Made by a program: the position numbers and the translations under genes
Shown: positions 1-64,000 of the stretch, piece after piece
Layout: each line of letters opens with the position of its first letter
Position numbering within the stretch: the first letter of the stretch is position 1
Assembly: GCA_001874305.1 (NCBI GenBank)
Contig: MPCU01000003.1
Span: 310,001-374,000, forward strand
Reading direction: 5' to 3'
Source of the DNA: Bacteriovorax sp. MedPE-SWde
Lineage (GTDB): Bacteria; Bdellovibrionota; Bacteriovoracia; Bacteriovoracales; Bacteriovoracaceae
Length of the DNA stretch: 64,000 bases
Notes under the pieces: model-generated
The model's database searches: none
The model's input: only the letters and a program-made list of their open reading frames with translations
What the model was told of the DNA's origin: nothing

Positions 1-411
1 TTTTGGAATATCGAAATCATCGTGATCAGAATCTTTCTTATTCTTATTAATATCAGTAACATTTGAATCTTTAGTAATTCCGTCGAATTTTCTCCCCAGT
101 CTATAGAAAGTGATACCACTGGCTACAATTGGAAGGAAAATTAGAAATAAGAATATTAACTTTCCTGAAGATGCAGAAGTGTCTGTGGCACTTTCCACTT
201 TAAGCCCTTCAACAGAATGAGTTCTCTTAGTGCTTGCTGCTCTTTTTTCAGAGTTTGGCCTACGGTTAAAGTCATAGCCTTTAGCTTTTTCAGGTGGAAC
301 TTCTTTATATTCCTCTATTGAGACACCAACTACGGGATCTACGGCCGGCTTTCTTGCAAAAGTAGTAGAAGATATAAATAGAATAAAAGTTAGAACTGTT
401 ATTTTTCTCAT
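1..411 (-). CDS. exported/membrane-anchored protein, 3' part outside window
   Basis: The frame is open from an ATG at 411 to the window edge (137 codons seen). A GGAGG ribosome site sits four bases before the start. The visible protein begins with a signal peptide (MRKITVLTFILF... ending near TTFA), continues with a charged Pro/Lys/Arg-rich stretch, and has one hydrophobic segment at about residues 92-108 (KLIFLFLIFLPIVASG), followed by an acidic and Lys-rich tail. No family is recognised. It reads away from the YihY gene at 598, so the two share a divergent intergenic region. The true C-terminus is not in the window. Confidence 0.7.
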   Translation of the reverse strand, partial: MRKITVLTFILFISSTTFARKPAVDPVVGVSIEEYKEVPPEKAKGYDFNRRPNSEKRAASTKRTHSVEGLKVESATDTSASSGKLIFLFLIFLPIVASGITFYRLGRKFDGITKDSNVTDINKNKKDSDHDDFDIPK

Positions 412-448
412 TGATCCTCCATGATCGGCCGAGAAAGTTCGACTCTTT

Positions 449-469
449 GATAAGATCTCTTTTCTTATC
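449..469. promoter_or_regulatory. perfect inverted repeat GATAAGA-N7-TCTTATC
   Basis: Bases 449-455 (GATAAGA) and 463-469 (TCTTATC) are exact inverse complements separated by seven bases. The repeat lies in the 186-base space between divergent genes starting at 411 and 598. It may be an operator or a weak hairpin; no T-run follows, so a terminator is unlikely. Function is inferred from position only. Confidence 0.35.
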
Positions 470-597
470 GTCTCTATTTTACCATTTCCTTAGTATTTTT
501 GTAGGAGGGCATTTTTCACATTTTCTATCTGTAGGTATCCAGTCGGGTATAGTGTTTGATGAGTAAAGAATCTTCTTAATTATCCGATAGTTAGATT

Positions 598-1497
598 ATG
601 AAATCACTTAAAAAAATTAAGTTTAATCCGGAGAGGGTGGAGGTTATATTCTTTGAAATAATCAAGAATTTCTTTCTTCGCTTGATATCAGCGCTCTTCT
701 TATTTAAGAAAAGAAAGGGTGAAGTTATCGCGGGAGCGACTACTTTTTTCACTGTCCTAAGCTTTGGACCCGCTATTCTATTGATGATTTCTGTTGTTGG
801 AATATATATAGGGGATAATGATCTTGCTAAGGATCATGTTATAAATACGATATTTTCCAGCTTTCCAAAAATAGATCCATGGATTTTAAAAAGCTTAAAA
901 GTCTTAATAGAAGAACAAATAACTGATCATGCCGTAAAACCCTATCAATTAGGTTTGTGGTTTTTTACATGTTTAGGAATTAGTACCTCATTTGTTTTTG
1001 GAATAAATACTCTCTCAAAAGTTGATCCTGATGGTGGCTTCTTTCAAGATGACTTTAGATCCCTTATTTTTGGTGTCTTTATGGCACTATTTTTCTTGTT
1101 AGTTTTTATGATGTTTGAAAAGCAATTTATGTTAACCATTGTTGAAACTTTTGTTACAGATAGCGATACTGTTTTGTTTCTTCTCGAAATATTAGTGTGG
1201 CCATTTGCCGTTGTATTCTTTGGTTTCTTTTATAAGTTTTCAGCTCAAATAAAAGTTTCAACTAAGGACGCATTATTAGGTGGTCTCGTATTTACTCTAT
1301 GCTTCTTTTTAGGAAAATCTAGTTACTGGATATACTTAAAATATTTTAAAGACGATCTTTATCGTGACTATGGGAATTTCTATAATTTTATGGTTGGAAT
1401 GATTTGGATCTATTTCATAGTTTGCTCATTCTATTTTGGAGCAAGTTTTACATATGTATCAAAAGTAAAAGTATTCGGAAAAGGAAAATCACGATGA
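598..1497 (+). CDS. YihY/BrkB family inner-membrane protein
   Basis: This is a 299-residue polytopic membrane protein with about six hydrophobic segments. The family signature is visible in the first segment (GEVIAGATTFFTVLSFGPA) and in the last one (YGNFYNFMVGMIWIYF...FGASF), which match the conserved ends of the YihY/BrkB family. Length is usual for the family. The family was once called RNase BN in error; its biochemical role is not firmly established. No clear ribosome site precedes the ATG. The stop codon overlaps the start of the next gene as ATGA, so the two are translationally coupled. Confidence 0.85.
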   Translation: MKSLKKIKFNPERVEVIFFEIIKNFFLRLISALFLFKKRKGEVIAGATTFFTVLSFGPAILLMISVVGIYIGDNDLAKDHVINTIFSSFPKIDPWILKSLKVLIEEQITDHAVKPYQLGLWFFTCLGISTSFVFGINTLSKVDPDGGFFQDDFRSLIFGVFMALFFLLVFMMFEKQFMLTIVETFVTDSDTVLFLLEILVWPFAVVFFGFFYKFSAQIKVSTKDALLGGLVFTLCFFLGKSSYWIYLKYFKDDLYRDYGNFYNFMVGMIWIYFIVCSFYFGASFTYVSKVKVFGKGKSR

Positions 1498-2927
1498 AGA
1501 AAAAAGATCTCGTTATTTTATTTTGTCATGAAGTATCGGAAAAACTATATATGGATCAACGTGATCGAAAATCCTTTTTTCAAATCTTTGAAGCTTGGAA
1601 TTGGAATAATTACACAGACTTTCTATACCACCTAGAAGAGATTGGTTTTGAATTGTCTCGTAATGGACTAAATTCAAAAAGTTCAGAGCTTCTTAACTGT
1701 TACTTTGACTATGAGGAGAAGTTTTCCCTATACACAAAAATATTTGATTTCTTTTCTCTAGATAAAAAAGGAAAGAAGTATAAGAATGCTCCAAAGCTTC
1801 TTTCTGATATAGAAGTCGGTTTGTTTCTAAAAGCTAAGGATACCAAATTTCATAGAGAGAGATATATTCATAGTAAGTACTTCAAGGGTCAAAGTCTACA
1901 ATCTTACTCTAAAGCAACAATGGCGTCTCTTATGGTTTCATTTGGTAATGATGGAAGACTTGATAAGAGTGAACTCGATGGTTGTCTACAGCTTTTAGGA
2001 GGACTTAAAGGGCTTTGCCCTGACTTTCCTTTGAGCTCATTCGACTTATCTAATGCTCTTAGTTTTACGGAAGTTTCATATGATCAAATGAAGAAATTGA
2101 AAAGAAGTATGTCAAAAGCTATTAAGGCCGACGGGAAAGTTGATGCTAGGGAAGTAACACTTTTAAAGGACTTTTCTTCAAGGATTGCAATAGATAATAA
2201 TTCAGAAGAAAGCATTGAGAGAATGATACCTTTTTGTGTTCTTGCAGTACTTTTTTCTGACGGAGAAGTGACTCTTCAGGAAAGAGAGTGGTTTCTTAAC
2301 GAGTATGACTATGAGAATATTATTTCCAATATTGAAGAAGCATTCTGGTTTTTGGGAATAGCGATAAGATCACCAAAAATTATGAATAATGAATCTTGGT
2401 TTCTATCTATGATTTGGAATAGAGAAAAAAACTTCTATGATATGGCCAATGGATTATTCTTAAATTTTAGTAAGTACTTTTTAAAAATAGATGATAGGCA
2501 GTATGCAATACTTAGTGAATTTGTGGGACTTGAAAGTAGTAGGCGAGTTAAAGATATAATTAGAGCACATGAGAATGACAAGGTTGTAGAAGAAGAAATC
2601 TTACTAGTTCTTAATCTCGTTTTTAATCAAAGATATAATGTTGAAACAATTAATAAATTTCTTACTAAAGAATATCTTGTACGTATTTTTGAGGCATTAA
2701 AAACTGAAGAAAGCCCTCTTATGTATTACGCTACAGCACAGGCACTCTTTTGTGATAATACAATTTCATCACAAGAATATAATATTGTTTGGAAGAACTT
2801 TAAGAGCTTGAAACTTGACTCTCGTCTTTTAAAAGAAACAATTTTTGATCACTCTCTATTCTTACAAAGAGAGTTAGAAGTTGGAGAGTACTTTACTTAT
2901 TTAAGGGAAGAATACAAAGAGTCTTAA
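1494..2927 (+). CDS. TerB-like domain protein coupled to YihY
   Basis: 477 residues from the ATG at 1494, which overlaps the yihY stop (ATGA); an upstream in-frame ATG at 1404 lies inside yihY and is less likely. No signal peptide. Two segments resemble the acidic repeats of TerB/DjlA-N folds: KAIKADGKVDAREVTLLKDF (about residues 216-235) and LFSDGEVTLQEREWF (about 255-270); an earlier SFGNDGRLDKSELDG is similar. Such domains are small helical bundles with metal-binding acidic loops in tellurite-resistance and co-chaperone proteins. The remaining helices are unassigned. The stop overlaps the convergent amidotransferase stop by four bases. Function unknown. Confidence 0.6.
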   Translation: MKKKDLVILFCHEVSEKLYMDQRDRKSFFQIFEAWNWNNYTDFLYHLEEIGFELSRNGLNSKSSELLNCYFDYEEKFSLYTKIFDFFSLDKKGKKYKNAPKLLSDIEVGLFLKAKDTKFHRERYIHSKYFKGQSLQSYSKATMASLMVSFGNDGRLDKSELDGCLQLLGGLKGLCPDFPLSSFDLSNALSFTEVSYDQMKKLKRSMSKAIKADGKVDAREVTLLKDFSSRIAIDNNSEESIERMIPFCVLAVLFSDGEVTLQEREWFLNEYDYENIISNIEEAFWFLGIAIRSPKIMNNESWFLSMIWNREKNFYDMANGLFLNFSKYFLKIDDRQYAILSEFVGLESSRRVKDIIRAHENDKVVEEEILLVLNLVFNQRYNVETINKFLTKEYLVRIFEALKTEESPLMYYATAQALFCDNTISSQEYNIVWKNFKSLKLDSRLLKETIFDHSLFLQRELEVGEYFTYLREEYKES

Positions 2928-3772
2928 GTCGCTTTTTTAATTGTAAGCTTCATATGATTATCAACACCAATCATTTCAAAAGCATCCATTTTAAGCCAGA
3001 TATTATCACCGGATAATGGCTCACTTGAAAAAATAAGGTGGTTTATTGACCCCGTTGTTGTCGCAGCTTCACACTCTGGTGCAAAGCTTGGACAGTTGTC
3101 TCGATCAAGGCATCTATTCTTGTATGTAGAGTAGTAAAGGTTCTTTCCTCCATTGATACCGACCATTACTTTTCCATTAGTAATGATAAATGTTAGGTAG
3201 TTCTCTGTATTAGGACCATCATTTTCTAAATGTAGTGGACCGATTATTTTGATTATTTCTTTGATCGTCTCTTCAACAGCTTCCATGACTGGCGCTATCT
3301 TAATATAGGAGTCGTGAATATTAACGCGAGCAGCGATATTAGAAATTAAGTAATAGAATATTAATTCACTATCTGTGGTTCCAAGAATATAGCGTCTGAA
3401 CTCCGGAGCAATATTATCGAGTAGCTTATCTCTTACTTTTGAAAAGTCTTTAATATTTCCATTATGTGCAAAGGTCCAGTGACCAAACTGAAAAGGGTGA
3501 GTGTTCAGAATATTAATCTCACCAAGAGTGGCCTTTCTAATATGTGCCATAACTGTTTGAGAAGATACAACCCCAGAGATCTTTTGAAAGATACTATCGT
3601 TTATAGCAGTTTTTCCTGACTTGATTATGTGAGGTGAGTCGCCGACATAATATGAAACACCCCAACCATCTGGGTGGTCATTACTTTGAATGCCAAGAGC
3701 ATTATCGGCCCTAACGAGGCTTTCATGAACTTGGCTATGAATAACTGATCTAAATCCGAATAGTCTACACAT
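2924..3772 (-). CDS. class II glutamine amidotransferase (YafJ-like)
   Basis: 282 residues. The N-terminus MCRLFGFRS gives the N-terminal nucleophile Cys2 after Met removal, typical of Ntn-type glutamine amidotransferases. HIRKATLGEINILNTHPF and WTFAHNGNI are the conserved glutamine-site motifs. It is a stand-alone domain of the YafJ/EgtC-like group, without a synthetase domain, so the acceptor of the released ammonia cannot be told. It starts inside the end of the TetR gene (8-base overlap) and is the last gene of the efflux operon, which suggests co-expression rather than a direct role in efflux. Confidence 0.88.
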   Translation of the reverse strand: MCRLFGFRSVIHSQVHESLVRADNALGIQSNDHPDGWGVSYYVGDSPHIIKSGKTAINDSIFQKISGVVSSQTVMAHIRKATLGEINILNTHPFQFGHWTFAHNGNIKDFSKVRDKLLDNIAPEFRRYILGTTDSELIFYYLISNIAARVNIHDSYIKIAPVMEAVEETIKEIIKIIGPLHLENDGPNTENYLTFIITNGKVMVGINGGKNLYYSTYKNRCLDRDNCPSFAPECEAATTTGSINHLIFSSEPLSGDNIWLKMDAFEMIGVDNHMKLTIKKAT

Positions 3773-4403
3773 CTGTACTAAACTTCTCGGGATGTTCTTT
3801 GAGAAAGTTTAATGAGGATTCAACAAGGTTGTCGATAGAACGTCTTTTTTCATCTTCTTGGAGAAAGGGAACTTTATCTTCCATAATTTTTACAAATGAG
3901 CAGCTCATCATTAGAGATGAGTGACAAATATAGGCAAAAATAGTTCTAACAAACCACTCTCTTCCTGACAGAGGAGTATCTTCACCAACTTCTCTGGTTA
4001 CAAGCTCTAACATCATTTTGAAGCCCGGAGGACCAAAATCCTCAGCACATGCAGATGGTATTATTTCTTCTGAAACAGGAAGAGTATTTGTCATGAATAG
4101 CTTAAAGCCATTTGTGAATGACTCTTGATTGTCTGTAAATTGTTTGAAGAGATTCCAGTAGAAATCTTTGAGGTTATCGCTTTGAGTACCTAGTCTTTCG
4201 ACATCGGCCTGAATATTAAGGATACTTGCATTCATAACCTCTCTGTAGAGGTTGAGCTTATTTTTAAAGTGATAATTAATAGAAGCTAGGTTTACCCCAG
4301 CTTCTTTAGAAATATCTCTAATGGATGTACTGTCGTACCCATTTTCGGCAAAGAGCGCTCCCGCTACACTAAGAATTTTGTCTTTCGTGTCCTTATTGCT
4401 CAT
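3765..4403 (-). CDS. TetR/AcrR family transcriptional regulator
   Basis: 212 residues. The N-terminal helix-turn-helix is clear: ILSVAGALFAENGYDSTSIRDISKEAGVNL followed by ASINYHFKNKLNLYREV, the canonical TetR recognition helix and following helix (residues about 8-56). The rest is a helical ligand-binding domain. A GAGGT ribosome site lies five bases before the ATG, inside the 3' end of the RND gene (11-base overlap). Being third in the tolC-RND operon, it most likely represses that operon; three palindromes at 9064-9105 are the likely operators (inference). Confidence 0.92.
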   Translation of the reverse strand: MSNKDTKDKILSVAGALFAENGYDSTSIRDISKEAGVNLASINYHFKNKLNLYREVMNASILNIQADVERLGTQSDNLKDFYWNLFKQFTDNQESFTNGFKLFMTNTLPVSEEIIPSACAEDFGPPGFKMMLELVTREVGEDTPLSGREWFVRTIFAYICHSSLMMSCSFVKIMEDKVPFLQEDEKRRSIDNLVESSLNFLKEHPEKFSTDV

Positions 4404-7400
4404 TTGTGACCTCGTTCAATACAAATGAATCACTATCATGTTGGTCATGATCAGAGTCACCTGAGATTTTATTTTTTAGTTTAGCTACTAAAATAAAGAA
4501 ATCTTCTAGGATTGCATAGGCGCATGGAATAAATATTAGCGTTAAAATTGTTCCACTTGTTAGTCCCCAGGCCATTCCCATCGTCATTGGCACTAGCATG
4601 GCGTCTGTTCCACCTATTCCGTAGGCAGTTGGAATAAGACCACTAATTGTTGTTAGAGAAGTAACTAGGACCGCTCTCAGTCTCATACCAGAGGCCTTAA
4701 CAAGGATTGTGTGGAGATCAAACTTTCCTTCTTGTCGAAGTTCGTCAATAAAACTTATTAAGACGATCCCGGAGTTAACAATAATCCCCGCCAGTCCAAT
4801 AATCCCAATGAGCGCTAGAAAGGAAATTGCTCTTGCTCTATCCGGGTAACCAGAAAGAATAGGAGTAGCGAAAGCAATTGATAAACCTAATAGCCCAAGA
4901 GGGATTGTCATCATAATAATCATTGGTCTTAAGAATGATCTAAATAAGAAAACAAGTATGGCAAAAATACCAATTCCTGCTAGAAGACCTGCACTTGCAA
5001 GTGACTCCATTGATTCTTTAGTACTTTCGGCAGCTCCACCAAACTTAAGTGATACACCTGGATACTTTTTAGAAAGCTTATCAAAAATCTTAGAAAGATG
5101 TCTGTTGGCAACAGCAGAAGTCATTATACTTTCATCTACGTTTCCTAAAAGAGTCTTACTCTTTTTAAAGTCATATCTCTTGATATTTGCTCCACCCTTT
5201 TCAACTCTTAGTTTTGCAACATTAGAGATAGGGATGAGGTTTCCAAGATTATCAGTAACCTTAATAGCTAGAATATCTTCAATCTTACTTCTACTCGCCT
5301 TAACGTAGCGAATCTCAAGGTCAATATCTTTGTTATCTAAAGTAACTGTACTTGCGATATTTCCTGAGATCGCAGCTCTAATATTCTGACCTATAACATT
5401 AACATTAAGTCCTAACTGATCTGCTCTAGCATAATCAATATCTAGGTATACTTCTTCGTCTCCAAATACATCATCAACTTTTAAGTCTAGTATTCCTTCA
5501 ACCTTTTTAAGTTCAGTAATAACTTCTGCAATAATTGAATCAAGTTTTTCAGAACTATTAGATCTGAAAGTCCCTTCAATTGCATCTCCAACTGGTGGAC
5601 CATTAACTTGTGCTTCAAAAGTTAAGCGAGATAAAGAAGGTAGTGTAATCTTTCTAAGCTTCTTTAATATTACTGTGTGAGCAATATTAAACTTTGCATG
5701 ATCACTAGCATAGATAAATAAAATACCTACGTTATTTCCATCCTCTGCTTTTGGATCCGTAAGTTGAACTTTTGATCGACCAGCAAAACCAACAAGGTGT
5801 TTAGCATCTTCACCCATTGTTTCTTTTACAATAGAGCTTAGTTCTTGAAGAGCAACTTCTGTTTTTTCAACAGGTGTTCCATTAGGTGTTTGGAATCTTG
5901 CAACATATATCTCAGTTTGATCAGCTGGAAAGAGAACAAACTTATTTCCAAAGGCCATTAAACCAATTGAACCGATTATAATACCCGAGAAGACAAGCAT
6001 CACAAGATATCTTCTATGAATTGCAAAGTTCATGAACCTTTCAAATAGTGCTTCAAACTTATGGAACCAGTCTTTATTAGTTTTTGTATTTTCTTGTTCT
6101 TCTTTGGCTATCTCTTTTGATTTTCCACCAAACATTACAAGTCTCATAGGTAGGAAGAGAAAACTTTCTAATAAACTTAAAACAAGAGAGATTGATACAA
6201 TGATAGGAATCCATTTAATGAATTGTCCCATTATACCTTTTGTTACTAGCATTGGCATGAATGCCGCAATAGTTGTCATTGCTGTACCAGTAATTGGTAG
6301 CCATAGACTTTTTACACTGGTAACTGCTGCGTCCTTAGGTTTAAAACCTTCACCAAGTAGCCTTGTATAATTTTCTGAGATAACAACACTATTATCAACA
6401 AGCATACCTAGAGCAATAACGAGGGCAAGTATCGTGATCGCGTTTAGAGACATACCAAATGATGGCATTATCCCAATAGTCCCCATAACTGCTAGTGGTA
6501 GTGACATACTTGCTAGTAGACCAATTCTTCCTGGTAGAAAGATAAATAGGAAAACTATAACAAGAAGTAGACCAGAGATAGCATTTGAAGAAAGAACCTC
6601 TAGTTTGTTTTGAACCTTTGTTTGCTCGTTATTATAAACATGGAATTGAAAGCCTTGGTTATGTTCTTTAAAAACTTTAACTTTTGCTTTTATAAGATCA
6701 ACCATTTCTATAGTATCAGCACCGGCCTTCTTACTAACTGTAAGAAGAGTAGCTGGAAGTCCATTGTAAGTAGTGTTTACTTTAATCTCTTCTTTACCAT
6801 CAATAACTGTCGCAACATCTTTGAGGTAAATTGTTTTACCACCAAATCTTGATCTAATTAAAACATTTCCAAGATCTTCTATATCTTGAACTTTACCCTC
6901 AATACGTACAAGCTTTTGAGAATCTGTTGACTTGATACTCCCACCTGGAATATTTACATTTCGGGATCTAAGTTTTGAAAGAAGCTCTTGAATACCAATA
7001 TGGTGCTTCTTTAATAACTCTTTATCTAAAACTATTTCAAATTTTCTTTTTGCAAATCCGTCTAGAGTTACACCTTTAACAGATTTTAAATCTTCGATAT
7101 CTTCTTTTAGAGTGTCAGCGATAATATCCCTTGCTCTAGATTCGTTCGATCCAACAATTGCTATCTGATAAACTGGGAATTCTTCAGAATTTATTTCTTG
7201 AAAATATGGAGGATCTTTTACATCTGATGGTAGATCTGTAACTCTATCAACAGATTTTTGAAGATCACTCATAACCTTATCAACGTCGTCAACATTATCC
7301 ATATCTACACGAATAACAATTGTACTAAGACCTGATTGAGAAGTTGAACGTACATCCTTAACTCCAGATACAGTTCTAATCTCATCTTCAATAGGCTTTG

Positions 7401-7593
7401 TTATCTTAATCTCAACGTCTTCTGATGATGCTCCGTCATAAGCTGTTGTTACGTAGGCCGTAGCAAAACTCACTGAAGGATAACTTTCAGCATTCATCTT
7501 CTTAAGTCCAAGGACACCGTAGATGGCCATGAAGAATGATAATACTATTGTGAATTTATAGTTCTCAATAAAGAACTTCGATATTTTTCCCAT
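4393..7593 (-). CDS. RND family (AcrB/MexB-like) efflux permease
   Basis: 1066 residues, the usual length for a trimeric RND exporter of the inner membrane. It has an N-terminal helix followed by PYPSVSF-like porter start (AESYPSVSFATAYVTTAYDGAS), two large periplasmic loops and two sets of transmembrane helices. TM4 carries GMLVDNSVVISEN, where the second relay acid of AcrB (Asp408) is Asn, a variant seen in many RND subfamilies. The last TM block has IGIIGLAGIIVNSGIVLI. It lies ten bases after a TolC-like gene and overlaps the tetR gene. No membrane-fusion (HlyD/AcrA) gene is present in the operon. Confidence 0.93.
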   Translation of the reverse strand: MGKISKFFIENYKFTIVLSFFMAIYGVLGLKKMNAESYPSVSFATAYVTTAYDGASSEDVEIKITKPIEDEIRTVSGVKDVRSTSQSGLSTIVIRVDMDNVDDVDKVMSDLQKSVDRVTDLPSDVKDPPYFQEINSEEFPVYQIAIVGSNESRARDIIADTLKEDIEDLKSVKGVTLDGFAKRKFEIVLDKELLKKHHIGIQELLSKLRSRNVNIPGGSIKSTDSQKLVRIEGKVQDIEDLGNVLIRSRFGGKTIYLKDVATVIDGKEEIKVNTTYNGLPATLLTVSKKAGADTIEMVDLIKAKVKVFKEHNQGFQFHVYNNEQTKVQNKLEVLSSNAISGLLLVIVFLFIFLPGRIGLLASMSLPLAVMGTIGIMPSFGMSLNAITILALVIALGMLVDNSVVISENYTRLLGEGFKPKDAAVTSVKSLWLPITGTAMTTIAAFMPMLVTKGIMGQFIKWIPIIVSISLVLSLLESFLFLPMRLVMFGGKSKEIAKEEQENTKTNKDWFHKFEALFERFMNFAIHRRYLVMLVFSGIIIGSIGLMAFGNKFVLFPADQTEIYVARFQTPNGTPVEKTEVALQELSSIVKETMGEDAKHLVGFAGRSKVQLTDPKAEDGNNVGILFIYASDHAKFNIAHTVILKKLRKITLPSLSRLTFEAQVNGPPVGDAIEGTFRSNSSEKLDSIIAEVITELKKVEGILDLKVDDVFGDEEVYLDIDYARADQLGLNVNVIGQNIRAAISGNIASTVTLDNKDIDLEIRYVKASRSKIEDILAIKVTDNLGNLIPISNVAKLRVEKGGANIKRYDFKKSKTLLGNVDESIMTSAVANRHLSKIFDKLSKKYPGVSLKFGGAAESTKESMESLASAGLLAGIGIFAILVFLFRSFLRPMIIMMTIPLGLLGLSIAFATPILSGYPDRARAISFLALIGIIGLAGIIVNSGIVLISFIDELRQEGKFDLHTILVKASGMRLRAVLVTSLTTISGLIPTAYGIGGTDAMLVPMTMGMAWGLTSGTILTLIFIPCAYAILEDFFILVAKLKNKISGDSDHDQHDSDSFVLNEVTNEQ

Positions 7594-7603
7594 ATTTCGC
7601 CTC

Positions 7604-9058
7604 TTACTTATTAATCACACAAGGTGTTTCTGTAAACACTGTGAAATAGTTAATAAGGATTTCGATTACTTGATATTTAGTACTAATTGTATCTAGGTTG
7701 TTTTGTAGAAAGCGGTCTTCATCTTGAATAAGGTCTCTTGCTGCTAATCTCGCTTGTCTATACTTCTTATTTGAGTCTTGTAGAGTTTGCGATAAGAACT
7801 TTGAGTTTCTGTCTTGAGCGGCAATAACATTATTTAAAATTGTAACAGATTTCATTGTTTGAATATGATACGCGGAGATCTTTCCTTCGATCTCTTGGTA
7901 CTTTGATACATTTTGTTTTTGTATCATTTCATTTTGAATATCTTGTGTTCTTTTCTTTTGCTTTCCAAGAGGAATTGTTAGTTGAAGAGCAACTGAGTAT
8001 GCTTTTCTTCCATCTTCTTTTAATTCATCAAAGCTATTGCTATGACCAAAGTCTTTTCCAAGGTATTTTACGTCTGAAACAAGCTTTAAGTCGGCCATCG
8101 AATAAGCAGAGTTAACTTTCTTAGCAGCGTTAAGATCTTCTTTTAATAGAACAAGAACATCGTCATAGAGAGTGTAGTCTTTTGGAGTTGTAGACCTTGA
8201 AGCAATCTTCCCTGTACAACTCAATACATTAGATACCGTCTTTTCTAGATCATATGAATTAAATGAAAGGTGATTATCTTTTAATTGTTCAGGAAAGAGT
8301 TCTCTCAGGGCCTGGATAAGTTGTGACCTTTCAAATTGTAGTAAATAGATTTGTCCATTTCTCGTTTCAACTTGTGATCTTGATCTCGAAACTTCGCCTT
8401 TATCAGCAATATTATTCTTTAATCTTTTTACTGAATCTTTCTCTAGTCTTTTTGCGGTCTTTAAAAGTCCATTAGCAATCTTTAGTGACTCATTATTTGC
8501 GGCAAGTTTCCAATAGAGCTTTCTAACTTCCTGAACAAAGGCATGAGTTGTTATGCTCTTTTCTTTTTCAGCAATTTGGCTTCTCAATGTAAGACTATCT
8601 TCTTGGGTTCTTGTAATTCTTCCCATAATGTCTTTATAAAGGTCAACGCTAACTTCTGCACCAACACCAGTTGTCGTACCTTTTTGAAAGAAGTTATTAG
8701 AAATTTGATTAGTAAATGTAGAGATACTTGCAGCAACACCATACTTTGTAGGCTTGCTAATTTTTAACTCCGCAGTCTTTGTTGGGCTCGTAATTGGCAT
8801 ATTAGCTGAGAAAGATGTTTCATCAGTTTTTGCGTACGAGGACGAGAGGTCTGCACTTGCAGAGAACTTATCGTTAAATGATGAGAGGTCAGCCTTTTTT
8901 GCTAAGCTATCAAGAGATAGTTTCTTAGAGTTATAGGATTCCTGTTTTGCCCATTCAACGAGTTTCGCTTCACTTATCTCTAGGGCACTTGCCTTTAGAG
9001 GTGCAAACGAAAGTAGGGTAATAAAAGTAATGTAATTCATTTTTGATAGTCTTTTCAT
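7604..9058 (-). CDS. TolC-like outer-membrane efflux protein
   Basis: 484 residues with a signal peptide (cleavage near LKASA-LE). The rest is mostly long alpha-helical coiled coil with the two-fold internal repeat expected for TolC/OprM trimeric channels; SGKxxx-like segments occur around VRKLYWKLAANNESLKIA and RLAARDLIQDEDRFLQNN. It is the first gene of the operon and its promoter region holds three palindromes. An alternative start is the Met at 9040, which would shorten the signal peptide. Two conserved-looking cysteines (SCTGK, TPCVINK) near the middle and C-terminus may form a disulfide. It provides the outer-membrane exit for the RND pump. Confidence 0.88.
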   Translation of the reverse strand: MKRLSKMNYITFITLLSFAPLKASALEISEAKLVEWAKQESYNSKKLSLDSLAKKADLSSFNDKFSASADLSSSYAKTDETSFSANMPITSPTKTAELKISKPTKYGVAASISTFTNQISNNFFQKGTTTGVGAEVSVDLYKDIMGRITRTQEDSLTLRSQIAEKEKSITTHAFVQEVRKLYWKLAANNESLKIANGLLKTAKRLEKDSVKRLKNNIADKGEVSRSRSQVETRNGQIYLLQFERSQLIQALRELFPEQLKDNHLSFNSYDLEKTVSNVLSCTGKIASRSTTPKDYTLYDDVLVLLKEDLNAAKKVNSAYSMADLKLVSDVKYLGKDFGHSNSFDELKEDGRKAYSVALQLTIPLGKQKKRTQDIQNEMIQKQNVSKYQEIEGKISAYHIQTMKSVTILNNVIAAQDRNSKFLSQTLQDSNKKYRQARLAARDLIQDEDRFLQNNLDTISTKYQVIEILINYFTVFTETPCVINK

Positions 9059-9063
9059 ATTTC

Positions 9064-9105
9064 AAACCTATGTTTCAAACAACTGTTTAATTTAAACACT
9101 TGTTT
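9064..9105. promoter_or_regulatory. three AAACN4GTTT palindromes, probable TetR operators
   Basis: Three copies of AAAC-N4-GTTT are present: 9064-9075 (AAACCTATGTTT), 9077-9088 (AAACAACTGTTT) and 9094-9105 (AAACACTTGTTT). Copies two and three share the longer form AAACA-N2-TGTTT. They fill the space between the promoter -10 and the tolC start. Repression by the TetR protein of the same operon is inferred. Confidence 0.7.
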
Positions 9106-9134
9106 AAAATATGACAAAAACTGATCTAAATCAA
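9106..9134 (-). promoter_or_regulatory. sigma70-type promoter of the efflux operon
   Basis: On the minus strand TTGATT (9134-9129) and TATTTT (9111-9106) are separated by 17 bases. The -10 box directly abuts the third AAACN4GTTT palindrome, so a bound repressor would block promoter opening. Confidence 0.6.
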
Positions 9135-9171
9135 TAGATATTTGGTTAATTTTTGGTTAAGTATTATAAGC

Positions 9172-10524
9172 CTATGAATTTATAGGTATTTTTATAGTGA
9201 AGGAACTACCAAAGTCTCGCTTGTTGAACACGAGTTCGTGGCCGTAATGCTCTATTTGGGCCTTGGTCATGCTTAGAATTGCCCCAAATTCTGGATCAGT
9301 TTCCGACGTTACGTAGTAAGGATCAAAGAATCTTTCAACTTCTGAACTGTCGAGACACTGGTTTGATGAGTTTATTTCAATATATATATATTCGTGACAT
9401 TGAAATGATTTTACTTCAATCCACCCAAAACTATCACTTGGGAATATTCTAAAAGAATTCGTTATGAGGTTTAGGATCGCCTGAGATAGCCCTCTCTTAT
9501 TATTTGAGATTTTACTATAAGGATTTGCTAAATCTATTCTCAGGTCAATATTGTGAATTTTTAATTTTTCATGCATGAGGCTTGTAGAGTCTTTTATAAT
9601 CTCTTCTAAGTTAGCAGGGGTTTTATCTTTTTCGCTATTTTCGATTTCTTCTTTTGAGAACATTTTTAAAGAATCAATGATCCCACTAATTTTTTTAATA
9701 CTTGAAAAGCATCGTTGAAATATTTTATCAGTATCTATATCGGTATCTAACTTTGAAAACTTCTTATTGAGAATGACTAGGTTTCCATTAACTATGGTTA
9801 GGGGGTTATTTATTTCATGCGCAAACCCTGTCGCCATTTCACCAATTGACGCCATTTTTGTTGATTGTAGTGCATGGCCCTGGGCAGCGTGCTGGAGCTC
9901 TTGAGAAGATTTTAGTTCTTGAAGTAGTCTCTCTGAAGCTAGCCTATATTCTATTGCTGAATAGAGTGTGTCATAAATATATTTTGCACAAAAGGTAAGA
10001 ACCACAATGAAGAATATTATCAATGAAGATAAGAAGCTTTTCTCGACCAGGTTCGATTGGAGAACAATTGAAAAGAATGGAATATGAATCGAGTAGAGAA
10101 AGAGTAGTGATCCTTGAAGTGAGGCCGAATTAGATGCGATTGATCCTGCGGAAACTCCTGTCAGAATTGCTGTCATACTTAAATACTGCTCTATACTTGC
10201 ACCATCAAGGAAGAAGTAGGCGGCAAAACCCCACAAGCTTCCACCAAAAGTAGAGAGAAACATATAGAGGATTTCATATCTTCTCGGATGTGTTTCAAAT
10301 TCTTTCGGATTACTCTTTAAGTAGAGCGAAGAACCTAGTCGAAGCGTCAAATAAATTAAATGAGCTATTAACCATGAGATGATGAGGTTTTTATTAATTT
10401 CAGAGTAGAAAGTATAACTGACGGCAAACGCCAAAAGCAGGTTGACGAGATATATTCCAAGCTTCAGCTTGTACATGATCTCAACCTTTCGGTATTGAAG
10501 TTTAATACTCTTACTTTCTTTCAT
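9172..10524 (-). CDS. membrane sensor histidine kinase with degenerate ATPase domain
   Basis: 450 residues. About six hydrophobic segments occupy residues 17-180, followed by a short coiled linker and a clear dimerisation/phospho-acceptor box GEMATGFAHEINNPLTIVNG (His near residue 235). The HATPase part keeps an N-box (AILNLITNSF) but the usual DxGxG motif is replaced by INSSNQCLDSSE before ERFFDPYYVT, and the GxGLGL box reads EFGAILSMT. Autokinase activity may therefore be weak or lost. An alternative start is the ATG 16 codons in (10476). No response regulator is adjacent. A short inverted repeat lies upstream at 10538-10555. Confidence 0.85.
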   Translation of the reverse strand: MKESKSIKLQYRKVEIMYKLKLGIYLVNLLLAFAVSYTFYSEINKNLIISWLIAHLIYLTLRLGSSLYLKSNPKEFETHPRRYEILYMFLSTFGGSLWGFAAYFFLDGASIEQYLSMTAILTGVSAGSIASNSASLQGSLLFLYSIHIPFFSIVLQSNLVEKSFLSSLIIFFIVVLTFCAKYIYDTLYSAIEYRLASERLLQELKSSQELQHAAQGHALQSTKMASIGEMATGFAHEINNPLTIVNGNLVILNKKFSKLDTDIDTDKIFQRCFSSIKKISGIIDSLKMFSKEEIENSEKDKTPANLEEIIKDSTSLMHEKLKIHNIDLRIDLANPYSKISNNKRGLSQAILNLITNSFRIFPSDSFGWIEVKSFQCHEYIYIEINSSNQCLDSSEVERFFDPYYVTSETDPEFGAILSMTKAQIEHYGHELVFNKRDFGSSFTIKIPINS

Positions 10525-10537
10525 AGATATATTATCG

Positions 10538-10555
10538 GTAACTTATCACCGTTAC
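10538..10555. promoter_or_regulatory. inverted repeat GTAAC-N8-GTTAC upstream of the kinase gene
   Basis: GTAAC at 10538-10542 and GTTAC at 10551-10555 form an inverted repeat; CGGT/ACCG (10536-10539, 10548-10551) forms a second, interleaved one. They lie just upstream of the kinase start at 10524 and could be an operator. Short enough to be chance. Confidence 0.25.
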
Positions 10556-10651
10556 TTGAGTCATTTTGTTTAGTAAGAAGGAATTATTTTCCGTCTTCAC
10601 TTAAGGAATATGAAAAAGATGTAAAATAAATATTGTGTACAGCGTCAGGAG

Positions 10652-11368
10652 GTGCTTATTAATTACCCCCAAAGAGCATATGAAACATTTAAAAGGTTGA
10701 GTCCTATAAATGAGTTCAATGATATTTACCGCTTTTTACAAAATATATTGTCTAAAATATCGTCCCCGATAGAAAGAGCAAGAAAGACTCACCAATATGT
10801 TGACCTCTACACAAATGAATCACTCTCAAATCCAGCAGCTAAGAAATTTATAACTTGCCACAAGGGTTGCTCTGCTTGCTGTCATACTCAAGTCTCAGTA
10901 AACTCCGATGAAGCGGCCTTACTTGCCAATAAAGTTATCCATGAGGGTCATGAAGTTGATCTAAAAAAACTCTATATTCAAGGAAATGTCGAAAATAGTG
11001 GCTCAGACTGGTTTGAGCTGCCATATGAGATGCGTGGCTGTGTCTTCTTAGATGAGGGCGGTGGTTGCTCTGTATATGAAGATAGACCCTCTGTGTGCAG
11101 AACAAATAACGCCTTTAGCCCACCTGTTCAGTGTGAGACTAAAGATGGTATTGAGAAGCCTGTTAGGCTTTTGAATACTGAGAAGGCTGATTTTACAGTA
11201 ATAGCAGGTTTTAGGGCCAGCGGAGAGGCCGGGACTTTACCTCATATGTTATGGAAAGCACTAGGTGAGCAGTCAAAACCAAGGGTGGTAACTCCATCTA
11301 AGAAGGTTGTGAAGAAGGCTTATCTTAAAAGAATAAAAAAAGACCTTTCCAAAATTTTTGAAGTGTAA
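10652..11368 (+). CDS. YkgJ family cysteine-cluster protein
   Basis: 238 residues. It carries the zinc/iron-chelating cysteine cluster of the YkgJ (UPF0153) family: CHKGCSACCHTQVSV near residue 70, and CVFLDEGGGCSVYEDRPSVC near residue 130. Length is above the usual minimal family size. No signal peptide. The GTG at 10652 overlaps the strong AGGAGG box (10647-10652), so initiation two codons later at ATT (10658), with five-base spacing, must be considered. It is the first of four rightward genes with small gaps. The family's biochemical role is not established. Confidence 0.85.
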   Translation: MLINYPQRAYETFKRLSPINEFNDIYRFLQNILSKISSPIERARKTHQYVDLYTNESLSNPAAKKFITCHKGCSACCHTQVSVNSDEAALLANKVIHEGHEVDLKKLYIQGNVENSGSDWFELPYEMRGCVFLDEGGGCSVYEDRPSVCRTNNAFSPPVQCETKDGIEKPVRLLNTEKADFTVIAGFRASGEAGTLPHMLWKALGEQSKPRVVTPSKKVVKKAYLKRIKKDLSKIFEV

Positions 11369-11380
11369 TAAATCTAATGA

Positions 11381-12016
11381 ATGAATTGCACATTATGTCA
11401 CAGCTCCAATACCGTTGTTTATACACAACTACCCACTGAACAATATTTTCAATGTTCTGATTGTTCTCTCATTTTCCAAGATCCTGAAACATATCTCGAT
11501 AATGTCGAAGAAAAGGCTCGCTATGAAACCCATGAAAATAATCCTGAAGATCAGGGTTATCGAAAGTTTCTCTCTCGCGTCGTCGATCCATTATTAGAGA
11601 GAATAAATAAGGATGATCTTGGACTAGACTTTGGTTGTGGTCCAGGTCCTACAATTTCTGTAATGCTAGGGGAGAAAGGTATTACTGTTGATAATTATGA
11701 TCTCTACTTTATGCCTGAAACGGAGCTTGTAGAAAATAAGTACGACTTTATTACTTCAACAGAAGTATTTGAACACTTCTATAAACCAGGTGAAGAATTT
11801 GAAAAAGTCTGGTCATTGTTAAAACCAGGTGGGCTTCTTGGTGTTATGACTGTTTTCTACCCCGATTCAGTGGAGAAATTCCATAGCTGGTGGTATAAGA
11901 ATGATCCAACACATGTATGTTTCTTTTCACCAGAGGCCTTTGAGTTTATAGCTCAAAAGTATGGAGCGAAATTAGAAATTATTGGTGATCAGGTAATCTT
12001 TTTAAGAAAGGAATAA
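11381..12016 (+). CDS. class I SAM-dependent methyltransferase with zinc ribbon
   Basis: 211 residues. The N-terminus has a CxxC...CxxC zinc ribbon (CTLCHSS, CSDCSLIF). The methyltransferase fold follows: motif I is LGLDFGCGPGPTI (about residue 80), then the DLYFMPET acidic loop, DFITSTEVFEHF, and LLKPGGLLGVMT. This fits the Methyltransf_23 group, which often acts on small sugars or lipids, but the substrate cannot be read. It begins 12 bases after the ykgJ-like gene and is followed two bases later by the YffB-like gene, so it is probably in an operon. Confidence 0.85.
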   Translation: MNCTLCHSSNTVVYTQLPTEQYFQCSDCSLIFQDPETYLDNVEEKARYETHENNPEDQGYRKFLSRVVDPLLERINKDDLGLDFGCGPGPTISVMLGEKGITVDNYDLYFMPETELVENKYDFITSTEVFEHFYKPGEEFEKVWSLLKPGGLLGVMTVFYPDSVEKFHSWWYKNDPTHVCFFSPEAFEFIAQKYGAKLEIIGDQVIFLRKE

Positions 12017-12017
12017 T

Positions 12018-12347
12018 ATGAAAGTATACGGAATTAAAAATTGTGACACAGTAAAAAAAGCACTGAAGTTTCTTAACGAAAATGAGCTTGAGTATGAATT
12101 TGTTGACTTCAAAAAGGTGGCCCCTACAAAGGCAGACATCCTACGTTGGAAAGAAGCATTCGGTGATCTTCCTGTAAATAAAAGAGGAACAACTTTTAGA
12201 AAAATTAAAGAAGACTACGAAGCTGCTACTGAAGCAGGTAAGGTAAAACTTCTTATGGAAAATACTTCTGCTATTAAAAGACCGGTACTAGAAGGAAAAA
12301 CTAACTTTCTAGGATTCAAAGCTGACGAGTGGTCTGAGCTTCTATGA
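12018..12347 (+). CDS. ArsC/Spx family protein, YffB-like
   Basis: 109 residues, the standard size for the YffB branch of the ArsC/Spx thioredoxin-fold family. The N-terminus MKVYGIKNCDTVKKALKFL, NKRGTTFRK in the middle and IKRPVLEGKTNFLGF near the end match YffB closely. A single Cys (Cys9) occupies the active-site position, with no CxxC, so the arsenate-reductase or Spx RNA-polymerase role is not implied. The real function of YffB proteins is unclear. The stop overlaps the next gene's ATG as ATGA. Confidence 0.88.
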   Translation: MKVYGIKNCDTVKKALKFLNENELEYEFVDFKKVAPTKADILRWKEAFGDLPVNKRGTTFRKIKEDYEAATEAGKVKLLMENTSAIKRPVLEGKTNFLGFKADEWSELL

Positions 12348-13075
12348 AAAAAGATTTAGAAAATAATTTTGAACAAAGAAAGAAGTGTTTTACTTGTTAT
12401 AGACCAGGGAAGTTCTGTGTCTGCGAACATTTAAAACCAATTTCAATAAATTCTAAAATTGTTATTCTAATTCACCCAATGGAAGCAAAGAAAGAAAAGC
12501 TTGGTACTGGCCGCATTACTAAGGCCAGTATAAATAATAGCGAAATTATCATGGGAATTGATTTCACTGAAGATAGGAGAGTCAACGCATTGATAGCTGA
12601 TCCACAGTATCACGCAATGGTTCTCTACCCAGGGGATGACGCTCTAAATATTACACACGCTACGGATTCAGATGTTGAAATTCTTAAAGAGAAGAAACCT
12701 CTAATCTTTGTCATCGATGGAACATGGCCGTGTGCTAAGAAGATGATGACTCTCTCTCATAATATAAATACACTTCCGAGAATATCATTTGAAACAGACC
12801 GTATTTCTCAATTCCTTATAAAACACCAACCCCATAAGCTTGCTCTTTCTACAATTGAGTCAGTTCACGTACTAATCCAAGATATGGCGAAAAAAGGCGT
12901 AGAAACTCTCAATGGTGATGAAGACGCAATGATTGCGACTTTTAAGGCAATGGTTACAAAGCAGATTGAGGTTGCCTCAGACCCTAATACTCCTAGCTAT
13001 AGGGGTAAGAAAATGGATAAGGACAGAGAACCTCTAATTAGGGCCAAAAAGCACAGAAGTTTTATCCTCAAGTAA
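12344..13075 (+). CDS. tapT: DTW-domain tRNA-uridine aminocarboxypropyltransferase
   Basis: 243 residues. The DTW family (TapT/TuaA, formerly YfiP) makes acp3U in tRNA from S-adenosylmethionine. Visible motifs: CFTCYRPGKFCVCEHL (zinc-binding cysteines, residues about 14-29), ILIHPMEAKKEKLGTGR, and the signature IDGTWPCAKKM. C-terminal YRGKKM is also seen. TapT modifies U47 in the variable loop of E. coli tRNAs; the tRNA set here is unknown. Coupled by a 4-base overlap to the YffB-like gene. The symbol is by family resemblance. Confidence 0.85.
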   Translation: MKKDLENNFEQRKKCFTCYRPGKFCVCEHLKPISINSKIVILIHPMEAKKEKLGTGRITKASINNSEIIMGIDFTEDRRVNALIADPQYHAMVLYPGDDALNITHATDSDVEILKEKKPLIFVIDGTWPCAKKMMTLSHNINTLPRISFETDRISQFLIKHQPHKLALSTIESVHVLIQDMAKKGVETLNGDEDAMIATFKAMVTKQIEVASDPNTPSYRGKKMDKDREPLIRAKKHRSFILK

Positions 13076-13209
13076 ATATCGCCTCAATAAAGACACACTA
13101 TCAAAATTAGCTAACTTCTTAATATATATGAAGAATGGAGCAAAATACCCTGTTTTTTATGATCCCGTAGCGTTCTAAAATAGAATAGTTATTAAATAAG
13201 GAACTAACT

Positions 13210-15159
13210 ATGAAAACAGCAAACTCTATTTGGAACAAATTAATCGTCGGCTTCATCTGCTTTATGATGGTCAATGTAAATATCACTATTGATAATCAGA
13301 TTATCAAAGTGAATATGACGACTACGACTTATGCCGCGGATGCAGATACTGATGCTGGGGATAATGACTCCGGTGTTGAGCAAGGTGAGTCTGGAACTGT
13401 TAACGTTGAAGATGATGATGGTTTTGGTTTTGTTTCTGACCCTACTTTAAATTTTATAATATTTTTGTCAGGTGCGATTGTTATTTCTCGAATAATGTAT
13501 ATATGTACTAATAAGACTGCTGATATGTACTTAGCTTTAGCTGGGGCATTAATTTATGTAGCGGGCGAGCTTATGACAATGTTTGGTGCTAAGGCAGAGA
13601 TTAGTGAAAAATCAATTGAGTTTAAGTCTAGAGCGGACAACGGTGAGATTGATGATACTCAATATCAGGCTATAGAAAAAGAGAAACAAGTTCTTGAAGA
13701 GGTAGCGGATGCTGCAGATAAAAAAGCTACTTTTCAAAAAGCTTCAAGTGTTGCATTTCTTGCTGCTTCTGGTACTTCATTAGGAATGCTGGCCGCTGAG
13801 GCCATGGCGTTAGCTTCTTGTCAGTCTACAACGGCAGCTGCCGCTGCAGCTGTTCCTATATGTAATATGTCTTTGGTTCCGGTTACTAAAATTGAATTAA
13901 TAAAGCCAGTTCCGCAAATGAGTCTCACAAAATCTGCTTCTATATTTAGTTTACTTACTAGTAGTACTGGTTCGCAGGCAATATGTCAGGAAGCTGCAGC
14001 TGCTCAAGATGCTAGTGTATTAGGTACATCAGGTGGGTCATTTTCGTTATTGGCTGCTTCATCTACAACTGCCTGTAGTGCCTACGTGACTCTTCATGGG
14101 TGGTCTACATCTGCTTGTACTGTAAACCCTGATAACATTGCATTCTCGTTCGGTGCTCTATTTACTTCGCCAGTGATTATGCTTGATTTGTTAATAAATA
14201 ACTTCCTAACCTCTTCAGTTACGAGAGGAATCGTATGGGGACTGTTTGGGATTCAAGCCGGAATTGTCGCAAAAGCAACATCTGATATGGCAAAGCAAGC
14301 CAGAGAAAATATCAAAGCACTAGATAGAATCCTAAATAAAATGGATAACTCGAGAATGAAGTCTGAAATGGCAAATTCTAATATCCAAAAGATTAATCTT
14401 TCTGGAGCATTAAGTAATAACCTTTCTAATCCAACTGAACTTAATGAGGCCATGCCATGTGCAACAGGTAATGGAACTGTAAATCAAGATACAGGTCAAG
14501 TTACTTGTCCACCTGTGCCACCTCTTAAGACATCAGGTAGTGATGGAAAGAAAATGACAGCGACAGGGTTTGAAGGAATGAGTAATCTTGCAAATGAGTT
14601 GATTGCTGGAATTCAAGGGAATAAAGAGATTGCTCCATCAACAAATATCCAGGTTGGTCAACTAAGTGCAATGGATAATGCTGTTAAAAAGAAACTTCGA
14701 AATAATATAAGTAAATTAAATAAAATAAATAAAGCATTAGGGAAGCCAGCTTATAATCCAAACAAAGAGTATAAGAAGATGTATGGAAAAATGGCAAAAG
14801 CTGTAAAGAAATCTCTTCTTGATAATGGATTAACTGCTTCAGGATTTATGGCAAAAGCCGGACTATCTGCTCCTGTAAAAGAAAGTAAGAAAGTAGCGCC
14901 AAAATCTAAGACAACTACAGCAATGACTAAGCCAGCTTTTAAAGCAAAGAAGAATACTGGATTTAAGTTTGACTTCAATGTAGATGAAGAAGTTGCTAAG
15001 AGAAATGCTGAGTTTGCTAAAAATGAAAAAGCTGCCAATGCTGTAGAAGGTGAAGAAACTAAAGATGGAATTATCGAAGATAAGGAAGTTAATATTTTTC
15101 AGGCCATCTCTATCAGATATATGAAGAGTGGATTTAAAAGATTACTAGATGAACTTTAA
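13210..15159 (+). CDS. large multi-pass membrane/exported protein, unknown family
   Basis: 649 residues, not recognised. An N-terminal hydrophobic signal or anchor (residues 10-24) is followed by a secreted-looking acidic stretch with repeated Asp (DADTDAGDNDSG). Hydrophobic segments lie near 79-98, 105-125 and 178-203, and two more near 310-365. The region between has several Cys and many Ala/Ser/Thr. The C-terminal 280 residues are hydrophilic, Lys/Asn-rich and probably helical, with no membrane segment. A good AAGGA site precedes the ATG. It stands alone, followed by a terminator at 15172-15208. Confidence 0.75.
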   Translation: MKTANSIWNKLIVGFICFMMVNVNITIDNQIIKVNMTTTTYAADADTDAGDNDSGVEQGESGTVNVEDDDGFGFVSDPTLNFIIFLSGAIVISRIMYICTNKTADMYLALAGALIYVAGELMTMFGAKAEISEKSIEFKSRADNGEIDDTQYQAIEKEKQVLEEVADAADKKATFQKASSVAFLAASGTSLGMLAAEAMALASCQSTTAAAAAAVPICNMSLVPVTKIELIKPVPQMSLTKSASIFSLLTSSTGSQAICQEAAAAQDASVLGTSGGSFSLLAASSTTACSAYVTLHGWSTSACTVNPDNIAFSFGALFTSPVIMLDLLINNFLTSSVTRGIVWGLFGIQAGIVAKATSDMAKQARENIKALDRILNKMDNSRMKSEMANSNIQKINLSGALSNNLSNPTELNEAMPCATGNGTVNQDTGQVTCPPVPPLKTSGSDGKKMTATGFEGMSNLANELIAGIQGNKEIAPSTNIQVGQLSAMDNAVKKKLRNNISKLNKINKALGKPAYNPNKEYKKMYGKMAKAVKKSLLDNGLTASGFMAKAGLSAPVKESKKVAPKSKTTTAMTKPAFKAKKNTGFKFDFNVDEEVAKRNAEFAKNEKAANAVEGEETKDGIIEDKEVNIFQAISIRYMKSGFKRLLDEL

Positions 15160-15171
15160 TTAAAGAATAAA

Positions 15172-15208
15172 AAGTGCCCCCTGCAAACCAGGAAAGCACG
15201 GGGCACTT
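15172..15208. terminator. rho-independent terminator between convergent genes
   Basis: AAGTGCCCC (15172-15180) pairs with GGGGCACTT (15200-15208). The T-run is on the minus strand (from the A-rich 15164-15173), so it mainly serves the lipoprotein gene ending at 15210, but the stem is also just after the gene ending at 15159. Confidence 0.8.
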
Positions 15209-15209
15209 C

Positions 15210-15557
15210 CTATAAGTCAATCGTCTTCAACTTATCCACAATAGAAGCTTTACCGTCACTACCATCAGGACAACCTGTCTTTGAGTATTTAAATAATTCA
15301 GTATCTTTAAAATACGTATATTTCTTATTTCCACTGTAGTACCAAGAGTTGTTATGCCACATGGATACTTTAAGCTTTGACTCTGTAGTAATTCGATCAA
15401 GCTTATATATGGAAGTCGGGACCTCAGCAACACTTGCATAGCTTCTATTTATCTCCTTAATACATGACCTTTCTTTAAAGTTGATCGTATAACTCGGACC
15501 TGAGTTACATGAAAGGAGTAAAGTACTGAAAATAGCATAGGCAAGTAGTTTCATCAT
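15210..15557 (-). CDS. small lipoprotein, unknown function
   Basis: 115 residues with a short signal peptide and lipobox LLLSC-N (Cys at about 17), so it should be lipid-anchored. The mature part is small and polar with two further Cys (SCIKE, GCPDG) that may pair. The start may be the first or second of two adjacent ATG codons. No family is recognised. It is monocistronic, divergent from the membrane protein at 15727, and ends at a good terminator. Confidence 0.7.
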   Translation of the reverse strand: MMKLLAYAIFSTLLLSCNSGPSYTINFKERSCIKEINRSYASVAEVPTSIYKLDRITTESKLKVSMWHNNSWYYSGNKKYTYFKDTELFKYSKTGCPDGSDGKASIVDKLKTIDL

Positions 15558-15726
15558 CTGGACCTCTGTTTAAGCATACGAAAATATCGGTGAGATCAGA
15601 CCATATATTCAATTGAATTATGATCTGATTAGGAGGCGATATATATAAAAATTATGTTGAAGCTCTTTAAGCCTAAGAAATCTAATGAATCCCACCGATA
15701 GGAGAGTAAATAGCTAAGGAGAATAT

Positions 15727-16239
15727 GTGGGTGCACGGAATTTAGAGTTTGAAATTGAAGAAGCTCAGGTCACTGAAGAAGTCGTTGAAACGAGACCAAA
15801 GCCGTTTAACTTCTTATCAGTTCTCTTTACGTTAAGTCTCTTAATTACATCAACTAAACTATTTAGTGCTTCATATCTCACTTTAAAAAGTATGTATTCA
15901 CCAGAGATCTTTGTCTCAATGACCCTTACTTTTAATGAACTCTATCAGAGAGTAGTTTTCTCTGCATATATATTTGAAATAGCGCTAAGTGCAATATTTG
16001 CGAGTCTATATATCTTTAACTTTTATTCAGCGATTAAAAGAAAGAAGGGAATGAAGAATATCTTCCTTATGACTCAAGGGACTTATCTTTGTATTGTTGT
16101 TACTTATAATTTTTTGGTTAATAAGTACTTAGGAAGTGAGTTTCAAACAGGACTAGTTCTTTCAAACGCTTTGTATCTCGGTCTTTGGTATAGTTATTTA
16201 AATTATAGTGAGCGTGCAAAATCTGTATTTACGGCGTAG
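15727..16239 (+). CDS. four-helix membrane protein, unknown function
   Basis: 170 residues beginning at GTG 15727, chosen because AAGGAG (15716-15721) lies five bases upstream; the ATG two bases earlier is in another frame and closes at once. A polar, Glu-rich 25-residue head is followed by about four transmembrane segments (near 30-50, 75-98, 112-130 and 140-158) and a Lys/Arg loop (AIKRKKGM), which suggests the loop faces the cytoplasm. No family is recognised. The 3' end overlaps the convergent SGNH gene by 11 bases. Confidence 0.7.
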   Translation: MGARNLEFEIEEAQVTEEVVETRPKPFNFLSVLFTLSLLITSTKLFSASYLTLKSMYSPEIFVSMTLTFNELYQRVVFSAYIFEIALSAIFASLYIFNFYSAIKRKKGMKNIFLMTQGTYLCIVVTYNFLVNKYLGSEFQTGLVLSNALYLGLWYSYLNYSERAKSVFTA

Positions 16240-17602
16240 CTAATTGCTCTATCAATCTCTTTGAGAACTTCTTATGTCCGAGATCCGTTAAGTGCACCTC
16301 ATCATGCCAATACCATCCGTAGTCAGATACTGTTGAAATATAACTATGCATATCAATGACTTTTAAATTGTATATGCTACCTAAATTAATGAGATTAAAA
16401 TGCAGGGGACTTTTCTGATAAGTCGTTGGCTCAAGAATAAGAGTGACTTCAATATTACTTTCTATCCAAGATTTAATTAGTTTCTCAGTGTTCTTTCTGT
16501 GAAGACGAATATCTGAATCATTATGGGCCAGAATGTAAAAGATCTTCTTTGGTTTTGAATTCAATACTAATTTATTCAAATCAAGAAATGTCTGTGAAGT
16601 TGCAGACCTTATCCCAATATTAATACAATTTATAATTCCTTGTTCTTTACAGTAAAGCTCGGTCCAGATCTTACTCTTCTTTGTTACACCTTCTCCATAG
16701 GTCTGTGAGCTACCTATAAAGAGCGTGCTGCCTTGATCTTTAACTAATAAAGAAGCAACTCTCTTTGTCTCTTCTTTTATAAAGTCTCTTTCACTTTCTT
16801 CTTGCAATAGTTTCCCATCATTAAAAGATAAGTCTAGTGGGTAAGATGCCTGATAGTAGTTGATATAGAAGATATGAGTAGAGGTTGATAGAATACAAAG
16901 CATAAGTGCCATTGACACTTGTGGCAGAGGTCTTAAAAAGAAGCTTAAAGTTATTAGTAAAAGAGAAAGTATGATTATAAGACTAAGAGAATATTGCGGT
17001 CTTAGATTTAAATCACCACCGTTAACTTTAATTGCCTCAATGCTTACTTTCTCCACTCCAGAAGATCTCACTCCCAAATCAACTGCGTTACTAATTGAGT
17101 AAACCTTCTTATTATTAATTAGAAGATTCTTATTTTTAAATTGAAAGTGGTTTATCTTATCTAGTTGAGAATTAATAAAACGCGAACTCTTAAATTCACC
17201 ATCATGAGATGTCTCTATAAGGTGTAGACGTCCTTCATTAAAACGTAGGACTTTATAGCTTCCATTTTCTTTGTTCTTAATTGAGATATCAAAAACACTT
17301 TTAGCAGATAAGTTAAAGTCGAAACTAAAAGAGTCTTTAGCTTTAATATTGTCGAATACTAAATGGTTATTTCCATGCCACATTTCAAGATTGATTCTAT
17401 TTTTAAAAAGTGAATTACTATGGGTCATAAATTCACTTGCTCCCATAATTGGAACAAAGGAGCTTTGACTTTTTAAATTAGTAATCTTTAAAGGGCTTTT
17501 TGAGATAGAGTAATCATTAATAGAAACTATTCTCTCAATTAATAAAGAAGAGATAACTATTAGGATAATTGAAAATATCGTGGATTGAATTTTAAACTTC
17601 AC
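16229..17602 (-). CDS. membrane-anchored SGNH/GDSL-type hydrolase
   Basis: 457 residues. An N-terminal transmembrane anchor (about 7-25) and a second hydrophobic pair near 205-245 bracket a beta-rich periplasmic region. The C-terminal half is an SGNH-fold: block I is TLFIGSSQTYGEGV (Ser nucleophile near 297), block III-like HNDSD, and the final catalytic pair is HDEVHLTDLGHKKF. This resembles SGNH proteins that act on acyl groups of envelope polysaccharides, but the substrate is not visible. It is transcribed away from the tRNA gene and overlaps the convergent gene at its 3' end. Confidence 0.75.
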   Translation of the reverse strand: MKFKIQSTIFSIILIVISSLLIERIVSINDYSISKSPLKITNLKSQSSFVPIMGASEFMTHSNSLFKNRINLEMWHGNNHLVFDNIKAKDSFSFDFNLSAKSVFDISIKNKENGSYKVLRFNEGRLHLIETSHDGEFKSSRFINSQLDKINHFQFKNKNLLINNKKVYSISNAVDLGVRSSGVEKVSIEAIKVNGGDLNLRPQYSLSLIIILSLLLITLSFFLRPLPQVSMALMLCILSTSTHIFYINYYQASYPLDLSFNDGKLLQEESERDFIKEETKRVASLLVKDQGSTLFIGSSQTYGEGVTKKSKIWTELYCKEQGIINCINIGIRSATSQTFLDLNKLVLNSKPKKIFYILAHNDSDIRLHRKNTEKLIKSWIESNIEVTLILEPTTYQKSPLHFNLINLGSIYNLKVIDMHSYISTVSDYGWYWHDEVHLTDLGHKKFSKRLIEQLATP

Positions 17603-17689
17603 TATATAAATTTAGATGAGTTTCGCGATAATATCAATTTTAAGCAAAAAAAAACCAGCACAAGGCCGGATAAGACAAAAAGAAATAAA

Positions 17690-17766
17690 TGGCGCACTCG
17701 AAAGGATTCGAACCTTTGACCGTCCGCTTAGAAGGCGGATGCTCTATCCAGCTGAGCTACGAGTGC
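17690..17766 (-). tRNA. tRNA-Arg (anticodon TCT)
   Basis: Read on the minus strand, the 77 bases fold as a normal cloverleaf: acceptor GCACTCG pairs with CGAGTGC, D-arm GCTCAGCTGGATAGAGC, anticodon stem CCGCC/GGCGG-type with loop CTTCTAA, T-arm GGTTCGAATCC. The discriminator is G and CCA is encoded. The anticodon TCT reads AGA/AGG arginine codons, which are frequent in this AT-rich genome (many AGA codons are visible). Confidence 0.96.
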
Positions 17767-17868
17767 GCAATTGTGTTTTGGTTCACCTAACTTAATGGCA
17801 GACAGGACATTTGTCAATCCATAATTGAAAAAAGTACCTGTTCTATTTGGGTCATGTTAATATGAGCT

Positions 17869-19179
17869 ATGTCTTTAAAAACACACACTCCTAGAAGCCT
17901 TGAAGGTCTAAAGAAAATTATTTTAAATGGTCAAAAGCTCCTATTCACGGGAGCTAAGACTTCAACAGTAATTCCATTCAATAAGGAAGATGAGTTAAGA
18001 AAATCGGGAGTTTTAGATATTGTTGATCTAAGTTGCCTTGAGAAAAAAATAAATTTAGATGGTGAAGTTGTTACTGTGCAGGGACCAGTTTCTTGGCAGG
18101 AGCTGAGATCGTATCTTCACGAACACTCTCTTGAGATTGGTTGTTGGCCAACAGATCAGTCAGCTTTCGTTTTGTCTGGAGTTGCTACATCTGCAACAGG
18201 TGAGAGATGTTTTTCGCATGGAACGATAAGGGATCAAGTCGATTCACTAAAGTACATGAGTAATAGAGGTGAGGTTGTTGCTCTCTCGTCACAAAATGCA
18301 ACTCCATTTGCTAATGAATCCTACCAAAATCTCTATGAGATCTATAAAGACTATAAGAATGCACCATTTCCTCGCTTTGAGAAAGAAACCGACCTAATGG
18401 TCGGTACTGAGGGGCAGTTAGGTGTTATTACAGAGGTATCTTTAAAAACATTTCCTCTTAGAACGACTACATATATTCTTCTTCCTCTAGATTGTTGGAA
18501 AGAGTCAAACGCATCTATAAAGTACATAGAGTGGGCCAGGGAGCAATCTGAGGTTTACTCATTTGAGTTCTTTGATAGTAGATGTATTGAACTATGTAAT
18601 GAATCTGCTATGAACGGTGAGAAGGACTACTTAGTTTTTGAAGTGGAAGAATCTGTATTAGAATCCTTTGTTGAAAAGCTTTGTCAGGTTGATGAGTCGA
18701 TTGATTTAGAAGAGATGATGGTTCTCGACGAAAAGAAGTTTCTTTCGTTTAGAGTCTCAATTCCTCGTGGAGTTAACGAATTTATCTCTCACAACAATCT
18801 TGTAAAGATGGGAACTGATGCACAAGTAAGGTCAGAGAATTTTAAAGAGCTACTAGATCTCTATAGAGAAATGGCCAAGAAGGGAGTTGATCACGCACTC
18901 TTTGGTCATATTGGAGATTGCCACTTACATTTCAACTTCTTACCTAAAGAAGACCAGGTTGATGAGTGTCTCGTACTTCTCGATATATTCTATGATAACT
19001 TATTGAATTTAAAAGGTAGTCCATTTGCAGAACACGGAATCGGAACCGTGAAAATCAAATATATTAGTAGGTTTTACACTAAAGAAGTGTTAAATCTCTT
19101 TCATCGACTAAAGACAGAAATGGATCCTGAGGGGATTTTCTTTCCACAGGGTTTTATGGGAGCTTATGAGAGAAGCTAA
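17869..19179 (+). CDS. FAD-binding oxidase, GlcD/D-lactate dehydrogenase-like
   Basis: 436 residues. The N-terminal PCMH FAD-binding domain is seen in VVTVQGPVSWQELRSYL, CWPTDQSAFVLSGVATSATG and LMVGTEGQLGVITEVSLKT. The C-terminal FAD-linked oxidase domain ends with HALFGHIGDCHLHFNF and ...EHGIGTVKIKY, which match the family's metal/substrate motifs (usual GHIGDGNLH; here Cys-His replaces Gly-Asn). It probably oxidises a 2-hydroxy acid such as glycolate or D-lactate; the substrate is not certain. No membrane or iron-sulfur domain is present. The stop overlaps rsgA by 14 bases. Confidence 0.85.
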   Translation: MSLKTHTPRSLEGLKKIILNGQKLLFTGAKTSTVIPFNKEDELRKSGVLDIVDLSCLEKKINLDGEVVTVQGPVSWQELRSYLHEHSLEIGCWPTDQSAFVLSGVATSATGERCFSHGTIRDQVDSLKYMSNRGEVVALSSQNATPFANESYQNLYEIYKDYKNAPFPRFEKETDLMVGTEGQLGVITEVSLKTFPLRTTTYILLPLDCWKESNASIKYIEWAREQSEVYSFEFFDSRCIELCNESAMNGEKDYLVFEVEESVLESFVEKLCQVDESIDLEEMMVLDEKKFLSFRVSIPRGVNEFISHNNLVKMGTDAQVRSENFKELLDLYREMAKKGVDHALFGHIGDCHLHFNFLPKEDQVDECLVLLDIFYDNLLNLKGSPFAEHGIGTVKIKYISRFYTKEVLNLFHRLKTEMDPEGIFFPQGFMGAYERS

Positions 19180-20140
19180 AATTATACGTTCACACCAAAG
19201 AGAATTCGATTGTGCCTTTGTTGACACAAAAGAAGAGATCAAAGCTACTGCACTGGGAAACCTTGTAAAAAAAGGGGAGACTCTTGTTGTAGGTGACCAT
19301 GTCATGGTTGATGAAATCTCTGAGACGGGTGAGTACGTAATAAAGAAGGCCCTTGAACGTAAGAATGAGATCTTTAGAATTCTAGTTAGAGAATCGAAGA
19401 AGAAAGTTACAGCGTCTAATTGTGACTACCTTATAATTTTATCATCAGTACACAAACCAAGATTTAAGCGAGGGATCATTGATAGATTCCTGGTACGCGC
19501 CTATCAGTGGGGTCTTGAGCCAATTGTTGTTTTCAACAAAATGGATAAGTATAACGAAGATGAGATGTGTATTGAGTATGAAGTTGAAAGGTTGAAGCAC
19601 TTAGGAGTTGATTGCTTCGAAACATCTGCTCTAAATCCTGATTATGAATGTCGCTATTTAGATAAGGGTCTTAAAGAGTTCAAAGAAAAACTAAAAGATT
19701 CAACAGCTATATTCGTTGGTCAATCTGGAGTTGGAAAGAGCCAGACTATTACTGCTCTCTCTGATGGAAAGATTGAACTTAAGACAAAAAAAGTTGGTAA
19801 GGCCGGAAAAGGTTCTCATACAACTACTTGGTCTGAGATTGTAGACTTTGGTGACTTCTATCTTATTGATTCACCAGGTATACGCTCTTTTTCTCTCGAT
19901 GATATTGATCCAGAAGAGTTAATTCAGTACTTTCCTGACCTTCAAAAAGTCGCTGTAAATTGTGAATTCTCAAATTGTAATCACCTTCCTGAAAATAGGG
20001 GATGTGAGTTCTATACTGACGCTTATGATGTTGAGACTGATGAAGGGCTAATTTACCACTCTCGACTTGAGAGTTATCTACTCTTTTGTGATGAAATTTC
20101 TGAAACACCTTTTTGGAAGAAGAAAAAGAAGTATAAGTAA
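19166..20140 (+). CDS. rsgA: ribosome small-subunit-dependent GTPase RsgA
   Basis: 324 residues. The circularly permuted GTPase order is clear: N-terminal OB fold, then G4 FNKMDKY, G5 TSAL, G1 FVGQSGVGKSQ, G2 HTTTW (in GSHTTTWSEI), and G3 DSPGIRSFS. The C-terminal zinc finger is NCEFSNCNHLPENRGCEF (Cys, Cys-x-His, Cys). RsgA releases late 30S assembly factors and acts in ribosome maturation. The ATG lies inside the end of the FAD oxidase gene, so translation is coupled, although no functional link between the two is known. Confidence 0.95.
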   Translation: MREAKIIRSHQREFDCAFVDTKEEIKATALGNLVKKGETLVVGDHVMVDEISETGEYVIKKALERKNEIFRILVRESKKKVTASNCDYLIILSSVHKPRFKRGIIDRFLVRAYQWGLEPIVVFNKMDKYNEDEMCIEYEVERLKHLGVDCFETSALNPDYECRYLDKGLKEFKEKLKDSTAIFVGQSGVGKSQTITALSDGKIELKTKKVGKAGKGSHTTTWSEIVDFGDFYLIDSPGIRSFSLDDIDPEELIQYFPDLQKVAVNCEFSNCNHLPENRGCEFYTDAYDVETDEGLIYHSRLESYLLFCDEISETPFWKKKKKYK

Positions 20141-20265
20141 CTGTATTTACTTATACTTACTCTCTAGAAATTCTTTCCTATCTAAGAATTCATAAAAATA
20201 CATTTAAAGAAAATGGCCATTGCTTCGATAAGTAACTGTGAGATTTGTACTCTAAAGGAGCTAAA

Positions 20266-20727
20266 ATGTCTGAAGGCAAGGTAATCAATTTCCAAGACAA
20301 GAGAAATGAAACAATTGAAAAAAAGAGAAGGTCTTTTGAAAGACTACTTTTCTCTAACCTACTAGGTGCTTATACAGTAATTGATGATGATGAAACTGTT
20401 TATCCTGTTTCTCTAGTTGATATCTCTCATGAAGGGTGTCTATTTCAGATTCCTTGGAATGGGAAAACGGATAAGAAGCTTCCACAGGGGCATGAAATAA
20501 AAATGAGAATGTACTTCACTAAGCACTCATATATCCCAGTTATCGTTAATGTTCGATATGGTAATGAGTTTAAAGGTGATGATGGTTCTGTTTATATGCA
20601 TTATGGATGTGAATTTGATCAATCTATGCCTACTTTTGGTGCAATGAAGGAGTTTATAAACTTCATGTACTCTTTTGCAGAGCATTCTGTGATTGATAGA
20701 GGTGACTCTAGAGCATTCTTCATTTAA
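20266..20727 (+). CDS. PilZ domain protein
   Basis: 153 residues from the ATG at 20266, which has an AAGGAG site six bases upstream (an upstream in-frame TTG at 20245 is less likely). The PilZ signature is RRSFERL (arginine motif, near 19-25) and DISHEGCLF (D-x-S-x-x-G, near 62-70), followed by the beta-barrel. PilZ domains bind cyclic di-GMP; this one has the needed Arg and Asp/Ser/Gly residues, so binding is plausible. No output domain is attached. It is a single gene ending at the terminator at 20758-20783. Confidence 0.82.
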   Translation: MSEGKVINFQDKRNETIEKKRRSFERLLFSNLLGAYTVIDDDETVYPVSLVDISHEGCLFQIPWNGKTDKKLPQGHEIKMRMYFTKHSYIPVIVNVRYGNEFKGDDGSVYMHYGCEFDQSMPTFGAMKEFINFMYSFAEHSVIDRGDSRAFFI

Positions 20728-20757
20728 GTTATATTCTAACTAATTGAAAATATAGAG

Positions 20758-20785
20758 AAGGGAGGCGTTAAGCTTCCCTTTTTAT
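20758..20785 (+). terminator. rho-independent terminator after the PilZ gene
   Basis: AAGGGAGGC (20758-20766) and GCTTCCCTT (20772-20780) form a nine-pair stem with one G-T pair and a five-base loop; TTTTT continues after it. Confidence 0.88.
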
Positions 20786-20836
20786 ATATGGGCACCACAA
20801 CTTTTCTCTAAGTGATTAACGTGGTATTAAAAAACA

Positions 20837-22093
20837 ATGAAATTAGCAATTATTGGTAGTGGCCCATTGGCCCTTGAAGCTGCCGCACATTTCCATGGGC
20901 TTGGTGCTTCAATTAAGATATTCACATCACAAAATATTTGGGGTGGTGGGATTTTAAGACTAGAGAGTTCATATGACTTGCTTACTAGTGATTGGTCAAA
21001 ACTTGTCACAAGTGCTGGTAGAGATCTCTGCGGTTATACAGAAGAAGTAAACTCAGGGGATGACTACCTGAGGTACCTGAATCATATGGGCCATGCTCTA
21101 AGAGAAAATGGTCTTGTAAAAGACGGTCAAGTTAAAAGAGTTCATAAGAGGTTTCTTAAGCCAGGAAATACTCCAAAAGATAAGTCACGTTTAGCGGACC
21201 TTTTTAGAGTCGTTTATCAAATTGATTCAACAGAGCAAATTGAAAAACAAAGACAAGAGAACGCTGAGGTATTTGAAAAACTTGGTAAAGAAGTTGTTGA
21301 GTCATTAAAGAACTCAATTGAGTCTTTCGAAGATTTTGATCTTGTAATAGATGCTAGTGGTTTAACAAATAAGCCAATGTATATGGGAGCATCAAATAGT
21401 GCTGCTCTTAATGAACAAGCTTTAGTTCAAGGTGAAGACCTTTTCTATGGTAGAGAAGTTCTAAAAGGTCTGGATAATATTTCTGATAAGACTTCTCTTA
21501 TAACTTTTGTTGGAACTGGCCCTTATAATCTCTTTGCTCTTAGTAAGGTTAAAGAGCATTTCTTAAAAAAGAAAAACTGTAAAATTCAACTGATTACAGA
21601 TGAAGAAGTTCCATTTCTTGGACTTGATACAGATATATATGCTAAAGGCCTTTCAGGTTTTCAAAGTCTTTTAGAAGAAGATCAACAGGACTTTAGAAAC
21701 TTAATTGAAGAGTTTGAAAAAAGAATAATGGAGTGGAAAGAGCTTGAATCTCACGTTAGAGCAAAGACTCCAAGACCTGCTGAGCCAACGCCAAGACTCT
21801 TTGTCTTCAATGGTGCCGTCGTTAGCTCTGTTGATAGACTTTTAGATCAAAAAGGAATCTTCATAACAATTGAAGGGAGTGAACTTATTGGTACTGGTGA
21901 CCAACTAAAAACACTTTCAAGTAATATTGTATTTGTTGATAATGGTTTCTACAAAGATGAGTCTCTAAACACTGGATTAAATACTGAAGACGAGCCGGGG
22001 CATTTCACACTTAAAGAAACGAATATTAAAAAAGCGCATGAAAGTATTTTGAATATAGAAAAAGAAATAATGAAATATTTCTCTAGGGCATAA
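20837..22093 (+). CDS. FAD/NAD(P)-dependent flavoprotein oxidoreductase
   Basis: 418 residues. The first Rossmann motif is at the N-terminus (KLAIIGSGPLALEAAAHF), followed by FTSQNIWGGGI. A second nucleotide motif is SLITFVGTGPYNLFAL (near residue 215). FEDFDLVIDASG and FVDNGFY are typical of flavoprotein oxidoreductases with two nucleotide folds. The middle has a long charged helical insert (residues 105-165, and again near 275-300). The substrate cannot be told. The next gene begins one base after the stop, so a lipoprotein and cyclophilin are probably cotranscribed. Confidence 0.72.
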   Translation: MKLAIIGSGPLALEAAAHFHGLGASIKIFTSQNIWGGGILRLESSYDLLTSDWSKLVTSAGRDLCGYTEEVNSGDDYLRYLNHMGHALRENGLVKDGQVKRVHKRFLKPGNTPKDKSRLADLFRVVYQIDSTEQIEKQRQENAEVFEKLGKEVVESLKNSIESFEDFDLVIDASGLTNKPMYMGASNSAALNEQALVQGEDLFYGREVLKGLDNISDKTSLITFVGTGPYNLFALSKVKEHFLKKKNCKIQLITDEEVPFLGLDTDIYAKGLSGFQSLLEEDQQDFRNLIEEFEKRIMEWKELESHVRAKTPRPAEPTPRLFVFNGAVVSSVDRLLDQKGIFITIEGSELIGTGDQLKTLSSNIVFVDNGFYKDESLNTGLNTEDEPGHFTLKETNIKKAHESILNIEKEIMKYFSRA

Positions 22094-22094
22094 A

Positions 22095-22856
22095 TTGAAT
22101 AATAAACTTATAAATATATTATTTATCTTGTTAATACTACTTGGGGTTAGTTGCTCTAGTACTGTTGACGATAAATATCAAAGAGTTGATGTGGAGAAGT
22201 ATTACCGCCAATCAGGAATGGTTAAGTACTTTCTTGTTGATATACCAGACTGGGCAAACTCTTCATTTGAAGCGAATTGTAATAGATCAACAGCAGTAAA
22301 GTACCTACATATCGATTATCTTATGAAGAGTTTTTCTCTTTCTTATGAGAATGCTATCCAAATGCAATACCTATTCAATATGGAGTATGCGAAGGCCGCC
22401 AAAACTAAGAATGGAATTCCATCTTTAAAAGAAGAGGAGTCACTTTTCTTCTTAGCACTGGATAAAATTAAGGCGGGACAGAAAGTGTTTAAGAAGCCTA
22501 CATTTAATAGGGTCAATGCTATTTGGATTGATTCCCTACTAAGTAATGGTGGAAAGAAGTTAAGAGATGTTTTTAATAGACCATCTCTGACTAAGGGAAG
22601 GCCACTTCTTATTTCTATGTGCCATACAAGAGGTGAGCTAATCTCTCTTTTAAAGAAGAAGAAAGTTGTCTATGAAGGTAGCCGCTTTATAACTTATGAA
22701 ATGTTTTCTTACTTTGATAAGAATGGAGTAAGAGGAGCAAGAGAATCTCTGGATTTAAGTAAGCATCTCTTAGAAAAACAAAGAAAGTACTTCTACTATA
22801 GTGGTGAAAAACCAAGAAATATAAATGGTAGTTTTAAATATATAAATATTAAATAA
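22095..22856 (+). CDS. lipoprotein, unknown function
   Basis: 253 residues from the TTG at 22095, directly after the upstream stop. A signal peptide with lipobox LLGVSC-S (Cys near 20) marks a lipoprotein. The mature part is mixed alpha/beta, basic, with one CNRSTAVKYL and one SMCHTRGE segment. No known family. It lies between a flavoprotein and a cyclophilin. There is no strong ribosome site; translation may depend on coupling to the upstream gene. Confidence 0.65.
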   Translation: MNNKLINILFILLILLGVSCSSTVDDKYQRVDVEKYYRQSGMVKYFLVDIPDWANSSFEANCNRSTAVKYLHIDYLMKSFSLSYENAIQMQYLFNMEYAKAAKTKNGIPSLKEEESLFFLALDKIKAGQKVFKKPTFNRVNAIWIDSLLSNGGKKLRDVFNRPSLTKGRPLLISMCHTRGELISLLKKKKVVYEGSRFITYEMFSYFDKNGVRGARESLDLSKHLLEKQRKYFYYSGEKPRNINGSFKYINIK

Positions 22857-22871
22857 GACATTGGAGGAATA

Positions 22872-23411
22872 ATGTTCGGAATGGGATCAACTAAAAAATC
22901 AGACCACAAAGAAGAATTAGATAGAGTATACGCAAACTTTAAAACATCAATGGGTGATTTTAAAGCTGAGTTATATGCTAAAGAGTGTCCAGAAACAGTT
23001 TGGAACTTTGTTAACCTTGCAGAAGGTAGACAAGAAACAAAGAGAGAAGGTAACTACTATGATGGTTTAATCTTTCACAGAGTTATTGATGGATTTATGA
23101 TTCAGGGTGGATGCCCAGATGGTACAGGAATGGGTGGACCAGGATATAAATTTGCTGATGAGTGTGTAGCTGATTTAAGCCATGACTCTGAAGGTATCTT
23201 TTCAATGGCAAACGCTGGACCAGGGACTAATGGTTCACAATTCTTCATTACACTTGGGCCAACTCCACATTTAAATGGAAGACACACTGTATTTGGTAAA
23301 GTTATTGAAGGTATTGAAGTAATCAGAGAAATTGGTTCTACAAGAACTGGTGGAATGGATAGACCTGTTTACGATGTTGTAATGGAAAAAGTAGAAATTA
23401 CAAGAGCATAA
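22872..23411 (+). CDS. cyclophilin-type peptidyl-prolyl isomerase
   Basis: 179 residues. Motifs of bacterial cyclophilins are clear: CPETVWNFVNLAEG, YYDGLIFHRVIDGFMIQGG (catalytic Arg in FHRV), GTGMGGPGYKFADE, GIFSMANAGPGTNGSQFFIT and HLNGRHTVFGKV. No signal peptide is seen, so it is probably cytoplasmic, assisting protein folding. GGAGG precedes the ATG by four bases. Gene is followed by a strong terminator shared with recJ. Confidence 0.93.
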   Translation: MFGMGSTKKSDHKEELDRVYANFKTSMGDFKAELYAKECPETVWNFVNLAEGRQETKREGNYYDGLIFHRVIDGFMIQGGCPDGTGMGGPGYKFADECVADLSHDSEGIFSMANAGPGTNGSQFFITLGPTPHLNGRHTVFGKVIEGIEVIREIGSTRTGGMDRPVYDVVMEKVEITRA

Positions 23412-23428
23412 GAAATAGTAGATATAAT

Positions 23429-23460
23429 AAAAAGGCCGGAGATTTATCCGGCCTTTTTTA
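23429..23460. terminator. bidirectional rho-independent terminator (cyclophilin/recJ)
   Basis: AAAGGCCGGA (23431-23440) pairs with TCCGGCCTTT (23447-23456), a ten-pair stem with a six-base loop and T-runs on both sides, placed between convergent genes. Confidence 0.92.
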
Positions 23461-23461
23461 T

Positions 23462-25228
23462 TTAATTAAAATCGAGTTTATCAACCATTAGTTGGATATA
23501 CTTATTACCATTGAAGTAATTAAGTGAGAGTGTGAAGTAGACGTTTAGCTCTTCTCCATCAATCTTTTGCCTTTCAAAAATTTCATTTGGACTCATATGT
23601 CCCCACTTTCCAACATAGTTAAAACTAATGCCTTTTAAGTTCAGCTTCGGATTCTTATTAGAAGAGAAGTTCCAACGTACGTGAACATCTTTCATAAGAT
23701 CGTAACTCTTAAGAAACCCGCCTTTAAGCTTAAAGACAGGTTTAGCATTACCCATTCCAAAAGGCTCGAGCATATCAAGAGCTTTAAGTAATGACGGAGA
23801 GATTTCTTCTGGTGAAATCTCTAGGTCGTATAGGTGTTGAACAGTTCTTTGAATTGCTGGTATTTCTGACAACATTTGGTTTAAATTTTCTTTAAATTGA
23901 GCAAGGTTCTCTTTTTGCATTGAAAGACCAGCAGCTGCCTTATGACCACCAAACTTTATAAAGAGATCTTTATTTGCATCTAATAGGTCAAATAGGTTAA
24001 GTCCTCCAGCACTTCTTGCTGAGGCCTTAATAACTCCTTCATTTTCACTATCACTAAAGACAATTGCAGGAACCTTGAATGTTTCAACGAGCTTACTTGC
24101 AACGATCCCGATAACACCTTCGTGCCAGTGTGGAGCATAGACTATGCAGATGAGAGGCTCACCGTGTTTCATTTGATCTATGACTTGTTGCTTGGCCTCG
24201 TCGAAAACTTCTTTTTGAATAAACTTTCTTTCGTTATTACAGTTTTCAAGCTGGTGATAATATTCACGCGCTGTTTTATTATCTTTTTCTATAAGAAGCT
24301 TTAGCGCCACTTCTGGGTGGTCTAAGCGACCTTTTGAATTAATGAGTGGTCCAACATTAAAAGATAGCTTCTCACTTGGTATAATGTCTTTCTTTCTATC
24401 TTCTGGTGGAAAGAAAGTTCTAATACCTTCATACTCACTAGTTTTAATTAGTCTCATTCCGTGTCGAACAAGTTTTAAGTTCATTGGAGTTAGTTTGGCC
24501 AGATCACAAATTGTTCCAATTGCAACATATTGAAGTAGGTCATATATAGAAGCTATATCTTTGCCTTGAGAAAGAAGTATTTTTCTAACTTCAACACATA
24601 CTGCAAAAGCAACACCCACACCTGCAAGAGTTGTAAGATCACTATCAGCAGGTTCATCCCTACGATTAGGGTTAACAACAGCTACACAGTCCGGCATTAC
24701 TTCTCTAGCATCTTTATGGTGATCCGTAATGATAAGGTCGAGACCTTGTTCTTTTGCGTAAGCAGCAGTTTCTACATTTGAAATTCCACAGTCGACAGTT
24801 ATAAGAAGTTCAATTCCCATTTCTATAGACTTATCTATTGATGAGTTGTGAATTCCATAACCTTCGATAAAACGACTTGGCTGTATCATCTCAACTTCTA
24901 CATCAAGCTTTTGGAAAAACTGATAGAAGAGGGCACATGATGTTGTACCGTCGACATCATAATCACCATAAATACCAATTTTCTTATTGTTATCTAAACA
25001 ATCTATTATGGCCTGAGCGCATACTTGAATATCTTTAAGACCTGCCATATTTGGTAGACCCTTAAGATCCCATGAAAAGAATTCGGTGATCTCTTGAGGA
25101 GTCAGACCTTTCTTAGTCAGGAGTCGGTTAATAACTGGATGTAAGTTGAATTTGTTTTCTGTTTGAAGTTCCACCTCTGTTTTATACCATGGGGAACGGG
25201 GATAGGGCATTGTGCGATAAGTCTTCAA
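23462..25228 (-). CDS. recJ: single-stranded-DNA-specific exonuclease RecJ
   Basis: 588 residues, normal for RecJ. DHH-family motifs are present: IYGDYDVDGTTSCA, LLITVDCGIS, DLIITDHHK, GTICDLAKLT and, in the DHHA1 domain, FGGHKAAAGLSM. RecJ degrades ssDNA 5'-3' in recombination and mismatch repair. The start is uncertain: TTG at 25228 or the ATG at 25210 (MPYPRSPWYK). The start region lies in a perfect 8-bp inverted repeat at 25216-25240. A small zinc-ribbon gene is 27 bases upstream on the same strand. Confidence 0.95.
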   Translation of the reverse strand: MKTYRTMPYPRSPWYKTEVELQTENKFNLHPVINRLLTKKGLTPQEITEFFSWDLKGLPNMAGLKDIQVCAQAIIDCLDNNKKIGIYGDYDVDGTTSCALFYQFFQKLDVEVEMIQPSRFIEGYGIHNSSIDKSIEMGIELLITVDCGISNVETAAYAKEQGLDLIITDHHKDAREVMPDCVAVVNPNRRDEPADSDLTTLAGVGVAFAVCVEVRKILLSQGKDIASIYDLLQYVAIGTICDLAKLTPMNLKLVRHGMRLIKTSEYEGIRTFFPPEDRKKDIIPSEKLSFNVGPLINSKGRLDHPEVALKLLIEKDNKTAREYYHQLENCNNERKFIQKEVFDEAKQQVIDQMKHGEPLICIVYAPHWHEGVIGIVASKLVETFKVPAIVFSDSENEGVIKASARSAGGLNLFDLLDANKDLFIKFGGHKAAAGLSMQKENLAQFKENLNQMLSEIPAIQRTVQHLYDLEISPEEISPSLLKALDMLEPFGMGNAKPVFKLKGGFLKSYDLMKDVHVRWNFSSNKNPKLNLKGISFNYVGKWGHMSPNEIFERQKIDGEELNVYFTLSLNYFNGNKYIQLMVDKLDFN

Positions 25229-25240
25229 TAGCGACTTATC
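25216..25240 (-). repeat. inverted repeat over the recJ translation start
   Basis: GATAAGTC (25216-25223) and GACTTATC (25233-25240) are exact inverse complements separated by nine bases. The loop contains the upstream TTG start candidate; the ATG at 25210 lies just downstream. A hairpin in the mRNA here could limit recJ initiation or be an operator. Confidence 0.4.
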
Positions 25241-25255
25241 ACACTTATATTTGGT

Positions 25256-25504
25256 CTACCAAAGAACGGTTAAGCCCTTAACCATATCATCTTCATGTAA
25301 TTCCGATGCGTTAGAAAATAGCTCTTTAAATTCAGTACTATTTTTCGCGTGAACTTTTCCAAAATAATTCATTGGAAGAAATGGTTTCTTACAAGAACCA
25401 CACTTATCAATTTCTTGATGAGACTCCATCATGTGGCCACATACGTGACATTTCTTGATAATTTTTGCTGTTTGCTTTGTTGTTTCTACAGAAGTCATTT
25501 TCAT
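25256..25504 (-). CDS. small zinc-ribbon protein
   Basis: 82 residues with two CxxC pairs: CHVCGHMM (residues about 19-26) and CGSCKKPF (about 35-42), a typical zinc ribbon. The C-terminal half (ELFSNASELHEDDMVKGLTVLW) is helical and acidic. No catalytic motif. It is encoded just before recJ and probably shares its transcript. Proteins of this type are common in Bdellovibrionota and of unknown role. The start may also be the second ATG, two codons downstream. Confidence 0.72.
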   Translation of the reverse strand: MKMTSVETTKQTAKIIKKCHVCGHMMESHQEIDKCGSCKKPFLPMNYFGKVHAKNSTEFKELFSNASELHEDDMVKGLTVLW

Positions 25505-25650
25505 TTCTACTCCACTTTAAATCGTGGTCTCCTTTCCCTAATTATATTTGCCTCTTCCTTGTGCAAATTTGATACATAAATCTATTCGTAAATTTATTTC
25601 TAATGTTTAGAAAAAAGTGGAACTTTTTACCTGTGCTGAAGAGTCGGAAA

Positions 25651-25690
25651 TAAAAAAGGCCAGTACGAGGGGGAGGATGTACTGGCCTTT
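25651..25690 (-). terminator. rho-independent terminator of the coiled-coil gene
   Basis: AAAGGCCAGTAC (25655-25666) and GTACTGGCCTTT (25679-25690) form a 12-pair stem with a purine-rich 12-base loop; on the minus strand a TTTTTT run follows. It serves the gene ending at 25718. Confidence 0.92.
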
Positions 25691-25717
25691 AAAGCATATT
25701 AAATAGGTCGGTTATTT

Positions 25718-27097
25718 CTAATTCATAAAGCTGACTGCGCTTGGTTGCCAAGATGATGTTTCTGCAAAATTCGGTGTTACATTGACTCCAAAGTTATATG
25801 CCCTAGAGCTGTCAAAGCTTGAGATAGGGTAGGCCGTTTCTGGAGTGTATCTCATTGGCTGATCTTTAATATATGAATCATGAAAGCTCATATTTCTTCC
25901 AGTGTTAAGCCCTTTGTACGAGTTTCTATTTTCGTAACCAAAGAAGCCTCCAGTTTCATATTTATTAAAGCTATTCATTAATTCACTTCTCATTCTCATC
26001 ATCTCGAGATCTTTATACATCATGAGTTGAGAGTTCATAAAATTTCCACCACCCTCAAACGATGTCATATCACTAAAGAATGACCTTTGTTGTCTTTGGG
26101 TATTTTGTGACATTTGAAATCTCATTTGTTGCTCTTGCTGATGCTGCATATATGCATTGAAGATTGCAAACATTTGAGCTGTTGTATCGTCTTCGCTTTC
26201 GTCTTTATCATCATTGTCATCTGAATCATCATTTGATTCGGCAACCTTTTCTTTTTTCTTTTCTACTTTATCTCTATTTTCTTTTTCTTCTTTCTTCTCT
26301 TGAATTTGCTTTTCTAGCTTCGCTAAAATATCAGACTTATCTTTAGTCAGTTCATCAACTTGTTTTTGCAGGTTGTTTTGTTTTTCTAATAAACAAGTTA
26401 GTTTTAAGTTTTCATCTTTTAGATCAGTATTTTCTTTTTGAAGTTTTGCGATAGTTTCTTTTAGTGCATCCATTGTGCCTTTGATATCGTCAAATTGGGC
26501 AAGGGCCATTTTTAGGTCACCGAGTTCTTCTGTTTTAGCTTCAAGAGCTTGAGCAAGAGCAGTGTTCTTATCTGTGAGAATTTTCTTGTCATGCTCATAT
26601 GTATCTTTATTTGCTTCAAGTTCTTCATCAAGCTGATCAATGATATTTCCTACTTGTTCATTTGTTACTTTTATTTCATGCTCGAGTTCTTTAACTCTAT
26701 CTTCGACAGCTTTCTTACTAGATTCTAGAGCAGTGAACTCAGTGTTAACTGAATCTAGTTCCTTTTGTAGAGCGCTTGGTTGTAGTGTTACTGAGATATC
26801 TAGCAGATTAATTCCGTTCCATACTTTTGAAACTTTATCTCCTAGTTGACTTGCTTCTTCTTTCCATCTTACATAGAAAGGCTTTTCTTCTTCATCGATG
26901 TTCTCAACGAATGTTACTGTAGGTTTAATGATTACGTCATTACTAGCTTCAACTTTTACTTCTTCATTTTCCGAAGATGCAATAGTCCTGCTAACTGGTT
27001 TGTTGTTATTTGCGAAGTTCCCCATTTCATTTGCTACATATGCAGTTGATAAGAGTGCGCAACTAAATAGAGCGACAGCTAAGTTCTTTGATTTCAT
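25718..27097 (-). CDS. exported coiled-coil protein
   Basis: 459 residues from the ATG at 27097, which has GGGAGGA four to five bases upstream (an in-frame TTG at 27109 overlaps that site). The N-terminus is a signal peptide or anchor (KSKNLAVALFSCALLSTAYVA). Residues about 105-270 form a long heptad coiled coil rich in Glu/Lys. A very acidic patch follows (DDSDDNDDKDESEDD), then a Met/Gln/Phe-rich segment (near 310-380) and a Tyr/Asn/Ser-rich tail without Cys. Likely a periplasmic or surface scaffold; no family recognised. Confidence 0.72.
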   Translation of the reverse strand: MKSKNLAVALFSCALLSTAYVANEMGNFANNNKPVSRTIASSENEEVKVEASNDVIIKPTVTFVENIDEEEKPFYVRWKEEASQLGDKVSKVWNGINLLDISVTLQPSALQKELDSVNTEFTALESSKKAVEDRVKELEHEIKVTNEQVGNIIDQLDEELEANKDTYEHDKKILTDKNTALAQALEAKTEELGDLKMALAQFDDIKGTMDALKETIAKLQKENTDLKDENLKLTCLLEKQNNLQKQVDELTKDKSDILAKLEKQIQEKKEEKENRDKVEKKKEKVAESNDDSDDNDDKDESEDDTTAQMFAIFNAYMQHQQEQQMRFQMSQNTQRQQRSFFSDMTSFEGGGNFMNSQLMMYKDLEMMRMRSELMNSFNKYETGGFFGYENRNSYKGLNTGRNMSFHDSYIKDQPMRYTPETAYPISSFDSSRAYNFGVNVTPNFAETSSWQPSAVSFMN

Positions 27098-27230
27098 TAT
27101 TCCTCCCAAGAATATGCTTTGGTATTATTAAAGCAAAACTTGTGCCAAGAAATGTATGTGATTTAGGACGTTTTACGTGAATACTGTCTAACTTCTATAC
27201 ACACTGTGAAAAAAGTATCTAAATTTTAGA

Positions 27231-27689
27231 CTAATTTTGTGATGTTAGAGTGGTCAATATTTCGTCAATAGTAGACGCAGAGTTAACTGCGGATTCTAAG
27301 CTCTTAAGAAACTCTTCTAAGCAAGGACTAGGATTATCTTTTAGAATAGCTTGAAATAAGTCATTCCATACTTGTGATACCGCTTTAATACTATCATCAG
27401 CACAAATAAAGATATTGGTCTTTTCTTTAAGCTGAGTAAGTTCAGGAGTTTCAAGTAAAGTAGGACATTTGATAGCGAGTTTATTCTTTTTAATTGATTC
27501 TAGAGATTCCCCAAGAACTTTATCTTTTGTTACTTCTCTATTTCTAGTAGAGATATCAAAGTATTTAATATCAAGATCTAAGAATTCACAGATAATATTA
27601 TTTTTGAATAATGACCAGTTTTTGAAGTCTTCTTTATCACCATCGAGTTCTACAAATGGTGTAGAAATTTTGATACGATTCTCTCTCAT
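27231..27689 (-). CDS. internally deleted isocitrate-dehydrogenase-like protein
   Basis: 152 residues. Residues 8-75 align without gaps to the N-terminus of monomer-type eukaryote-like NADP-isocitrate dehydrogenase: PFVELDGDKEDFKNW (IDH: VVEMxGDEMTRIIW), LDIKYFDISTRNREVT (IDH: LDLxxYDLGIENRDAT) and IKKNKLAIKCPTL (IDH: IKKxxVGVKCATI). Residues about 95-148 resemble the IDH C-terminus (AxIFAWTRGL...LDNN..L..FAxxLE). The middle with GTVFR, the isocitrate arginines and metal acids is absent, so catalysis is not expected. Its ATG overlaps the receiver-like gene stop (TAATG). Alignment is from memory of the family, not a search. Confidence 0.7.
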   Translation of the reverse strand: MRENRIKISTPFVELDGDKEDFKNWSLFKNNIICEFLDLDIKYFDISTRNREVTKDKVLGESLESIKKNKLAIKCPTLLETPELTQLKEKTNIFICADDSIKAVSQVWNDLFQAILKDNPSPCLEEFLKSLESAVNSASTIDEILTTLTSQN

Positions 27690-28108
27690 TAACTTTCCTG
27701 AGAATTCATTATACTGCGAGGAGCTTTATTGGCCTTTGCCTTGAACGCTTCTATTTTATCTAAGAGAGATCCAAAGATCTTATCGTTGTAGACGATGAAT
27801 TCATTTATTCCAGTCTTAAAGTAGTTCAATACTTCATCTTGTTCAATTTTCTTATCAACGAATATAATTTGAAGCTCATCCTTCTTATAAACACTACGTG
27901 CTAGGCCAATGAGCTCGAGAGCAGACATGTCCATGAGGTTTCCAAGAACGACAACAGTATCAAATTCAAATTTTTCAATCTGTGATAGCGCTTGAAAGCC
28001 ACTATTTGAAAGTTCAACATAGAGTCCTTGTAGACGAAACCTTGAAGCGAGGGTATCCCTTCTGCTTGCCTTGGAGTCTACAATAAGTAATTTTTTATCT
28101 TCGGCCAT
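27689..28108 (-). CDS. degenerate response-regulator receiver protein
   Basis: 139 residues from the ATG at 28108; a GTG at 28129 would add seven. The fold is a CheY-like receiver: KKLLIVDSKASRRDTLASRF (beta1/alpha1; the acidic pair is reduced to VD), FDTVVVLGNLMDMSALELI (beta3), LQIIFVDKK (beta4) and EFIVYNDKI (beta5). The phospho-acceptor Asp of beta3 is missing (Leu-Gly-Asn), and the Thr/Ser and Lys switch residues are altered. It is probably a phosphorylation-independent receiver. It is coupled to the mini-IDH protein, suggesting that they act together. Confidence 0.78.
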   Translation of the reverse strand: MAEDKKLLIVDSKASRRDTLASRFRLQGLYVELSNSGFQALSQIEKFEFDTVVVLGNLMDMSALELIGLARSVYKKDELQIIFVDKKIEQDEVLNYFKTGINEFIVYNDKIFGSLLDKIEAFKAKANKAPRSIMNSQES

Positions 28109-28180
28109 GCAACGATTATATGATGACACAAGCTAAATGGTAGGCGCCTGGCGTTATTAAGACTCTAAAAAGCATATTAG

Positions 28181-28732
28181 TCAGTTACATTTTGTGGATT
28201 CTAATATCTTATCGACGACTGACTTGTATATGCGCTTTTCATTCAAGGTCATTAAAGTAGTATAGTTAAATACTTTTCCAGCACACTTAAAGAAGTATGT
28301 TCTTTCTTCGAAGCTTTCATCTAATAAAATATAATTATAACCAATCGATTGAACCTTTTTGATATGTTTCCAGTTAACTTCTTTATAAGGAATGAATCGA
28401 AGCAGTCTTCCCTTGTTCTTTTTTAACCAATCTTTTCTACCTGACTGATAATTGACTTGAGAACTTTCTAACTGTTGCTTATTAAAGGAGTAATCTTTTA
28501 AAGTGGTCTTGTTCACTGAAAATACAGGCCTTCTTCCATCCTTATATGGACCAAAGAAAGTATATTGTGAATTTAGGAAGTGCTTTGCAATCTGCCAATT
28601 ATTTGGTGTATCAATTACTAAATTCTCGTTATTTACCTGAATTTTTTTTAATTTTCCTTCGGCCGCAAAACTGAAGATTAGAGATAAGGTAACTAATTGA
28701 ATATATTTAAACTTAACCTTTCTTTCCAACAT
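28181..28732 (-). CDS. exported protein, unknown function
   Basis: 183 residues with a Lys-rich start and a signal peptide (KYIQLVTLSLIFSFAAEG). The mature part is basic and includes VIDTPNNWQIAKHFLNSQYTFFGP, which resembles a small beta/alpha exported domain where a lipoprotein's substrate fold begins (PsbP-like in feel), plus two Cys (FFKCAGK, ESTKCN) that could pair. No family assigned. It is transcribed away from the 970-residue protein at 28894. Confidence 0.65.
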   Translation of the reverse strand: MLERKVKFKYIQLVTLSLIFSFAAEGKLKKIQVNNENLVIDTPNNWQIAKHFLNSQYTFFGPYKDGRRPVFSVNKTTLKDYSFNKQQLESSQVNYQSGRKDWLKKNKGRLLRFIPYKEVNWKHIKKVQSIGYNYILLDESFEERTYFFKCAGKVFNYTTLMTLNEKRIYKSVVDKILESTKCN

Positions 28733-28842
28733 TAATCCTTTGCTGAGATAAATAGCAGATATTGTATATAGTATAACCGCATTTTAGTAACAAATGAATG
28801 CTCGGTATAATCGATAAAAGATTAAAGATTTTTTGACATTTT

Positions 28843-28870
28843 CTCGAAGAATACTCAAGAGTTCTTCGAG
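28843..28870. repeat. 28-base palindrome upstream of the large exported protein
   Basis: CTCGAAGAA (28843-28851) and TTCTTCGAG (28862-28870) are exact inverse complements with a ten-base centre that itself contains ACTCAAGAGT. It lies 23 bases before the ATG at 28894 and directly after a TTGACA (28833-28838). No T-run follows. It may be an operator or a 5' UTR hairpin. Confidence 0.5.
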
Positions 28871-28893
28871 TTTAATCATAGGTTAAATTGTTT

Positions 28894-31806
28894 ATGTATA
28901 AGATTTTATTGAGTTTTCTATTTTTGAGTATGACGTTCGCAGATGGTCCAGTAGGTAATAGATCATTTGATCGCGATTACAAATTATTTGAGACAGAATG
29001 TTTTGATGCTAATGGAAATTCTAAGCAGGATGCCTATGTAGACGAGATCTTTACATCATGTGAAGACCTTTCAAAGTATTTACGTAATGAAATAGTATTA
29101 TATGAAGATAATTACCTAAGAGACGGTGTTACCGAGACTGTATCTCCATGTCTACCTCCTGAGATTGATCCTGTGGCAGACTTAACTGGAAAGATTGAAG
29201 ATGTAACAAGTAAGGTTCAGTGTTCCAATGCTGAAAGATTAAAAACAGAGAAATCTTGTGGAGAGTCTTGGAACTGTAATAAGTACAGGTCGTTTATTCA
29301 CGGAACAGCGAAGCTTCCTGACTTTATTACTGATAAAGTTAAGAGCTACGGAAAAAGAAAAGCAAAAGAAAATAGATACGGACCAAACTGTTTAAAAAAC
29401 GATCAATCGAATTGTCTTGAAGAATTCGTAACAAGTATTGCGGGGAGTTTCTGGTCAACAGTAACTTCTGTTTGGGACCTTGTTAAGACTGGGGCATCTT
29501 CATTATGGGATGCAACAGGATGGTTTAGTAAGAAATCTGAATCTCTTCATACTGCAGCAAAACAAAACTCTGAAAGTGTAACTAGCTTTATGGATGATCC
29601 TGGAAAGTGGTTTAGCGATTTTCTAGACAAGGTAAAGCTATCTGTTGATGGTTGGATTAAAGGGACAGTAATGTGTCAAAAGTGGGAAGGAAGACCTCAC
29701 TTTTCTAAGTGTGAAACTCCACTTGAAAGCCTTGATTGTATGGACTGTGACGATAAATTAAATGCAACATGTGCAGGTATTGGTGCGATAACTTCAGAAG
29801 TAGGTTTAATGTTTTTAACTGCAGGTGTTGGTAATGTTGCTTCTATAAGTGCTAAAGTTGGAGCATCGACAATGAGGTTAGTAGCTCAAAATGCTGCTAC
29901 TAAAATCAAACTCGTAGCACCTAACTTAGGAAAATCCACAAAGATATCTAAAAAAGTTTCTGATAATAAAGTTGTAAAAGCAGCAGTTGCTACTGCTAAA
30001 GTTGCTAAAGGTGTTGCCTCATTTACTGCAGCAAAGCTTGCAAAAGCAAAAGATAAGATTACAGACTTTATTCATGTGGTAGAGGAAACAGCTGTTGCAA
30101 AGGTTGTGACTAAGGCCATTGATTTAACAACAGATCCACTAAGGATTTCTACAAGTATTGCTAAAGCAGGGGTTAATGCTTCTAATAAGGTTGTCGCTAA
30201 GGTTGCTACAGGACAAGCAAAGAGAAGAGCTAAGGTAGGAATTAAAGTACATGAAAAATCTAAGAAAAATAAAAATGTAGATGACATTCTTAAGAGGAGA
30301 GATAATCACGTTGGAAAACGTGCAACTGCAAAAGGTTCATATGCAGGTAAGGCCTATAGCAAGAGTAGATCACAAACTCCTCCTAAGGGTGGCGGGGATA
30401 AAGCTATTACTGGTAAAACTAAAGATAGTAATATACCAAAGGAAACTTCAACTAGCACTAATACTAGTCCTAAAACTGCACAGACTAGTACATCAAAAAA
30501 AGAGACAAAGAGGCAGGCCAGTGAGGTTGGACAAGATCAGTTTGCTCCGTCACATGATAAGTCTCAACATCACAGCTCAAATCAGCAAAGTAAGAGTACT
30601 AATAATAAAAAAGGTAAAGACAAAGATAAGTTAGCCTCAGAAAGTAGCGAAAAGAAATCTACTCATCACGAAGAAGGCGATGATAATTCTAAAAAAGGGA
30701 GCAATGCTGGAAAAATACTAGGTGCAGCCGCAATAGTAGATGTTGCTAATAAAGTCAAAAATAGCTCTGACATCAGTGATATTTTTGTAGGAGCGTCGAG
30801 CTCTGATAGTTCAAGAGATAAAATTGATAGAGAGGCAATGCTAAGCGCTCTAAATATTAAAGATGGTCAAAGTATGTCTCAAGAGGAAATAAATACGAAA
30901 GCTAATTCCCTTGCAGAAGTTTACTCAGAACAAAATAGAGAGCAAGTGGTAAATAGACTTCAGGAAAAAAGTCCTGGAATGAGTAGAGATCAGGCCAATC
31001 AGGCTTTCTCTAAGAGACAGCAACAGATTAAATCTGCTCAGGGATATTTATCATCACAAAATAAATCTGTTGCCCAAGCAGCTCCTCGAAGAGATGTATT
31101 TAAAGAGAGTAAAATCTCAGAATTAAATAATAAAAAGAAGAATTTAGATAATCTTATAAAGAGTTTAAAGAATGATACAACACTTGAAGACCTAAAAAAG
31201 AATGCGGGAAAGAAGGTTGTTAGAAATGCTCCTGTAAAAGAAGCGACTAAGAACTCAAATCGAAGAGCAAGGGCCTCTAGTCCTCAAGGACGTGTTGCCG
31301 CAAGTTCTGGGGGAGTTTCATCAGGTGGTGGATTTAGTGGAAGTTCAGGAGGGGGGCTCGGACAGTCTTCTGGTGGAATGAGTAGTTCATCGCAGGAGAG
31401 TAGTGCCCCAGCTGTAAGTAAAGCTGAAGTTGGTGATGTAAAAATGAGTACTGAAGAAGGATCAGCTCCGGAGACTCAGAAATCTCTATCTATGACGGAA
31501 ATGTTAAAGCTTGCAGAGCACGAAGATGTTCAAATTTTAACTGATGTTAAATTTGCTTGGCGCATAAAAGATGTCGAGGCTTTATCTTCAACAGCAAAGA
31601 AGTCATTATCTGAATTTGCTGAGCTAGTAGAGAGTAAATCAATAGCAAGGACGAAAATGAAATATTCTGGAAAAGATTCTTATCTTGAAGTGTATGAGTT
31701 TTCTAATGGAAAGAAATATTCGTTCTTAATTGATGTTGATAAGAATGTAGAGCTAATACCAGAGTCTAGAACAGGTGATATTATTCAGAGATTTGTTTCC
31801 GAATAG
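28894..31806 (+). CDS. large exported Cys-rich and low-complexity protein
   Basis: 970 residues from ATG 28894 (a TTG six bases earlier is possible). A signal peptide (MYKILLSFLFLSMTFA) precedes a Cys-rich domain of about 270 residues with paired cysteines (CGESWNC, CLKNDQSNC, CMDCDDKLNATC). A hydrophobic Ala/Val stretch follows (about 270-420), then a long Lys/Ser/Thr-rich linker, a helical segment (ALNIKDGQSMSQEEIN, near 650), a Gly/Ser-rich stretch (near 805-835) and a compact 110-residue C-terminal domain (DVKFAWRIKDVEAL...). The layout resembles that of the kinase-like protein at 60824-62431. Function unknown. Confidence 0.75.
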   Translation: MYKILLSFLFLSMTFADGPVGNRSFDRDYKLFETECFDANGNSKQDAYVDEIFTSCEDLSKYLRNEIVLYEDNYLRDGVTETVSPCLPPEIDPVADLTGKIEDVTSKVQCSNAERLKTEKSCGESWNCNKYRSFIHGTAKLPDFITDKVKSYGKRKAKENRYGPNCLKNDQSNCLEEFVTSIAGSFWSTVTSVWDLVKTGASSLWDATGWFSKKSESLHTAAKQNSESVTSFMDDPGKWFSDFLDKVKLSVDGWIKGTVMCQKWEGRPHFSKCETPLESLDCMDCDDKLNATCAGIGAITSEVGLMFLTAGVGNVASISAKVGASTMRLVAQNAATKIKLVAPNLGKSTKISKKVSDNKVVKAAVATAKVAKGVASFTAAKLAKAKDKITDFIHVVEETAVAKVVTKAIDLTTDPLRISTSIAKAGVNASNKVVAKVATGQAKRRAKVGIKVHEKSKKNKNVDDILKRRDNHVGKRATAKGSYAGKAYSKSRSQTPPKGGGDKAITGKTKDSNIPKETSTSTNTSPKTAQTSTSKKETKRQASEVGQDQFAPSHDKSQHHSSNQQSKSTNNKKGKDKDKLASESSEKKSTHHEEGDDNSKKGSNAGKILGAAAIVDVANKVKNSSDISDIFVGASSSDSSRDKIDREAMLSALNIKDGQSMSQEEINTKANSLAEVYSEQNREQVVNRLQEKSPGMSRDQANQAFSKRQQQIKSAQGYLSSQNKSVAQAAPRRDVFKESKISELNNKKKNLDNLIKSLKNDTTLEDLKKNAGKKVVRNAPVKEATKNSNRRARASSPQGRVAASSGGVSSGGGFSGSSGGGLGQSSGGMSSSSQESSAPAVSKAEVGDVKMSTEEGSAPETQKSLSMTEMLKLAEHEDVQILTDVKFAWRIKDVEALSSTAKKSLSEFAELVESKSIARTKMKYSGKDSYLEVYEFSNGKKYSFLIDVDKNVELIPESRTGDIIQRFVSE

Positions 31807-31827
31807 AAAGTATGTGATAATTTTCAT

Positions 31828-32298
31828 ATGAAAATTATTCTAATTATTCTTATTACTGCATTTAATCTAAATATATATGCCCAGAAACCTTCTGCAGAGA
31901 AGGTTTCTTTATTATTGAACCTAACTAATTTAGAAAAGAGTTGGGGAAAGATTGATAAAAAAGAATATCAAAAGTTAGTTACGAAATCTCCTATATATAA
32001 ATTAGTTGAAGTTGAACTTACTGCATACTTTAATGAAGTATTCTCCTGGAAAGAAATAAAGAAAGAAGCAACGAAATATTACCAAGATAACTATACTGAA
32101 GCAGAAATGAATAAGTTAATTGCTATCTATGAACTTCCCGTTATGAAGAAACATCAAAGTAGCCAATTTGGAGAGCTACGAAAAAAACTTCGAAACTTCA
32201 TACAGGGAAGAGTTAGAGTCGATGACCCTAAGTTTAAAAAGATTAAGAAACTCTTAAAAGAAAGATATAAGAAGAATAAGGTTAAGCTAAAGAAGTAA
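31828..32298 (+). CDS. exported DUF2059-like protein
   Basis: 156 residues with a signal peptide (MKIILIILITAFNLNIYA-Q). The helical mature part carries the DUF2059-type core: YYQDNYTEAEMNKLIAIYELPVMKKHQ, corresponding to the family's 'Y..nFT..El..li.FY.sp.GkK' pattern. The C-terminus is strongly Lys-rich. DUF2059 proteins are exported and of unknown function. It begins 21 bases after the 970-residue protein, on the same strand, so cotranscription is likely. The 3' end overlaps the convergent acyltransferase gene by 17 bases. Confidence 0.75.
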   Translation: MKIILIILITAFNLNIYAQKPSAEKVSLLLNLTNLEKSWGKIDKKEYQKLVTKSPIYKLVEVELTAYFNEVFSWKEIKKEATKYYQDNYTEAEMNKLIAIYELPVMKKHQSSQFGELRKKLRNFIQGRVRVDDPKFKKIKKLLKERYKKNKVKLKK

Positions 32299-33274
32299 TT
32301 TTCTTTTTAAGCTTTTCTAGGATTCTAACTGAAGTTTCTAGTGGTTCTTTAGAGATCGCAGGGTGAATCCTGAGAGACCATGCCATTTGCCCATTAAAAG
32401 TTAATGTCACCATACTTACTGGAAAATTTTTAGACCCTGGAGTAGCAAAGAACCATGCTTCTTCTTCTCCTAATCCTTTAAACGTGGGAGAGTCAGCTAC
32501 CCATTCCCCAACATTAGAGAATGAACCAAGCCAAAAATTTTTAAGAGAAGACTTGTAGGAGTACTCTGCCATTTTCTTTAGACCTAGTAGTATTCCAATA
32601 TGGTGAACCCACCAAATACCGACATAACTAAGTGATTTTAACTTCTCTTTCATTTGATCTTGAAGATCTTGATAAGTTGATCCTGCAGAAATATCTATAG
32701 GAATAAAGCTAGAATGATTAGCATAAGGATTGTTCTTATTTGCAATCCCTCTCATGTTTACAGGGAATAGCCATGTGTGTTCATCTGACGTATTTTCAAC
32801 TAAGTCAAAAAGAAGTGATGTCACTTCTCTCATTAAAATAGCATTTTCTGAAATACCTTGAGACTTACAATAGTCTTTAAATCTTATGGTTTCTTCTTTA
32901 GAGAGAGAGAGTCTCCCATAGCTTGCTAGAGAATCGATCTTTTTGTCTGTAGATACCAACCACTTGGTATTATTCTTTGGTCTGACAGTTAAGTTTTTAA
33001 GAGTCAGCCTTATAGCTTTAATAAGTCCAATTTTCTTTTTATAACTTGTTGAGCGCGGCTCACTCTTTTCACCAAACTTATTTAAGTAGTGTGGGATTGC
33101 AGATGTTCCATCCATAACAGAATGAGAGAAGGAGTACTCAACTTCGTTTGAAATCGAACCATTGGAGTTTCGAGTTCCTCTTACAAAAGAACAAAGATCA
33201 TTTTCTCCACGTTGCTTGAGGATTTTATACCATTCACCGACCCAATCTCTACTTTGATAGCGCTTATTGAGCAT
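32282..33274 (-). CDS. CAT/condensation-fold acyltransferase (WS/DGAT-like)
   Basis: 330 residues. The active-site motif HxxxDG is present as SHSVMDGTS (His51, Asp55, Gly56), and a second typical segment is WLFPVNMRG ... NHSSFIPI and GSFSNVGEW (channel motif). These mark the chloramphenicol-acetyltransferase-like fold used by wax-ester/DGAT and condensation enzymes. The protein is shorter than usual; the N-terminal part before HxxxDG is only 50 residues, so part of the fold may be missing or supplied elsewhere. The ATG overlaps the upstream GNAT stop (TAATG). Acyl donor and acceptor unknown. Confidence 0.72.
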   Translation of the reverse strand: MLNKRYQSRDWVGEWYKILKQRGENDLCSFVRGTRNSNGSISNEVEYSFSHSVMDGTSAIPHYLNKFGEKSEPRSTSYKKKIGLIKAIRLTLKNLTVRPKNNTKWLVSTDKKIDSLASYGRLSLSKEETIRFKDYCKSQGISENAILMREVTSLLFDLVENTSDEHTWLFPVNMRGIANKNNPYANHSSFIPIDISAGSTYQDLQDQMKEKLKSLSYVGIWWVHHIGILLGLKKMAEYSYKSSLKNFWLGSFSNVGEWVADSPTFKGLGEEEAWFFATPGSKNFPVSMVTLTFNGQMAWSLRIHPAISKEPLETSVRILEKLKKKITSLA

Positions 33275-34395
33275 TATAAGAATGCCCCTTCAAAACGAAA
33301 CTGAGATGTTGGAAGTATTCCACTTTGTTCCTCAGGGTGAATCTCATAGAGATGACCTGGTGTAACAAAGTTAATTCCTCTTTCTAGTGGGCTAGAAGGA
33401 ATAATATCTGACGTATCTGTCATATTGATTATATGAATGTCTTTTAAAAGTTTATTTCTTTCTATCCAAAGTTGGATCGCCTCTAATACTAATTTCTTAT
33501 CTTCTAGCTCTAGGTGAGAGGAGTAGGATAAGAAAGATAAGTCTAGAATTGAAAGTTCGCCTTGTTTGCTGGGAGTAGGTCTTCCTAAAAGCTTTAGGCC
33601 ATTAGTCGCCATCACTTTTGATTTCGACATATTTTGTATTTTAATTCTTCTTGTTTGATTCTTTAATACTGGTCTTAATGCCGCGATGATCTTTCCCTGA
33701 TGATAGACGCCAACAAAAGAGACTGGAGTTGAGTACTTAGATATTTCTTTTATTGTTTGAATAGGATCTTCACAAAGAAACTTTTCAGAGTTTTCTGTTT
33801 TATAAAACCTAAGGAATTCGTCTTGAGAGATATCTTGTGCATAGAACTTTTTTGATTTCAAAAAGCCTGTATTGATATAACTGTGAACATGGTACTTTCC
33901 AAGGAACCTGTAAGTTATTCCTCTTCCACCTTTTGTGAGAGAGTTTATCGCCGCTTCATTATCTGCGAGTATTGCCGTGTAAGCACTCTCGCAATATTCA
34001 TCAGGCCCAAGCTTTGGAAGTATATTAATAATTTCTGGAAAGAACTTTCTCCACTGAACTTTGGCAATACGACTAGCACTGTTTGAAATTCTTAAATCAC
34101 AAAAATAGGCGAGGGGTTTTAGTTTTCCGTTAACAAATCTTTCATGTCTTAGGACACCACCGACGCCACCAATAGATTGATCTTTATTTAAGAATATAAA
34201 GAGCCAGTACTTCTTAGAGCTTAGTTTGTAGAAGTTAAAAAAGTCAGGTGTTCTTGCAAAAGAAATGCTTTCTTCACCAGTTTGCATACTTTCGTTATTG
34301 TAGAACTCAAGAATTTCCTCATTGTCTTCTTCTGTGGCAAGACGGATATGAGTAAACTTCTCTAAAATATCGTCCATTGATGCAAAGTCTTTCAT
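33274..34395 (-). CDS. GNAT-family acetyltransferase-like protein
   Basis: 373 residues from the ATG at 34395 (MKDFASMDD), preferred because a GAGG site lies five bases upstream and it sits just after the preceding stop; an in-frame ATG at 34485 overlaps the previous gene. The N-terminal half has a GNAT fold: HIRLATEEDNEEILEFYN at the start and WLFIFLNKDQSIGGVGGVLRH. The second half (LGKYHVHSY..., SVVGVYHQGKIIAAL) looks like a second, diverged copy of the fold. The acyl-CoA site R/Q-x-x-G-x-G/A is not obvious. Middle gene of a three-gene acyltransferase operon. Confidence 0.68.
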   Translation of the reverse strand: MKDFASMDDILEKFTHIRLATEEDNEEILEFYNNESMQTGEESISFARTPDFFNFYKLSSKKYWLFIFLNKDQSIGGVGGVLRHERFVNGKLKPLAYFCDLRISNSASRIAKVQWRKFFPEIINILPKLGPDEYCESAYTAILADNEAAINSLTKGGRGITYRFLGKYHVHSYINTGFLKSKKFYAQDISQDEFLRFYKTENSEKFLCEDPIQTIKEISKYSTPVSFVGVYHQGKIIAALRPVLKNQTRRIKIQNMSKSKVMATNGLKLLGRPTPSKQGELSILDLSFLSYSSHLELEDKKLVLEAIQLWIERNKLLKDIHIINMTDTSDIIPSSPLERGINFVTPGHLYEIHPEEQSGILPTSQFRFEGAFL

Positions 34396-34406
34396 TGGAA
34401 CCTCTT

Positions 34407-35078
34407 CTATTGGTAAACAACTCTTTTCTTTGCAGAACGTCCGTGAAGTAATCTTCTGTAAAGGAATGAAAATTGAGTTACCCATGCCATATGTGCAGCT
34501 CTTACTGATCCAACCTCAACTATCTCGTGGTCTGGCTCATTCATTCCTGGAAGAATATTTGTATAACCTTCAAAGATTCTTGTTGGCTTAACAACTTGGT
34601 AGATCTTTCCAAGCTTCTTCTTCTCACTAGAGAATGCGTATATAAAGTATGGTCTCTTCTTTCTTACTACTTCTCTATATAGCTTTGTCCAAAATCTCAC
34701 AGAAAGAGTTTTTGATCTCTCCGAGCGGCAAAGCCAAAGAGCAGTAATCTCAAAAATGTCTTCACGGTAATTTGGGTATTGGCTTTTTAAAGTATTCATT
34801 GCCTCTGTTGGGAGACTCTTAATAACTCTTGAGTGTTCACCCTTTGCCAAAGCAAAGCCACCACAGATCACTCCACGCTGATTTCTAACGGCGAATACAC
34901 GCGCAGCCTGAAGAAAGTCTAAAGGAAAACGAACGCCAATGTTTTTGTAAGCGAGGCCTTGGAATTCAAGAAGCTCTTCTTCGTTAGTAAGAAGGTTGAT
35001 TGAAGTTTTGCGAATTCTATTAATCGCACTTGTTGTTCCTCTAGTATATGAGGTCAACTCAGCAATACGTTGAATCAT
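34407..35078 (-). CDS. GNAT-like N-acyltransferase, first gene of the operon
   Basis: 223 residues. It begins with a helical stretch and the GNAT-like pattern FQGLAYKNIGVRFPLDFLQAARVFAVRNQRGVICGGFAL, then FEITALWLCRSERSKTLSVRFWTKLY and YIYAFSSEKKKLGKIY, as in acyl-ACP-using N-acyltransferases. No signal peptide. GGGAGAG precedes the ATG. With the GNAT and CAT-fold genes it forms a tight operon (11-base gap, then 1-base overlap), consistent with sequential acylation of one product. This pathway is inferred, not seen. Confidence 0.6.
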   Translation of the reverse strand: MIQRIAELTSYTRGTTSAINRIRKTSINLLTNEEELLEFQGLAYKNIGVRFPLDFLQAARVFAVRNQRGVICGGFALAKGEHSRVIKSLPTEAMNTLKSQYPNYREDIFEITALWLCRSERSKTLSVRFWTKLYREVVRKKRPYFIYAFSSEKKKLGKIYQVVKPTRIFEGYTNILPGMNEPDHEIVEVGSVRAAHMAWVTQFSFLYRRLLHGRSAKKRVVYQ

Positions 35079-35277
35079 GTGTCTCTCCCTCTTTAGATGT
35101 TTAAGTCTAAAGCTCGTTAGAGATTATATAGAGCGACAAAATGAAATAGCAAATTTTTCTCACATGTTTGATTTTGGAGATAATGGCCACTATCTTACAA
35201 TTGTAGCGTACTTTCGGCTATTTAATTGAATAATTACACTTCGGCGCATTACTCGATCTGACGGTTTTTTACTTTTC

Positions 35278-35319
35278 TGTCAAAGTCTATGACACTTTTT
35301 TTACAAAGGGTGACACTTT
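35278..35319. promoter_or_regulatory. TGTCA/TGACAC box cluster
   Basis: TGTCA (35278-35282) and TGACA (35290-35294) are inverse complements seven bases apart. TGACACTTT occurs at 35290-35298 and again at 35311-35319, a direct repeat with 21-base spacing (two helical turns). Such phasing fits a regulator site upstream of the 35353 promoter; the regulator is unknown. Confidence 0.4.
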
Positions 35320-35352
35320 GCCACTGGAAATATTGCAATTACATGCAAAAGT

Positions 35353-35381
35353 TTGACATATCAAACAATCGTGACTAGAAA
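35353..35381 (+). promoter_or_regulatory. sigma70-type promoter
   Basis: TTGACA (35353-35358) and TAGAAA (35376-35381) are separated by 17 bases. The predicted transcript begins about 15 bases before the ATG at 35403, leaving room for the AGGAG site. Confidence 0.6.
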
Positions 35382-35402
35382 GAAAATCTAGCAGGAGAAA
35401 CT

Positions 35403-35720
35403 ATGTCTAAGAAGATCATTTTCATATTTACAGTACTTATAAGTGTTGCAGCATTCGCAGCGTCACCACTAGTTCAAGAGTATAAGAGGCGAAAGTCGAC
35501 AGTATTCACTGACGCTCATCGTGATGTTTTTAGTTTTGTAAAAACACTGGAAAAAGATCCTGCGCAAATAACTGAGCTTGAGCTTTTCGGAAAAACAGGA
35601 AAGTTTGTTTTGAAGTTTAAGTCTGGTGAAGCATGTTTTGGTGATATCCCGACGGCACTATTAGAATGTTATAACTCATTAGGTTACAGAACATTCTATG
35701 AGGGTGGGGATAGCGATTAA
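35403..35720 (+). CDS. small exported protein, unknown function
   Basis: 105 residues with a signal peptide (MSKKIIFIFTVLISVAAFA-A). The mature part is a small mixed alpha/beta domain with two Cys (EACFGD, LECYNS) that may form a disulfide. No family recognised. AGGAG precedes the ATG. It is followed eight bases later by a fatty-acid-hydroxylase-like gene, so the two are probably cotranscribed from the promoter at 35353. Confidence 0.68.
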   Translation: MSKKIIFIFTVLISVAAFAASPLVQEYKRRKSTVFTDAHRDVFSFVKTLEKDPAQITELELFGKTGKFVLKFKSGEACFGDIPTALLECYNSLGYRTFYEGGDSD

Positions 35721-35728
35721 GAAAATCT

Positions 35729-36616
35729 ATGTTTGATAAACTCTTAAGTTCGGTGTGGCTTTTTAATCAGCCACATACGCGATTATATTTTCTCAATATA
35801 CTAAGTGCTCTCTTTATAGCACTTATCTTTCTTAAGCGAAGCTCTCTAAAAGAATCTATGAGAACGCTCTTTAGTAAGAAGATTTGGTTTCATCCATCAG
35901 CGATTGTTGATTACAAGTTCTTCTTTTTCAATGCACTATTTAAAGTCATTTTAATTGGCCCTTGGGTTATTAGCTCGTTTACAATTTCTGTTTATGTAAT
36001 GAAGACACTCTTTTGGTTATTTCCTAATTATAGTGCTCCAAAGCTTGATCTTGATTATCTTCTTATTATATTTACGATTCTATCTTTTATAATAAACGAC
36101 TTTCTTCGCTTTTATATGCACTACTTAATGCATATGAATTCATTCCTATGGCGCTTTCATAAGACTCATCACACTGCTGAGGTTTTAACACCTATCTCCC
36201 TCTTTAGAGCGCATCCTGTAGAGGTCGTCCTTGCTCAGTTTAGAAATGCTTTAGCGGCGGGATTAAGCGCTGGACTTTTTACTTTTCTTTTTCAAAAGCA
36301 AGTCGGCGGTATAGATATTCTTGGCGTTAATATTATTGGGTTTCTTTTTAATCTATGTGGAAGTAACTTAAGACATTCACATGTATGGATTGGCTTTGGA
36401 AAATTAGAATATCTCTTTATTAGTCCAGCTCAACACCAAATTCATCATGGTAAAGATAAGGCCTTCTACGATAAAAACTTTGGAATTGTTCTAAGTGTTT
36501 GGGATTGGCTTTTTAAGACTTGTCTCTTATCTAAAGATCAGGAAGTAAAAGAGTTTGGTGTAGAAGGGGAGAGTAAGCAAACATTAGTTGCTGAACTTAC
36601 AAACCCCTTTAAATAA
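35729..36616 (+). CDS. sterol desaturase/fatty acid hydroxylase family protein
   Basis: 295 residues, polytopic, with the three His clusters of the family: HYLMH (near 131), HKTHH (near 145) and HQIHHG (near 236), with another His-rich segment RHSHVW between. These ligate a di-iron centre that hydroxylates or desaturates a lipid. Several transmembrane segments precede the first cluster. Substrates of bacterial members include sterols, sphingoid or ornithine lipids and carotenoids; none can be chosen here. It lies beside an acyltransferase operon, which may be relevant. Its 3' end is four bases from the convergent peroxidase gene. Confidence 0.85.
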   Translation: MFDKLLSSVWLFNQPHTRLYFLNILSALFIALIFLKRSSLKESMRTLFSKKIWFHPSAIVDYKFFFFNALFKVILIGPWVISSFTISVYVMKTLFWLFPNYSAPKLDLDYLLIIFTILSFIINDFLRFYMHYLMHMNSFLWRFHKTHHTAEVLTPISLFRAHPVEVVLAQFRNALAAGLSAGLFTFLFQKQVGGIDILGVNIIGFLFNLCGSNLRHSHVWIGFGKLEYLFISPAQHQIHHGKDKAFYDKNFGIVLSVWDWLFKTCLLSKDQEVKEFGVEGESKQTLVAELTNPFK

Positions 36617-36620
36617 TTAT

Positions 36621-37949
36621 TTAGAGTTTCTCTTGAGAGAGAATCTCACTATTAGATTTTATTCTATCGTCACTTAAGGCATCTCTTAAAAAGATAAGAA
36701 GATTATCCTTTTCGGACTTCGTTAATTTTAATCCCTTTCTTAATTCACCAATGCTCATTAATTGAAATCTTAATTTATTTCTTTTGGCATCTGTATCAAG
36801 GACTATTTTTTCATCATATAGAGATTGAATTTCATCAGTTACCTTAAACTCTCGCATTGATTTCTTTACATTGTCATAGTGCTCTATGACGCCCGTAAGG
36901 TCTTTAAAAACACCTGTATGCATATATGGAGCAGTAAGAACAATATTTCTTAGAGGGGGAGTTCTAAACTTATAGAGATCCCTCTTTACTCCTGTGACGT
37001 CAAACCTTCCTCTGTCATCAATTTTATCAGAGCCTAAGACAGCAATTTGAGGGGTGCCAGTCGTTTTATATTCAAAATTAGATAAGTGTTTACCGGCATG
37101 ACAATTGACACACTTTCCTCTTGTAAGGAAAACCTTAAGTCCCTTTTTCTCCGGCTCATTCATTGCATGTACGTCACCTCTTAAATATCGATCGTAAGGA
37201 GTGTTAACAAGATTGAAGTTATAAGAGATAAATGCAGCGAGAGCATTACCTACATGTCCAATATTAAAGTCTTTATGGTTTTTGATTTCAGGAAATGCTT
37301 TGGAGAATAGATCTTGATAGAAGGTTGCTTGTTCTCCATTTATCAGTCTGTGCATAACCTTATTCCATATTTCAAGGTTACTATTTAAAGAGGCCAACTC
37401 ATTATTTTCAAATCCTCTCATTTCCTCTTTACTTGTGATTGGAAAAATAACCTGTGCAGCTAATGAACTAGTAAGGTACTTCGTAATGTGGGAAGCTTTT
37501 GGATTCTTACCATTTAGAGCTGGCTCAGGAGTTTGTAGTTCTCCTGTTTTTGGATCATGTGAAACACGACCATCCCAGAACATATCTGTAATTTCTGTGT
37601 AGCCAAGATTTATAAGAGCTGGTGAATTTCTTGGAATTATTTTTGCACCCAATTGGCGTCTATTTTGTCCAAGGCCTTCTCCTCCAGCTCCTATTGGAAG
37701 AGGAAGATTGTCTGAAGTTCCAAGAGCTGGATGATGGCAGTGCATACATGTAATGTCTCTATTCCCGCTTAGTTTGCGATCAGAAAATAACCTTTGTCCT
37801 AACCTGATTATTTCAATTTTTGCTCTAGGGGCCTTGTTTAGAGGTTGTAGATTATTAGTTTCTATTAGGGCCTTGAGTTGCTCGTCAATTGAAGTCGCCT
37901 GTGTACCCATGGCCATAAATACAAGAGATAATAGAATTATTGTCTTCAT
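36621..37949 (-). CDS. di-haem cytochrome c peroxidase (MauG/CCP family)
   Basis: 442 residues with a signal peptide (MKTIILLSLVFMAMGTQA). Two haem c motifs are present: CMHCH near residue 68 and CVNCH near residue 287, as in the periplasmic di-haem peroxidase/MauG family. Other family segments are LFSDRKLSGN, PRNSPALINLGY, MFWDGRVSHD and APYMHTGVFKDL. It uses or senses peroxide in the periplasm. It is divergent from imelysin and a second di-haem protein, and its promoter interlocks with theirs. Neighbourhood suggests a role in periplasmic iron or haem handling. Confidence 0.9.
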   Translation of the reverse strand: MKTIILLSLVFMAMGTQATSIDEQLKALIETNNLQPLNKAPRAKIEIIRLGQRLFSDRKLSGNRDITCMHCHHPALGTSDNLPLPIGAGGEGLGQNRRQLGAKIIPRNSPALINLGYTEITDMFWDGRVSHDPKTGELQTPEPALNGKNPKASHITKYLTSSLAAQVIFPITSKEEMRGFENNELASLNSNLEIWNKVMHRLINGEQATFYQDLFSKAFPEIKNHKDFNIGHVGNALAAFISYNFNLVNTPYDRYLRGDVHAMNEPEKKGLKVFLTRGKCVNCHAGKHLSNFEYKTTGTPQIAVLGSDKIDDRGRFDVTGVKRDLYKFRTPPLRNIVLTAPYMHTGVFKDLTGVIEHYDNVKKSMREFKVTDEIQSLYDEKIVLDTDAKRNKLRFQLMSIGELRKGLKLTKSEKDNLLIFLRDALSDDRIKSNSEILSQEKL

Positions 37950-37973
37950 TTTTTATTTTCCTAAAAATAAGTA

Positions 37974-38002
37974 TTGCGTTTAGAACTTCTGTATTTTATA
38001 AA
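37974..38002 (+). promoter_or_regulatory. promoter of the imelysin gene
   Basis: TTGCGT (37974-37979) and TATAAA (37997-38002) with a 17-base spacer. Its -10 box overlaps the -10 box of the leftward peroxidase promoter. Confidence 0.55.
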
Positions 38003-38023
38003 AACAAAAGTTTGGTAAGTCAA
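37995..38023 (-). promoter_or_regulatory. promoter of the peroxidase gene
   Basis: On the minus strand TTGACT (38023-38018) and TATAAA (38000-37995) are 17 bases apart, a near-consensus sigma70 promoter. The -10 lies within the palindromic TTTATAAA shared with the rightward promoter. Confidence 0.65.
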
Positions 38024-38052
38024 ACCAATATTTATCACCCTTAGGAGGGGAA

Positions 38053-39288
38053 ATGAAAAATACAGTTATTACTCTATTACTAGCTGCTCTACCGACAGTA
38101 GCTATGGCAGTTAAAGTTCCTTATGAAAACAATGAGTTACTTAAGAAAGAAGTCATTTCTAACTACGCAAATATGGCGCTAGTTAACTATAAAGACTCTC
38201 TTGTTGGAGCTCAAAACCTTCAAGTCAATATTGAAGGCTTCCTTGCTAACGCTACTGAAGCAAGTTTTGAAGCTGCAAAAGACGTTTGGGCGAATAGTGC
38301 ACGTATGCCATACGGTCAATCAGAAATCTTTAGATTCTATAATGGTCCAGTAGACTTTGAACCTATTGACGATGGTATTACAACACACCTAGAAGAAATT
38401 GAATTTGTTGGTGTTGAAGGTTTAATGAATGCATGGCCTTTAGATGAGTTCTACATTGATTATGTTAAAGAAGATTCTGAAGCCGGAATTATTAATGACC
38501 GTTCAATTAAACTTAATAAGGAAATCCTTACTTCTTTAAATGAAAGAGAAGGAGAAAAGAATATTTCAACTGGTTATCATGCAATTGAATTCTTACTATG
38601 GGGACAAGATCGTTCTTTAGAGACTGCAGGTGAAAGACCATACACTGATTACGTTGTTGGTGGAACAGCTGAAAATCAAGATCGTCGTGGGGAGTACCTA
38701 TCACTACTATCTGAAATTCTTGTTGATCATTTAAGTGGAATTACTGCTCAGTGGGAGTTAAATGAAACAAATTACAGAGCTGAATTTTTAAAGAGAAATA
38801 CTGATTCTGTTCTTTCAGACATTTTTACTTCTTTAATTCTTATGTCTGGTGATGAGTTAAAATCAGAAAGAATTGAGAACGCTCTTTTATTAGAAGACCA
38901 AGAAGAAGAACACTCTTGTTTCTCTGATAAAACAATCAATGACATTTATACAAATGCATTAGGTGTTAAAAATGTATACCTTGGTGAATACAAGGCATTT
39001 AACTTCGATACTACAATCGCTGGAAAAGGTGTTTCTGAGCTAATTTCTTTTGTTAATCCAGAGCTCGATGCAAAGATCAAAGCTGAATTCAATACTCTCT
39101 TTAATGCTATAAACTTTTTCTATGCTAAGACAGATGGAAAAGTAGAAATTGGTAATATTGCAATACCATTTGATAGAGCTATCACTGAAAACCAAGTAGA
39201 AGTTCAAGTCGTTATTGACTCTCTTGATAGAGTAGACGGACTTCTTAGAGAAGCAGCTACAGAGTTAGGTTTAGAACTTGAATTATAA
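38053..39288 (+). CDS. imelysin family protein (iron-regulated, IrpA-like)
   Basis: 411 residues with a signal peptide (MKNTVITLLLAALPTVAMA). The imelysin core is clear: FEAAKDVWANSARMPYGQSEIFRF, GVEGLMNAWPLDEFYIDYV, and the GxHxxE motif GYHAIEFLLWGQD (near residue 175). A second helical repeat is in the C-terminal half. Imelysins are periplasmic or outer-membrane proteins linked with iron, or iron/copper, uptake. GGAGGGG precedes the ATG. The following di-haem gene overlaps its end by 11 bases, a pairing well known for imelysin loci. Confidence 0.92.
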   Translation: MKNTVITLLLAALPTVAMAVKVPYENNELLKKEVISNYANMALVNYKDSLVGAQNLQVNIEGFLANATEASFEAAKDVWANSARMPYGQSEIFRFYNGPVDFEPIDDGITTHLEEIEFVGVEGLMNAWPLDEFYIDYVKEDSEAGIINDRSIKLNKEILTSLNEREGEKNISTGYHAIEFLLWGQDRSLETAGERPYTDYVVGGTAENQDRRGEYLSLLSEILVDHLSGITAQWELNETNYRAEFLKRNTDSVLSDIFTSLILMSGDELKSERIENALLLEDQEEEHSCFSDKTINDIYTNALGVKNVYLGEYKAFNFDTTIAGKGVSELISFVNPELDAKIKAEFNTLFNAINFFYAKTDGKVEIGNIAIPFDRAITENQVEVQVVIDSLDRVDGLLREAATELGLELEL

Positions 39289-40585
39289 AATTTTAATATT
39301 GGTCCAAGCTTTAGTTTGGGCCAATCTCTCATATTCAAAATACCTTCCAGGTACAGATCGAAAGGCATTTTCTAAATTAGTGGATGGACTTTCAAAAAAG
39401 CAACTTGCACAAATAAAAGCTGGCTTCTCTCTGTATGCAAAAGGATGGGTAACAGCACCTTCTTCAACAAGGGTAAGAGATGGTCTTGGACCACATTTTA
39501 ATGCAGTCTCTTGTGTAAGTTGTCATCAACATAATGGAAGAGGAAGACCTCCTGTAAAGGGACTTAAACCGGACTTTTCTTTACTTATTAGGCTATCTAT
39601 TTCCGGTGAAAATAAAAATGGTGGACCACTTGCAGATCCTATTTATGGTGGCCAATTTCACCCTCGCTCAACTCTAGGAGTTAAAAGTGAAGGTGCTTTA
39701 AATTTAAAATACAATAAGAAGGTTATAACTCTTTCAGATGGCAAAAATGTTGAACTACAAAGTCCATCCTATAAGTTAGATAATCTCAATTATGGGCCAA
39801 TGAGTCCTGATATAAGAATCTCTCCACGAGTTGCACCACACCTTGCTGGAGTAGGAAAACTAGATAGAGTAACAGAGCAGAGTATTCTTGAATACTCTGA
39901 CGAGTTTGATCAGAACGTAGATGGTATATCTGGGCGTGCAAACTACGTTTGGAATATTATCGAATCTAAAAAAACGATAGGGAAGTTTGGCTGGAAAGCT
40001 AATCAGCCTACTCTATTACAACAAAATGCGGGAGCATTTAATGGTGATCTTGGAATTACTTCATCACTATTTAAAAAACAAAACTGCTCTATTGGTCAAG
40101 TCGACTGTAGCACTGCCCTTGATGGAGGAGAGCTAGAGATTTCTGACAAACATCTTGGATTTGTAAACTTAGCCGTTGCTTCGATTGATGTTCCTCAAGT
40201 TAAAAGACTAAAATATTATGAGGAAGGAAGAAAAATCTTTGAGAGTTTAGATTGTCATAAATGTCATAGACCTTCATTTGAACTTGAATCAGAAACAATT
40301 TCAGCTTACACAGATCTACTTCTTCATGACATGGGTGAAGGACTAGCTGACAAGAGAAGTGACTTTATGGCGAATGGTCGTGAATGGAAAACTGCTCCTC
40401 TATGGGGAATAGGTGCTCAGAAAGAAACTAATGGACACACTTTCCTTTTACATGATGGTAGGGCCCGTAATGTTGAAGAAGCAATTCTATGGCATGGCGG
40501 TGAGGCAAAGAAATCACAGCTCGGCTATATAAACCTATCTAAAGATGAGAGAACTTCTCTTATAGATTTTGTAAATTCTTTATAA
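39278..40585 (+). CDS. di-haem oxidoreductase, DUF1111 family
   Basis: 435 residues from the TTG at 39278, inside the end of the imelysin gene. A short signal peptide (YKILILVQALVWANLSYS) precedes a c-type haem motif CVSCHQ (near 82) and a second CHKCH (near 329). Family segments GLGPHFNAVSCVSCHQHNGRGRPP, ISPRVAPHLAGVGKLDRV, GRANYVWN and HDMGEGLADKRSDF ...LWGIGAQ... HDGRARNVEEAILWHGGEA match the DUF1111 group. It probably transfers electrons for periplasmic metal reduction together with imelysin (inferred from the usual pairing). Translation is likely coupled. Ends four bases from the convergent TPR gene. Confidence 0.88.
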   Translation: MNYKILILVQALVWANLSYSKYLPGTDRKAFSKLVDGLSKKQLAQIKAGFSLYAKGWVTAPSSTRVRDGLGPHFNAVSCVSCHQHNGRGRPPVKGLKPDFSLLIRLSISGENKNGGPLADPIYGGQFHPRSTLGVKSEGALNLKYNKKVITLSDGKNVELQSPSYKLDNLNYGPMSPDIRISPRVAPHLAGVGKLDRVTEQSILEYSDEFDQNVDGISGRANYVWNIIESKKTIGKFGWKANQPTLLQQNAGAFNGDLGITSSLFKKQNCSIGQVDCSTALDGGELEISDKHLGFVNLAVASIDVPQVKRLKYYEEGRKIFESLDCHKCHRPSFELESETISAYTDLLLHDMGEGLADKRSDFMANGREWKTAPLWGIGAQKETNGHTFLLHDGRARNVEEAILWHGGEAKKSQLGYINLSKDERTSLIDFVNSL

Positions 40586-40589
40586 AGAC

Positions 40590-41918
40590 TTAAATATATC
40601 TCTTAAATTGTGTCGAGTAGTCTGGAAATTCTCGACATGCCTCAAACACGAGGTCCTCAATAGCTTCTTTTCTTCTTCCTGTTTCTAGAGATGAACTAAT
40701 TAATGTTTCATAAATTCTATAGGATTTTACATTCTTTTTGATTAACATCATTCCTTCGGACAGGTTTTCTTGAGCAGATCTCTTACTGGTGAGAACATCA
40801 AACTCAAGTGCTACAAACTGGTTTACATCACTAAAGTTATCCCTATATTTTTCGAGGATTGCTATTGATTTTTCAATTAGATCTGGGTCACTGACTAAAC
40901 TTGTAACTACCATTTGGAGAATATTGAAGCTCTGCCCGCCTGATACTGAAATAGCCCTTTCAAACGCTTCTACAGCAAAATCTTTTTGATCCGCTAAGAG
41001 AGATTTTCCACAAAGGGCAAGGGCCGCAGCTATATTTAACTTAACTGAGACTTCAAGGCGATCATCATGATCATACTCTTTACAGAGCTTAATAATTCGA
41101 AAGTATTCTTTATTAAAAAGAAATATTTTTAGAATTACAGGTAGATGCCTAGGAGGTGAGCTGAAGTGAGATAGAAACTTTTCGCAGTAATCATGAGCGA
41201 CCCCGTAGTTCTTGTCGCTATAGTTGATTGTGATGGTATTAATAAGTGCATGGAAGTTACAACTATCTTCTGTTAGAACTTCCTCATAAAGCTTAAGTGC
41301 TGATTTGTGATCATTGTTTAAATAGTGAGCATCAGCTTCAAGTGACTTCCTTCGGTAGTCCTCAAGGCCTGCTTCTGTTGCGGCAGTTAAAAAAGTAAAT
41401 GCTGCTTGTGCATCCTTCTTAGCTAGCGCTTCTTTTACTTTTGCTTCTAGGATATCGGCCTTTGAAGTAACCATTTTCCTTTCAAGTACTTCAGCAAAAT
41501 TTTCTACATACTCTTTAAAGTTGAACTGTCCAAGAAAAAGTCCATCCAGCTCGTATTCATGTTCCAAACTTTCAACATAGTGCTCGTCAATTTCTGTAAG
41601 CACCATAAATAGGTTATTTAATGAGTTTGGAAAATATTCTCTATGATGCTTTTGAAGGTCTATGGCACTCTTACCGTCACTAAGATAGAGGTTTGAAATA
41701 ACAACATGTGGAGCAAATTCAGAAATTGTTTTCTTAGCTTCACTATAGTCTTCGGCAACACTAATATTTGTCATCTGAAAGCCAAGAGTAGCAAAGGCCC
41801 TCTTAAGAGTATTTCTTATGGTTTTGTTAGAACTAACAATGAGGACACTTTGTTTTGAGTACTTGGCCTTAAGCTTTTCAAGTCTCTTTTCTTCTATTAG
41901 TTCGATACCATCATTCAA
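40590..41918 (-). CDS. receiver-like/TPR protein
   Basis: 442 residues. Residues about 20-150 form a receiver fold (SVLIVSSNKTIRNTLKRAFATLGF; HVVISNLYLSDGKSAIDL; NLFMVLTEI), but the acidic pair is Ser-Ser and the phospho-acceptor Asp is Asn, so it cannot be phosphorylated in the usual way. The rest is TPR-like helical repeats, with ALKLYEEVLTEDSCNFHALINTITINY as a clear unit near residue 205. Such proteins are adapters. It has no obvious partner next to it; the neighbour is the EpmB-like gene, about 105 bases away. Confidence 0.8.
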   Translation of the reverse strand: MNDGIELIEEKRLEKLKAKYSKQSVLIVSSNKTIRNTLKRAFATLGFQMTNISVAEDYSEAKKTISEFAPHVVISNLYLSDGKSAIDLQKHHREYFPNSLNNLFMVLTEIDEHYVESLEHEYELDGLFLGQFNFKEYVENFAEVLERKMVTSKADILEAKVKEALAKKDAQAAFTFLTAATEAGLEDYRRKSLEADAHYLNNDHKSALKLYEEVLTEDSCNFHALINTITINYSDKNYGVAHDYCEKFLSHFSSPPRHLPVILKIFLFNKEYFRIIKLCKEYDHDDRLEVSVKLNIAAALALCGKSLLADQKDFAVEAFERAISVSGGQSFNILQMVVTSLVSDPDLIEKSIAILEKYRDNFSDVNQFVALEFDVLTSKRSAQENLSEGMMLIKKNVKSYRIYETLISSSLETGRRKEAIEDLVFEACREFPDYSTQFKRYI

Positions 41919-42023
41919 TGCAATTTCCTTAGTAATAACAATTGTTTACGCTCCTGAATAGACTGGATTCGCAAAACCTTAGTAAGGATAACCGTGATAA
42001 AAACTCTTATCAATCATGGAATG

Positions 42024-43067
42024 TTAAAGCTTTATTTGCTGACTCTTGTAATTTATTAAGACTCCTGAGAATTCAAGAGCTTCGGGATTAAATAAGGGAG
42101 TTTTTCCATACCCTCCAGGTATATCAAGTACGTATTGTGGAATCAGCCAACCCGGAAGTTTGTCTCTTAAATTGGCATATATTATTCTCCCTGCCTTGAT
42201 ATCTAGTTGAAAATGCATTCCCCCTTTAACTTTGTCAGGGTGGTGAAGATAGTAGGGACGAATGCCTAACCTATTAATTTTTTTAAATAAATCTTCTAGG
42301 ATATTGGGGCAATCGTTAATCCCTTTAAGAAGAACTGTCTGGGATAGTAAGTTAAGTGATTGTATTTCTCTAAGTCTTGCCATTGCCGCTGTAACATCAG
42401 CATCTATTTCTTCTTTGTGGTTTACATGGATGGCGATACTTAGTGTTTCGAAAGTATTGGCATACTTTTTTAGGACCTCAGTAAGTCCTGTATCAATTCG
42501 TTGAGGAAGAGATATTGGAGTTCGTGAATGCAGCCTAATATATTTAATATGCTTAATTTTAGAAAAGCTATTCAAGTAGGATTCGAGTTTCTCATTTGAT
42601 AGCATGAGAGGATCTCCTCCAGAGAAAATAATTTCTTCAATCTCCGGGTGATTCTCAAAATATTCTAAAGTTTTTTGAAAATCAGACTTAAAAATTTCAT
42701 CATTATTACTAAGTTCATTCTTTCTAAAGCAGTAGCGACAAACAACTGGGCAAACAGTTGTCGGTAGAAAGAGTGCGCGGTTCTTATACCTATGAATTAT
42801 TTGTCCTGGTCGAGAGAAGTTTTGATCACCGATTGGGTCGTTTAGCCCATCTTCTTGATGATCAGCAATCTCCTCGTTAGACGGCAGAAACTGCTTGGCC
42901 AAAATACCATCAAGTCCTTGTTCTTTAATTCGATATGCTAAATGAAGTGGTATAAGATTGTCGAAGTGCATCTCCTTTAACGAGATGTTAAAGAATTGAT
43001 TTACCTGCTCAATAGAACGTAAACCATTTTTAAATGAGTCTTTCCAGCTTAACTCACTTGGAATCAC
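42024..43067 (-). CDS. epmB: EpmB-like radical SAM lysine 2,3-aminomutase family protein
   Basis: 347 residues, the EpmB length. The radical SAM cluster is CPVVCRYCFRK (Cys-x3-Cys-x2-Cys, near residue 106). YKNRALFL, EIIFSGGDPLML, IRLHSRTPI and RPYYLHHPDKVKG are typical of EpmB, which converts lysine to beta-lysine for modification of elongation factor P. The CRYCFRK form distinguishes EpmB from catabolic KamA (CRHCTR). The EF-P and EpmA genes are not in the window, so the assignment rests on sequence alone. The start overlaps the upstream 84-residue gene. Confidence 0.75.
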   Translation of the reverse strand: MIPSELSWKDSFKNGLRSIEQVNQFFNISLKEMHFDNLIPLHLAYRIKEQGLDGILAKQFLPSNEEIADHQEDGLNDPIGDQNFSRPGQIIHRYKNRALFLPTTVCPVVCRYCFRKNELSNNDEIFKSDFQKTLEYFENHPEIEEIIFSGGDPLMLSNEKLESYLNSFSKIKHIKYIRLHSRTPISLPQRIDTGLTEVLKKYANTFETLSIAIHVNHKEEIDADVTAAMARLREIQSLNLLSQTVLLKGINDCPNILEDLFKKINRLGIRPYYLHHPDKVKGGMHFQLDIKAGRIIYANLRDKLPGWLIPQYVLDIPGGYGKTPLFNPEALEFSGVLINYKSQQIKL

Positions 43068-43308
43068 TATTTGTCTCTTCTTTGTTTATCTCTTTTAGGT
43101 GATGGTGTTTTGCCCAGGCCGCACAGCCTCTAATTAAGAGGGCCCCGTAAATACCTATACCAGTAAAATGTATAAATACTTTTTCAGTCGTTAAGTTTCC
43201 TGTGTTTTGCAATAGCCAGTAAATCCACCAAAGTAGAAGTATATGAATGATAAAAATAATAACTTGTTGAGCTCTATAACCAAGAGACTTGCCCTTTATC
43301 TTCATCAT
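43054..43308 (-). CDS. small inner-membrane protein
   Basis: 84 residues with two hydrophobic segments (VIIFIIHILLLWWIYWLLQ and FTGIGIYGALLIRGCAAWA) and polar Lys/Glu ends. It overlaps the EpmB-like gene by 14 bases and the exonuclease gene by four, so the three are one operon. No family is recognised. The MMKIKG start may be either of two adjacent ATG codons. Confidence 0.65.
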   Translation of the reverse strand: MMKIKGKSLGYRAQQVIIFIIHILLLWWIYWLLQNTGNLTTEKVFIHFTGIGIYGALLIRGCAAWAKHHHLKEINKEETNSDSK

Positions 43309-44135
43309 TTCTTTTCCTCATTTTTACTTTCTGGGATCTCTCTATATTCTGTTATCTTCTTTAAAGAGAAGGATTTATAGAGATCCGAATTAAGGCAATG
43401 TGCATAGAGTACATTTCCTTGTGGTAGTGGAAGTAAGCTTACGGGCCTGATTGGTCTAAACTGACCTTTCATACTTCCGCCCTTGTATTTTATTTCTATA
43501 GCTGTTTGATTTTCTAGGTACTTTTGAATTCCCTTAACTTTTGCAGGGATATCAACCTCAAGTGTTTTCTTGAAGTCTAGAATATTCATAAGGTGGCCCT
43601 CTTTAAACTCTTTGTCCTTTTGGACCTTTCTTAGAGTCTGGGCAAATATCTTTAAACAGGCGAGTGTGTCATCAAGTGCACGGTGGTGATTTTCAAGGCC
43701 AACGTCAAAGAACTTCGCCAATGTACTTAATTTATGGTTTTCGCTACCTTTGACTAATTTTCGAGAAAGCTTGCAAGAGCAGTATACCTCAGTGTCAAAG
43801 AAGTCTATTTTGGCCTGGTGCATTCCAAATACGATAAAGCCTACGTCGAACTTTGAGTTGTGTGCTACCCAGTCGTATCCCTTTGAGAACTCGAGGAACT
43901 CCGGAAGAACTTCTTCGATAGAGCGGCTGTCGGCCACCATTTCGTCAGTGATTCCATGAATATCAGTTGTAAAAGGAGGAATAGGAACACTAGGCTTTAT
44001 AAGTGTTTGATATCCTTCAATATTTCCACCGATAACCCTAATCGCAGCAATCTCAATAATTTCGTTCATTAAAGGTGATAACCCAGTCGTTTCAAGGTCG
44101 AATGCAACCAGCCCGTTCGGAAAGAACTTGTTGAT
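43305..44135 (-). CDS. DEDDh 3'-5' exonuclease (DnaQ-like), non-standard start
   Basis: The conserved frame contains exonuclease motif I (VAFDLETTGLSP at about 44107-44072), ExoII (YDWVAHNSKFDVGF) and ExoIII (HRALDDTLA), a complete DEDDh site. But the first ATG in frame is at 44069, after motif I, and no ATG, GTG or TTG lies between the in-frame stop at 44232-44234 and it. The true start must be rarer: ATC at 44135 (with AAGAGG eight bases upstream), ATT at 44153 or CTG at 44111 are possible. I use 44135. The fold is stand-alone, as in DNA polymerase proofreading-type exonucleases; no polymerase domain. Confidence 0.8.
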   Translation of the reverse strand: MNKFFPNGLVAFDLETTGLSPLMNEIIEIAAIRVIGGNIEGYQTLIKPSVPIPPFTTDIHGITDEMVADSRSIEEVLPEFLEFSKGYDWVAHNSKFDVGFIVFGMHQAKIDFFDTEVYCSCKLSRKLVKGSENHKLSTLAKFFDVGLENHHRALDDTLACLKIFAQTLRKVQKDKEFKEGHLMNILDFKKTLEVDIPAKVKGIQKYLENQTAIEIKYKGGSMKGQFRPIRPVSLLPLPQGNVLYAHCLNSDLYKSFSLKKITEYREIPESKNEEKK

Positions 44136-44328
44136 AACCTTAACCTCTTCAATAGAGAGTTTAGCGGAAAGAGTTGTAGAAAGGTCGATAACGACACACC
44201 TTGTTAATTGTTCTGAATTATTGACATTGGGTCATGCAAAACTTAAAAAATTCTAGTACAAACATTACTTAAATCTTAAGGATTAATATCGAGTTAGACC
44301 CATAAGGTCAATATAAAGGATGGTATCC

Positions 44329-45717
44329 ATGAAGAAATTTGACGTTGTTGTTATCGGAGCTGGACCAGGTGGTTACGTTGCTGCGATCAGAGCAAGCCAA
44401 CTTGGAAAAAAGACTGCAATCATTGAAGCAGATAAAATGGGTGGAGTTTGCCTTAATAGAGGATGTATTCCTACTAAGGCAGTTTTAAAATCTGCTCACA
44501 CTGTTCACGAAATCTCTCACATGAAGGACCTTGGTGTTAATGTAGAGCTTAAGGGACTGGACGGAGCTCAAGCTGTAAAAAGAGCGAAGGGTATTTCAGA
44601 TAAAATCTCTAAAGGTGTTTCTTTCTTAATGAAGAAGAACAAGATCGAGACTTTTGAAGGTTACGCTAAGCTTAGATCTAACACTCAAATTGAGGTTAAA
44701 TCTAACAGAGGTCATACGGAAACAATCGAAGCTACTAATATAATTCTTGCTACTGGTGCACACTATAAATCTTTTCCAGGCCTTGAGCATGATGGAAAGA
44801 GACTTATTGGTGCTTGGGAAGCGGTTAAAATGGAAGAGCTGCCAAAGTCTATTGGTATTATTGGTGCTGGTGCGATTGGTGTTGAGTTTGCTTACTTTTG
44901 GAATGCTTTTGGTGTTGATGTTCATATCTTTGAACTTCAAAAAAACCTTCTTCCTGTTGAAGATACAGATTCATCTAAAGAAGTTGAAAAAGCATATAAA
45001 AAATATGGAATTAAGTTATCTCTAGGAATTGAAAAAGTTTCTGCTAAGAATAACGGAAATGATGTAACGATTACTGCAATTGAAAAAGGTAAGCCTGTCG
45101 AATATAAGTTCGAGAAGGGACTTATCGCAGTTGGGATGACAGGAAATATTGATGATATCGGTCTAGAGACTGTCGGAATCAAAACAGATAGAGGCTTTGT
45201 AGCAGTTAATGATATGTTACAAACATCTGTTCCTAATATCTACGCAATTGGTGACCTTTCTGGGCCCCCACTACTAGCTCATGCAGCTTCTCACGAAGGT
45301 GTTGTAGCAGCAGAACATATTGCGAATGCTAATCCTCACGCAATGGATAAAATGAATATTCCTGGTTGTACATACTGTCAGCCACAAGTTGCCTCTGTTG
45401 GTTATACTGAGAGAGCACTTAAGGAAAAGGGAATTAAATATAGTGTTGGTAAGCTTCCATTTATGGCAAACGGTAAGGCCGTAGCTTCAAATGAGACTGA
45501 AGGATTTGTAAAAACTCTTATGGGTGAAGATGGCGAAATGCTTGGAGCACACATTGTTGGAGCAAATGCTACAGAGCTTATCCATGAGTATGTTCTTTTC
45601 AGACAAATGGAAGGAATTGATGAAGAGATTTTTGCAACGGTTCACCCACATCCAACGTTAGGTGAGTTCTTAGCTGAATCTGTATTAAATGCTAAAGGAA
45701 GATCTTTAAACTACTAA
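44329..45717 (+). CDS. lpdA: dihydrolipoyl dehydrogenase
   Basis: 462 residues from the ATG at 44329; AAAGGA is eight bases upstream, while the ATG at 44320 overlaps that box. FAD-binding GAGPGGYVAAIRASQLG, the redox disulfide GGVCLNRGCIPTK, the NAD site GIIGAGAIGVEFAYFW, GLIAVGM and the C-terminal catalytic HPHPTLGE are all present. It is the E3 enzyme of 2-oxoacid dehydrogenase complexes. It stands directly upstream of an E2 gene, with no E1 gene in the window. Confidence 0.95.
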   Translation: MKKFDVVVIGAGPGGYVAAIRASQLGKKTAIIEADKMGGVCLNRGCIPTKAVLKSAHTVHEISHMKDLGVNVELKGLDGAQAVKRAKGISDKISKGVSFLMKKNKIETFEGYAKLRSNTQIEVKSNRGHTETIEATNIILATGAHYKSFPGLEHDGKRLIGAWEAVKMEELPKSIGIIGAGAIGVEFAYFWNAFGVDVHIFELQKNLLPVEDTDSSKEVEKAYKKYGIKLSLGIEKVSAKNNGNDVTITAIEKGKPVEYKFEKGLIAVGMTGNIDDIGLETVGIKTDRGFVAVNDMLQTSVPNIYAIGDLSGPPLLAHAASHEGVVAAEHIANANPHAMDKMNIPGCTYCQPQVASVGYTERALKEKGIKYSVGKLPFMANGKAVASNETEGFVKTLMGEDGEMLGAHIVGANATELIHEYVLFRQMEGIDEEIFATVHPHPTLGEFLAESVLNAKGRSLNY

Positions 45718-45744
45718 GGTAGTTTAGAGCTTATAGGAGAATTT

Positions 45745-47385
45745 ATGAGACATGATATTGTAATGCCTCAAATGGGTGAATCAATTACTAATGGAACGAT
45801 CACTAAGTGGCACAAGCAACCAGGAGATATGGTTGAACTTGATGAAATCCTACTAGAAATCTCAACAGATAAAGTAGAGTCTGAAATCCCTTCACCTATT
45901 GCAGGTAAAGTTGTTGAAGTTCTATTTGAAGAAGGTGAGACAATTGACGTTGGTATCCTAATCGCAGTTATTGATGACGATGCAAACGCAGCAGTTGGTG
46001 GATCAGCTCCTGCGGCTTCGGCACCAGCAGCGGCTCCGGCGGCAGCACCTGCGGCTCCTGTTGCAGCTACTTCAGCACCAGCTGCAGGTAGTGACAGAAT
46101 GGATATCGTAATGCCTCAAATGGGTGAGTCAATCACTAACGGGACTATCACAAAGTGGCATAAGCAGCCAGGTGATATGGTTGAAATCGATGAAATCCTT
46201 TTAGATATTTCAACTGATAAAGTTGAATCAGAAATACCATCTCCAATTGCTGGAAGATTAGAAGAAGTTCTATTTCCAGAAGGAGATACTATTGACGTAG
46301 GAATTAAGATTGCTTCAATTGAAACTAATCTTGATATTCCATTTGGGAGTGCAGGAACAGCAGCTCCAGCGGCATCTGCTCCGGTAGCAGCGGCGGCGGC
46401 ACCAGTTGCGGCAGCTCCAGCTGTAGCAGCACCAGAGGGAAGAAGATTCTATACACCACTTGTAAAAGCTCTTGCTACAAAGCATGGGGTAGCTCTTGCT
46501 GAGCTTGCTGGACTAACTGGTTCAGGAGCAGCAGGTAGAGTTAATAAAGCAGACTTCATGAACTACTTAAGTAATAGAGGTTCTGCACCAAAAGCGGCTC
46601 CAGTTGCTTCTGCTCCGGCAGCAAGACCTGCAGCAGCGGCTCCATCGGCTCCAAAAGCTAGTGGGATTGATTATTCAAATAATCCAAGAGTCGAAGTTGT
46701 TCCAATGGACAACATGAGAAAAGCAATCGCTAAGAATATGATTGCTTCAAAGCTGACTTCACCACATGTTAACTCAATTGATGAAATCGATATGACTAAC
46801 CTTGTGAATCAAAGAGAGAAGCTTAAGGCAGCATTTAAGAAGAAAGAAGGTGTTAATTTAACTTACACTCACTTTATTATGTATGCTCTTGTTCAAGCTC
46901 TTAAAGAATTCCCAATGGTAAATGCATCAATTGATGGTGATCAAATTATCATGAAGAAAGATATCAATCTTGGTTGTGCAGTTGCCGTACCAGGAAATGG
47001 ACTAGCAGTTCCAGTTATTAAGAATGCAGATATGTTAAACCTAACAGGAATTGCACTTAAGACTTATGAACTAGCTATTAAGACTCGTGATAGAAAAGCT
47101 TCTATGGATGACCTATCTGGTGGAACATTTACTTTCACTAACGTTGGGTCTTTCGGAACTCTTATGGCAACACCAGTTATCCTTCAACCACAATTAGGGA
47201 TTTTTGCTTCAGGTGTTATCAAGAAGCGTGTAATGATTATGCCTGACGACTCTATGGCCGTTAGACATATGATGTATGGTACTCATACTTACGATCATAG
47301 ATTAATTGATGGTGAGATCGGTGGTAAATTCTTAGCTCATGTTAAGAACACTCTTGAGACTATGAATGTTGAAGCACTTTTATAA
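45745..47385 (+). CDS. 2-oxoacid dehydrogenase E2 (dihydrolipoamide acyltransferase), two lipoyl domains
   Basis: 546 residues. Two nearly identical lipoyl domains are present (DKVESEIPSP with lipoyl Lys43 and Lys159), joined by Ala/Pro linkers. A peripheral E1/E3-binding domain (YTPLVKALATKHGVALAEL) and a catalytic acyltransferase domain follow, with YDHRLIDGEIGGKF near the C-terminus (catalytic His-Asp-Gly). TDKVESEIPSP with two domains resembles 2-oxoglutarate or branched-chain E2 proteins; which one cannot be settled without the E1. Follows lpd by 27 bases. Terminator at 47411-47440. Confidence 0.92.
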   Translation: MRHDIVMPQMGESITNGTITKWHKQPGDMVELDEILLEISTDKVESEIPSPIAGKVVEVLFEEGETIDVGILIAVIDDDANAAVGGSAPAASAPAAAPAAAPAAPVAATSAPAAGSDRMDIVMPQMGESITNGTITKWHKQPGDMVEIDEILLDISTDKVESEIPSPIAGRLEEVLFPEGDTIDVGIKIASIETNLDIPFGSAGTAAPAASAPVAAAAAPVAAAPAVAAPEGRRFYTPLVKALATKHGVALAELAGLTGSGAAGRVNKADFMNYLSNRGSAPKAAPVASAPAARPAAAAPSAPKASGIDYSNNPRVEVVPMDNMRKAIAKNMIASKLTSPHVNSIDEIDMTNLVNQREKLKAAFKKKEGVNLTYTHFIMYALVQALKEFPMVNASIDGDQIIMKKDINLGCAVAVPGNGLAVPVIKNADMLNLTGIALKTYELAIKTRDRKASMDDLSGGTFTFTNVGSFGTLMATPVILQPQLGIFASGVIKKRVMIMPDDSMAVRHMMYGTHTYDHRLIDGEIGGKFLAHVKNTLETMNVEALL

Positions 47386-47410
47386 TAAGCTGTTGAAATA
47401 GATATATGAT

Positions 47411-47440
47411 AAGGCCTCCAAATGGGGGCCTTTTTATTTT
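47411..47440 (+). terminator. rho-independent terminator after the E2 gene
   Basis: AAGGCCTCC (47411-47419) and GGGGGCCTT (47424-47432) pair with a four-base loop, then TTTTATTTT. It lies at the end of the lpd-E2 operon and overlaps the end of the convergent gene at 47434. Confidence 0.85.
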
Positions 47441-48696
47441 GTAATCATTCGTATCACTTGATTCGTAGTTCCAAGAAAGGTCTGAGTATCTGTTTTTGAT
47501 ATTAGCTTGAGTTCCGTAGTTTTTGTTAAGCCTTTTACAGACATTTGAATCATAATTTCACACTTATCCATTCCTTCTCCAAATATAAGAGTTTGGTTAT
47601 GGTGAAGATCTTTTCTATCTTCTCTTTCTAGTCTCCAAATTATGTGTTGAATATCGCACTGACCAAAGATGTCTGAGACTTTTGGAGCGACTGAACTCGT
47701 GTAACAATCTTTTTGATTAACATCATTAATTGCTTCAATGTCATTAAGGACGTCCTGTGGGTTGAGCGTTTCACTATAATCGTAAAGTAGGTCTCTTATA
47801 GTGGTTGTATCAGTACAGTAAGTATCAAGTCCGTAGCCTAGCTGATCGAACTTAATTAAAGTAGCAGCAATTGTTTCAACGTTATACTCATAGGCCGCCC
47901 TGGCTTCCTCCAAGTATTCACCACCATCTTCTGCTGCGTATTCCGCAGCATGTTCAAGACCGTATAGTGTCCCGCCCTCTTCATCTTCTGAAGTGTATTC
48001 GTAGAGCAGTTCAAGACTTCCACAGATTTGAGCTGAAATATCTACGTTATTCTTAGAGATCATTCTTACTAAGTCTGGGTTAAGCTCAGATTCTAGGTCA
48101 GAGAAATCATAATCATAGTTATTCTGTTCAAAGGCACCTTGAATAATTGCATCCTTCGCTTCCTTATCGAGATCACTTCGAGTCGATAAGAGCGTATCCA
48201 TTGTGTTAATTGGAATAACTTCTGCATACTCTTGTACGTAGTATTTTAATAAGTCCTGATCAATCGTAGATAGCGCGTCAACGCTTGTTCCATGTTGAAG
48301 AACTCCTATCAGTTTATCAACTTTATGATACCCGTCTTTGTCCGATCCCTTCACACTCTGAAGTACTGGGACTAGATCATTAAGCTGATCATAATCTTCT
48401 GATCTAAGAGCAGCTTTTATGGGCCCATCAAGATTATTCATAAACGCATATGAAAAATTATTCTTAGAATTAGGATTTAGTTTATTAAACTCTTTTGTGT
48501 ACTCAGCAAGAGTGTATCCAGACTTTCCATCTTTTATAAGAGTAAAATTCTCTTCGATAACAGAATGAATTTCATAGTTTCTGTAGGTCTTACCCGTTCT
48601 CGGATCCTTAAAATCTGCAGATACAGCTAGGGCATGAAGCATAAATATAACTATTAGAATAAGTTTTTTCACAGTCTTTTTATCGGAGAATTTCAC
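47434..48696 (-). CDS. exported acidic protein, unknown function
   Basis: 420 residues with a signal peptide (KKLILIVIFMLHALAVSA-D). The mature part is acidic, rich in Glu, Asp and Tyr, and mainly helical, with a central acidic stretch (EYTSEDEEGGTLYGLEHAAEYAAEDGGEYLEEA). Two pairs of Cys near the middle and C-terminus (AQICG, DTYCT, QKDCYT, GQCDI, MDKCEI) may form disulfides. No family is recognised. It is a single gene, divergent from the lipoprotein at 48807. Confidence 0.7.
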   Translation of the reverse strand: MKFSDKKTVKKLILIVIFMLHALAVSADFKDPRTGKTYRNYEIHSVIEENFTLIKDGKSGYTLAEYTKEFNKLNPNSKNNFSYAFMNNLDGPIKAALRSEDYDQLNDLVPVLQSVKGSDKDGYHKVDKLIGVLQHGTSVDALSTIDQDLLKYYVQEYAEVIPINTMDTLLSTRSDLDKEAKDAIIQGAFEQNNYDYDFSDLESELNPDLVRMISKNNVDISAQICGSLELLYEYTSEDEEGGTLYGLEHAAEYAAEDGGEYLEEARAAYEYNVETIAATLIKFDQLGYGLDTYCTDTTTIRDLLYDYSETLNPQDVLNDIEAINDVNQKDCYTSSVAPKVSDIFGQCDIQHIIWRLEREDRKDLHHNQTLIFGEGMDKCEIMIQMSVKGLTKTTELKLISKTDTQTFLGTTNQVIRMITK

Positions 48697-48806
48697 GAAG
48701 AAATGAAATTAATGACATAAATCAGGATTATTTGAGGGCCTTCTCATAATGGATTTGCTGATAAAGAGCTAAAAATATCTTGAGAGTTTAATTACTAGGA
48801 GAAACT

Positions 48807-49283
48807 ATGAAAAACTTGATTACATTACTATGTCTTATTGGTGTTATTGGAACAATCAGTTCTTGCGCTTCTGAGTCAAAGAAAGCTGTTAACTATGATC
48901 GCTCTCAAATGAGCCCGATGATTTCTAAGAATGAAATGGTAGCGAGAATCTCACATTCTTTGGATATGATTCCTAATTTAACTAAAGAGCAAAAGTCTGC
49001 AGTTCAAGATATCCATGCTGACGTTATGACAAAGTCTTGGGAAATAAATCATAAAATAAGACAGCATAAAATTCTTCTTTTTAAATATTTAGGAGATAAG
49101 AAATATGATGATAAGAAAATTAATTATGTAAAATCTCAAGTCGAGAAATTATACAAAAAGAAAATAAGTATAATGATCTCTTCATTTGGAAAGCTTAAGA
49201 AGATTCTAGGAAAGAATGCTAGTGAAATTCTTAAGCATCATAATTTTATGAGACCAGATAGAATTGAAGTAAAAGAATTTTAA
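48807..49283 (+). CDS. lipoprotein with Spy/CpxP-like helical domain
   Basis: 158 residues, signal peptide and lipobox TISSC-A (Cys near 20). The mature part is helical with LTKEQKSAVQDIHADVMTKSWEINHKI, resembling the LTxxQ-type helices of Spy/CpxP periplasmic chaperones and zinc-resistance proteins. The LTxxQ itself is present only once (LTKEQ), so the assignment is tentative. AGGAG precedes the ATG. The stop overlaps the convergent solute-binding gene by four bases. Confidence 0.65.
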   Translation: MKNLITLLCLIGVIGTISSCASESKKAVNYDRSQMSPMISKNEMVARISHSLDMIPNLTKEQKSAVQDIHADVMTKSWEINHKIRQHKILLFKYLGDKKYDDKKINYVKSQVEKLYKKKISIMISSFGKLKKILGKNASEILKHHNFMRPDRIEVKEF

Positions 49284-49972
49284 TATTTGGTGAGCTTATA
49301 CTTCTTTATAAGCTCATCAATCTCTCTCTTTAAAACTCTTCCCTTAGCATTTCTTGGGAAGGCCATATAGAGGTCTTGATTGGAAATAATAGGGGAGAGT
49401 ATTTTAATTCCATCAGGTATTAATCCATTCTTCTTCATTTCCAAATAACTTCTTTTATTCGCAATCATATAATTAGTTCTCTGAGAATCTAGCATCTTGA
49501 TACCGGTAGCAAAGTCCTTGGCCATATAGTCTTTCTTGGCCTTTATTTCTTTGTCATACTTTGGATCATTGACCCACCCTCTAATATGAATGATATTCAT
49601 ATCTTTAAGCTTAGTATTGTCGCCGCTCCAAGTTGTTTTAAATCGTGATAGTAGAACAACCTGATCTCTCAGTATTGGAGATTCACTGAAAAGGTAAATC
49701 TTCTCTCTGGCAGGAGATTTATATGGGCCTAAGAGAATATCTACATCTGATGATTCGGCAAGTGATTGAGACCTAACCCAAGGATAAAATTTTATTTCAA
49801 AGTGATATTGAGTCTTAGTTTCAATTTCCTTAAGGATATCAATTAAGGCCCCTGTTGGACGTTGATTTTTAACAACACTTAATCCTGGAAAGTTTGTGGC
49901 CGCAACTTCAAGGACCTTCTTTTCTAAGGAGAATGTAGAGAGGCAAATAAGAATTACAAATACTATTTTCAT
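49280..49972 (-). CDS. periplasmic amino-acid-type solute-binding protein
   Basis: 230 residues with a signal peptide (MKIVFVILICLSTFSLE). The family-3 solute-binding fold is visible in ATNFPGLSVVKNQRPTGALIDILKEIETKT, FYPWVRSQSLAESSDVDILLGPYKSPAREKIYLFSES and MIANKRSYLEMKKNG. It lacks a neighbouring permease or ATPase, so it may be an orphan receptor or a sensory or nutrient-binding protein. Ligand not predictable. The 3' end overlaps the convergent gene by four bases. Confidence 0.75.
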   Translation of the reverse strand: MKIVFVILICLSTFSLEKKVLEVAATNFPGLSVVKNQRPTGALIDILKEIETKTQYHFEIKFYPWVRSQSLAESSDVDILLGPYKSPAREKIYLFSESPILRDQVVLLSRFKTTWSGDNTKLKDMNIIHIRGWVNDPKYDKEIKAKKDYMAKDFATGIKMLDSQRTNYMIANKRSYLEMKKNGLIPDGIKILSPIISNQDLYMAFPRNAKGRVLKREIDELIKKYKLTKY

Positions 49973-50010
49973 ATCTCTATTGTATTGAAGAATGAAATCT
50001 GAAGCTAGAA

Positions 50011-50448
50011 CTAAAAGTCCTCATCTTCAATTATAAAGAGGTCTAATTCGTCACTATCAACTTCAAGTTCATTAATCGCCATATCTTTAATCGATATATT
50101 GGCCGTGTGAATAGATTGTAAGTCATTAGATATTAAGGGGTGCCATGAAGGTAGTTCTTTTCCTTCATATAATAATCTATAGGCACATGTCGAAGGTAGC
50201 GCACTGCTGATTTTTTCAAGCTCTTGATAAGTTATTTTTAGACAGTTTGGAACAAGTTCTAAGCGATTTGGATAATCACTACATTTACAGGTACTACAGT
50301 CGAGCAAAGAGCAATGTACCCAAGTAAAAGCGACTTCTTCAGTCTCTGTATCTTGAAGCTTATGAAGACAGCACTTGGCACAACCATCACAAAGGCTTTC
50401 CCATTCGGAGTGATTTAATTGTTCAAGTGACTTATCTTTCCAAAACAT
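50011..50448 (-). CDS. ycgN: YcgN family cysteine-cluster protein (UPF0260)
   Basis: 145 residues, the usual YcgN size. The pattern WESLCDGCAKCCLHKLQD, HCSLLDCSTCKCSDYPNRLELVPNC (about residues 16-75) is the family signature: two closely spaced cysteine clusters. The role is not known; a metal-binding or zinc-cluster protein is likely. It is six bases from the methyltransferase upstream on the same strand, so cotranscription is likely. Confidence 0.88.
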   Translation of the reverse strand: MFWKDKSLEQLNHSEWESLCDGCAKCCLHKLQDTETEEVAFTWVHCSLLDCSTCKCSDYPNRLELVPNCLKITYQELEKISSALPSTCAYRLLYEGKELPSWHPLISNDLQSIHTANISIKDMAINELEVDSDELDLFIIEDEDF

Positions 50449-50453
50449 AGAAC

Positions 50454-51194
50454 CTACTTTGTTATGGTAATTATATAACGAAACAGAGATTTTGAGGCAT
50501 GAAGGCCTTTATTCTTTTGTGCCTCTTGTGACTTGGTCTTCCAGATAGAGACATTGCCCTCATTTAAGAACTCTTTTTTCATATCATTGAGAACATTGTC
50601 AGAGTTATTCCAGTGTTTACTATCGTCTTCTGTAAAGTCTCTTAAGCTGTAGTCCAGATCTAGCTTTCTTAGTGGCTTTGCCATAGGGCATAGAGCAAAC
50701 TCTTCAGTGGCAGTATAGAATATAATAAACTTACCACCTGACCTTAGAGACTTGAGAGTACGCTTTATAGTCCTTCTAAGGTTATTCATCATATATAGTG
50801 AATCAATTGAATAAATGAGATCAAACTGATTCTCTTCAAAACTAAAAGTCTCAAAGTTAGCTTTCTTTAATTCAGAAGTTTCTTTTAATAGAGCAAAGTC
50901 TAGGCCTAGTCCCTTGAATTTATACTTCTTTGATAAGTGCTTGAAGAGGTCTCCTGTCCCACATCCAAGGTCGAGTACATTCTTTGGTAAAGACGAGGAA
51001 ATTTCCTCTTCAAGTACCTGAAATTGAGCCTGACTTAGGTTGTTCTGAACAGGAAAATCAAGCTGGTGGACTTGAGTACAGAAATTTAGGTAGGCCTCTG
51101 ATTCACTCGAATATTTATAGAAATGTTCAAAGGCCTTTGGCGCTTTCTTATTATAGTAGTTTTGGGTAAGAACTCTTTTTATTAATTTAAACAT
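50454..51194 (-). CDS. SAM-dependent methyltransferase
   Basis: 246 residues with a class I fold: motif I VLDLGCGTGDLFKHL (about residue 75), then LGLDFALLKE, FDLIYSIDSLYMM (motif IV region) and LKSLRSGGKFIIFYT. No N-terminal targeting signal. It resembles UbiE/Methyltransf_11 proteins. Substrate unknown. It begins an operon of two with ycgN. The 261 bases upstream (51195-51456) hold no gene that I can see, apart from the terminator at 51422-51444. Confidence 0.82.
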   Translation of the reverse strand: MFKLIKRVLTQNYYNKKAPKAFEHFYKYSSESEAYLNFCTQVHQLDFPVQNNLSQAQFQVLEEEISSSLPKNVLDLGCGTGDLFKHLSKKYKFKGLGLDFALLKETSELKKANFETFSFEENQFDLIYSIDSLYMMNNLRRTIKRTLKSLRSGGKFIIFYTATEEFALCPMAKPLRKLDLDYSLRDFTEDDSKHWNNSDNVLNDMKKEFLNEGNVSIWKTKSQEAQKNKGLHASKSLFRYIITITK

Positions 51195-51421
51195 GGCCTC
51201 TTATCTCAAGGATGACCCAGTTTGTAAAAAGTTTATAGTCTATTGCATTAAGTGTGTTTTGGGTGTACAAACCATCCAGCCCAATTATACCTGTAATACG
51301 AATCGAATAGTTGATGTTAAAGCTGAGAAAGTTGAAGTGATTATTTGTAGACGATTATGCTGAATTATAAAGTTGAATAGCATTTATTGTGGAAGTAAAA
51401 AGATCGTATTGCAGAAGAATT

Positions 51422-51444
51422 AAAGCCTCCGTTTCGGAGGCTTT
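51422..51444 (-). terminator. rho-independent terminator after endonuclease I gene 1
   Basis: AAAGCCTCCG (51422-51431) and CGGAGGCTTT (51435-51444) form a ten-pair stem with a three-base loop. On the minus strand it follows the endA-like gene ending at 51457. Confidence 0.85.
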
Positions 51445-51456
51445 ATTATTTGTTCT

Positions 51457-52281
51457 CTAGAAATTCTTAATTAAGTCTGTAAGGTGTGGGTAATCGATAA
51501 ATGGATTTCTATTCTTTTGAAGTTCATAAATCTGATCATTTCTTTTCTGCTCTTCACTATCAACTGGATCTTGGTCATGCCATAGCTTAAGAGCTTTTTC
51601 CATCTTAGAGTTAATAGGGAGCTTGTACCTTACAGAAAAGTAGAACATTGCTCTAGCAACATTCCCTTTGTGTTGATCTGGTGGTTCGTAAGTTCTGTCA
51701 CCGTAAGCCGATGCGCTACAGTTTGATGTTGGTGCTTTTCCATTTTTTACATTTCCAAAGTCATGAGAGCTTCTTGAGCTATTGGCCTTAGAGTCTGTAG
51801 GGTAGAGGTGGTGAAGGTCACCCTTTTGAAGATTTGAAGAAAATCTTGAGGAGAATTTTGATTGTGGCCAAGTGTGTTCACAGTTAACAACAGTATGGTT
51901 AGGAACTTTTCCTGGACCTATACTTCCAATATTCTTACTAGTCTCGTTAAATGTTTTTCTACAGTAAACATCGAAAACCTCATACTCACCATACTGATTC
52001 CTTTCAAGGTGAAGATTTCCAAATAGGATTTTCTTAGCGGTCTTGTAACTATTAGATCTTTGCTTGTAGCAGTCACTATTTTTTGAGTTACATCTTAAAG
52101 TATCTTGCTGACCAGGGTGCTTTTGGTGGTACTCAACTAGTACTTCATGAATTAGGTCTTTTAGTTCTTGATCTCTTAGCTGACTTTCTTCGAATGTATC
52201 AACCACGTCTTGTGGATAATAGTTAGAAGTCTTAGAGAATGCCGATGTTGCCAGTAAAAGTAGAATAGTGATTAGTTTCAA
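51457..52281 (-). CDS. secreted endonuclease I (EndA-like), copy 1
   Basis: 274 residues with a signal peptide (MKLITILLLLATSAFS-K). The endonuclease I signature is VYCRKTF..., VVNCEHTWPQSKFSSRF (catalytic His in EHTWPxS) and DLHHLYPTDSKANSSRSSHDFG, then EPPDQHKGNVARAMFYFSVRY. This family of periplasmic or secreted nonspecific nucleases cuts double-stranded DNA. Copy 2 lies 199 bases upstream on the same strand. Digestion of prey or environmental DNA is a plausible role. Confidence 0.93.
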   Translation of the reverse strand: MKLITILLLLATSAFSKTSNYYPQDVVDTFEESQLRDQELKDLIHEVLVEYHQKHPGQQDTLRCNSKNSDCYKQRSNSYKTAKKILFGNLHLERNQYGEYEVFDVYCRKTFNETSKNIGSIGPGKVPNHTVVNCEHTWPQSKFSSRFSSNLQKGDLHHLYPTDSKANSSRSSHDFGNVKNGKAPTSNCSASAYGDRTYEPPDQHKGNVARAMFYFSVRYKLPINSKMEKALKLWHDQDPVDSEEQKRNDQIYELQKNRNPFIDYPHLTDLIKNF

Positions 52282-52425
52282 TCGTGACTCCCTGTCGTAT
52301 CCATATAAAAATGATACCTAAAGATTGAGAGAAAGCTAATGATTTTTACAACATGACAGTTTTTTTTACGTCAGCTGAGTGATTTAGAAGGTTATTTATT
52401 TATGCGCACAGAGTTGATTTTATTG

Positions 52426-52455
52426 AAAAAAAAAGCCCACTATTCAGTGGGCTTT
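52426..52455 (-). terminator. rho-independent terminator after endonuclease I gene 2
   Basis: AAAGCCCAC (52432-52440) and GTGGGCTTT (52447-52455) form a nine-pair stem with a six-base loop; the minus-strand transcript continues with a run of T from 52434 downward. It separates the two endA-like genes, so each has its own terminator. Confidence 0.9.
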
Positions 52456-52480
52456 CTATATTAATTATTTTTTATTTGAT

Positions 52481-53299
52481 CTAGAAGTTAGAAATCATAT
52501 CAACTAGCTCAGGCATGTCGATGTATGGATTTCTATTTTTTTGGATTTCGTAAATCTTTTGATTTCTTTCCATCTCTTCTGCGTCAACTGGATCTTGAAT
52601 ATGCCACTCTCTAAGCGTTTGCTCTTGGTAGCGATCAATCTTGATTTGGTAACGTGTAGAGAAGTAGAAAAGTGCTCTAGCAACATTTCCTTTATGTTCA
52701 GTTGGTGGTTCAAACTTTGATCTTGTTGAATAAGAAGCTGAACAATCCTGACCTACAGTGTTTGCTGAATCAAGGTTACCAAATGGATGGTTTCCTCTCA
52801 TTGAGTTAGCGTGGCTGTCTGTTGGAAAAAGGTGGTGAAGATCTGATTTTTGAAGTCCCTTGCTGAATCTTGAAGAGAACTTTGACTGTGGCCATGTGTG
52901 CTCACAGTTTACAACGTTTGAGTTAGGAATTTGTCCTGGACCCATTCTTGTGTGTCTACGTCTAAAGTCTTTTCTACAGTAAACGTCTTTGATGAAGTAA
53001 CCTTCTCCATCTTTTTCTAGGTGAAGCTTTCCGAAAAGTACTTTTCTAGCTCCTTTATAACCAAGAGATAATTGGTTATAACATTTGGCGTTTCCACCTG
53101 CTGAACATCCTAGAGTGTCCTTTCCGTTCTTACTTCTTTGGTGAGCACTACTTAGTACTTCAAATAAGTATGACTTTAATGCTTCCCCGTTTGCATTTGT
53201 CATTAGAGCTGAAAGTTTTTCTGGATAGTAGTTGTGAGTTTCCCCGGCCGTTGTTGCAAATGATACTAATAAAACTGCTGCGATGATTAGTTTGTTCAT
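52481..53299 (-). CDS. secreted endonuclease I (EndA-like), copy 2
   Basis: 272 residues from the ATG at 53299, chosen because AGGGGA lies nine bases upstream and a typical signal peptide follows (MNKLIIAAVLLVSFATTAG). The signature is the same as in copy 1: VYCRKDFRRR, VVNCEHTWPQSKFSSRF, DLHHLFPTDSHANSMRGNHPFG, EPPTEHKGNVARALFYFSTRY. The two copies are alike over their whole length, with differences mostly near the N-terminus, so this is a tandem duplication. Separate terminators and upstream spaces indicate independent transcripts. Confidence 0.93.
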   Translation of the reverse strand: MNKLIIAAVLLVSFATTAGETHNYYPEKLSALMTNANGEALKSYLFEVLSSAHQRSKNGKDTLGCSAGGNAKCYNQLSLGYKGARKVLFGKLHLEKDGEGYFIKDVYCRKDFRRRHTRMGPGQIPNSNVVNCEHTWPQSKFSSRFSKGLQKSDLHHLFPTDSHANSMRGNHPFGNLDSANTVGQDCSASYSTRSKFEPPTEHKGNVARALFYFSTRYQIKIDRYQEQTLREWHIQDPVDAEEMERNQKIYEIQKNRNPYIDMPELVDMISNF

Positions 53300-53509
53300 T
53301 TTGTAGTTCCCCTGTAAAAACTGCACACATAATACACATTAATATTAACAATGCTAATAATAAAATTAAGTTCAAACTAATAAAAAGTATTAATTACGAA
53401 ATTTCAACAACTAGACGCGTGTGGTCAATATGTTTTTATTGAGATACTTTGCCAAATCGTTAGATATTTTCTATAAGATTCCTCACACAACACGGTAGGA
53501 ACCAAAATT

Positions 53510-53908
53510 ATGACAAAATTAATACTATTGGCCGCGGCCCTTATCTTCTCTGTTTCAGCTAGTGCAGATCGAGAAACTTGTCTTAAAAAGTTAACTTATG
53601 AGTTTGCAGTAGATAGTCGTGCTTTTAAAGTCGATACAGATAGTATTCGTGTAATTGGTGATGAGAAAGACTACCTTGCTCAGGCCGTTTCTATAGTACG
53701 TGGAACACTTGATTTACATGGTTGTGATGGACGTTCAGACATTAACTTTGGTCATGGACCACTTGGTAAAACAAAGAGTACATGTAGACGTCTAATTGGT
53801 GGGAGAGATTACTCTTTAAGTTGTTATGTAGAATCTGATCTAGGTTACTTCTTTATTACAAGAGACCTTCAAACTAATGCATTTGTAGTATTTAGCCGTT
53901 GGGACTAA
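53510..53908 (+). CDS. small exported protein, unknown function
   Basis: 132 residues with a signal peptide (MTKLILLAAALIFSVSASA-D). The mature part has five Cys (RETCLKK, LHGCDGR, KSTCRR, LSCYVE), so disulfides are likely, and ends in beta strands (YFFITRDLQTNAFVVFSRW). No family is recognised. It is a single gene divergent from endA copy 2. Its stop overlaps the convergent phosphoesterase gene stop by four bases (CTAA). Confidence 0.65.
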   Translation: MTKLILLAAALIFSVSASADRETCLKKLTYEFAVDSRAFKVDTDSIRVIGDEKDYLAQAVSIVRGTLDLHGCDGRSDINFGHGPLGKTKSTCRRLIGGRDYSLSCYVESDLGYFFITRDLQTNAFVVFSRWD

Positions 53909-54798
53909 TTCTTAGTCCCTTTTGAATATGTATATGAAGAGTGTGCAATCCCATTTTCGTCCACTCTTTTAACTTCAAACGAAATCCCTTTCTCTGAGAA
54001 ACTCATTGTAATATATCCCAAATCACTAATTGCATAGATTGCTTTATCTTGTACTTTAATTGGTCTTACCTTTGCACCTGCACCACTAATCAATAGAGCT
54101 GTATTTTGTAGCGGCCTTTCAATAGAGAGTTGATGATCATGTCCCGAGAAATAGTAATCAACTTTTCCAATGATACGATTCTTTAGAAATTTATTGATCA
54201 TGCCTGGAGCATCGCCATGATGGCCACTACTCTTATAAGGATGATGGCCAATTGCTATTTTCGTTTTACAGTTTCCATTGAGAGTCTCTATTTGCGACTT
54301 AAGCCAACTTTCTTGTCCTTTTCTGTAATTAAGAGTCGTATCAATAAAGAATAAGCAGGCGTCGTTAAATACTACTGAATAGAATAGACCTGGGAATATA
54401 AGGTTTTTATTCTTAGAGGCCACTGACTTCCATACAAGTGGATCTCTCTTATGATCATGATTACCCAGAGTCAGGAAAACTCGAGAGCTTTCTAGTATCG
54501 TCGAGAACGGCGTTTTAAATTTTTGTAAATACTCTGGAGAGTCATCATTATAGAGACCTTTCGGGTATATAATATCTCCAGTGTGAATGACGTTGTGACA
54601 ATTCTCTGTGGCCAAAGCTTTGGCAACTAGTTCTTGGTCGCTTGACCCTGTCCCTGTGTCTCCAATAATACATGTCTTTTGTTCACTGAAGTTTTCAGTG
54701 ATCGTGACTTGTTCGGCAGCATATTTCTCTGAGAGCTGACACGAAGTTATTAGTAACGATATTGAAATAAAATTTAGTAACTTTTTAGTCCTTTCCAT
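53905..54798 (-). CDS. metallophosphoesterase lipoprotein
   Basis: 297 residues with a signal peptide and lipobox LLITSC-Q. The calcineurin-like site is complete: GDTGTGSSDQ (motif I), HTGDIIYPKG (II), LGNHDH (III), GHHPYKSSGHHGD (IV) and FSGHDHQLS (V). The order and the GHHP motif resemble purple-acid-phosphatase-like enzymes. It should act at the membrane or outer surface on phosphate esters. The 3' end overlaps the convergent small gene. The start overlaps the end of rarA by 25 bases, so translation is coupled. Confidence 0.85.
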   Translation of the reverse strand: MERTKKLLNFISISLLITSCQLSEKYAAEQVTITENFSEQKTCIIGDTGTGSSDQELVAKALATENCHNVIHTGDIIYPKGLYNDDSPEYLQKFKTPFSTILESSRVFLTLGNHDHKRDPLVWKSVASKNKNLIFPGLFYSVVFNDACLFFIDTTLNYRKGQESWLKSQIETLNGNCKTKIAIGHHPYKSSGHHGDAPGMINKFLKNRIIGKVDYYFSGHDHQLSIERPLQNTALLISGAGAKVRPIKVQDKAIYAISDLGYITMSFSEKGISFEVKRVDENGIAHSSYTYSKGTKN

Positions 54799-56036
54799 AA
54801 TTTTCTCAATCTATCCTTGATATTTTTTTCAACGCCTATTTCCTCTGGGCGATAAAATTGTGGAGCATCCTCTGGAGCATATTGTTGAGGTACGAAATGA
54901 CCTGGCTCATTATGAGGGTAGCGATATTTAACGGGGTGTCCCTTTGGAGGGAAGTTTCTTAAGTGTAGTGGAACCTCTTGTGTCGGGTTAGTGCTGACAT
55001 ATTCAAGGGCTTCATTAATTGCTAAATATGATGAGTTACTCTTCACTGTGCTTGCGAGGTAAGTCACAACTTGAGAAAGGGTAATTCTTGCTTCAGGCAT
55101 TCCTATTTGCTGAACTACCTGAAGTCCATTGACTGCCATATTTAGTGCCTGAATATCAGCATTACCAACATCTTCAGAGGCGAAGATAACTAGTCTTCTT
55201 GCAATGAAGACAGGGTCTTCACCACCATCAAGCATTACCGCCAACCAAAGAAGAGCAGCATCTGGATCTGATCCTCGCATACTCTTTATAAAGGCCGAGA
55301 TAACATCATAATGTCTATCTTGATTACTGTCGTAGTTACGAGCGTTTTCGACAATTATGGTCTTTAGTTTCTCAACAGTAAAATCATCTGTAGTCTTTAA
55401 GCTTATCGCCATTTCTAAGTTATTGAGCGCCTTTCTAGCATCACCACTAGAGTAAGTTGCCATTAGCTCAAACTCGTCTTCAGTGAAGTTACTGGCCTCA
55501 AGCTCACTTGCTCTTTTAAGAATAGAGATGAGGTTTTGATGGGCGTGCGTTTTAAGTTCAACTATTTGCATCCTAGAGAGTAGGGCACGGTTTACACTGC
55601 TTCTTGGATTCTCTGTTGTGGCACCAATTAATACGAAGCTACCACTTTCAACATGTGGAAGAAGCGCATCTTGTTGGGCCTTATTAAAGCGATGAATCTC
55701 ATCGATGAAAATGACAGAGTCTTTTCCGTAGAGCGCCTTAGTATCTTTAACTTGAGCTATGAGCTTCTTTAGCTCTGCAACACCAGAGAGAACGGCACTG
55801 AATGTGTGGAATTCTTTTTCTGAATGTTCAGCGAGAACCTTTGCGAGAGTTGTCTTTCCTGTTCCAGGAGGACCCCAAATTAATAGGCTTGGAAATTGGT
55901 CTGAAGATAGAAAAGGGTAGCGCTTAATCAGTGGAGCTAGCCCAATATAGTCTTGGCGCGAATGTGGTCTCGCCCTATGTGCAAGGGGAGATCCTGTAGA
56001 CTCAACGCTTTTGGAAACAAATAGACCTTGTTGCAA
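54774..56036 (-). CDS. rarA: replication-associated recombination protein RarA
   Basis: 420 residues. AAA+ clamp-loader-like domain with Walker [16 protein letters not shown] and Walker [17 protein letters not shown], sensor 1 LIGATTENP and the Arg-finger region NRALLSRMQ. The C-terminal domain ([28 protein letters not shown]) and its [19 protein letters not shown] segment are typical of RarA/MgsA/WRNIP1. It starts at TTG 56036 with AGGAAGG five to six bases upstream. RarA acts at stalled replication forks. Confidence 0.93.
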
Positions 56037-56214
56037 ACTAAACCTTCCTACATACCTTTAAACATTGACACACAAGCCCACTTATCATAACTTATGTTTC
56101 CTTAAAGGGCTATTTTTTACACCAAACTTTGGGCATTTGAAACGCTCAACTTAACCCCTTTATGAAGTTTCGTTAAAGGAACTGCGACTGTTATATATGA
56201 GGAGGTGAATTCAT

Positions 56215-56439
56215 ATGGCGGGTCAAGATTATACTATTAAAGTTGATATCGACGATAACTTTCCAGCAGACAAAGCTCTTAGAAAGTTTAAGAGATTCTG
56301 TGAATCTTTCGGTGTTGTAAAAGAATACAGAAAGAGACAAGAGTATAAGAAACCTTCTCTTCAAAACAAAGAGAAGCTAGCTTCAGCTGAGAAAAGGCGA
56401 GCTAAAGCAAAGAGAAAGATGAACACTTCTAAGTTCTAG
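56215..56439 (+). CDS. rpsU: 30S ribosomal protein S21
   Basis: 74 residues; VDIDDNFPADKALRKFKRF, EYRKRQEYKKPS and the Arg/Lys-rich end (KRRAKAKRKM) are the S21 signature. It has one of the strongest ribosome sites in the window: AGGAGGTGA (complementary to the 16S 3' end) six bases before the ATG. It is a short monocistronic gene followed by a strong terminator. A likely promoter lies within 56100-56200 but I cannot choose the boxes. Confidence 0.95.
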   Translation: MAGQDYTIKVDIDDNFPADKALRKFKRFCESFGVVKEYRKRQEYKKPSLQNKEKLASAEKRRAKAKRKMNTSKF

Positions 56440-56448
56440 TTCTATATG

Positions 56449-56474
56449 GGCCCTCACTTGAGGGCCTTTTTTTT
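56449..56474 (+). terminator. rho-independent terminator after rpsU
   Basis: GGCCCTCA (56449-56456) and TGAGGGCC (56459-56466) pair around a two-base loop and are followed by eight T residues (56467-56474). Confidence 0.95.
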
Positions 56475-56525
56475 CCCAATATATTTAATTGCTGCAAAGT
56501 GCTATCGTTAGGTAGAGGAGCAGTG

Positions 56526-57005
56526 ATGAAAGTTATAAATAGAAGTCGGATATTAACAATACTTAGAACTTACTTTTTTGTATTTCTAGCGACTTATACG
56601 ATCTTTCTAACATTTGCTATTTCTTCTCAGGAGAGAATAGATCTGTTCTCTGAGATAATGCCTCCCGAGCTCCTAGGGTTACAAATATTTTCTATCGCTA
56701 TTTATTCAGCACTCGCAATCTTTTCTTTTTTCACATTCTTTGCTGGAGTGAGCATCTATAAAGTTCTTAGTTCTGAATACTTTAGAGTTTGGGGAGACTT
56801 TATTGAAGGTCCAAATGATAAAGGTGAGCGAGTCTTAATGTCTTTTGGACAAATCAGCTATATGGGAAGAGACCTTCTTGGGCAATTCTCATTGGTTTCA
56901 GAAGTAGGAACCATGATTCTTCCTGGAAAGTTATCCGTTAGTAGTGAGAGAATTATTGGGCGCTCTATTCGTGCGGCCAGATTAAAAAATAATCTTCAAG
57001 ACTGA
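56526..57005 (+). CDS. two-helix membrane protein, unknown function
   Basis: 159 residues from the ATG at 56526, with GAGGAG five bases upstream (an upstream TTG at 56499 in the same frame has no support). Two transmembrane segments (about 12-34 and 55-80) are followed by an approximately 75-residue soluble tail (YKVLSSEYFRVWGDFIEGPNDKGERVLMSFGQ). No family is recognised. The 3' end overlaps the convergent gene by 24 bases, one of the longest overlaps in the window. Confidence 0.65.
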   Translation: MKVINRSRILTILRTYFFVFLATYTIFLTFAISSQERIDLFSEIMPPELLGLQIFSIAIYSALAIFSFFTFFAGVSIYKVLSSEYFRVWGDFIEGPNDKGERVLMSFGQISYMGRDLLGQFSLVSEVGTMILPGKLSVSSERIIGRSIRAARLKNNLQD

Positions 57006-57812
57006 GTTCCATCTATTGTGCATTATCTTAACCGTCGTAAGAAGCCTCTTTGGAAAATTCGTTTGTCCCTTTTCAATATTCATATGAAAAGTATTCCAAG
57101 TAAGGTTTAGCTTCCCAAGATGGGACTTAAACCAATCTGGAGAAAATGAAGCAATCATTTTTTCTTCAACTGGTGAAATGAAATGCACAAGTAGGCTTTC
57201 AAAAGTACTTTGTTGCTGCTTTGGCAAAAGATCAATAAATGCAAAGTTCGCAAGTGTTGAGACTCTGTTTATAGTATTTGTTAGGTCGTTGAATGAATTT
57301 GTATAAGTAATATAAAGAGTTTTATCTACCATTTTTCTTAACTCAAGAAATCGCTGAATCTTTGAATTAGCAACATCAATTTCATCAAGATGTTTTGTGA
57401 ATTGAATGTAGTTTTGAATTGTATCGACTTTAATATAGTTGTTCTTACTTTCTTCAAATCTAAAGTTGATAATATTCTTATCGAGACTATAGCTTCGAGC
57501 GAGCAACTTACTCACATCGATATCACAATAAACCTGTTCTCTTTGCTGTTGTTCACATTCGCTATACATCTTAGCATATTGAAGCTTTAGCTTAAGAGCA
57601 TCTTCTCTAATTCTGACAATATGTTGATGAATAGGAGAGATCTTCTTTGCAATATGATAGAACTCTGTCTTTAAGTTTTTCAACTGCGGTCTGATATAGC
57701 GACGATAACTATCGCGGTGAAGCTTTAAGCTCTTAACATCAAAATTAAAATATTGGTAATTCGCTAAGACTGTCGTTGAAGCAAGAATCAATAGCAATGC
57801 TTTTAAATTCAT
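56982..57812 (-). CDS. exported helical protein, unknown function
   Basis: 276 residues with a signal peptide (MNLKALLLILASTTVLA). The mature protein is almost entirely helical and basic, with a heptad-like first half (HRDSYRRYIRPQLKNLKTEFYHIAKKI) and a second coiled segment near 100-200. One Cys pair (ECEQQQREQVYCDI) may form a disulfide. No family is recognised. It is the downstream partner, 35 bases away, of the 186-residue gene at 57848. Confidence 0.65.
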   Translation of the reverse strand: MNLKALLLILASTTVLANYQYFNFDVKSLKLHRDSYRRYIRPQLKNLKTEFYHIAKKISPIHQHIVRIREDALKLKLQYAKMYSECEQQQREQVYCDIDVSKLLARSYSLDKNIINFRFEESKNNYIKVDTIQNYIQFTKHLDEIDVANSKIQRFLELRKMVDKTLYITYTNSFNDLTNTINRVSTLANFAFIDLLPKQQQSTFESLLVHFISPVEEKMIASFSPDWFKSHLGKLNLTWNTFHMNIEKGQTNFPKRLLTTVKIMHNRWNSVLKIIF

Positions 57813-57847
57813 TATCTAATGATCGAAAATGCCGTGGGCTTTGTCAA

Positions 57848-58408
57848 TTAACCAAAGAGAAGTTCTGGTCCGTGATATGTGTCATTTCCAATTTCAAGAT
57901 ACTTTGGTCTTACTTGAAGACTAGTAAATGATCTTAACCAACTCTGCTCACTTTGGCGTAGGTTTACAGAAACACAGTGGCCAGCTTTAGTATCTTTTAC
58001 TAGAGACTGTGGAAAGAGTTGTACTGGAGATGAAGATAAATGAAAGATAATATCTTTATTCTTTGGAAGTTTTCCAGAGTAGATTGCCGCTAGGCAAATA
58101 AATGTTCCAGCGTCATGGGCCTCAATATCAATTCGATCAGAGTTAGTTTCTTTTATCGACTTGATAAGTTCTTTTGAGTATTTGTTTATAAGTTTGGTAT
58201 CTATTGTTTGGTAGTGTTTTATAATTTGTCTGTGTGATGCGGAGAGTTCTCTTTTTTCAAACTCATTGAAACTAATATTTTCAAAGTTTCTCATGACAAC
58301 TTGGTCGATGCTAAAGTCTTGGGTTTCAAAGTGAAACTGCAGGCTCGCCTTAGGTTTCTTTGAGGTCTTAACTTTGATCTTACCTTTGAATAAATTTTGA
58401 AAACTCAT
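57848..58408 (-). CDS. cytoplasmic protein with alpha/beta-hydrolase-like segment
   Basis: 186 residues. The N-terminus is Lys-rich. Residues 90-130 contain SDRIDIEAHDAGTFICLAAIYSGKLP, which looks like the nucleophile elbow of an alpha/beta hydrolase (IxxxGHSxGG) but with AHDAGT in place of the Ser motif, then IIFHLSSSPVQLFP. The usual Ser is replaced by Asp, so any activity is doubtful, and the similarity is only by pattern. Otherwise unrecognised. Next in line with the 56982 gene. Confidence 0.55.
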   Translation of the reverse strand: MSFQNLFKGKIKVKTSKKPKASLQFHFETQDFSIDQVVMRNFENISFNEFEKRELSASHRQIIKHYQTIDTKLINKYSKELIKSIKETNSDRIDIEAHDAGTFICLAAIYSGKLPKNKDIIFHLSSSPVQLFPQSLVKDTKAGHCVSVNLRQSEQSWLRSFTSLQVRPKYLEIGNDTYHGPELLFG

Positions 58409-58529
58409 TAATTTCTCCTTGCGTGTCCTTCCGCTTTTCGGAGTTTTGTCACATTAATTTTAGCTGAAAATTAAATTATTATGTACTTTGTTTTTCATTA
58501 AATTATTTATGTTTAATAATTTCAATAGG

Positions 58530-59000
58530 CTATAAAGAATAAACCTTACACTCGTTCTTTAGAGTCTCATGAATTACGAGCTCCTCAGAAGATTCCTGTA
58601 GTTCCTCTGCCTTATTATAGCAATATTTTGTGGCTTCTAGTCTGTTAGAGAGAGTCTGGTCGTCTAGAAGGGTTTTGGTAAAGTCTCCTGTTACCTTCAT
58701 CTCACAAGTAAACTCAACGCTGCTTCTCTTTCCTTGGCCAACTTTAATGCCAATGTCATTGAGGGTTACATGGAACTTATAATTTTTATCAAGAGTGAGG
58801 GAAGTTAGGGCGTACTCAGATAGTTTCTTGGCACACTGTCTTTCTGCAATTCTCTTTTCTTTGTAAAAGATTCTATTCGCAAGCCTGTATCCCATTGAAT
58901 AAACGTTCTTTTTATCAGAATGAAAGACTTCAAAATTGACTGTCGACGCATATATAGACGTTGTCGCGAAAATAGCGATTATTATCTTACTCACAAGCAC
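58530..59000 (-). CDS. exported protein, unknown function
   Basis: 156 residues with a signal peptide (SKIIIAIFATTSIYA). The mature part has Cys pairs (RQCAKKL, FTCEMKV, KYCYNKA, NECKVYSL) and beta-rich VEFTCEMKVTGDFTKTLL. No family is recognised. It lies alone between two genes of unlike function on the same strand; no ribosome site is evident. Confidence 0.62.
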   Translation of the reverse strand: MLVSKIIIAIFATTSIYASTVNFEVFHSDKKNVYSMGYRLANRIFYKEKRIAERQCAKKLSEYALTSLTLDKNYKFHVTLNDIGIKVGQGKRSSVEFTCEMKVTGDFTKTLLDDQTLSNRLEATKYCYNKAEELQESSEELVIHETLKNECKVYSL

Positions 59001-59088
59001 TCCGTTGCTTATTTTTTTAGAGATACGATCATATCAATGACTTTTGCCAAATGGCAAAATTGTTACGTCTAATAATTCTTACAAAAAC

Positions 59089-59601
59089 TCATACCCATGA
59101 ATAGTACATTGATCGATACTCATCATAGTCTTCTTGATCTACAGAAAACTCGGCAGTCTTTGGATTCTCTGTCTCCATAAGTTCTCTGATTGGAAGCTTT
59201 ATAGCTTCTCTATGGTTACCTGCATTGAAGATAACCTCTGAATTTTGATCAAAGTGATTAGAAACAATAAGACTCATTCCATAAATAGATGCAAAAGGAG
59301 GTTGCGCACCAACTTCACAACCCGGGAATGCTGTAGAGAGCTCATCTTCACTCAGTAGCTTTACATGAGAATATCCAACATTATCGAGAAGTGATCTTAC
59401 ATGTATTCTTTCATTAGAAGGAAGTACTAAGAGGACTCTTTCTCCATCTGCTTCACAGGCAACAACTTTTGCAACTCTTGTTCTGGGCCAGTCTAGAACT
59501 TTAGCGTTCTCTAGTGCTGTCTCTGTTGGAACGTGAGTTAACATTTGGTAGTGGTAATGATGACCATCGAGATAGGCGGTCAACTTAGCGTTAAGTGACA
59601 T
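59089..59601 (-). CDS. YbaK/EbsC family aminoacyl-tRNA deacylase
   Basis: 170 residues. The family core is clear: AKVVACEADGERVLLVLPSNE (Lys in AKVV), SEDELSTAFPGCEVGAQPPF, and VIFNAGNHREAIKLP. These match YbaK/prolyl-tRNA-editing (ProX) domains, which hydrolyse mischarged tRNA such as Cys- or Ala-tRNA. The protein is a free-standing editing domain. The C-terminal 30 residues are acidic and Tyr-rich (SVDQEDYDEYRSMYYSWV) and not part of the core. Specificity not predictable here. Confidence 0.88.
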   Translation of the reverse strand: MSLNAKLTAYLDGHHYHYQMLTHVPTETALENAKVLDWPRTRVAKVVACEADGERVLLVLPSNERIHVRSLLDNVGYSHVKLLSEDELSTAFPGCEVGAQPPFASIYGMSLIVSNHFDQNSEVIFNAGNHREAIKLPIRELMETENPKTAEFSVDQEDYDEYRSMYYSWV

Positions 59602-59709
59602 CTGATACTCCTTGTTAGTATCACTATTTTATCACTCGATAGCTTTTGAAATTTAAAGATGTGTTAAAGATTAAAGAAGCAAGTTCAACTTAAGGTATAA
59701 GGAGTATGC

Positions 59710-60738
59710 CTAGAGGAATAGGTCAACTTCCTCAATGAGATCGATGTATGTTTTTAGATTCTTATAAGTCATAAGAAAGTAATCTGGTGAATTAACGGCC
59801 ATTTCTTTGTATTGATTAATCGCCGCCTCTCGACCTTCCTTAAAGTAGATTCTTAAAGCTGCAAAGTCTCGAGCTGATATAGAGTTGTAATAAACGATTT
59901 CCTCTGCATTTTTTATCATAGAGTCGAGGTCTTTGTTTGAGGTTCTATAATCAAAATCATTTATGAGCTTTTGAGTTGCAAGAATCACAGGGGAGAGAAA
60001 GTATACAATACCTCCATCTCTAATTATTGGATCGAATACAATGAGGTCTTCATCTGTTGCAAGAAACTTACCCATGTACTTTGAGTACATTGTTCTATGA
60101 AGGCTTCTATTTAATGGTGTTTTATGAAATCCTTTTCTTTCTTGTAGTAATAATAGTGCCATTGTTTCTGCAAAGGATTCCGCTTCATGAATATCATGTG
60201 AAGATGGGTCCATTACATTAGGGATATACTTTCTATCCAAGCAGTGTGAAAGCTCATGATAGAGAGAAATAAGTTTTAACTCTTTGAGGCTCATCTTCTC
60301 TGAGATTTGATTAATTGTTTGAGTAGGGTAAGGGTTTTGTCCCGGTGTAATTCCAAGTGACCTTTCAACCTCTTGAATATGATTATTATCGCTTCCCGAA
60401 GGAAAGACAGCACAAAATCTATATGTCTTATTATCTGTAGCTTTAAAAGGAAGTGCTGAAGCGGAAGAATCTAGAGCTGTATGATAAGTTAAAATAGTAT
60501 CAGCTTCGTATTTATTTATTTTTAAATTGAATCTCGTGAATAGGTGATCTTTGATTAAAGTTACTTGATCTTTATGATTCTTATCTTTAACAAGTTGCTT
60601 AATCTCGCTCTTATTAAAAATGATAATTGGATATTCTTCATAGTTGTTAAATTCTCTGTTGAGCTCTGCAATCTCTGTGTCGAGATTGAATGCCATAATA
60701 CTTGTAGAAAAAAGTGTAAGAAGAATAAATTTGATCAT
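59710..60738 (-). CDS. exported zinc metalloprotease-like protein (HExxH)
   Basis: 342 residues with a signal peptide (MIKFILLTLFSTSIMA). A metalloprotease motif LYHELSHCLD (HExxH near residue 163) is followed by HDIHEAESFAETMALLLLQE, where a downstream Glu could be the third ligand, as in gluzincins. The N-terminal third (EYPIIIFNKSEIKQL) and C-terminal third have no family match. It lies 85 bases downstream of the kinase-like gene on the same strand and may share its transcript. Exported protease in a likely predator. Confidence 0.7.
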   Translation of the reverse strand: MIKFILLTLFSTSIMAFNLDTEIAELNREFNNYEEYPIIIFNKSEIKQLVKDKNHKDQVTLIKDHLFTRFNLKINKYEADTILTYHTALDSSASALPFKATDNKTYRFCAVFPSGSDNNHIQEVERSLGITPGQNPYPTQTINQISEKMSLKELKLISLYHELSHCLDRKYIPNVMDPSSHDIHEAESFAETMALLLLQERKGFHKTPLNRSLHRTMYSKYMGKFLATDEDLIVFDPIIRDGGIVYFLSPVILATQKLINDFDYRTSNKDLDSMIKNAEEIVYYNSISARDFAALRIYFKEGREAAINQYKEMAVNSPDYFLMTYKNLKTYIDLIEEVDLFL

Positions 60739-60823
60739 GATTACTTATAGCAGTTTATAGTGCCACTTAGGTGAGAAGTGAAATATATACTGAACAAAGT
60801 GGTTGGTAAGCTATGAGAATTAC

Positions 60824-62431
60824 TTATTGTATCTTTTCATCACTAAGGTTTATGAGGAAGTTTATCCTCTCTAGTGTTCGGTTTGCATCAAGAGGTCCAA
60901 TATAGTCAGATAGCTGTCTTTCAAAGGATTCCTGATCAAGTGACTTGAGTTTTGAAACCGCCTTCTTTCCTTCATCCGATGCCATAAACCTCTTAACCCT
61001 TTCTTCTACAATATAGAAGCTCTTGGGATTATATCCTCTTCCTGTAAAACTAAGTCCATGATCAATAGAGTGTACATTTCCATTCTTCGTCACAAGAAAA
61101 TTTCCTTTATGCCTATCTCGATTATCGATAATTACGTCAAAGAAGTCTTGCTTGTCGAGCTCTTCAGATTTTGCAAATGACATATGTGAGTTACCATCTC
61201 CAATACTATTCTCGAATTTTTGAAAGCTTCCTTTCATGTCACCAACAGTTTTCTCTACAGTTGGTGGGACGATATCAAGATCTAGTAATTTATCAACTTC
61301 ATAGGCCAAAACTTCTGCTCTGTAGTTTGATGCCCAATCAGTTGGTTTTCTTGGCTTGAATATTCCCTGTGTACCATCAGCAAGCTTTACCATATAGGTA
61401 TCAGTAATTCCCCCCGCAAATTTCTTGAGTTGCTCAGGTTTAATTTCGACATTCTTAAGGTGTGTATCGACAAGCTCATCTTTGCCTGACAATGGTTTCA
61501 TCTTTGTTAATAGAGTATATGACTCTGAAGGATACTCTTCGGCCATTCCAATTCTTGGAGGCTTAGACTCTAGATAGGGAGACTTGTACTGATGCTTATA
61601 GAAGACAGGATTTACTTCTCTACCTGCTTGATCAATAAAACTCCAGCGAAGCTGAGAGCGTTTTGTTGGTGATTTTGGAATTGTGAGAACTTGTGCAGGC
61701 TTAATAACAGTTGAGCCGTCTGGATCATCATCTTTAAGAAGCGCTTTAACGACCTTTGGTCCTTTCTTAATGGCAGCTATAAATGCGACAGGAGGAAAGA
61801 ATACATCTGTTAAAGTTTTACAAGTATTGTGAACAGCCCCAAGCTTATTGTAGCAAGCGTACTCGTGATATTTTTCTTTTAAAGGTTCTGCTAAGAAGTC
61901 TTTACCAAGTTTTAAAAAGAGATTCTTTGCAGCAACTGCTGATGCTCTTTCGTCCTTGAGGATTCCAGACATATCATCTTTGGCCTTAATAACTTCTGTT
62001 TCGTAGTAGAGGGCCAGACCATCTATAAAGGCACTACCTTCTTCAGATAACTCAGCTCTTTTATCTTCATCGTAAAAAAGAGAAAGCATTTCCGTGAGAA
62101 AATCCCAAAGCTCTTCTAGTGATCCAAAGAAACCTGAAAAGCAAGAACCTAAACCATCAAGAGGATTAACGACTTCAAGAGTTACGTTACAGTCTCTTCG
62201 GTATTCTTCTTTAACGTCCTTGCATATAGGACTCTTAGTAACAACTTCACAAAAATTCTTTTCAAACCCTCGAGGGAGACTTTGGTTATCAAAATCCACT
62301 TCACAATACTCTTGATAGGCGAGAACAGTTGGTGAAATTTTGTTAAATGACAACTCGAAAGAATGAGTACTTAATGAAAAAATAAGTATATTGAATATGA
62401 GTAAGAAGGTTTTAATTCTATAAGAAGTCAC
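60824..62431 (-). CDS. exported kinase-like protein (FAM20/PI3-4-kinase/HipA-like site)
   Basis: 535 residues with a signal peptide (about 8-24). Residues 40-110 are Cys-rich, with a second Cys group at 192-204. Residues 338-460 show a kinase-type site: Gly-rich AGGITDTYMVKLADGTQGIFKP (Lys359), YRAEVLAYEVD (Glu373), VPPTV, FFDVIIDNRDRHKGNF (catalytic D439, N444) and VHSIDHGLSF (metal-binding D457). All key positions are present. This is the NxDRHxxN/DHG pattern of secreted FAM20-type and PI3/4-kinase-like kinases. Substrate unknown; export suggests an effector or envelope role. Overlaps the gene at 62418 by 14 bases. Confidence 0.78.
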   Translation of the reverse strand: MTSYRIKTFLLIFNILIFSLSTHSFELSFNKISPTVLAYQEYCEVDFDNQSLPRGFEKNFCEVVTKSPICKDVKEEYRRDCNVTLEVVNPLDGLGSCFSGFFGSLEELWDFLTEMLSLFYDEDKRAELSEEGSAFIDGLALYYETEVIKAKDDMSGILKDERASAVAAKNLFLKLGKDFLAEPLKEKYHEYACYNKLGAVHNTCKTLTDVFFPPVAFIAAIKKGPKVVKALLKDDDPDGSTVIKPAQVLTIPKSPTKRSQLRWSFIDQAGREVNPVFYKHQYKSPYLESKPPRIGMAEEYPSESYTLLTKMKPLSGKDELVDTHLKNVEIKPEQLKKFAGGITDTYMVKLADGTQGIFKPRKPTDWASNYRAEVLAYEVDKLLDLDIVPPTVEKTVGDMKGSFQKFENSIGDGNSHMSFAKSEELDKQDFFDVIIDNRDRHKGNFLVTKNGNVHSIDHGLSFTGRGYNPKSFYIVEERVKRFMASDEGKKAVSKLKSLDQESFERQLSDYIGPLDANRTLERINFLINLSDEKIQ

Positions 62432-62873
62432 TGAGGACCTCTTGTACTTCTTTCATTTCAATTTTTAATGATGCTTGTTTAGACTTTCTTTGTAGTGTTT
62501 TTGTTTGAAGTACGAGTTTGAGTTCATTATCTTGGAAGTGATGACCTTCAAGAAATTGTACTTCCCTTCCTTTTGAATCTTTATATGTACCTTGGATATA
62601 GAATATACCGCTTGAACTATGCCTTTTTCTAATGCTCCAATCCTGCGCTCCAATTAACTTAAGCATACGTGTCTTATTTTTAATTATGATCTGCTGATAG
62701 ACTTTTTGCTTGAGAGGTTTATTTAATAGTCTTCTTTTAAACACAAGAATCTTATTGTCTTTCTTCCAAGCCTTGTGATTAATTTTCGTTGTAACAGGAG
62801 TCCAACCAGTAGTTGAATTGGCAAAGGAGCTTAAAGATAGGATTGTGATTAATATTATTAGGTACTTCAACAT
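62418..62873 (-). CDS. exported basic protein, unknown function
   Basis: 151 residues with a signal peptide (MLKYLIILITILSLSSFA). The mature protein is very basic, rich in Lys, with beta-strand-like segments (KILVFKRRLL, VYQQIIIKNKTRMLKLIG) and no Cys. It ends in a helical Lys/Glu stretch. No family recognised. Its 3' end overlaps the kinase-like gene, so it is probably translated as part of the same operon and could be a partner of the kinase-like protein. Confidence 0.65.
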   Translation of the reverse strand: MLKYLIILITILSLSSFANSTTGWTPVTTKINHKAWKKDNKILVFKRRLLNKPLKQKVYQQIIIKNKTRMLKLIGAQDWSIRKRHSSSGIFYIQGTYKDSKGREVQFLEGHHFQDNELKLVLQTKTLQRKSKQASLKIEMKEVQEVLSDFL

Positions 62874-62909
62874 GCTTACTTATCGGTTTTTCTTTAACGA
62901 GCTTTATTT

Positions 62910-64000
62910 TTAGAACTTCATTTCGTAGTTTACCCAAACAGTATCTTTGTTAGTGTTTGGTAGTCTGTCTCTTTGAAGTTTTAAAGATAATGTCCCTGTT
63001 TCTGCAACTTTTCTTTTGGAGCTGAGAGAATAGGATTCATTTCCTGAGGAGTGCTTAGTGAATTGCGTATTAAATAGTTCACTATTTCCATTTCTAATAG
63101 ATGCTGTAGCTCGATGTGTTCCAAGGTTATCAGTGCTTAGTACGCCTCCAACTGTGTAGTCGTCGTATACCGGAGCCTCGTATGGAACGCCTAGGTTAAC
63201 TCTCTCTTTTCTCGCAGTAATATTGAGGAGAGCGTTGTTATTAGAAGAGTCATATAGTGAAGCTGTAAGGGTCTCTCCCTTAAGTGTGTCGACTTCTACT
63301 TTACCTCTAACTTTATATACATCTACTAATTCTTGATCGTATGGAACCTGAACATTTGCTTCATTTAGCTGTGCTTTTATTCTAATAACTTCTTCTTTTG
63401 AATTGGCGTTTAAGACGGTGATTTTCGCTTCTTGATCTTTTGAATCAACGTGTAGATTAGACCTAACGAGATATTCTTTAAAAACTTCATTCTCTGTTTG
63501 TATATCGAGAATAGTTACTTCACTTGGTACATAGTACTTATAGTTAACTTGAGGCCCGACTGTCATTTTAAGATAGTCTTTTCCACTGTCAGACTTCCAT
63601 TGGAGATCAGCAGCTAAATCAATATTACCTGAGCTTCTCTCTTCAAGAGAATCTTCCTCTATAACTGGAGCGTTTTTTAAGTCAGGGATATTGTAATCAA
63701 CAACTTCTTTCTTCTTTTTTACTTTTGTATTAGGTGCGACATTCTTGAGAGTATAGAAACTAACTCTTCTATTATTTTCTCTATCAATATCAACCCTTAC
63801 TACTTTATCAATATCTTTTCCTGATCCTCTAAGCCAAATGATCTTGTGTTCAGAAGTCTTGCTATAGAATTGACCTGTCGTAAAATGAGTATCAATTAGC
63901 TGAGAGAATTGTAGTACTAGATCGCTCTTATCTAGAGTTGAAAATTCATCTGATAGACTAGGATCTGTATTTTGAAAACAAGTTCTTTCATTATCAACTA
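62910..64000 (-). CDS. beta-repeat exported/surface protein, 5' end outside window
   Basis: The frame stays open from 64000 to the stop at 62910 (363 codons seen); the internal Met at 63566 is not a start. The N-terminal part of the visible sequence is mixed and carries no hydrophobic segment, with SEHKIIWLRGSGKDIDKVVRVDI and RRVSFYTLKNVAPNTKVKKKK-type strands. The C-terminal 200 residues contain about three 50-residue beta repeats (units near FKEYLVRSNLHVDS, VYKVRGKVEVDT and DDYTVGGVLSTDN) and end in YEMKF. Possibly an outer-membrane or envelope protein. Upstream of the operon with 62418. Confidence 0.7.
   Translation of the reverse strand, partial: VDNERTCFQNTDPSLSDEFSTLDKSDLVLQFSQLIDTHFTTGQFYSKTSEHKIIWLRGSGKDIDKVVRVDIDRENNRRVSFYTLKNVAPNTKVKKKKEVVDYNIPDLKNAPVIEEDSLEERSSGNIDLAADLQWKSDSGKDYLKMTVGPQVNYKYYVPSEVTILDIQTENEVFKEYLVRSNLHVDSKDQEAKITVLNANSKEEVIRIKAQLNEANVQVPYDQELVDVYKVRGKVEVDTLKGETLTASLYDSSNNNALLNITARKERVNLGVPYEAPVYDDYTVGGVLSTDNLGTHRATASIRNGNSELFNTQFTKHSSGNESYSLSSKRKVAETGTLSLKLQRDRLPNTNKDTVWVNYEMKF

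Follow-up and report, generated by a model that had tools for sequence, protein, structure and literature searches.

The window analysed here, 64,000 nucleotides from Bacteriovorax sp. MedPE-SWde, carries two small overlapping genes on its minus strand. The upstream one (27689..28108) encodes a CheY-like pseudo-receiver of 139 amino acids, counted from the ATG at 28108, with no output domain. The second (27231..27689) encodes a 152-residue protein, here called mini-IDH, which appears to be an internally deleted type II NADP-isocitrate dehydrogenase (IDH): residues ~1–89 correspond to the N-terminus of IDH and residues ~100–152 to its C-terminal helices. The two genes share one base in a TAATG stop/start overlap (27687..27691, minus strand). 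The initial annotation had described the protein as translated through this overlap from a receiver-like gene lacking the beta3 Asp, and both open reading frames, the overlap and the Asp loss are indeed present. Because its start codon overlaps the receiver stop, mini-IDH is probably still produced, by translational coupling with the receiver.

Downstream on the same strand lie genes encoding a coiled-coil protein with an N-terminal hydrophobic segment (25718..27109), conserved in the family as a neighbour of the receiver/icd slot, a conserved 82-residue zinc-ribbon-like protein (25256..25504; CHVCGHMMESHQEIDKCGSCKKPF) and a RecJ-like DHH exonuclease (23462..25228), named from its sequence, with which the conserved block ends. 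The order of this block is receiver–(icd)–coiled coil–zinc ribbon–recJ; one or more coiled-coil proteins, the zinc-ribbon-like protein and recJ (23462–27109 in the window) stand beside the receiver in many genomes of the family. Below, G000 denotes the genome of the window and G001–G005 the other genomes of its genus (six in all).

Residues 4–89 of mini-IDH match the NCBIfam model NF006156 with an E-value of 3.3e-18; among solved NADP-IDHs the best hit is the yeast enzyme 2qfv (E = 1.6e-15). At 152 residues and 65.5 bits, against a family cut-off of 335 bits, the protein falls short of both the full length and the cut-off of type II NADP-IDH. Since a MAFFT alignment with full-length IDHs scattered the C-terminus of mini-IDH, profile–profile comparison was used for this part instead. 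A shallow profile of the region after residue 89, built from the three known mini-IDHs, matched IDH profile positions 362–391 (reference IDH residues 331–360) with a score of 30.2; the best column-shuffled control scored 24.0 and 0 of 400 shuffles reached 30.2. The matched site, a helix pair AWTRGL...LIKFAETLEKVC, is the single best place and is colinear with the N-terminal match, and the C-terminal helices as a whole correspond to IDH residues ~326–361. The C-terminus of the G000 protein by itself is too diverged to be significant in single-sequence searches, where the signal comes from the orthologues of G003 and G004 (G003 at 8.8e-6 in a single-profile search).

The motifs SPNGT, GTVFR, GRHA, HRLIDD, YDGDVQSD and EAAHGT, as well as other catalytic and coenzyme motifs, are absent from all three mini-IDH orthologues. 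The initial annotation had named the sensing of metabolites as one possible role; the isocitrate and NADP residues are missing. Judged by its sequence, mini-IDH cannot be an isocitrate dehydrogenase. Being homologous to type II NADP-IDH yet devoid of its defining enzyme features, the product should be labelled an IDH-derived mini-protein, not an IDH. These results bear out the earlier proposal that the N- and C-terminal segments of the large domain are kept while the middle is gone, with one refinement. The whole large domain of human IDH1 comprises ~230 residues, so a protein of 152 residues would be short of some 80 large-domain residues too, besides the small domain and the clasp.

The AlphaFold2 model of mini-IDH (pLDDT 87.6, pTM 0.81) was obtained from an alignment containing IDH fragments for the N-terminus only. 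In the structural comparison with IDH that had been recommended, 150 of the 152 residues superpose on solved full-length IDHs (Z 15.5, rmsd 2.3 Å); the superposition uses the first and last parts of IDH and spans nearly the whole IDH chain, up to IDH residue 409. IDHs also rank first in a Foldseek search with this model. Prediction without homologues is poor (pLDDT 46), so the predicted mini-IDH fold, though well supported, depends in part on what the alignment and the network already contain about IDH.

The pseudo-receiver matches Pfam Response_reg at 29.3 bits, just below the cut-off of 30.2, and its family profile matches CheY chains at 5.5e-15. The phospho-acceptor Asp at the end of beta3 is replaced in 12 of 12 aligned receivers by L, Q, I, M, R, V, G or N (L in the window), and alignment of the family profile to CheY places a Tyr at the conserved Lys after beta5. 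Receivers beside an intact icd also lack the Asp; the residue was therefore lost long ago, independently of the shortening of icd. The idea that the receiver became phospho-dead together with the emergence of the mini-gene was rejected, since every aligned member of the receiver family lacks the residue. In several genera a full-length NADP-IDH gene comes immediately after that of the stand-alone pseudo-receiver (L181 2391–3990, L053 2091–3814, L050 3031–4652), and this family-wide neighbour of icd could possibly be an uncharacterised IDH-associated regulator or binder of IDH.

Orthologues of mini-IDH occur in two other species of the genus, G003 (134 aa) and G004 (147 aa). In each, an ATGA overlap places the start within the stop codon of that same receiver gene, and the search for the pair in other genomes, suggested by the initial annotation, thus recovered the same arrangement twice. 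Pairwise identity among the three species is 27–35%. The G003 and G004 proteins compared alone do not align better than shuffled controls, 1 of 500 of which attains the same score; their kinship rests on the similarity of each to the G000 protein, on position and on the receiver. In G001 the receiver stop is followed by ~200 non-coding bases and then by the coiled-coil gene, with no mini-IDH, in a reading that joins two contigs by synteny, as the receiver is split over their ends. The coiled-coil/recJ locus of G002 has neither receiver nor mini-IDH, and no mini-IDH match was found in G005 (73% complete). G004 also carries a gene between the 183-aa gene and the receiver (L060 4046–4543) that is absent in the window; it was labelled L,D-transpeptidase-like from an HG...SNGCIALS-type motif.

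Full-length icd directly follows the same pseudo-receiver in G018 and five more genomes of its genus, in G024, G027 and G090, and in the record behind L151, with gaps that are mostly 14–91 nt. The intact pairs read at sequence level (G018, G024, G027) are separated by 14–83 nt, in contrast to the stop/start overlap in all three mini-IDH species. In G090 the first icd start proposed by the ORF caller overlaps the receiver and the conserved start lies further downstream; in G010 a masked stretch separates pseudo-receiver and icd. Downstream of the receiver–icd pair, several of these genomes encode a small protein, coiled-coil proteins, a zinc-ribbon protein and RecJ, as in the window, and in G007, G012 and G020, which have no icd, the small-protein and coiled-coil genes follow the receiver directly. 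As the pseudo-receiver directly precedes full-length icd elsewhere in the family, mini-IDH, by its position, occupies the former icd slot. The initial view of a repurposed enzyme fold paired with a receiver holds for the retention of a large-domain fragment without a catalytic centre; the pairing itself is not new, as pseudo-receiver and full-length icd were together earlier.

This shared position bears on two other origins. A short IDH-like protein acquired separately, rather than left in place, would fit the observation that the G000 neighbours beyond the conserved block are unlike those of G003. It is nevertheless very improbable: slot, upstream receiver and strand are the same as for full-length icd in relatives, and no intact short IDH homologue was found outside the genus in 58 relatives, 129 family genomes and the best 80 loci of an 84,980-species collection. 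A frameshift or assembly error concealing a full-length IDH was looked for and not found. We rejected this explanation, so far as the assembly can tell, and consider its probability negligible, given that three independent assemblies show the same arrangement, no other type II icd pieces exist in G000, the contig is long and the frame is unbroken around the gene.

A full-length IDH elsewhere in the genome had also been proposed for search. G000 (99.7% complete) yielded no further piece of a type II NADP-IDH; it encodes a complete monomeric type III IDH on contig C8, and the other Iso_dh match is a 356-residue open frame of LeuB size. Hence the suggestion that mini-IDH interacts with the real IDH finds no support: G000 encodes no homologous IDH, just the monomeric enzyme and the LeuB-sized protein, and a partnership with a homologous IDH of the same genome was rejected. 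Sequence homology between type III IDHs and those of types I and II is below 10% (PMC8287583).

The monomeric type III enzyme is present in 6 of 6 genomes of the genus. Of 129 family genomes, 71 encode a dimeric IDH that passes the cut-off and 48 a monomeric IDH; G090 alone has both. The exclusion has a Fisher p of 2e-23, uncorrected for relatedness. The two IDH types are mutually exclusive across the family, as in non-orthologous gene displacement. In G090, with an estimated contamination of 6%, the dimeric and monomeric genes lie ~15 kb apart on one contig (C30:145899–147116 and 161379–163586; L181, L182), and this genome is a possible intermediate of displacement. Genus g56 is split between dimeric (G082, G083) and monomeric (G081, G084–G087) enzymes, which suggests that the replacement happened repeatedly.

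Mini-IDH evolves much faster than its neighbours. Between G000 and G004 it retains 28% identity, against 57–82% for neighbouring genes and 79% for the monomeric IDH; its NG86 dN/dS is about 0.47–0.67, compared with a dN of 0.22–0.33 and a dS that is saturated or above 2 for the receiver. This fast divergence, together with the absence of the gene from G001 and G002, argues against an important function and agrees with a functionless, decaying relic, in which icd lost its job and was deleted internally, its frame being unbroken so far since it is co-transcribed with the receiver. We give this explanation somewhat less than an even chance, as several features point the other way. The frames (134–152 codons) are open in three species at a synonymous divergence near saturation, and random sequence of the same composition would stay open for 147 codons with a probability of about 5e-6; mini-IDH thus does not show the broken frame by which a pseudogene is recognised. 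The similarity of the G000 protein to both orthologues exceeds 500 of 500 shuffles, and the start/stop overlap is kept in 3 of 3 species. Where the N-terminal part aligns without gaps, changes are fewer at second than at third codon positions (0.36 vs 0.54). The codon-position pattern hints at weak constraint, in a test weakened by saturation and alignment bias: over the whole length of the G000/G004 comparison, codon-permuted controls show a similar bias after protein alignment.

If mini-IDH has a function, the simplest would be that of a non-catalytic partner of the co-translated pseudo-receiver. It may have retained an ancestral IDH surface that meets the pseudo-receiver, the two forming a co-translated complex without catalytic activity. 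The adjacency of receiver and icd predates the mini-gene, the stop/start overlap is tight in all mini-IDH genomes and, by analogy, pseudo-receivers such as FrzS have been argued to work by binding without phosphorylation (PMC1974792). We regard this explanation as tentative, and considerably short of probable. In many dimeric-IDH genomes of the family no receiver–icd adjacency was found, and the receiver persists with neither icd nor mini-IDH beside it in G001, G007, G012, G015 and G020. Its survival in at least these five genomes shows that a partnership with mini-IDH is unnecessary for the main job of the receiver. Once an origin in place is granted, retained function and decay appear evenly balanced to us.

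That mini-IDH is the remnant of the original icd, left in place, we hold to be highly probable. The whole account, a displaced type II icd, internally deleted where it stood and now encoding a non-catalytic large-domain mini-protein, is likely, and it draws on homology at both ends, synteny, motif loss, the complementary distribution of the two enzymes and an open frame in three species. From these we infer a deletion that followed displacement and a product that would be translated and fold. A type II (dimeric, eukaryote-like) NADP-IDH would originally have sat downstream of the pseudo-receiver in this lineage. An acquired monomeric type III IDH may then have taken over the job, leaving icd redundant, and one or more in-frame internal deletions would have removed about 240 codons, comprising the small domain, the clasp, the dimer interface and the substrate and coenzyme sites. 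The joined ends could presumably still form a compact large-domain fold of the alpha/beta type, and the start of the shortened gene would have come to overlap the receiver stop. Mini-IDH would now be either a binding protein under weak constraint, with the pseudo-receiver as its simplest candidate partner, or a slowly decaying remnant. We speculate further that the displaced enzyme was exapted as a small non-catalytic binding protein, co-translated and acting with a phosphorylation-independent pseudo-receiver, although we consider this rather unlikely.

The open-access literature yielded no description of mini-IDH and no pertinent work on Bacteriovorax IDH, on bacterial IDH pseudoenzymes or on a pairing of IDH with a pseudo-receiver. 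As a rule, non-orthologous displacement is deduced simply from which genes are present and which are missing; in this case the displaced gene itself can still be seen at its original position. The genomes compared include one with both enzymes (G090), sister genera that keep the receiver–icd pair intact, three species whose gene is shortened and two that lack it. Whether a redundant enzyme is lost or reused as a folded scaffold thereby becomes directly testable.

Among known systems, the closest to mini-IDH is the type II homodimeric NADP-IDH (NF006156/TIGR00127; yeast Idp1 2qfv, human IDH1/IDH2), with which it has in common the N-terminal 85 residues, the C-terminal helices, the predicted large-domain fold and the genomic slot. 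Unlike that enzyme, it lacks about 240–260 internal residues, the active site, the coenzyme site, the clasp and the dimer interface. The receiver resembles FrzS of Myxococcus xanthus (PMC1974792), KaiA and CikA in its CheY-like fold without the phospho-acceptor Asp; in contrast to them, it is a stand-alone protein in a conserved block with icd, or the remnant of icd, and coiled-coil proteins. The distribution of the enzymes follows the displacement between type II and type III IDHs (types as in PMC8287583), where the presence of one enzyme excludes an unrelated one catalysing the same reaction. Here, however, the displaced gene has left a shortened, readable protein in place.
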